A stretch of 22,102 nucleotides of DNA from a virus: positions 1 through 22,102 of IMG/VR virus record IMGVR_UViG_3300042865_000749; one strand, written 5' to 3'. A program made the translations under genes and the position numbers. Shown piece by piece: positions 1 to 22,102 of the stretch. Under the pieces are notes generated by a model. The model did no database searches, was not told the origin of the DNA, and worked only from the letters and a program-made list of their open reading frames with translations. Numbering within the stretch: the first letter of the stretch is position 1; each line of letters opens with the position of its first letter.

Positions 1-770
1 GCTGCGGTATTTGTAACTCTTATGAAGTCAGTATATCCAGTACCCCCAATTGTATTACTACCTGAAAAAACTAACATACCATTAGTGTTTCCGGCATCAA
101 GTATTGTTTTTCCGTATAACCCATTAGTTGTAACACCTGAACTACAAAGTAAAGAATCGTTGACATTGATTGGCGAACAACCATATATATTTTCAATATA
201 CAAATCGGTTATACAAGTCGCTGATGTATTTCCAGTAAATGGAGTATATTTTTTCCATACTGCTGTAGAATAAGTTTCACCACTGACACCATCAATTGTA
301 TTTGCAGTCCAACTATTAATGAAAGTAATGTTTTCAGGGGAGTTAGCTCTTATTGTTGTACCAAAATCAGATATTATTGTTGTTCCAGTTGAACCAGTTG
401 CTGAATTCCAAAGGGATTCATAATTATTAATCAAAAATTGGTACACTTGGTTTTCTTCATAAACATACACTAACATACCTAACTTTCTTCTTCCTGATGA
501 AATATTATCAGGTTGAAGTGTTAATGTGTTAACAGAAAATGTTGTACCACTACCTTTTGAAAAAGTAATTGGGATTGTATTTCCACTAAACTCAATTGGT
601 CCGAATGTGGATGGCGGGATTGTGTAATATAGTTGGTCTAAAGAATATACTTCCATATAACCACCAGTGGACAAAGTTGAGTAACTAGTCCCAAATGTTT
701 TTGTTCTTTCTAAACTTTGTTGTCCCAATAATTGATTAGGACTTATTGGATTTTTATATGGAAAACTCAT
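1..770 (-). CDS. Tail/structural protein, C-terminus beyond window
   Basis: An open frame runs from an ATG at 768-770 to the left edge without a stop (about 256 codons seen). The start shares one base with the stop of the upstream gene (TAATG), so the two are translationally coupled. It begins MSFPYKNPISPNQLLGQQSL and is rich in Thr, Ser, Gly, Asn and Tyr, with beta-strand-like stretches and repeated 'GNT' and 'SGxT' motifs, the composition of the tail proteins around it. Cysteines near residues 185-210 (ATCITDLYIENIYGCSP) recall the Cys-bearing modules of neighbouring proteins. I do not recognise a family. Its position as the most distal visible gene of a tail operon suggests a virion protein, by inference. 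Confidence 0.7.
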   Translation of the reverse strand, partial: MSFPYKNPISPNQLLGQQSLERTKTFGTSYSTLSTGGYMEVYSLDQLYYTIPPSTFGPIEFSGNTIPITFSKGSGTTFSVNTLTLQPDNISSGRRKLGMLVYVYEENQVYQFLINNYESLWNSATGSTGTTIISDFGTTIRANSPENITFINSWTANTIDGVSGETYSTAVWKKYTPFTGNTSATCITDLYIENIYGCSPINVNDSLLCSSGVTTNGLYGKTILDAGNTNGMLVFSGSNTIGGTGYTDFIRVTNTA

Positions 771-2023
771 TAGCCTACACTACCTCCTTTAAAATATATA
801 TCTGTCGTTTGATTATCTATTAAGAAATCACCAGCTGGATATGTTGTATATACCCTATAAGTTACTGATGGTATTGTTGAACCAGTATATGTAAATGTAT
901 TTGTTCTAATTGTTGATTCTGTTAACACATTACTAAATACATTCGGATTACCTAAACTTAAATCAATATCTAATTGAGATTGATTATTTGTTAAAACAAT
1001 TGGTATAATCCAAGTGTACCAAGCTTGGTCTAATATTGTATTTTGAAGTATTTCTGTCGTTTCAAAATTGTATGCTATTTTTGTATTACCGAAACTATCT
1101 ACACCACCAGTTGTTTGTGGTACATTGGATGTTATAATCGTTGGTAATTCACCATTTGTCCAACCACTATAATTAACATACAAGTTCATCTCAGTATTAA
1201 ATGTCGTTGCACTTGAACTTGGTTGACTTGTATTACTGAAACCAAAGAATTGTGGAGCTCCATTACCAAACATATAGTTACCAATACTTGTTGCGGCACT
1301 TATTGGTTCAATAAACAAATAAGCAAATGTTGAAGGTAATGGAGATGATGTTGGTGTAACAGATGGTGTAATACTTGGTGTTACACTTATTGTTGGAGTT
1401 ATTGTTGGTGTTATAGTTGGTGTTACACTTATTGTAGGTGTTATACTCGGAGTTACTGAAATTGTTGGTGTTACACTTATTGTTGGTGTTATACTTGGTG
1501 TTACACTTGGGGTTAATGAAATCGTTGGTGTTGGTGTAGGTGTGATTGCAACACAACTATTGTTTACACAAACATCACCAATAAAAATATCACATTCAGT
1601 CAAAGCAATTGGATTACTACCACAATAATATAATGTTGTACCTGAGTTGATTGGTAATACACTTGTAATTGTTCCATCACATTGTGTATAATAAAAAGTT
1701 CCACCAGTTGTTCCAGTATTCGTTATTTGAATACATCTACATAAATCAGTTGGTGTCGAACTTGGTGTAGGTGTAATTGTTGGAGTAGGTGTCGGTGTTA
1801 CAGGACAACTATATGGTAAAAATGTTTCACATCCGTTACTATCAATAACTTTAATAATTATACTATCCGCAACATCTAAAGGTGATGGAATATCAAAAGT
1901 TGTTGTTGCCGATAATGATGTTGAGCCAGTTAGTGTATAACAATAGATTAATGTTACATCACAAACTATGACTTGATATGGGGGTGTCCCAGTTGTTGCT
2001 GATATACTTATTTGATGTGGCAT
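770..2023 (-). CDS. Multi-domain TPT-linker tail protein with SprB-like N-terminus
   Basis: 417 aa. Four parts can be seen. Residues 1-73 form a domain with 'ATTGTPPYQV' near the start and 'IKVIDSNGCET' near the end, resembling SprB-type repeats of Bacteroidetes surface adhesins. Residues 76-92 are a short TPT linker. Residues 93-158 are a small domain with eight cysteines. Residues 161-230 are a long (T/I/S)TPT linker. The remaining ~185 residues are Ser/Thr/Asn-rich, ending with a 'TYRVYTTYP' motif that echoes 'TYNVYRTFF' near the end of the 321-aa protein at 10274. No signal peptide or membrane segment is evident. A modular tail or receptor-binding protein whose rigid linkers space small globular domains is the likely role (inferred). 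The stop overlaps the next gene's ATG by one base. Confidence 0.75.
   Translation of the reverse strand: MPHQISISATTGTPPYQVIVCDVTLIYCYTLTGSTSLSATTTFDIPSPLDVADSIIIKVIDSNGCETFLPYSCPVTPTPTPTITPTPSSTPTDLCRCIQITNTGTTGGTFYYTQCDGTITSVLPINSGTTLYYCGSNPIALTECDIFIGDVCVNNSCVAITPTPTPTISLTPSVTPSITPTISVTPTISVTPSITPTISVTPTITPTITPTISVTPSITPSVTPTSSPLPSTFAYLFIEPISAATSIGNYMFGNGAPQFFGFSNTSQPSSSATTFNTEMNLYVNYSGWTNGELPTIITSNVPQTTGGVDSFGNTKIAYNFETTEILQNTILDQAWYTWIIPIVLTNNQSQLDIDLSLGNPNVFSNVLTESTIRTNTFTYTGSTIPSVTYRVYTTYPAGDFLIDNQTTDIYFKGGSVG
1334..1543 (-). repeat. Degenerate tandem repeat encoding TPT linker
   Basis: On the plus strand this reads as repeated GGTGTTACACTTATTGTTGG-like units of about 12-18 bases. On the coding strand they give alternating TPS/TPT/ISV residues (161-230 of the 417-aa protein). 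A shorter piece coding residues 76-92 lies at about 1748-1798. The unit register varies, so replication slippage could change linker length. Confidence 0.8.
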
Positions 2024-2035
2024 ATAGGATAAATA

Positions 2036-2956
2036 TTACCAACAAGTTATTATAACTAAACCATCCCCTCCATTTCCACCTCTTCCTCCAGTAGTTCCAG
2101 CACCACCACCTCCACCACCTGAACCATACGCACCATTTCCTCCAATACCTCCAGCGGTAGTATTATTAGCGTATCCTCCAGCACCACCTGTGAAAAACAA
2201 ATTATATGGCATATTGATTAATTGCTCATTATATGATGAGAATCCGCTATCAGCTTCAGATGGGTTGGTTGGATTACCTCCGTTTATTGTTGAGACAAAT
2301 CCTGAACCTGTTACATTCGCACCAACACGAGAAGTTGTTGATACACCAGCTCCACCTGCACCACCTGAAACGATATTAGTCAAAGATACTGCAGTACCTG
2401 ATTGATTTTGGTTACCTCCACTTCCCCCTAATTGTCCAGCTATCAAAGATACCAAAAAATTATAACTAAGAAATCCTGCGGTCTGAAGAAATACTGTACC
2501 AGCACTACCTGCGGTAGCATTAGAACTACCGACAGCTCCACCATTACCTGCCCCTGCTGCGGCAGCTCCACTTGCTAAAATTATATTTGATGTTGTTGTA
2601 TTTGGTTGTACACTAACATACGATAAAGTACCTACAGTACCATTACCTCCAGCTCCTGCCGTAGGTAACCCACCAGTACCCCCCATACCAACTAAAATAT
2701 AAAGTGTATCAGGAATAGTTGAAAGTGTACCAAAAGCTCGACTTATTGCCGAAGCACCACCACCAGCACCACCTGACCTAGCACTACCAGCAATACTTGT
2801 AGCACCCGCACCACCTCCTCCACCTCCACCGATGACAATCATTTGCATAAACTTACAACCATTCGGTTTTTGCCAAGTTTGCCAAACAGCCGAACCTATC
2901 CCATAGAATGATTGAACATTCTTATCATTATTAGGTAAATTAAAATTATCTATCAT
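2036..2956 (-). CDS. Glycine-rich tail adhesin paralogue 1
   Basis: 306 aa and the last of three tandem paralogues in the direction of transcription. It begins with a conserved ~45-residue head (FYGIGSAVWQTWQKPNGCKF) followed by a hydrophobic strand and 'VIGGGGGGGAGA'. A long Gly/Ala/Ser/Thr-rich body carries many GGAGG runs, and the end is 'GGNGGDGLVIITCW'. A 'W..W.KP.GC' head running into polyglycine is typical of phage and bacterial Gly-rich adhesin domains. Such proteins can fold as polyglycine-II bundles, as shown for the T4-like phage S16 gp38 adhesin. A receptor-binding tip role is inferred from this and from the tail-gene context. The head and tail are conserved among the three copies while the middle varies, as expected of an adhesin under diversifying selection. 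Confidence 0.75.
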   Translation of the reverse strand: MIDNFNLPNNDKNVQSFYGIGSAVWQTWQKPNGCKFMQMIVIGGGGGGGAGATSIAGSARSGGAGGGASAISRAFGTLSTIPDTLYILVGMGGTGGLPTAGAGGNGTVGTLSYVSVQPNTTTSNIILASGAAAAGAGNGGAVGSSNATAGSAGTVFLQTAGFLSYNFLVSLIAGQLGGSGGNQNQSGTAVSLTNIVSGGAGGAGVSTTSRVGANVTGSGFVSTINGGNPTNPSEADSGFSSYNEQLINMPYNLFFTGGAGGYANNTTAGGIGGNGAYGSGGGGGGAGTTGGRGGNGGDGLVIITCW

Positions 2957-2960
2957 ATTA

Positions 2961-3851
2961 TTACCAACAAGTTATTATTACTAAACCATCGCCACCTCTA
3001 CCCCCTCTTCCACCAGTGAGTCCACCCCCTCCACCACCTCCGCCACAACCCCATCCACCATCTCCACCATTACCACCAGTACCACTTGCATTCGAACCAC
3101 CACCAGCACCACCTGTAAAAAATAAAGGTGAAGAACTTGATAGTATCGATGAGGGATTAAATTGATTAAATCCCGCACCACCATTAAATCCACCAACAGC
3201 TCCACCACTTATCGTGGGGATAAACCCTGCTCCAGTTATATTACCACCAACGGCTTGAACATTAGCTGTAGTTAAACCCCCACCACCTGCACCACCAGTT
3301 GTTGGTCTTGATATTGTAATATTTGTTCCTGCTCCAAAAGAACCCCCAACAGAACCATTAACACCACCGATAGAATTAAAAATACCCATACCCATCAATA
3401 CACTATTAGCTACGGTATTAGGATTATTACCAGTACCTGCAGCAGCATTTGAATTCCCACCGGTATTATTACTCGAGCTACTAATAATTAGATGATTTTG
3501 GACAAATGTTGTAACATTATTTATTCCAACATAAGTAACAGTTCCCGCAGTACCATTCGATGACGCAGCCCCACCAGCACCACCTGGACCTATTAAAATA
3601 TGTAATCTTTCAGGGACAAAAAAAGCGGGAATTAATAGTGTTGTTAGGGCACTACTACCACCTCCACCACCACCATTTCTATTAGTTCCGGCAATACCTG
3701 TCAATCCACCAGCACCACCAGCACCACCTCCTAATACAAAGAAGTGTATGAATTTACAACCTTTAGGTTTAATCCAAGTTTCCCAAGGGCCTGTTCTATA
3801 AAATACTTGAGTATTATAAGTTGTATCGGCTAAATGAAATAAATCTAACAT
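2961..3851 (-). CDS. Glycine-rich tail adhesin paralogue 2
   Basis: 296 aa and the middle member of the tandem triplet. It has the same architecture as its neighbours: head with 'FYRTGPWETWIKPKGCKF', strand 'IHFFVLGGGAGGAGG', variable Gly/Asn/Ser/Thr-rich body, and the end 'GGRGGDGLVIITCW'. Only four bases separate its stop from the ATG of paralogue 1. The head lacks a few residues around the first Trp compared with copies 1 and 3. The body is dominated by GG(A/N)GG turns, including 'GGAGGGGLTTAN'. A polyglycine adhesin at the tail tip is the likely role (inferred). Long open frames on the opposite strand here are by-products of the GGN-rich sequence. Confidence 0.75.
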   Translation of the reverse strand: MLDLFHLADTTYNTQVFYRTGPWETWIKPKGCKFIHFFVLGGGAGGAGGLTGIAGTNRNGGGGGGSSALTTLLIPAFFVPERLHILIGPGGAGGAASSNGTAGTVTYVGINNVTTFVQNHLIISSSSNNTGGNSNAAAGTGNNPNTVANSVLMGMGIFNSIGGVNGSVGGSFGAGTNITISRPTTGGAGGGGLTTANVQAVGGNITGAGFIPTISGGAVGGFNGGAGFNQFNPSSILSSSSPLFFTGGAGGGSNASGTGGNGGDGGWGCGGGGGGGGLTGGRGGRGGDGLVIITCW

Positions 3852-3852
3852 A

Positions 3853-4752
3853 TTACCAAGATATAATTATTACTAAACCATCACCACCTCTTCCACCTGA
3901 ACCACCAGTAGTCCCAGCACCTCCACCACCACCTCCACAACCGAAAGCTCCATTACCACCATCACCCCCTATACCAGCACCATTTGCTCCCCCACCCGAA
4001 CCACCAGTAAAAATAAAGGCGTTTCTTAAAACATTTGATTTATTTGGAAAAGAACCTGTAAATCCATCAGTTCCTCTATTTGTGCCACCCGCTGCTCCAC
4101 CTGATAATGTAGGAAAAACACCACCTGTATTCACATTACCACCAGTTCCATTTGCGTTTGCGGCACTTGACCCACCTCCACCAGACCCACCACATAATGG
4201 AGAAGTTGGTGCTAAAGCCGTACCATTACCTCCTGCATTAGACCCACCACTTGTACCATTTTGACCTGCACCAAATAAATTGACACCTGAATAACCCAAG
4301 ATTTGATTTGCCGCTGTAGGTGCACCACCAGTACCTCCAAGAGTACCTGCAGCAGCACCTCCACCAGGTGTGGTGGAATTACTATATAGTAAAACATTCA
4401 CACTTGTAGTATCAGGTAAAACTGATACATATGAAATACTACCAGCACTTCCGTTACTATTTGGTGTTCCACCAGCCCCACCATAACCAACATTGATGTA
4501 TACAATATCAGGTAGTGTATTAGCCATAAACATACCTTTGTTCATACCCGAAGACCCACCTCCACCACCACCAGTTCTTCCGACACCAGTACCTGATTGA
4601 CCTCCACCACCTCCAGCCCCACCACCGATGACGAGCATATATACAAACTTACAACCCCTTGGTTTTTGCCAAGTTTGCCAAGTACTCGAACCAATAGCGT
4701 AAAATATAGCAACACTATTGTCTAAATTGGGGAGGTTATTATAATCAATCAT
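3853..4752 (-). CDS. Glycine-rich tail adhesin paralogue 3
   Basis: 299 aa and the first of the three paralogues to be transcribed. The head 'FYAIGSSTWQTWQKPRGCKF' is closest to copy 1 (shared IGS..WQTWQKP.GCKF). The following strand 'VYMLVIGGGAGGGGG' begins a Gly-rich body, and the protein ends 'GGRGGDGLVIIISW', replacing the Cys of the other two copies with Ser. One base separates its stop from the ATG of copy 2. Family knowledge (Gly-rich adhesin domains in phage tail tips) suggests receptor binding; the order and similarity show tandem gene duplication. Exact homology depth cannot be judged by eye because of compositional bias. Confidence 0.75.
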   Translation of the reverse strand: MIDYNNLPNLDNSVAIFYAIGSSTWQTWQKPRGCKFVYMLVIGGGAGGGGGQSGTGVGRTGGGGGGSSGMNKGMFMANTLPDIVYINVGYGGAGGTPNSNGSAGSISYVSVLPDTTSVNVLLYSNSTTPGGGAAAGTLGGTGGAPTAANQILGYSGVNLFGAGQNGTSGGSNAGGNGTALAPTSPLCGGSGGGGSSAANANGTGGNVNTGGVFPTLSGGAAGGTNRGTDGFTGSFPNKSNVLRNAFIFTGGSGGGANGAGIGGDGGNGAFGCGGGGGGAGTTGGSGGRGGDGLVIIISW

Positions 4753-4762
4753 AAATTATTAT

Positions 4763-4936
4763 TTAAGCCCAAGGTGGAATTACATTTGTTTCAACTATAA
4801 AGTATCCATAAGGTGAAACTAAATCCAAAGGGTCACCAACCAAACTAAAGAAAGCGGTATTACCAAACTCATCATTTCTTTGATAAAATTGACCTTCATA
4901 ACCATAGTTAAACTCACATAGTGCGTATATGTACAT
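4763..4936 (-). CDS. Small 57-aa protein in tail operon
   Basis: A short open frame on the minus strand runs from ATG at 4934-4936 to TAA at 4763-4765. It begins MYIYALCEFNYGYEGQFYQR and ends 'FIVETNVIPPWA'. It fills the only gap of note between the 139-aa gene and the glycine-rich genes, with the same close spacing (11 bases on each side), which supports it being real. The sequence is aromatic-rich (nine Tyr, seven Phe) with no membrane segment. I do not recognise a family. A small virion or assembly component is possible. Confidence 0.65.
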   Translation of the reverse strand: MYIYALCEFNYGYEGQFYQRNDEFGNTAFFSLVGDPLDLVSPYGYFIVETNVIPPWA

Positions 4937-4947
4937 AATTAATTTTT

Positions 4948-5367
4948 TTAGTAATCACCACCGATTATGGTTGCATCCCAACCTGCAGCATTAGGTGCCG
5001 TACCCAAAGTTACATAAATTACATAATTTGCGGGTAAGGCAAAATTCAAAGGTAATTCATAAGTCGATTGTGCTGCAACCTCAGATGCTGCTGTTGTTGG
5101 TAATGTTATTTCATCCCATAGATTATTGTTTGTTGCAGTACCGGTTGTTCCACCATTGTTAATCCATACCCTACCTACTGTTGCGGCAAGATTTTGACCC
5201 AAAGTTCTAAATCTTATTCTCTGAACATAACTTCCGTTAGTTCCACCCGTAAATACAGGATAAATTGTGCCTGATGTTAAATCTTTTGTGGTATTAGCTG
5301 ATGTCATTGCATCAGCCCATTGTATTTTTGGTGTTAGTGTAAAAATTGGTGATGTATTTGCTGGCAT
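4948..5367 (-). CDS. Conserved phage protein beginning MPANTSPIFTLTP
   Basis: 139 aa, complete. It begins MPANTSPIFTLTPKIQWA, has 'GSYVQRIRFRTLG' and 'GRVWINNGGTTGTATNN' in the middle and ends 'GWDATIIGGDY'. I recognise this pattern as a widespread small conserved protein in phage and bacterial genomes, normally about this length and near tail genes; its function is unknown to me. The predicted fold is all-beta, with 'ELPLNFALPANYVIYVTLGT' resembling two strands of a jelly-roll-like sandwich. It sits between the 674-aa fibre and the small 57-aa gene in the same operon. A structural role is inferred. Confidence 0.75.
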   Translation of the reverse strand: MPANTSPIFTLTPKIQWADAMTSANTTKDLTSGTIYPVFTGGTNGSYVQRIRFRTLGQNLAATVGRVWINNGGTTGTATNNNLWDEITLPTTAASEVAAQSTYELPLNFALPANYVIYVTLGTAPNAAGWDATIIGGDY

Positions 5368-5379
5368 ATTTTTATATTT

Positions 5380-7404
5380 TTATATTAATTGATAACTATT
5401 TGATATTGCGTAAGTTTTTCCATAATCAAATGTTGATGTTGTTGAACCTGTAAAACTGATATCGAAATTTGGATAAGTACCTGTTACAGATATATTTGTA
5501 CCACCACTTAATGTCACAGTTTGGTCTGGTAATGAATTGGTAATGGTAAAGTTTGGATAAGTCCCACCTGTTGTAATACCAGTTCCACCACTTAATGTTA
5601 TAGTTTGGTCAGGTGCTGTATTAATAATTGTTACATTACCTGATGTTGTATTTGCAGACAGACCTACACCAGTTGTTAAAGAATTAACGACATTAGTATA
5701 ACCAGTAAAAAATCCTGATACATTGAATGTACCTCCTGTGTTATTTGTGAATGTTGTTGTACCATTTGAATAAGTTCCACCTGTAACAAAAACATCCGTT
5801 GGTAAATTCTGATAAGTGGTTGCAGAGATTGTACTTGCGGTTAATCCGTTGTAAATGATAACATCATCATCAATAATTGTAGTACCACTGATATTAACAT
5901 CTGCCGTAAAAGTTACACTATTCCCACCAAAAGTTATATCAGTACCATCATCAATAATTTGACTATCAATTAATTCGTTAACACCATTCCATTTAGCTAA
6001 ATAATTCGTAACACCAGTACCTGTTAAAGTACCTTGAGTAAGTCCACTTACATTAAATGTTCCACCAGTATTATTTCTAAATAAAATATCTCCGTTTGAA
6101 TATGTTCCCCCAGTTACAAATACATCAGTCAAACCTGATAAGTTTGCACCACTACCATAGTAGGTTGTTGCGGTTACACCACCATTAATTGTCTGACCAA
6201 CTGAAAAAATATTATCAACATTTGTGTAAGCATTGTTTGAATATTGTGTTGAAGTTAAGTGAAAATATTCTCCAGCACTACCTCCTTGAATTGCATTTAA
6301 ATCGTTATGTGCGGTAACTTGTGTTGATTGAAATACACTAACGAAAGCACTCTCAACTGAACCAGTTGTTGCACTAACTTGTACAATTATTCTTCCTGTT
6401 AAGAAGGCATGAGATGTAACTAATTCGGGTAAACTTGGTTCTACTGATAATTGAGCTTCTGCAACACTATCATATTCATCATTACCCCAAACTTCATATA
6501 AGTGGTCATTCACTTCTTGCCCCCTGAAATACCAATTCACCAAATACTTACCAGCTGTAGCCAAAACCTTATCTGTACCATCGTCATAATATTCGTTATT
6601 CAGAGTATTAGCAGTTGTTGTATAAACCCAAGTTCCACCACTATGAAAACTTTGAAAAAATATATCATCTTGAGAATTAAGTTGGGGTAATGCTTGACGA
6701 TAGACCCCATTCCATGCAACACCTGCAGATAATGTAACGACACCAGTCGAACCACTCAAGCCCAATGAAAATCCTGATTCTCTTGCAAATCTATCAGTTG
6801 ATAAAATTCTATCATTTATCTTATTTGGTAATCCTGCTCCATAGTTATCAAATTCTAAAACATGCACAAAATTACCACTTCTGTAGGTTATCATAAATAA
6901 CACAACATCACTATCGGTGATTACAGAATCATTATCATAAACATAATATCTTGGACTACCTCCATTATATTCAATAACCACATAACTTGTGTCTTCATCA
7001 AATAAACTTGGTATTCCACCACTTCCAGTTGTCCCACTTGGAACTATATAAACTTTTAATGGTTCAATGAAATTTGAATTATTGTATAATGCAACGGTAA
7101 CTTGAGGTAAAGTTAGAGTTCCATTATTATTATCAGTCCATCCTGTTGCATTTGTTATCAAACCTGCATTATATGGGGCAGAACCTGAAATAACAATTGT
7201 ACCACCAGTACTATTATTTAGTGTTAAATTTCCATTTGAAAATGTACCTCCAGTTATTGAAGTACCTGAACCACCAACAATTCCAGTTAAGTTACTACCA
7301 TCACCATATAAAGTTCCACCACTTATTGTCGTTGCCGAAAATAAGGTAATACCAGTTATTGAACCAAAAATTTTTTCTCCTCTTACATTAGGTGTTGCAC
7401 TCAT
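5380..7404 (-). CDS. Large tail fibre with repeated Gly/Thr-rich beta modules
   Basis: 674 aa. The N-terminal ~80 residues carry 'SGGTLYGDGSNLTG', a motif common at segment boundaries in phage fibre proteins. Residues ~100-360 look like a globular domain. 'HNDLNAIQGGSAGEYFHLTS' (~367-386) is a familiar tail-fibre module. Beyond it come two copies of a VTGGTYSNG...NNTGGTFNVSG module (~430-455 and ~540-565), then a tandem pair of 'QT(I/V)TLSGGT.I...GTYPNF' units near 597-650. The C-terminus is short (YGKTYAISNSYQLI), with no chaperone domain visible. A trimeric beta-rich fibre is likely (inferred). The module at 5710-5835 closely matches one in the 376-aa protein at 9130-10260, suggesting exchange or duplication. 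Confidence 0.8.
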   Translation of the reverse strand: MSATPNVRGEKIFGSITGITLFSATTISGGTLYGDGSNLTGIVGGSGTSITGGTFSNGNLTLNNSTGGTIVISGSAPYNAGLITNATGWTDNNNGTLTLPQVTVALYNNSNFIEPLKVYIVPSGTTGSGGIPSLFDEDTSYVVIEYNGGSPRYYVYDNDSVITDSDVVLFMITYRSGNFVHVLEFDNYGAGLPNKINDRILSTDRFARESGFSLGLSGSTGVVTLSAGVAWNGVYRQALPQLNSQDDIFFQSFHSGGTWVYTTTANTLNNEYYDDGTDKVLATAGKYLVNWYFRGQEVNDHLYEVWGNDEYDSVAEAQLSVEPSLPELVTSHAFLTGRIIVQVSATTGSVESAFVSVFQSTQVTAHNDLNAIQGGSAGEYFHLTSTQYSNNAYTNVDNIFSVGQTINGGVTATTYYGSGANLSGLTDVFVTGGTYSNGDILFRNNTGGTFNVSGLTQGTLTGTGVTNYLAKWNGVNELIDSQIIDDGTDITFGGNSVTFTADVNISGTTIIDDDVIIYNGLTASTISATTYQNLPTDVFVTGGTYSNGTTTFTNNTGGTFNVSGFFTGYTNVVNSLTTGVGLSANTTSGNVTIINTAPDQTITLSGGTGITTGGTYPNFTITNSLPDQTVTLSGGTNISVTGTYPNFDISFTGSTTSTFDYGKTYAISNSYQLI
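5455..5625 (-). repeat. Tandem duplication in fibre gene C-terminal region
   Basis: Two adjacent, roughly 84-base segments encode the paired 'PDQTITLSGGTGITTGGTYP' and 'PDQTVTLSGGTNISVTGTYP' units. At the DNA level the shared blocks include TTTGGATAAGT and CCACCACTTAATGT (plus strand). Confidence 0.65.
5710..5835 (-). repeat. Fibre module copy A (shared with 9586-9714)
   Basis: Encodes a TASTISATTYQNLPTDVFVT segment continuing to TGGTFNVSG. A closely similar DNA and protein module (SASTISATTYQNLPTDIRVT and onward) occurs in the 376-aa gene about 3.9 kb away in the same orientation. Confidence 0.7.
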
Positions 7405-7419
7405 ACTTTATAAATATTG

Positions 7420-8292
7420 TTAATTCAAAACTTTACCCGCCCATAGTACAGCATTTGTAACTAATCTTCTTAAATTAGCACGAGTTGCAATATATGATGG
7501 GAAATAAAGGTTAATACCAACTAATCTTGCTGTTCCAACTGTATTAATACCAATTATTGGATATCCTGATGTTGTATATGTAGCAATTGTATTTGCACCA
7601 CTTTGTAAAGTTGTTACCAAATTATTTTGTACTGTACTATTAGTTGTTAAACCAGTCCCCACACCTGTTGTTATTGGATGTACTATTGTTACTGTCATAT
7701 TACCAGTTGAGTCACTACTTTGATTCACAGTACCAACATAAGGTGTTAAGGTAAAATCAAAACCTATTGGCCTAAGATTCCAAATAAATGTTCCAACAAC
7801 TAAATTACCACCACTATCAACATAGTTCCTCAAAGAAGTGTTCAAGGTAACGGCACCAGTTTGTGAAGAGTTGGTGTAGTACAACACAACATCCCAACTA
7901 CTTGAACTTAAACCAGTACCACTATAGGTTGTTGAAATTGTTACAGCTGAAATTGTTGGTGTTGGATAACCAAGGGAAACAATTTCATTTGAAACTTGTC
8001 CTGACACTGTTGATACTTGAGCATCACCTAAAATCAATAACCTTAATGCTGATGTTGCACCACTAGTTGGTGTTGGTGTAGGTGTAATAGTTAATGTTGG
8101 TGTTATAGTTGGAGTAATCGAAGGTGTTGGTGTTATAGTTGGAGTAATCGAAGATGTTGGTGTTATAGTAGGTGTTATAGATGGAGTTGGTGTTATAGTT
8201 GGAGTAATCGAAGGTGTTGGTGGTACATCAACACCTAACACGACTGGTACTCCACCCAAATCAACAATTTTACCTTCGTGTGTAATAATCAT
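7420..8292 (-). CDS. TPT-linker protein with amidotransferase-like C-terminal domain
   Basis: 290 aa. Residues 1-23 are a short head (MIITHEGKIVDLGGVPVVLG). Residues 24-76 are a PSITPTITPT linker built from a 10-residue repeat. Residues 80-290 form a globular domain starting 'ALRLLILGD', with 'WDVVLYYTN', 'LRNYVDSGGNLVVGTF' and a C-terminal 'RLVTNAVLWAGKVLN'. This order (strand, D-V-V strand, helix before a G-G-N-L-V turn, final helix ending in A-LW) resembles class I glutamine-amidotransferase-like/ThuA-like folds. I see no clear catalytic Cys, so it may be a binding domain; this assignment is tentative. One base separates its ATG from the stop of the preceding 278-aa gene. Confidence 0.65.
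   Translation of the reverse strand: MIITHEGKIVDLGGVPVVLGVDVPPTPSITPTITPTPSITPTITPTSSITPTITPTPSITPTITPTLTITPTPTPTSGATSALRLLILGDAQVSTVSGQVSNEIVSLGYPTPTISAVTISTTYSGTGLSSSSWDVVLYYTNSSQTGAVTLNTSLRNYVDSGGNLVVGTFIWNLRPIGFDFTLTPYVGTVNQSSDSTGNMTVTIVHPITTGVGTGLTTNSTVQNNLVTTLQSGANTIATYTTSGYPIIGINTVGTARLVGINLYFPSYIATRANLRRLVTNAVLWAGKVLN
8065..8223 (-). repeat. 30-base minisatellite encoding PSITPTITPT
   Basis: A 30-base unit (plus strand TGGTGTTATAGTTGGAGTAA plus TCGAAGGTGT) is present in about four copies, some perfect and others with a few changes, followed by degenerate TPT codons. Near-perfect copies point to recent expansion by slippage or recombination. Confidence 0.8.
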
Positions 8293-8293
8293 A

Positions 8294-9130
8294 TTAATAG
8301 TTTAATGCTTCTTTTATTCTTATCACAAAGTTTTGAACCACAGTTTGACATTCTCCTGATGTAACTAATACCCCATTATTTTTACTTAATAAAGTTTGTA
8401 TTGATAATATGTTTGATGTCGTTGCACCTGATGTATATAGAAATCCACCACAACCACCCAAATTAACTGGTTGTGCCGCATAATTAATTGCATTACCAAA
8501 TACGGAACCCCAATTACTATGTCCCAATAAAATGTATAAATTACAATGTGAAGGGTCTGTGGTGTTATATGTTTCCCTAAAAAATGCGTATGTTGTGAAT
8601 CCACTTAAAATTGTTCCGTTATAAATTAATCCTGATGCTAATGTACCACCACCATCAGCACCTGAATTTCCACCGATTTGCCACCCAATAGGTTTTCCTG
8701 AATTACTTCTAGTACCTATAATAGTTAAAGGGAGATAGGTTGGGTCTTGAGTTGTGGTATATTGTGTGTAACCTAATGAAATATAGTAAAAATCAGTGTC
8801 AATTATTGTTGTTGCTGAATTTGTATAAGTAATTGCAGATGGATAAGCAGCAAGTGAATAAGCAGCACTTCCTGTATAAGAAAGTCCGGTTGATAACCAA
8901 GGTGTTGTAATATTTCCTTGGTCAAACATATCACCACCTCCATCTAATATGTAAAATCCAGTACCATCCAATCTATATGTATAAAAACTTGGATTTCTAA
9001 AATCCGACATATAATTACGAAGATAAGTGGCAATTGTATTTAATTGCAAATAGGGTTGGGTAATTACACTTTGAAAATTAAGAAACCTATTATTAAAACT
9101 TGTAACATTATTTCCATATTTTACAATCAT
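8294..9130 (-). CDS. Uncharacterised virion-associated protein
   Basis: 278 aa, complete. It begins MIVKYGNNVTSFNNRFLNFQ. Aromatic and Thr/Ser/Gly-rich segments fill the middle: 'GTGFYILDGGGDMFDQGN', 'TTIIDTDFYYISLGYTQYTT', 'IGWQIGGNSGADGGGT' and 'HCNLYILLGHSNWGSVFGNA'. It ends in an amphipathic, charged helix (VVQNFVIRIKEALNY). The pattern suggests a beta-sandwich lectin-like domain, but I cannot name a family. Its ATG overlaps the stop of the 376-aa gene by one base, so it is coupled to fibre genes on both sides. A structural or receptor-binding role is inferred from context only. Confidence 0.65.
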   Translation of the reverse strand: MIVKYGNNVTSFNNRFLNFQSVITQPYLQLNTIATYLRNYMSDFRNPSFYTYRLDGTGFYILDGGGDMFDQGNITTPWLSTGLSYTGSAAYSLAAYPSAITYTNSATTIIDTDFYYISLGYTQYTTTQDPTYLPLTIIGTRSNSGKPIGWQIGGNSGADGGGTLASGLIYNGTILSGFTTYAFFRETYNTTDPSHCNLYILLGHSNWGSVFGNAINYAAQPVNLGGCGGFLYTSGATTSNILSIQTLLSKNNGVLVTSGECQTVVQNFVIRIKEALNY

Positions 9131-10260
9131 TATCCTCTAATAAATCTAATAAAGAGATTATCAGCAACTGCTTCAAAAAAATAATTGTTATTGTAATGTT
9201 TTTGTCCTTGAAATGTTCCCGTTATAATTGACCCAGTGTAATTTCCATTTATATCCCAATTATTTGTGTCATCTAATAAATTGGCAATAGTTCCACCTGA
9301 AGTTATATATGCTGGTATAATATCGGCACTTGCTGAAATAGTACCACCTGAATTAACTTGAACCATTCTATCTGTTGAACCAGCCAATCCTGATGAAGAA
9401 ATAGTACCATTCAAAGCGGATGTTCCCGTTACAATTAAATTCCCAGTAATACTTGTATTACCATTTACTGTCCAACCTGTGACACTATTAATACTTGCGG
9501 TTAGAGTTGAACCACTATTCCTTGATATTGTGAATGTATTATTAGAATATGTAAATCCAGTAACAAATGTATCAAAAGAAGAAATACCTGAAACATTGAA
9601 TGTTCCCCCAGTATTATTTGTAAAAACAATACTTCCACCACTAAATGTACCACCAGTAACTCTAATATCTGTTGGTAAGTTTTGATATGTTGTTGCAGAT
9701 ATTGTTGAAGCCGAAATTCCTGCTGTTGAAACAATATTGAATGTTATTGAAGATAATGCACCAGATAATGATATTGATGATAAAGTTGCTGTTATGTTGG
9801 GTTGATTCTCATTTTGAGAAATGATTAACGATGTTCCACTAAATGTTGCACCAGTCACATATGTATCAGTCAATCCACTTAAACCACTTCCATCCCCAAA
9901 AAAAGTTCCACCACTTATTGTATTTGCTGTTAGTCCATCCAAAAAAATAGTCGCACCTGACACAGTACCACCAGTAAATGTTCCACTACCACCACCTGAA
10001 TTAAAAATAGACCAATCAGATAATGTATTTGTCCAAGGTGGTAAGTTTAATTTATAATAGGTCGTACCTCCACCTATACCCACAACCATACCAGCTCTTC
10101 TTCTCAAAGTTGGTATGTTATTTAAATCACTTAATAAATCAACATTTCTTAATCCATCAATACCATATAAGGGGTCTATCACCGGATATGTATCCGTTGT
10201 ATCACTCGGAGAAATAAAACCAAAAACCTCAACACCCCCTGATAAACTAAATGAACCCAT
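9130..10260 (-). CDS. Tail fibre protein with YGDGS-type modules
   Basis: 376 aa. The N-terminus (MGSFSLSGGVEVFGFISPSD), with 'DPLYGIDGLRNVDLLSDLNN' at about 30-48, probably forms the attachment domain. The rest is beta-rich: 'SGGTFFGDGSGLSGL' at ~116-130, 'ISATTYQNLPTDIRVTGGTF' at ~187-206, 'TNNTGGTFNVSG' at ~214-225, and 'TSALNGTISSSGLAGS' later. It ends with a small aromatic/basic tip 'FEAVADNLFIRFIRG'. The module at ~183-225 is shared with the 674-aa fibre, so the two may have swapped segments or assemble on the same tail structure (inferred). 13 bases lie between its start and the stop of the upstream gene. Confidence 0.75.
   Translation of the reverse strand: MGSFSLSGGVEVFGFISPSDTTDTYPVIDPLYGIDGLRNVDLLSDLNNIPTLRRRAGMVVGIGGGTTYYKLNLPPWTNTLSDWSIFNSGGGSGTFTGGTVSGATIFLDGLTANTISGGTFFGDGSGLSGLTDTYVTGATFSGTSLIISQNENQPNITATLSSISLSGALSSITFNIVSTAGISASTISATTYQNLPTDIRVTGGTFSGGSIVFTNNTGGTFNVSGISSFDTFVTGFTYSNNTFTISRNSGSTLTASINSVTGWTVNGNTSITGNLIVTGTSALNGTISSSGLAGSTDRMVQVNSGGTISASADIIPAYITSGGTIANLLDDTNNWDINGNYTGSIITGTFQGQKHYNNNYFFEAVADNLFIRFIRG
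9586..9714 (-). repeat. Fibre module copy B (shared with 5710-5835)
   Basis: Encodes residues ~183-225 of the 376-aa fibre. The match with copy A is strongest over ISATTYQNLPTD and NNTGGTFNVSG, with diverged sequence between. Confidence 0.7.
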
Positions 10261-10273
10261 TATTATTTAATTT

Positions 10274-11239
10274 TTAAGGACATAACCACACACTCACACT
10301 TGCAACAAATGGGAAGAATGTCCTATATACATTGTATGTTATGCTAAACCCATTAGCGTCTACTATAATTATCGTACCTATGTTATTAAATGGTATTAAA
10401 CTACCTAAACATCCCGCACTACTATCTCTAAACTCACTTGGTTGTGTTAAACCAGTTGGTATTAAAATATATCCATAATCACCACTTGAACCACTTGGCA
10501 GTACAACAGCACTATTAACAGGATTACTTGTATAACCACTAGTTAATCCACTCGTTTCACCTGAAGTAATTGACGAACCACTGAACTTACCATAATATAT
10601 TTTTGGTGATTCAGGTCCTAAAGGACTCACTGAAGGTGTTGGTGTCACAGTTGATGTTGGTGTAATCGTAGGTGTCACCGTTGGTGTTGTAGTAGGTGTA
10701 GTCGTTGGTGTCACCGTATTCGTTGGTGTATTAGTCGGTGTTATAGTAGGTGTAACTGTTGGTGTTGCCGTTGTTGGTGGTGTTTTAGTAGGTGTAGGTG
10801 TCGCAGTTGGTGTCTTACTTGGAGTTACACAAGGATTTCTACTTGGTGTAACTGTTGGTGTAACAGATATCGTTGGTGTCGGTGTAAGTGTTTGTGTCGT
10901 TGTTGGTGTCGGAGTTGGTACTTTACAAGGGTCATAACTCGGTGTTGGTGTGACAGTAGATGTCGGAGTTGGAGTTTGAGTCCTTGTAGGTGTAATAGTA
11001 GGTGTTGGGGTTGGTGTTGGCCTTGGTACATTCAAAATACTCAAACAATCACCACTCAATGATAAAATACTATAAGTCCCATAAATCTCTTGTGGAGGTG
11101 TCAATGTATTTGATGAAAATGTGTAAGGTAGAGTTTGAACCCCCAAGTTAAACACATTAGTAGTCCCTTGTGGTGTAAACACAATACTTGTTTGTTCCCC
11201 ACTATAATTTATACTACTAATTGTTATTGATTGACTCAT
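10274..11239 (-). CDS. Long TPT-linker tail protein
   Basis: 321 aa. A small N-terminal domain (1-71) starts [20 protein letters not shown], with '[20 protein letters not shown]'. It is followed by an unusually long Thr/Pro linker (72-206) interrupted by two Cys motifs, '[10 protein letters not shown]' and '[10 protein letters not shown]'. A C-terminal domain (~212-321) contains '[20 protein letters not shown]' and ends '[20 protein letters not shown]' plus WLCP. The same type of end ('TYRVYTTYP') closes the 417-aa protein, so the two C-terminal domains may be related. About 42% of the protein is linker. A rod spacing two binding domains on the tail is the simplest reading (inferred). Thr density makes O-glycosylation conceivable, but nothing in the sequence proves it. 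Confidence 0.75.
10622..11026 (-). repeat. ~400-base degenerate repeat encoding TPT linker
   Basis: Plus-strand GGTGTNNNNGTNGGTGTNNN repeats with 6-, 12- and 18-base periodicities encode residues 72-206 of the 321-aa protein. It is the longest and most degenerate of the linker repeats in the window, suggesting an older array than that at 8065-8223. Confidence 0.8.
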
Positions 11240-11256
11240 ACTATAATTACATATTT

Positions 11257-13407
11257 TTAATTTATTGTGAATGTGAAATCATCAGGTTCACAAACTATTG
11301 TTGAACAATCAGGACAATCAGGATTAAACATTTGAAACTGAGTTTTTAACAAATTGAAGTTATGTTTCACTTCTGGTGCTGATAATGGAGTAACATACAT
11401 TCTCAATTGAGATATTGCCCCCTCAAATGTACCAGCAAAGTTTTGTTCAATTAATATATTTGTATTTAACCCACTCAATGTTGTTCCACTTAAATCATTA
11501 ATTGGAAAACATTCAGGGTCTTGTTGATAAGGACCATCAGGATTACTTAATGATGTAAATGTTAAGTTCTCCCTCAATCCTTGTGTACCACCACCCCAAG
11601 ATATATTAAATGGAACACCAACTTGTTTTTCTTTATCAGTGTTCAAAGCTCTAGGTATAATCTCCTCAAAGTCCTCTATTGTATAAAATATCTTACCATT
11701 AACATAAATCTTCAACCTACCTTTTCTATATTTACCCTCTTGTAACCACTTCTCATTCAAGTTAATCAACTCAACTTGTAAAGCAGTTTCATTTCTTGTG
11801 TATGGTGGAGCAATCAACGATACAGAATTATTTACCAATCCCTCCAAAAATAACTTTTTAGTTATGTCACCCAATCCACCTCTCCAATATAAATCACACT
11901 CATCCAAGAAATTATATCTTTCCCAAACAACATCAACCTGAAACCAATGTTCCAAATCCAACCAAGCAGGATTTACTTGTAAACAAGTTGGATATATCGG
12001 TGGTGTACATATTTCTGTTATTGTATAACCAGTTGTATATGTAATACCAGTTGTACAAGTACCCGTAGTTTCACATCCACCTGTAAATCTTAAAAATCTA
12101 ATCCCAATACCAGGATTCTTAGGGTCACCACATAATTTTATGGCCAAAGCATTCGACATTGTATCCAACAATGGATTCTTCTCGCAAGTGTCCTCAATAG
12201 ATGTAAACCCTGATGTCGTACAATCATTACAAGACGAACAATCATTACAATTTGTACAAGTAGGTGTACAAGTTGTTTGTGGTGGGAAAGGATTACAAGA
12301 TGGTGTTGGACTTGGTGTTGGTGTAGGTGTCGGAGTTACTGGTATAGTAACATCACAAGTATGTGTTTGACATTCCCATCCACAAGTTTGACAAGCCAAC
12401 TCATTACATCCACAACCACAACTAATCTTTGTTTCAGGGTGACCACCACACTTATCACATCCGTAATTGACATGAGGGTCGTGTACACCATTTACTGAAC
12501 GAGGGGGATAAACATATATACATCTACTATTTGTAATGTTGTAATTACAACAAGCACAAGTTTGAAGTTTAGTTAAACCTGATGTTACTCTTGTATAACC
12601 TGAATCACAAATAGGACTTCCATCTGCGTGGTGATAGAATTTGTTTTCGGCTCTTGTTCCTATGTAAAAGAATATATTTTTATTGTTTGGATATATTTCA
12701 TTTAGGGTTGTTTCACCAGTTGTACCTGAAAACTCATTTGTTAATCTTGGTTTCAAAAGTAATTCAACAGCCCATCCCTTGTTCATTCGTTCAGGGAAAA
12801 TATTGTAGTCGTAACCAAATAACTTATAAAAACCTTGATAAAACCCACCATATAATTCGTGGTATCTTCCGACATATGGACTTTCCTTACTTACAACTTC
12901 ATACAAAATATTTTTATCGAAACCTGAAAATCTCAAGTTGGTAGATGTAAATCCTGTAACTTGGTGTAACTTCAATCTTCTATCAAAATACAATCTGTTG
13001 AATTCTAAATTACTTGGCAATAGACCATCTGTGAAAACAATAGTTTGTGCTGACATACCAGTAACCAAACCATTGTCAATTCCTGTCAAACCAATGTCAC
13101 AAGATGAACCTGACAATTGACAACTTAAAACTTCATTTTTTGGGTTATAGTAGTTTTCAGAAATAAAAACATTATTGAAATTATAATTTTTGTACGTCAA
13201 AATTAAATTTTGAGTGGATGCCGTACTATTAATATCAAAATAAAAAGGTAATCTGTTACCATATGTTTGAGCAATCAAATATGGTGAAAAAACAACCTCT
13301 TGGTTAAAATTTACTTCATCAGAAGTAAGAGACATATCTTGTGTCTCCAATGATAGCTTCAAAAACCAATTTGATGGGTTAAACTGATTTATGTTTTGAT
13401 ATGACAT
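11257..13407 (-). CDS. LamG-like tail protein with Cys-rich insertion
   Basis: 716 aa, the first gene of the leftward operon. Residues 1-205 are an uncharacterised domain with '[20 protein letters not shown]'. Residues ~211-260 ([29 protein letters not shown]) and ~415-690 together look like a concanavalin A/LamG-type beta sandwich: '[20 protein letters not shown]', '[16 protein letters not shown]' and the typical last strand '[19 protein letters not shown]'. A segment from 267 to 408 carrying 22 cysteines splits this domain, with CxxC and CGCGC motifs and a short [13 protein letters not shown] linker at 357-370. The C-terminus holds another 'CPDCSTIVC'. Carbohydrate or receptor binding in the baseplate or tail tip is plausible (inferred from LamG family knowledge). 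The cysteines could bind metal or form disulfides; I cannot tell which. Confidence 0.75.
12184..12609 (-). repeat. Sequence encoding Cys-rich insertion (22 Cys)
   Basis: Codes for residues 267-408 of the 716-aa protein. Motifs in order: CACC at 284-287, CDKC at 317-320, CGCGC at 330-334, CQTC at 339-342, then CTPTC, CNDC and CNDC at 380-396. The linker repeat (about 12298-12339) lies inside it. Parts are internally repetitive at DNA level (plus-strand ACAATCATTACAA appears twice near 12218-12250). Confidence 0.7.
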
Positions 13408-13460
13408 TCTTTTTTAGAATAAATACTTTGATACGAAGTATTTATTAAGAAAAATTACTA
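13408..13460. promoter_or_regulatory. Divergent intergenic region with perfect inverted repeat
   Basis: This 53-base region separates the leftward tail operon from the rightward genes, so promoters for both directions should lie here. AATAAATACTT (13418-13428) and AAGTATTTATT (13436-13446) form an 11-bp perfect inverted repeat around TGATACG; flanking T- and A-runs (13410-13415, 13450-13454) extend it. Both strands therefore carry AATAAATAC facing outward from the centre, resembling the T4-type late promoter TATAAATA at 7 of 8 bases. I infer a divergent promoter and/or regulator-binding site. I found no convincing sigma-70 or Bacteroidetes consensus pair. Confidence 0.5.
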
Positions 13461-14261
13461 ATGAACAAATTCAGAAAAGAATATTTCAATGACCATTATC
13501 ACTTCATTATCGAAGGTGATGGGGAAAACTTTTCGTTGACCTATACAACCTACAATTTATTAACTGAAGACAAAAAACCAACTAAGAAAAAATTTAAAAA
13601 AGAAAACTTAAAAAATGTTGTCAGTAAAGTTGAAAAAATAACCAAATCAAGAAAAAAATATTCCAAAAAAGAAATAGATGAGTTGATTGACACTGATGGT
13701 ACTTTTTTAAGTTCTAAGATTCCTTTTTTGAATCAGTATCTTACACCTAAAAAAACTATGGACCAAACAGTGGTTGCTGCAAGAATATCAAACGACCCAG
13801 TTACAAGAGGATATCGTGTTTATTATGGTGAAAGTGAAAATAAAGATGGTGAAGTTATTGACGAAGAAAATATGTCCGATGCTTTTGGATATGAAGAAAC
13901 TAAAAATAAGGATTTCAAAGAAACACTTAAAACTTTTAAGAAGATGGGTGTGGAAGACCCTGAAGAAAGAATTCAAAGAACAAAACAACTAGGTAAAATT
14001 CCAAATGTAAAAAAAAGAAAAGGAAAATTAAAACAAAGATTGACCGAAAAAGAAATTGAAGAAGAAAAGAAAAACAAAATGGTTAAAATGGTCGAAGATA
14101 TTATAACTAATAAGTTGGGGGGTAGTGATGGTGAAGTTATTGAGAAAGTTGATAGTTTATCTAAAATTTTAATTAAGAACTTAGAAAGTATCAAAAAATT
14201 AGCAAAAAAAGAAGGTATAAGTTTGAATAAACTAATTAATGTTTTGAAAAAAAGTGAATAA
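13461..14261 (+). CDS. Lys-rich conserved phage protein, unknown function
   Basis: 266 aa, first gene of the rightward operon. It begins MNKFRKEYFNDHYHFIIEGD. The N-terminal part is a small strand-rich region followed by a Lys-rich stretch (to ~78). The centre (about 85-170) has more complex sequence with 'KIPFLNQYLTPKKTMDQTVV' and 'MSDAFGYEETKNKDFKETLK'. The C-terminal ~90 residues are highly charged and probably coiled coil (KLKQRLTEKEIEEEKKNKMV, IEKVDSLSKILIKNLESIKK). No membrane segment or enzymatic motif is visible. I do not recognise a named family. An assembly, scaffold-like or nucleic-acid-associated role would suit the composition, but this is a guess. The stop overlaps the GTG start of the next gene by eight bases. 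Confidence 0.75.
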   Translation: MNKFRKEYFNDHYHFIIEGDGENFSLTYTTYNLLTEDKKPTKKKFKKENLKNVVSKVEKITKSRKKYSKKEIDELIDTDGTFLSSKIPFLNQYLTPKKTMDQTVVAARISNDPVTRGYRVYYGESENKDGEVIDEENMSDAFGYEETKNKDFKETLKTFKKMGVEDPEERIQRTKQLGKIPNVKKRKGKLKQRLTEKEIEEEKKNKMVKMVEDIITNKLGGSDGEVIEKVDSLSKILIKNLESIKKLAKKEGISLNKLINVLKKSE

Positions 14262-14724
14262 AGATTTATACGGCAAAAAAATAGAATTACCTGAAGACGT
14301 TATTGTTTATCTTAAACAATGTAATGATAATGCTATTGGTGCCGATGAAAGTACAGAAGGATTTAGAAGAAATAGAGAACTCAGAGATACCGGATTTGTA
14401 ACATATCAACAACTCAAAAGAATGAAGAACTTCTTTGATAATTTTAACGGACATCAGAATGATTTACCTTTTATTTTAAATGGTGGTCACTATGTTAAAG
14501 GTTGGGTAAATAATATGTTGAAATCGATGAGAGATGATATTTCATTAGGAAAAGAAATAAAATCAGTTGTTTTACCAAATCAATACATACAACCACATCA
14601 AAAAAATAATCTCACAACAACTAATAGACCAAGTAAAAGTCATTCAAATACCTTGGAAAAATATAATTTACAAGTAACTGAAGACCTTAAAAGGATAAAT
14701 GATTTAATAAAAAAATTAATTTAA
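14254..14724 (+). CDS. Conserved phage protein, unknown function (GTG start)
   Basis: 156 aa. I take GTG at 14254 as the start because it overlaps the previous stop (translational coupling) and gives (M)NKDLYGKKIELPEDVIVY; no in-frame ATG occurs before 'RMKNFFDNF'. The middle has 'ADESTEGFRRNRELRDTGFV' and 'YQQLKRMKNFFDNFNG', followed by 'FILNGGHYVKGWVNNMLKSM', a pattern I associate with small conserved proteins of environmental phages without a known function. It is mostly helical, ending with a probable coiled coil (VTEDLKRINDLIKKLI). It sits in a compact five-gene run with the genes at 13461-16017; one base separates it from the next ATG. Confidence 0.75.
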   Translation: MNKDLYGKKIELPEDVIVYLKQCNDNAIGADESTEGFRRNRELRDTGFVTYQQLKRMKNFFDNFNGHQNDLPFILNGGHYVKGWVNNMLKSMRDDISLGKEIKSVVLPNQYIQPHQKNNLTTTNRPSKSHSNTLEKYNLQVTEDLKRINDLIKKLI

Positions 14725-14725
14725 T

Positions 14726-15019
14726 ATGGCTCAAGTAGAACCTTTAAGTTTTGCACAACCTGATAATGAGTTGTCAAGAATCGCTGAAGCTGAAAGAAAA
14801 AAACTTTTTCCCAAAAATGATTATGCAACGAATAATCAATATTCTTCAGTTAATCCAAATGCTTTATCTGATGGTGACGAAAAAGGTAGAGGTACTGGTA
14901 ATTTCTTAGATGTTTATAATCAAAACATTGGAACTCGTACTGACATTGTTGAAAGAAAAAATGAAATCAAAGTGAACGAGTATCAAGTAAACAAACCTTA
15001 TACAACTCCACCAGCGTAA
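14726..15019 (+). CDS. Small hydrophilic phage protein, unknown function
   Basis: 97 aa, beginning MAQVEPLSFAQPDNELSRIA and ending 'KVNEYQVNKPYTTPPA'. It has a short N-terminal helix (ELSRIAEAERKKLF) and then mostly polar, probably disordered sequence rich in Asn, Asp and Tyr. No Cys, membrane segment or catalytic motif is visible. Its last base is also the first base of the next ATG (TAATG), so it is coupled to the WYL gene. The family is not recognised. Its size and disorder would fit a small virion or accessory protein, but nothing decides this. Confidence 0.7.
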   Translation: MAQVEPLSFAQPDNELSRIAEAERKKLFPKNDYATNNQYSSVNPNALSDGDEKGRGTGNFLDVYNQNIGTRTDIVERKNEIKVNEYQVNKPYTTPPA

Positions 15020-15402
15020 TGAAACTTTACAACATAACCAAAAATCTTATTTTAGAAGTAGCTTCTATCGAATCCGTAATTAACTCAATTAGAAATAAAA
15101 ATAGAGTTATTATTTATTATGATGGAGAAGAACCAGGTGGACGTGGTTTAAGAGAAATCGAACCCGTATGTTTTGGTTATTCAAAAAAAGGTAATCCAGT
15201 TCTTAGAGCTTGGGATTTGGAGGGAGCTTCCCATAGAGGATTCAAAGGAGAAAAACCACTACCAAGTTGGCGACTTTTTAGATTGGATAGGATTATGTCA
15301 TTAACACCAACAGGAAATAATTTTGAAACTCCTAGACCCAACTATAATCCAAGTGGAGACAAATCTATGAATAGAGTTATAATAAATGCCAAATTTGATT
15401 AA
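15019..15402 (+). CDS. Stand-alone WYL-domain protein
   Basis: 127 aa. Residues ~18-94 match the WYL-domain pattern: an initial helix (ASIESVINSIRNKNRVIIYY), 'REIEPVCFGYSKKGNPVLRA', then 'WRLFRLDRI', the usual final R-x-FRLDRI strand. W65 (in LRAW) stands near the eponymous position. WYL domains usually bind ligand or nucleic acid within larger transcription regulators that carry an N-terminal DNA-binding HTH. Here the HTH is absent and the remainder is a short, Asn/Pro-rich tail (GNNFETPRPNYNPSGDKSMN). Single-domain WYL proteins are known in phages. A regulatory or sensor role is inferred. The gene is coupled to its upstream neighbour by TAATG. Confidence 0.8.
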   Translation: MKLYNITKNLILEVASIESVINSIRNKNRVIIYYDGEEPGGRGLREIEPVCFGYSKKGNPVLRAWDLEGASHRGFKGEKPLPSWRLFRLDRIMSLTPTGNNFETPRPNYNPSGDKSMNRVIINAKFD

Positions 15403-15411
15403 AAATATTAT

Positions 15412-16017
15412 ATGAACGAAAATGATTTAATGAACAAATTAGCTATATCTAAAAAGATTATGGAACGTCATAATCAGACCCCTAGAAATACAAATGGTGG
15501 GGGTAATATGAATTTTGATACTAATGTAAGAGAATTTGACGTACCACAAGCTAAATTCAACATACCTCAGGAATTTATGGGTGTTAATGAATCTAAACAA
15601 CAAATACCACAACACACAAATACAAAGGATAGAATTCTATCATCTAAATTACCTGATGAAATTAAAAGATTAATGATTGAACATCCAATCAATCAACCAA
15701 ACAATATGGGTGGTGGGGGTTCAGTTTTAAGTAATGAATTGGTTGAAAAAGCAGCAAGATTAATGAACAATGACATTGCTAATAATGTTAATCCATACCA
15801 ACCAAAAAAAGTTGTACAAGAAACGAAATCACAGAATGTAACATCCAACTTGGATAAAAATGTTCTAAAAGATTTAATTAGAGAAACTATCGAAGAAGTG
15901 TTAGGTGAAAATGGTCTGTTAGTTGAAAGTACAAATAAAACAAATGATATGTTCCAATTTAAAGTTGGAAGTCACATTTTCGAAGGAAAAGTAACACGTA
16001 TTAAAAAAGTTAAATAA
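15412..16017 (+). CDS. Conserved phage protein with C-terminal strand motif
   Basis: 201 aa, starting MNENDLMNKLAISKKIMERH. The first ~145 residues are low-complexity and probably disordered (Asn/Gln/Pro-rich, two GGGG-type runs: 'NTNGGGNMNF' and 'NMGGGGSVLS'). A charged helix follows (LKDLIRETIEEVLGENGLL, ~150-168), and the protein ends in a compact motif 'FQFKVGSHIFEGKVTRIKKV'. A helix plus 'F..G..iF.GKV..I' ending is common in small structural proteins of marine and freshwater phages, whose function I do not know. It is the last gene before the terminator at 16042-16087, so it closes the operon that starts at 13461. Confidence 0.75.
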   Translation: MNENDLMNKLAISKKIMERHNQTPRNTNGGGNMNFDTNVREFDVPQAKFNIPQEFMGVNESKQQIPQHTNTKDRILSSKLPDEIKRLMIEHPINQPNNMGGGGSVLSNELVEKAARLMNNDIANNVNPYQPKKVVQETKSQNVTSNLDKNVLKDLIRETIEEVLGENGLLVESTNKTNDMFQFKVGSHIFEGKVTRIKKVK

Positions 16018-16041
16018 TTTATTTTTTTCATAATTCTTATT

Positions 16042-16087
16042 CCCCACATCCCCTGAAGAAATTCAAGTTGTGGGGTTTCGTTTTTTT
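16042..16087 (+). terminator. Rho-independent terminator
   Basis: CCCCACA (16042-16048) pairs perfectly with TGTGGGG (16069-16075). Inside the 20-base loop CTGAA can pair with TTCA(A)G, extending the hairpin. It is followed by TTTCGTTTTTTT (16076-16087). It lies 25 bases after the stop of the 201-aa gene and is oriented to end the 13461-16017 operon. Confidence 0.85.
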
Positions 16088-16106
16088 AGAGGGTAATACT
16101 TTCCTT

Positions 16107-16140
16107 TTGACATAACGTTTATATTTATATAATATAAAAT
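16107..16140 (+). promoter_or_regulatory. Possible promoter for the endonuclease/glycosyltransferase operon
   Basis: TTGACA at 16107-16112 precedes TATAAT at 16128-16133 with a 15-base gap, shorter than the usual 16-18. An additional TATAAAATA (16133-16141) resembles a T4-type late box with one extra A. It lies just after a terminator and before a new set of genes, where a promoter is expected. The AT-richness makes chance matches easy. Confidence 0.4.
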
Positions 16141-16149
16141 ATATTGATT

Positions 16150-16908
16150 ATGGACATTGAAACTGAAAAATTTATAATAGAGGAATATAAAAAAGGGTTG
16201 GGTTCTGTAATGATTTCACGTAAAGTGGGGTTATCTAAACCTACGATATTAGCTGTAATAAAAAAACACAAACTAACGAGGTATAAAGATAGATGTAAAT
16301 GTTTAAAAATAAAAGAAGTTGGTGACAAATTTACATTATCATGGACGTGTAAGATGTGTAAAAACGAATTCCAAAAAACCTCGAAAAATAAATCCGTATT
16401 GTGTCGTAATTATTACAACTCAATAAAAAAAAGTAGTAATTGTAAATCTTGTAGTTTATTATTACAGAGAGGTAAAGGAAATCCTTTTTATGGGAAAAAA
16501 CATAGTAAACAAACACTCGATTTAATTTCCAAAAAAATATCTGAAAATCCACCAAAACAAAGTTGTGTGTCTAAATTGGAAAAAAAATTGTTGAGTGAAA
16601 TTAAAAATAGGGGAATAGATGCTAAAGGAACTGTGTCTATTGATAGATTTATATGTGATATTTTTATTGAAAAATACAATTTAATTATTGAATTTTATGG
16701 TGATTATTGGCATTGTAATCCCAAAAAATATAAATCTGATTATTTTCACCCGCACAAAAAAAAGACAGCAAAAGAAATATGGGACGAGGATAAACTAAGA
16801 ATTGATTATTTGAAAAAAATGGGTTATAATTTAGAAGTTATCTGGGAACGTGAATTCTCAGATGATAAAAAATTAAACAAAATTATTAAAAAATATGTCA
16901 AAAATTAG
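16150..16908 (+). CDS. Free-standing Vsr-like (EDxHD-type) homing endonuclease
   Basis: 252 aa from ATG at 16150; an in-frame TTG at 16144 is a less likely start. Residues ~5-45 form a resolvase-like helix-turn-helix (ISRKVGLSKPTILAVIKKHK). Residues 49-101 carry CxC, CxxC, C and CxxC, a probable zinc-binding unit. 'GKGNPFYGKKHSKQTLDLIS' (~108-127) is a NUMOD3-type DNA-binding motif. The C-terminal nuclease is Vsr-like: E144 (SKLEKKLL), D170 (FICDIF), E181 and H188 in 'IIEFYGDYWHCNP', D212/D214 in 'IWDEDKLR', then 'GYNLEVIWEREF'. The family makes site-specific double-strand breaks that promote its own spread. No intein halves flank it, so it appears to be an intergenic insertion between a terminator and the glycosyltransferase gene, which it overlaps by 14 bases. 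Confidence 0.87.
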   Translation: MDIETEKFIIEEYKKGLGSVMISRKVGLSKPTILAVIKKHKLTRYKDRCKCLKIKEVGDKFTLSWTCKMCKNEFQKTSKNKSVLCRNYYNSIKKSSNCKSCSLLLQRGKGNPFYGKKHSKQTLDLISKKISENPPKQSCVSKLEKKLLSEIKNRGIDAKGTVSIDRFICDIFIEKYNLIIEFYGDYWHCNPKKYKSDYFHPHKKKTAKEIWDEDKLRIDYLKKMGYNLEVIWEREFSDDKKLNKIIKKYVKN

Positions 16909-18109
16909 AGTTCTAGTAACCCCCTCAGACACGACCGGAGTTGGAAAATTCAGAAGTGTAGACCCCCATGTAATGTTACAAAATATGTATCCAGATGACT
17001 TCCACGTGGATATTGATTATCAACCTAGAATTAATGATGTAAATTATTGGAAACAATATCAAATTGTTCATATACATAGGAATATTGGTAATAGTTACGA
17101 ACATACACCAAGTATTATTAATTTTTTGAAATCAATAGGTATTGTTGTTATTGTAGATTTGGATGATTATTGGTTACCAGGAAAGGAGCACCCAATTCAT
17201 ACATTGATTGTACAAGACAAAATCCATGAGAAAATTATGGCAAATTTAAAAGTTGCAAGTTATGTTACTACAACTACAAATATCTTTGCTGATGAAATCA
17301 AAAAATTAAATAGAAATGTTGTCATTTTCCCAAATGCAATCGACCCAACTGAAAGTCAATTTAAACAACCTACTGAGAAATCAGATAGAATAAGAATTGG
17401 TTGGTTAGGTGGTTCATCTCACTTACATGACTTGAAATTGTTAGAGGGATTTGTCTCAAAGAATATATCTTTGAAGGATAAGGTACAATATGTGTTGTGT
17501 GGTTTTGATACAAGAGGTACAATTACTGAAATAAACCAACAAACAGGTGAAAAGAAACAAAGACCAATCAACCCTGACGAAACAGTTTGGGCGAGATATG
17601 AAGAAATTTTCACGAATAAATATGGTACAATTGATGATAACTACAAACAATTTTTACTTCAGTTTAAAGAAGAAGAATACCCAAATATAAGTGATTTACC
17701 ATATAGACGAGTTTGGACTAAACCAATCAATACTTATGCAACTAACTATTCAAAGTTTGATATATCAATGGCACCAATCAAAAACCATATATTCAATAGA
17801 GTAAAATCTCAACTGAAAGTTATTGAGGCTGGTTTTTATAAAAAAGCATTAATTGCATCTGAAGTAGGACCTTATACAATTGACCTCAAACACGCTTTAA
17901 GTTTTGGTAATTTTACTGATGGAAATGCTTTGTTAGTTAAGGAAGAAAGAAATCATAGTGATTGGGCAAAAAATATTAAATTTCTTGTAAATAATCCGAA
18001 TTTAATCGTAGATTTGGGTGAGAGATTATATGAGTCAGTCAAAGACAAATATGATTTAAGAAATGTTACAAGAGATAGAGCTCAATGGTACAAATCACTA
18101 ATTAAATAA
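16895..18109 (+). CDS. GT4-like glycosyltransferase
   Basis: 404 aa. The N-terminal Rossmann half has 'KIRVLVTPSDTTGVGKFRSV' (1-22) with a GxGxxR-like acceptor loop, 'IVHIHRN' and 'VVIVDLDDYWLPGKEH' (~84-99). 'VVIFPNAIDP' (~142-151) is the hinge typical of GT-B enzymes. The C-terminal half starts 'IRIGWLGGSSHLHDLKLLEG' (~166-185) and contains 'KSQLKVIEAGFYKKALIASE' (~304-323), matching the nucleotide-sugar-binding E...E/VxEA region of GT4 enzymes. It transfers a sugar from a nucleotide donor; the acceptor is unknown. Phage enzymes of this type can modify phage DNA, virion proteins or host glycans. It overlaps the endonuclease gene upstream and sits six bases before the exonuclease. With the GT2 gene at 20713 it forms a small glycosylation set. 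Confidence 0.85.
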   Translation: MSKIRVLVTPSDTTGVGKFRSVDPHVMLQNMYPDDFHVDIDYQPRINDVNYWKQYQIVHIHRNIGNSYEHTPSIINFLKSIGIVVIVDLDDYWLPGKEHPIHTLIVQDKIHEKIMANLKVASYVTTTTNIFADEIKKLNRNVVIFPNAIDPTESQFKQPTEKSDRIRIGWLGGSSHLHDLKLLEGFVSKNISLKDKVQYVLCGFDTRGTITEINQQTGEKKQRPINPDETVWARYEEIFTNKYGTIDDNYKQFLLQFKEEEYPNISDLPYRRVWTKPINTYATNYSKFDISMAPIKNHIFNRVKSQLKVIEAGFYKKALIASEVGPYTIDLKHALSFGNFTDGNALLVKEERNHSDWAKNIKFLVNNPNLIVDLGERLYESVKDKYDLRNVTRDRAQWYKSLIK

Positions 18110-18115
18110 AAATAT

Positions 18116-18829
18116 ATGTTAATCAAACAACCAATTACTAAGATTTTATTTATGGACATTGAAACAGTTGGGGGTTGTCCCAACTATGATGTGTGTTCTA
18201 ATTTAAACCCATCTGTGGCTGACCAATTTGACAAATATTTTGATTGGTTCTTGAAAAGGTTTCCTGAAGATAACGAAATTAAAGAAGACCAAAAAAATAT
18301 TGTATTTTCAAGTAGAGCTGGTTTAGTTCCTGAATTTGCAAAAATTATTTGTGTTAGTTTTGCATTTGTTTTAGATGATGGGTCTGTTAGAAAACAAACA
18401 TTTTCAAATGATAATGAACATCAATTGTTGAAAGATGTTCAAGGTTTATTAAACAAATGTGCAAAGTTAGATTTTTGGTTGTGTGGACATAATTTGAAAA
18501 ACTTTGATATCCCAATGTTGGCAAAACGTATGATTATTAATGGATTGATGCCTCCGGCACTTCTTCCATCATATGATACAAAACCTTGGGAAATCAAAGC
18601 AATTGATACCAAAGAAATTTGGCAATATGGGGCATATTCTTCAATTGGGTCACTCGATTTATTATGTTCTACTATGGATATACCAACTCCAAAGGATGGT
18701 GAGGTAAAAGGTGATAAAGTTCACTCAGAATATTGGGAAAAACAAAACATCAAGGGTATTAGTGAATATTGTGAAAAAGATGTTGATGTCTTAATTCAAA
18801 TAATTAAAAAGTTAAAAGAACTCAGATAA
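18116..18829 (+). CDS. DEDDy 3'-5' exonuclease (PolB-exonuclease-like)
   Basis: 237 aa, a complete RNase H-like DEDDy exonuclease. Exo I is 'FMDIETVGG' (D14, E16), exo II is 'CGHNLKNFDIPML' (N126, D131), and exo III is 'YCEKDVDV' (Y218, D222), supplying the four metal-binding carboxylates and the Tyr. The length and the 'SSRAGLVPEFAKIICVSFAF' segment match the stand-alone predicted 3'-5' exonucleases related to the proofreading domain of family B polymerases. It removes nucleotides from DNA 3' ends, so roles in proofreading or in processing recombination ends are plausible. Its TAA overlaps the dUTPase ATG (TAATG), linking it to nucleotide metabolism genes. Confidence 0.88.
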   Translation: MLIKQPITKILFMDIETVGGCPNYDVCSNLNPSVADQFDKYFDWFLKRFPEDNEIKEDQKNIVFSSRAGLVPEFAKIICVSFAFVLDDGSVRKQTFSNDNEHQLLKDVQGLLNKCAKLDFWLCGHNLKNFDIPMLAKRMIINGLMPPALLPSYDTKPWEIKAIDTKEIWQYGAYSSIGSLDLLCSTMDIPTPKDGEVKGDKVHSEYWEKQNIKGISEYCEKDVDVLIQIIKKLKELR

Positions 18830-19506
18830 TGCAAGGAAATATGAAAGATTTGTTTAAACAAGTCGATGATTTACAAAATTATTTAAAAGGAAAGGAAGAT
18901 GAAATAGATTACAATATTATCTATGAAACTTATGGAGTTGACATTAAACAACTAGAACAAGAAATGTTGAATTATGTCCCCAAACAAATACTTGGTTACA
19001 CTAAACTTAATCCCGATGCTATTGACCCTAGTTACAATTATATAAGTGACTCAGGCTTTGACTTGTACTCAACAGAAGAAATTGTTGTAAACCCATTAGG
19101 TAGAGCTTTAATACCAACAGGATTGGCCTTTGACATCAAAGATGGTTATGAAATACAAGTAAGGTCAAAAAGTGGTTTAGCAATAAATCAGGGTTTATTT
19201 GTATTAAATTCACCAGGAACTGTGGATTGTTTTTCTGAAGATATGAAAATTTTAACTATAAATGGTGAAAAACATATTAAGGATTTAAAAATAAATGATA
19301 TAGTATTTTCATTCAATGAAAAAAGTTTAGAAATTGAAAAAGATATTGTTCTTAAAATTTTTGACACTAATGTACAAGATATATTGAAAATTGAGACTGA
19401 AGAAGGTGTACTTGAGGTAACCCCCAATTCAGAAATTTATACAAATAAAGGGATTGTTTTGGCCAAAGATTTACAAGAAAATGATGAGATAATTGTATTT
19501 TTTTAA
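18829..19506 (+). CDS. dut: dUTPase N-terminal half fused to split-intein N fragment
   Basis: 225 aa. Residues 1-133 are the N-extein. A ~50-residue extension comes first (MQGNMKDLFKQVDDLQNYLK), then trimeric dUTPase motif 1 'SDSGFDL' (73-79), motif 2 'RSKSGLA' (112-118) and the first half of motif 3 'NSPGTVD', ending with catalytic Asp133. At C134 the frame passes into an intein. Block A begins 'CFSEDMKILTINGEKHIKDL' and block B is 'TPNSEIYTNKG', then the frame stops after 'DEIIVFF'. dUTPase hydrolyses dUTP to dUMP and PPi, keeping uracil out of DNA. The fragment alone lacks motifs 4-5 and half of motif 3, so activity requires trans-splicing with the product at 20414. ATG at 18841, with AAGGA just before it, is an alternative start. 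Confidence 0.92.
   Translation: MQGNMKDLFKQVDDLQNYLKGKEDEIDYNIIYETYGVDIKQLEQEMLNYVPKQILGYTKLNPDAIDPSYNYISDSGFDLYSTEEIVVNPLGRALIPTGLAFDIKDGYEIQVRSKSGLAINQGLFVLNSPGTVDCFSEDMKILTINGEKHIKDLKINDIVFSFNEKSLEIEKDIVLKIFDTNVQDILKIETEEGVLEVTPNSEIYTNKGIVLAKDLQENDEIIVFF
19228..19503 (+). other. Split intein, N-terminal fragment (Int-N, 92 aa)
   Basis: Starts with the nucleophile Cys (TGT at 19228-19230), directly after the catalytic Asp codon of dUTPase motif 3. Block A is CFSEDMKILTINGEKHIKDL, with the usual 'IKDLKINDIVFSF' continuation. Block B is at about 'VLEVTPNSEIYTNKGIVLAK', with Ser where family members usually have His (TPNH). The fragment ends at a natural stop after block B, the standard split point of the Hedgehog/intein fold. 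92 residues is close to known Int-N lengths of about 90-100. Confidence 0.92.
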
Positions 19507-19512
19507 CCAAGA

Positions 19513-19540
19513 TACTATTTATCAATAAAGATAATAAGTA
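19513..19540 (+). promoter_or_regulatory. Imperfect hairpin at the endonuclease start
   Basis: TACTATTTATC (19513-19523) and GATAATAAGTA (19530-19540) are complementary at 9 of 11 positions around a six-base loop. The right arm ends on the A of the ATG at 19540-19542. In T4-type homing endonuclease genes, hairpins over the ribosome-binding site restrict translation; a similar role here is only suggested. It occupies nearly all of the 33-base gap. Confidence 0.35.
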
Positions 19541-20433
19541 TGTCAGTAAAATGTAAAATTTGTGGGATTGAAAAACAATATTCAATTGTTGAACATTTAA
19601 AATTTGAACATAAATTAACCTCAAAAGAATACAAAGAGTTATATCCAGGTAATTTAGTTAAATCAAAAGAATATGCAACAATATTTTCAGAGAAACAAAA
19701 AACTAAATGGAGTGATACTGAATATAAACAAAAAATGACAAAATCTAGACAAGTATCCCATAATAAATCTGAATTCAAAAATAAAATGTCTAATATTATA
19801 AAAAAGAGACATAAAGAAACACCCGAAATCTATTCAGGTTTTACCAATTGGCATAAAAGTGAAAAATTTAAAGAGTGGGTCAAATCTGAAGATAGAATAA
19901 AAAAAATATCAAAAACATCAAAAGAAAGATGGGAAAATGAGGAGTATAGACAAAAAACAATCAAATCAATCGTAAAAGTGTTGGGTGATGGTAGATGTGA
20001 AAAAGGAAAAGAGTTTAGGGAAAATATGTCAAAAATTATTTCTGAATTATATAGTACAGGTAAATTAAGTAATACAAGTAACAAATATAAAACAGGAAAA
20101 TATGAATCAAAGGAAAATGAAACCTTTTTATATTCATCCTCATATGAATTGGAAACTATGATTTTTTTTGACTCAGTTAATTTTATAAAAAGATGGACGA
20201 ACAAACATGGTATTCGAATAAGATATTTTTATAATGGACTACACAGAAACTATGTTCCTGATTTTTACATTGAATTAGCCAATGGTAAAATCTTTTTAAT
20301 TGAACTAAAGGGGTGGGAAACTGAGGAAGTATTAGTAAAACAACAATTTGCATTAAAAGAATACCCAAACTATAAATTGTTTTACTCAGTTGAAGAACTA
20401 AAAAATTTTATATATGAAAACAACGAAGATTAA
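19540..20433 (+). CDS. Zinc-finger PD-(D/E)XK homing endonuclease within split intein
   Basis: 297 aa. Residues 5-24 form a C2H2/MucR-like zinc finger (C5-x2-C8-x10-H19-x4-H24) followed by 'LTSKEYKELYPG'. The middle (~45-190) has repeated Lys/Arg/Ser-rich helices such as 'KTKWSDTEYKQKMTKSRQVS' and 'SKERWENEEYRQKTIKSIVK', DNA-binding repeats of the kind found in phage homing enzymes. The C-terminal nuclease begins 'YSSSYELETMIF' and has D241 in 'YVPDFYIEL' and E255/K257 in 'FLIELKG', the PD...ExK active site. It stands alone, with its own start and stop, exactly where an embedded endonuclease domain would sit between Int-N (ending 19506) and Int-C (starting 20414). It presumably cuts intein-free dUTPase alleles to spread the whole cassette (inferred). 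Confidence 0.88.
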   Translation: MSVKCKICGIEKQYSIVEHLKFEHKLTSKEYKELYPGNLVKSKEYATIFSEKQKTKWSDTEYKQKMTKSRQVSHNKSEFKNKMSNIIKKRHKETPEIYSGFTNWHKSEKFKEWVKSEDRIKKISKTSKERWENEEYRQKTIKSIVKVLGDGRCEKGKEFRENMSKIISELYSTGKLSNTSNKYKTGKYESKENETFLYSSSYELETMIFFDSVNFIKRWTNKHGIRIRYFYNGLHRNYVPDFYIELANGKIFLIELKGWETEEVLVKQQFALKEYPNYKLFYSVEELKNFIYENNED

Positions 20434-20521
20434 AAAAATAACATCAGAAAAAAAACAAACTTATGATATAACAGTAAGTAATAATCATAACTTCTTTTGT
20501 AATAGTCATTTGATACATAAT
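20414..20521 (+). other. Split intein, C-terminal fragment (Int-C, 36 aa)
   Basis: Starts at its own ATG, inside the last 20 bases of the endonuclease gene. It begins MKTTKIKKITSEKKQTYDIT. Block F is 'TYDITVSNNHNFF', with the conserved Asp and His. Block G ends 'SHLIHN', with the penultimate His and terminal Asn intact. The next codon, TGC at 20522-20524, is the +1 Cys. 36 residues is the classic Int-C length. With Int-N it makes a 128-residue mini-intein. Confidence 0.93.
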
Positions 20522-20716
20522 TGCGGTTATTTGGGTGAAGTAAAAGTTATAATATTTAATACGAATTCAGACCAAGTAACAATAAAAAAAGGAATGAAAA
20601 TTGCACAAGCAGTTTTATGTCCAGTAATAAACGGAAAATATGTTGATTTGGAACTAAAGAAAGATTTAGGTCAAAAAGACAGAGGTGATAACGGATTTGG
20701 CTCAACAGGAATATGA
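20414..20716 (+). CDS. dut: Split-intein C fragment fused to dUTPase C-terminal half
   Basis: 100 aa. Residues 1-36 are Int-C; residues 37-100 are the C-extein. The C-extein begins with Cys37 and completes dUTPase motif 3 (CGYLGEVKVIIFN), then gives motif 4 'KKGMKIAQAVLCPV' and motif 5 'RGDNGFGSTGI' at the very C-terminus, with the Arg and Phe that close over the uracil-nucleotide substrate. Joined to the 133-residue N-extein, the product would be 197 aa with all five motifs in order and 'SPGTVDCGYLGEV' across the junction, a normal dUTPase sequence. Its start overlaps the endonuclease gene, so translation is probably coupled. Its TGA overlaps the next ATG (ATGA). Confidence 0.93.
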   Translation: MKTTKIKKITSEKKQTYDITVSNNHNFFCNSHLIHNCGYLGEVKVIIFNTNSDQVTIKKGMKIAQAVLCPVINGKYVDLELKKDLGQKDRGDNGFGSTGI

Positions 20717-22102
20717 TTACTATAATATACTCAACACATAAGAACGAAGAATATAATTCTAAATTTAAGACCCACCTAATTAATAGTGTGGGTCTTAGTG
20801 ATGTTCAAATATTGGAATATCAAAATAATAATCAATATTCTTTAGCTCAAGTTTACAATAGTGGAATAACTGAATCAATTTATGATATTGTGGTATGTTG
20901 TCACAATGATATTAAATTAGAAAAAAATTGGGGTCAAAAATTATTAAATGATTTTAATAATAACCCTGAATTTGGAATAATTGGTAAAGCAGGTTCTTGT
21001 TATTTCCCTGAATCAGGAATTTATTGGGAAAGGATGAAACAAACTATGGTTGGTCAAGTTTGGCATCAACCTGAAGGACAAAAAAAATGGTTGAGTTTGT
21101 ATTCACCAAAAGTACCCTTTATTATTCCAGTTGTAACAATTGATGGTTTATTTATATCTTTTAATAAAAACAAACTTAAACATAAGTTCGATGAAACTAT
21201 TGGAAAGTTTCACTTTTATGACCATAGTTTTACAATTCCAAATTATTTAGATGATGTAAAAATTGGAGTAACATCTTCATTTGAAATAACACATGAATCT
21301 ATTGGTCAACCAAATCAAGAATTTTGGGAATCTAAAGAAGTTTTTCTCACAAAATATAAAAATAAATTACCATTAGATTTAAAACCTGAAAAGGTATATG
21401 TCCCTGAAATTATTGGGAAAAATTTAGATAAAAAAGATAAAGTAGCCATAATAATCCCAACAAAGGGAAAATTAGATTTATTATTCCAATGTTTAGAATC
21501 ATTTTATTTAAATTGTGATTCTAATTTTTTTGACATTTTTATAGCTGATACAGGTTCTTCTTCGGAAGAATTATCAAGTATTGAAAATACGATTATGTCA
21601 TACAAAAATATAAAATTAATTAAATATTCATTTTATAATTTTGCAAAGATAAATAATGATGTTGTGAAAAATTATGTAGGTAAACAATATGAATACATTT
21701 TGTTTTGTAATAATGACATCAAAATTTTGAACAACGTAATATACAGTATGATTAAAGTTTTCAAAGATAACCCAAAAGTTGGTACTGTAGGTTGTAGGCT
21801 TCACTTTGAAGACAATACAATTCAACATGATGGTGTTATAATGTTTATAAGAGATAATAATCAATTAGGTGTAACACATAAAAATCTAAGTACATATTAT
21901 TCCTATAGTTTAGGGTTAAATAAAAATTTTGGTAATACAGGTGGATTGATGATGATAAGAAGATTCACATTTGAAAAGTGTGGTTTCTTTTGTGAAGAAT
22001 ATGATAGTTGTTTTGAAGACGTTCAACTTAATGGAACTACTTTACTTTTAGGTTTAGATAACTATTGTGATGGTAATTCAGTTGCCTACCACTATGAAAG
22101 TC
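20713..22102 (+). CDS. Two-domain GT2 glycosyltransferase, C-terminus beyond window
   Basis: Starts at ATG 20713, overlapping the dUTPase TGA (ATGA), and stays open to the right edge (463 codons). Two GT-A domains lie in tandem. Domain 1 (~1-220) starts 'MITIIYSTHKNEEYNSKFKT' and has 'DIVVCCHNDIKLEKNW' (HND at 64-66), 'VVTIDGLFISF' and 'FHFYDHSFT'. Domain 2 (~244-463+) starts 'VAIIIPTKGKLDLLFQCLES', with 'YILFCNNDIKIL' (D335 of the metal-binding motif), 'GNTGGLMMIRR' and 'EEYDSCFEDVQL' (ED at 435-436). Both have the residues of active or recently active enzymes; domain 1 looks more diverged. It transfers sugars from nucleotide donors to an unknown acceptor. Together with the GT4 gene it may decorate virion proteins or DNA (inferred). 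Confidence 0.85.
   Translation, partial: MITIIYSTHKNEEYNSKFKTHLINSVGLSDVQILEYQNNNQYSLAQVYNSGITESIYDIVVCCHNDIKLEKNWGQKLLNDFNNNPEFGIIGKAGSCYFPESGIYWERMKQTMVGQVWHQPEGQKKWLSLYSPKVPFIIPVVTIDGLFISFNKNKLKHKFDETIGKFHFYDHSFTIPNYLDDVKIGVTSSFEITHESIGQPNQEFWESKEVFLTKYKNKLPLDLKPEKVYVPEIIGKNLDKKDKVAIIIPTKGKLDLLFQCLESFYLNCDSNFFDIFIADTGSSSEELSSIENTIMSYKNIKLIKYSFYNFAKINNDVVKNYVGKQYEYILFCNNDIKILNNVIYSMIKVFKDNPKVGTVGCRLHFEDNTIQHDGVIMFIRDNNQLGVTHKNLSTYYSYSLGLNKNFGNTGGLMMIRRFTFEKCGFFCEEYDSCFEDVQLNGTTLLLGLDNYCDGNSVAYHYES

Follow-up and report, generated by a model that had tools for sequence, protein, structure and literature searches.

A dUTPase gene of a large phage divided by a predicted split intein and an interposed nuclease gene

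The window analysed here is a stretch of 22,102 nucleotides of viral DNA (IMG/VR record IMGVR_UViG_3300042865_000749), in which the dUTPase gene (dut) is carried in two pieces. The open reading frame at 18829-19506 encodes the N-terminal half of dUTPase, ending in SPGTVD, followed by the N-terminal intein half (IntN) from CFSEDM (nt 19228). The frame at 20414-20716 encodes the C-terminal intein half (IntC), ending in LIHN, followed by the C-terminal half of dUTPase from CGYLGEV (nt 20522). A nuclease gene is situated between the two and is co-directional with both (Table 1). An earlier, sequence-only reading had described this layout, which proved correct to the base; its view of the nuclease gene as a separate gene holds in that the gene has its own 297-aa frame, but the last 20 nt of that frame overlap the start of the IntC/dUTPase C-half frame.

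Table 1. Features of the divided dut locus (positions in the window)
Feature	Position	Strand	Description
dUTPase N-extein	18829..19227	+	133 aa; motifs 1, 2 and motif 3 to the catalytic Asp (SPGTVD)
IntN	19228..19506	+	92 aa; N-terminal split-intein half (Cys1) and stop
Block B motif	19420..19443	+	TPNSEIYT; B:10 is Ser, not His
RNA hairpin	19506..19547	+	IntN stop to nuclease start; encloses start codon
Nuclease gene	19540..20433	+	297 aa; predicted homing endonuclease
IntC	20414..20521	+	36 aa; C-terminal intein half; block F NNHNFFCN, block G LIHN
dUTPase C-extein	20522..20716	+	64 aa; Cys+1, remainder of motif 3, motifs 4, 5 and stop

The joined exteins give a protein of 197 aa with the junction SPGTVD|CGYLGEV, the cut falling inside motif 3, directly after the codon for the catalytic Asp. 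The trimeric dUTPase motifs are present across the joined protein (Pfam PF00692, TIGR00576), which aligns continuously with 39 distinct uninterrupted dut proteins and bears out the motif 3 junction proposed earlier. PHROG_135 (dUTPase) is matched by the N-half at 9e-27 and by the C-half at 3e-16, and TIGR00576 dut at 2e-19 and 8e-15, respectively; on the Pfam dUTPase profile the halves cover positions 4-63 and 71-129, with 3e-12 for the C-extein. The two half matches are far above chance level.

Concatenated IntN and IntC match the solved NrdJ-1 split intein (9e-9), and also the Spl DnaX mini-intein and gp41-1; the halves are split between blocks B and F. IntN gives a TIGR01445 (intein_Nterm) match below the cut-off and a match to the C-terminal stretch of PHROG_16259, while IntC matches TIGR01443 (intein_Cterm) above the cut-off and positions 121-155 of Pfam Intein_splicing below it. 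Blocks F and G together with Cys+1 are found in the C-half frame as previously called (NNHNFFCN, LIHN, CGYLGEV). The corresponding call of blocks A and B in the N-half stands for the Cys1 start and for the register of block B (VTPNSEIYT), but the hallmark His of block B is replaced by Ser. The block B His is nearly universal in inteins and is thought to be the most essential residue for the first splicing step. Its absence, which the sequence-only reading had passed over, extends to 21/21 dut intein lineages, with Ser or Thr at B:10 in 20 and Lys in L155. In the window, B:10 is intein residue Ser68; D39 and C121 are invariant.

In place of the T-x-x-H of class 1 inteins, the window's intein has TPNS. 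Class 3 inteins are without Cys1 and carry Cys at block F position 4 (WCT motif); here Cys1 is present, in 21/21 lineages, and F:4 is Asp, not Cys (YDITV). The penultimate His and terminal Asn (HN) and Cys+1 occur in 18 of the 19 tabulated lineages, L133 having GN and Ser+1 instead. Residue -1 is the dUTPase catalytic Asp in every split lineage, and residue +1 is Asn or Ser in intact homologues versus Cys in nearly all split copies. The best reading of these residues is a class-1-like but unusual intein with a predicted trans-splicing mechanism.

The interposed protein consists of an N-terminal CCHH zinc-finger-like motif, helical repeats and a C-terminal TnsA-like PD-(D/E)XK domain (PDF...E-x-K), in which the invariant residues E203, P240-D241 and E255-x-K257 make up the E, D, E-x-K signature. 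In Foldseek searches its AF2 model (mean pLDDT 77, pTM 0.44) matched TnsA (1t0f/1f1z) with a probability of 1.00 and E 0.006-0.01, no match lying below E 0.001. Pfam TnsA_N is detected in 10/16 nuclease members at E 6.5e-4 or weaker, and a sequence search of solved structures gave no meaningful match. Only L155 carries a Vsr/MTES_1575-like nuclease instead. The TnsA-like type of the nuclease had not been recognised before. A role as homing endonuclease is predicted, with support from its distribution, from the dS values and from one pair with an exact empty site, all described below.

The hairpin at the nuclease start, likewise unremarked until now, has an MFE of -8.1 and a z of -3.0 in the window. 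The z values are -2.3 to -4.5 in 13 of the 16 other folded loci; the hairpin of L127 is not significant, and RNAalifold finds little covariation. The fold is predicted to be able to mask the nuclease start codon and may thus act as a translational mask. Ribosome-binding-site hairpins are found in the T4-type homing nucleases I-TevI, SegB and MobE (PMC2988022); what the dut locus shares with them is an RNA hairpin covering the start of a nuclease gene that lies within a phage gene. Unlike those systems, the dut locus has a nuclease of another family and no T4-type late promoter; TATAAATA was considered and rejected, being absent from the hairpin and not enriched in the window. An Rfam search of the window gave no RNA family at threshold.

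At least 21 diverged dut lineages carry the intein at an identical D|C(S) position, and in every one it is split. The sequence-only reading had suggested looking for dut inteins at this site and for uninterrupted dut in relatives; the search yielded 21 lineages of the former (with Ser+1 in L133) and the 39 distinct intact proteins of the latter. Contiguous (cis) dut inteins, considered for L129-L135, were ruled out, since all have an IntN stop and a new IntC start. No relative of the intein was found in bacterial genomes of 84,980 species, and no dut split intein in cultivated phages, where the closest are UvsW, RNR, TerL and DnaB-type inteins.

The locus could in principle be an assembly artefact, or a decaying dut remnant in a phage with another dUTPase. 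C-exteins are indeed damaged in L091 (in-frame deletion) and L122 (frameshift at a homopolymer), which means that not every copy may be functional, and two L140-type contigs show a partial dUTPase_2 match. Against this, nine further contigs carry the same locus with 0-2 differences over 1,888 bp, and the 21 diverged lineages keep one layout, which largely disposes of the artefact that the sequence-only reading had named as a danger to its interpretation. The second intact dut, named there as another danger, is missing from two contigs of the same phage (147.9 and 194.5 kb). Nine more contigs of related types were covered as well, and in none of the 11 (144-354 kb) does another trimeric dut occur; nine of the 11 gave no dimeric dUTPase either. 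All five parts of the locus are under purifying selection (dN/dS), with dN/dS of 0.04-0.18 for dUTPase in split versus intact pairs. The artefact or remnant explanation is therefore largely refuted already, and we give it next to no weight.

Split copies are interspersed among the 39 intact dut proteins in the tree, at least five changes are forced by well-supported branches, and a single clade of close split copies is rejected (AU p = 0.001). The near-isogenic pair of L115 (split) and L072 (intact), which differs at 58/600 nt with a dN/dS of 0.04, is separated by an exact insert of 1,294 bp after nt 402, and the +1 codon is TGT in the former versus AAT in the latter. In most pairs the exteins have a much higher dS than the intein and nuclease (e.g. 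1.47/1.23 versus 0.39/0.36), a difference that codon bias can partly explain. In the distant phage L189 a cassette of nuclease and equivalent hairpin adjoins an intact dut. No clear gradient in extein identity, as a sign of co-conversion, was seen beside the insertion site. The best reading of these comparisons is that the element has probably spread by homing. The patchy distribution, the homing signature and the occurrence of the nuclease as a free-standing gene next to an unbroken dut had all escaped the sequence-only reading.

The nuclease is frameshifted in L131 and L146 and reduced to a 29-codon remnant in L130 and L134, with the split kept in all four; such nuclease-less yet still split relatives had also been missed. 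IntN and IntC are under purifying selection, these lineages included. This argues against a dead intein, in which IntN and IntC would serve only as a dimerisation tag for dUTPase pieces that associate non-covalently. That explanation draws on the loss of the block B His in 21/21 lineages and on gene-in-pieces enzymes that phages have without splicing, such as the split NrdA of phage Aeh1 and the split DNA polymerase of Aeromonas phage 25, which work by non-covalent association (PMC2988022). However, every lineage examined retains the residues needed only for splicing (C1, the terminal Asn and C/S+1), and a single one lacks the penultimate His; +1 differs between intact and split copies as described, and the cut lies inside motif 3, adjoining the catalytic Asp. 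We consider a dead intein improbable.

Asp at -1 favours N-terminal cleavage in engineered inteins. The invariant Asp(-1) together with the absent block B His could accordingly describe a mainly cleaving intein, biased to N-terminal or C-terminal cleavage, with slow, partial splicing and low or conditional dUTPase; for the Ssp DnaB intein, the relative extent of acyl shift, cleavage and splicing does depend on which residue stands at -1 (PMC6333167). Such an outcome is very improbable in view of the strong constraint on the spliced dUTPase sequence (the dN/dS range given above) and of the lack of another trimeric dut in the 11 contigs.

The preferred reading, to which we assign a probability of roughly 0.85, is that of a trans-splicing, mobile split-intein element in the dut of a large phage, spread by homing. 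Every in silico feature except the block B His supports the earlier interpretation, in which a split intein and the nuclease gene between its halves make dut a 'fractured gene'. The N- and C-half polypeptides would be made separately, IntN and IntC would find each other, and the intein would excise itself with ligation of Asp(-1) to Cys(+1) to give the 197-aa dUTPase. With no block B His in any lineage, activation of the first N-S acyl shift would have to come about in some other way. In a mixed infection, the expected target of the nuclease would be a dut free of the intein, cut close to the conserved motif 3; repair of the break would copy IntN-nuclease-IntC into that gene. Later loss of the nuclease may leave a lineage split, since splicing would still yield dUTPase. 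Judged from the phage contigs, dUTPase is likely strictly dependent on trans-splicing; we infer this dependence rather than observe it, because the halves might reassemble non-covalently. More doubtfully, the dut split inteins may form a clade without block B His in which the invariant host catalytic Asp(-1) activates or restrains the first step. If so, intein and dUTPase active site would share a residue, and the element would be tied to one site.

'Fractured genes' with split inteins were reportedly described by Dassa et al. in 2009 with gp41, NrdA, NrdJ and IMPDH among the hosts, which are said to comprise eight enzyme types. The dut locus is similar in having a phage nucleotide/DNA metabolism gene as host, the usual B/F split point and a co-directional endonuclease gene in between. 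It differs in that the host is dUTPase, cut directly after the catalytic Asp, that the nuclease, where present, is TnsA-like PD-(D/E)XK rather than Vsr-like (except in L155), and that the block B His is absent throughout. No paper joining 'split intein' and dUTPase was found in a literature search, although dUTPase is possibly among those eight types; on the best reading, dUTPase is a fractured-gene host not found reported before.

The nearest intein of a named phage is that in UvsW of the cultivated Salmonella phage S16 (35% identity over IntN). Its locus has the same order (N-part and IntN, nuclease-like ORF gp114.1, IntC and C-part, with overlapping genes), but the host gene is another, the block B His is present (TGNH) and the nuclease looks different. 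NrdJ-1 also retains the His (TPDH versus TPNS). The AceL NrdHF split intein, from a fractured gene with an intervening homing endonuclease on a phage-like metagenomic contig, is active despite aberrant catalytic residues (PMC7891396). It belongs to class 3 (no Cys1) and has a GIY-YIG nuclease, in contrast to the dut intein, which keeps Cys1 and is without the block B His. The Tko CDC21-1 intein of archaeal CDC21 naturally has no block B His and splices via a compensating Lys58, with Leu rather than Asp at -1 (PMC4031507, PMC6333167). A 2014 review counted two His-less inteins, Tko CDC21-1 included, one of the two being a pseudogene (PMC4031507), as compared with a whole split phage family at dut.

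The dut inteins constitute a natural family without block B His. Protein trans-splicing would here govern the making of an enzyme that is small and simple to assay, cut one bond from its catalytic Asp. One gene holds most stages of the supposed intein life cycle: the empty dut, the cassette beside dut, the nuclease inside the split intein, the nuclease frameshifted, and the nuclease deleted with the split retained. With these stages at one gene, the origin and persistence of split inteins become directly testable.

Re-reading of the open reading frames confirmed the coordinates that the sequence-only reading had assigned to both halves of the dUTPase and its intein.

Features of the split dUTPase gene (dut) and of a neighbouring nuclease gene in the window
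Feature	Position	Strand	Description
Second nuclease gene	16144-16908	+	free-standing, ~2 kb upstream; NUMOD3 and Vsr/MTES_1575-like, CDIF...YWHCNP
dUTPase N-half and intein N-part (IntN)	18829-19506	+	133 aa of dUTPase ending SPGTVD, then 92-aa IntN beginning CFSEDM
RNA hairpin	19506-19547	+	between IntN stop and nuclease start; start codon inside
Nuclease gene	19540-20433	+	297 aa
Intein C-part (IntC) and dUTPase C-half	20414-20716	+	36-aa IntC ending LIHN, then 64 aa of dUTPase beginning CGYLGEV

On the Pfam dUTPase profile, the N- and C-half occupy complementary stretches (positions 4-63 and 71-129); they also match PHROG_135 (9e-27 and 3e-16) and TIGR00576 (2e-19 and 8e-15), while the joined intein halves match the solved NrdJ-1 split intein (9e-9), as well as the Spl DnaX mini-intein and gp41-1. 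By every sequence feature tested, the locus is a “fractured gene”, for which trans-splicing, cleavage and homing are predicted. No report of dUTPase as a fractured-gene host was found in the literature searched, and the nuclease is of a different type from those of known fractured genes.

The possibility of an assembly artefact is ruled against by the recurrence of the locus in 9 more IMG/VR contigs, which differ from the window at 0-2 positions over 1,888 bp. A decaying remnant beside a second, intact dut was also considered; two of these nine contigs, of 147.9 and 194.5 kb, carry both halves and no other trimeric dut, and none is present besides the split halves in 9 further contigs of related types (144-354 kb), though all of these contigs may be incomplete. 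PF08761, the other dUTPase fold, has no match in 9 of these 11 contigs and a partial one in both contigs of the L140 type. The split dut is thus neither artefact nor remnant. Individual copies may carry real damage or sequencing errors, as indicated by an in-frame deletion (L091) and a homopolymer frameshift (L122) in the C-extein. We also note that, within 20713-22102, seven of the nine near-identical contigs cease to match at 20729, which lies in the following glycosyltransferase gene, 13 nt beyond the dut stop; this marks an abrupt boundary of exchange just behind the split dut.

Searches seeded with the nuclease, the intein and the spliced dUTPase returned some 70 dut homologues without interruption and, by our count of the contigs listed, another 53 contigs with complete or partial split dut. 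The latter group into 21 distinct lineages, whose inteins are as little as about 34% identical to that of the window, and all are split at the same place, after the motif-3 Asp. The +1 residue is Cys in 18 of 19 tabulated lineages, the exception (L133) having Ser with Gly-Asn; close intact homologues carry Asn or Ser. No relative was found among bacterial genomes (a collection of 84,980 species). Among cultivated phages, those of Flavobacterium and Cellulophaga have the closest relatives of the neighbouring exonuclease (31-34% identity), so the phage host is probably a member of Bacteroidota.

Intein block B, recognized in the sequence-only reading, is present in register but lacks its hallmark His. 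Position 10 is Ser or Thr in the 21 inteins except that of L155, which has Lys, and the dut split inteins therefore depart from class 1 inteins in one defining feature. His occupies this position in NrdJ-1, in S16 UvsW and in the inteins that L156 and L160 carry in other host genes. A 2014 review named only two inteins devoid of this His, a pseudogene and Tko CDC21-1, the latter using Lys (PMC4031507). In Ssp DnaB, its loss can be compensated by the -1 extein residue (PMC6333167). In split dut, the catalytic Asp of the enzyme invariably occupies position -1 and may take part in, or restrain, the first splicing step. Other candidates for such a role are D39 and C121, invariant in twelve aligned inteins; C121 is Gly in L155.

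Zinc-finger-like C5, C8, H19 and H24, together with E203, PD241 and E255-x-K257, are conserved across 16 aligned nuclease members. The best structural matches of the AlphaFold model (mean pLDDT 77, pTM 0.44) are TnsA (1t0f, 1f1z; probability 1.00, E 0.006-0.01), followed by other PD-(D/E)XK nucleases, and Pfam TnsA_N matches 10 of the 16 members weakly; the nuclease is therefore not Vsr-like. In L155, the same dut site holds a different, Vsr/MTES_1575-like ORF that, by sequence reading, resembles the second nuclease of the window, indicating that the nuclease has been swapped at least once. Homologues of this second nuclease occupy the same place in many relatives, with split and intact dut alike. 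In Bacillus phage SP-15 (L150, 1935-4452), the major capsid protein gene, annotated as two pieces joined, contains a distant relative of this TnsA-like nuclease of the window (25% identity).

The hairpin at the nuclease start has an MFE z-score of -3.0 in the window; of 16 other loci folded, 13 score between -2.3 and -4.5, and the hairpin was not seen in the remaining L127, L131 and L140. Covariation is weak because the sequence is largely invariant in the close set; in L133, L136 and L137 an equivalent hairpin over AGGAG-like sites is built from different sequence. In T4-type homing nucleases, hairpins of this kind mask the ribosome sites (PMC2988022). The dUTPase C-half starts within the nuclease gene, an overlap of 20 nt in the window and 14-20 nt in close relatives, through which the two may be translationally coupled.

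In the cultivated Salmonella phage S16 (L151, 2814-5540), an intein splits UvsW, whose halves flank a nuclease-like ORF; the annotation lists only pieces of a helicase and a hypothetical protein. The nrdA gene of the jumbo Klebsiella phage KP13-7 (L149, 1-5007) is broken up, several ORFs separating its pieces, and matches an intein C-part; it looks like a fractured NrdA. Related IntC pieces begin, by eye, DNA-ligase-like or terminase-like C-halves in L157, L161 and L162 (4001-4111) and in L158 (1189-1302), probable further fractured genes. The large phage contig L137 (353,772 bp), with nine intein-like matches (e.g. 192194-196322 and 297618-298979; several frames stop-broken), is, judged from these matches, an intein-rich genome.

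In the joined-extein tree, split copies are interspersed with 39 intact proteins, well-supported branches forcing at least 5 changes. In the close set, grouping every split copy in a single clade is rejected (AU p = 0.001), whereas a clade of the window and L089 alone is not (p = 0.13). The near-isogenic split L115 and intact L072-L074 differ at 58 of 600 nt, and the insert, placed behind nt 402, measures exactly 1,294 bp, with TGT as the following codon versus AAT in the intact genes. In most pairs, dS of intein and nuclease is much below that of the exteins (L097/L098: exteins 1.47 and 1.23, IntN 0.39, nuclease 0.36), which suggests that the element has passed from one dut allele to another, though codon bias may contribute to the gap. 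No clear gradient of co-conversion was seen. Purifying selection acts on all five parts: across eleven pairs, most dN/dS values of the two exteins, IntN, IntC and the nuclease lie at 0.03-0.3, and split against intact dut gives 0.04-0.18.

Several stages of a supposed life cycle of the element are represented. In L189, a hairpin and nuclease cassette lies directly downstream of an intact dut, its nuclease 59% identical to that of L127. The nuclease is frameshifted identically in two samples (L131, L146), and just its last ~29 codons are left between IntN and IntC in L130 and L134. In lineages with a decayed nuclease, the split intein and dUTPase are still under purifying selection, so that the split outlives the nuclease.
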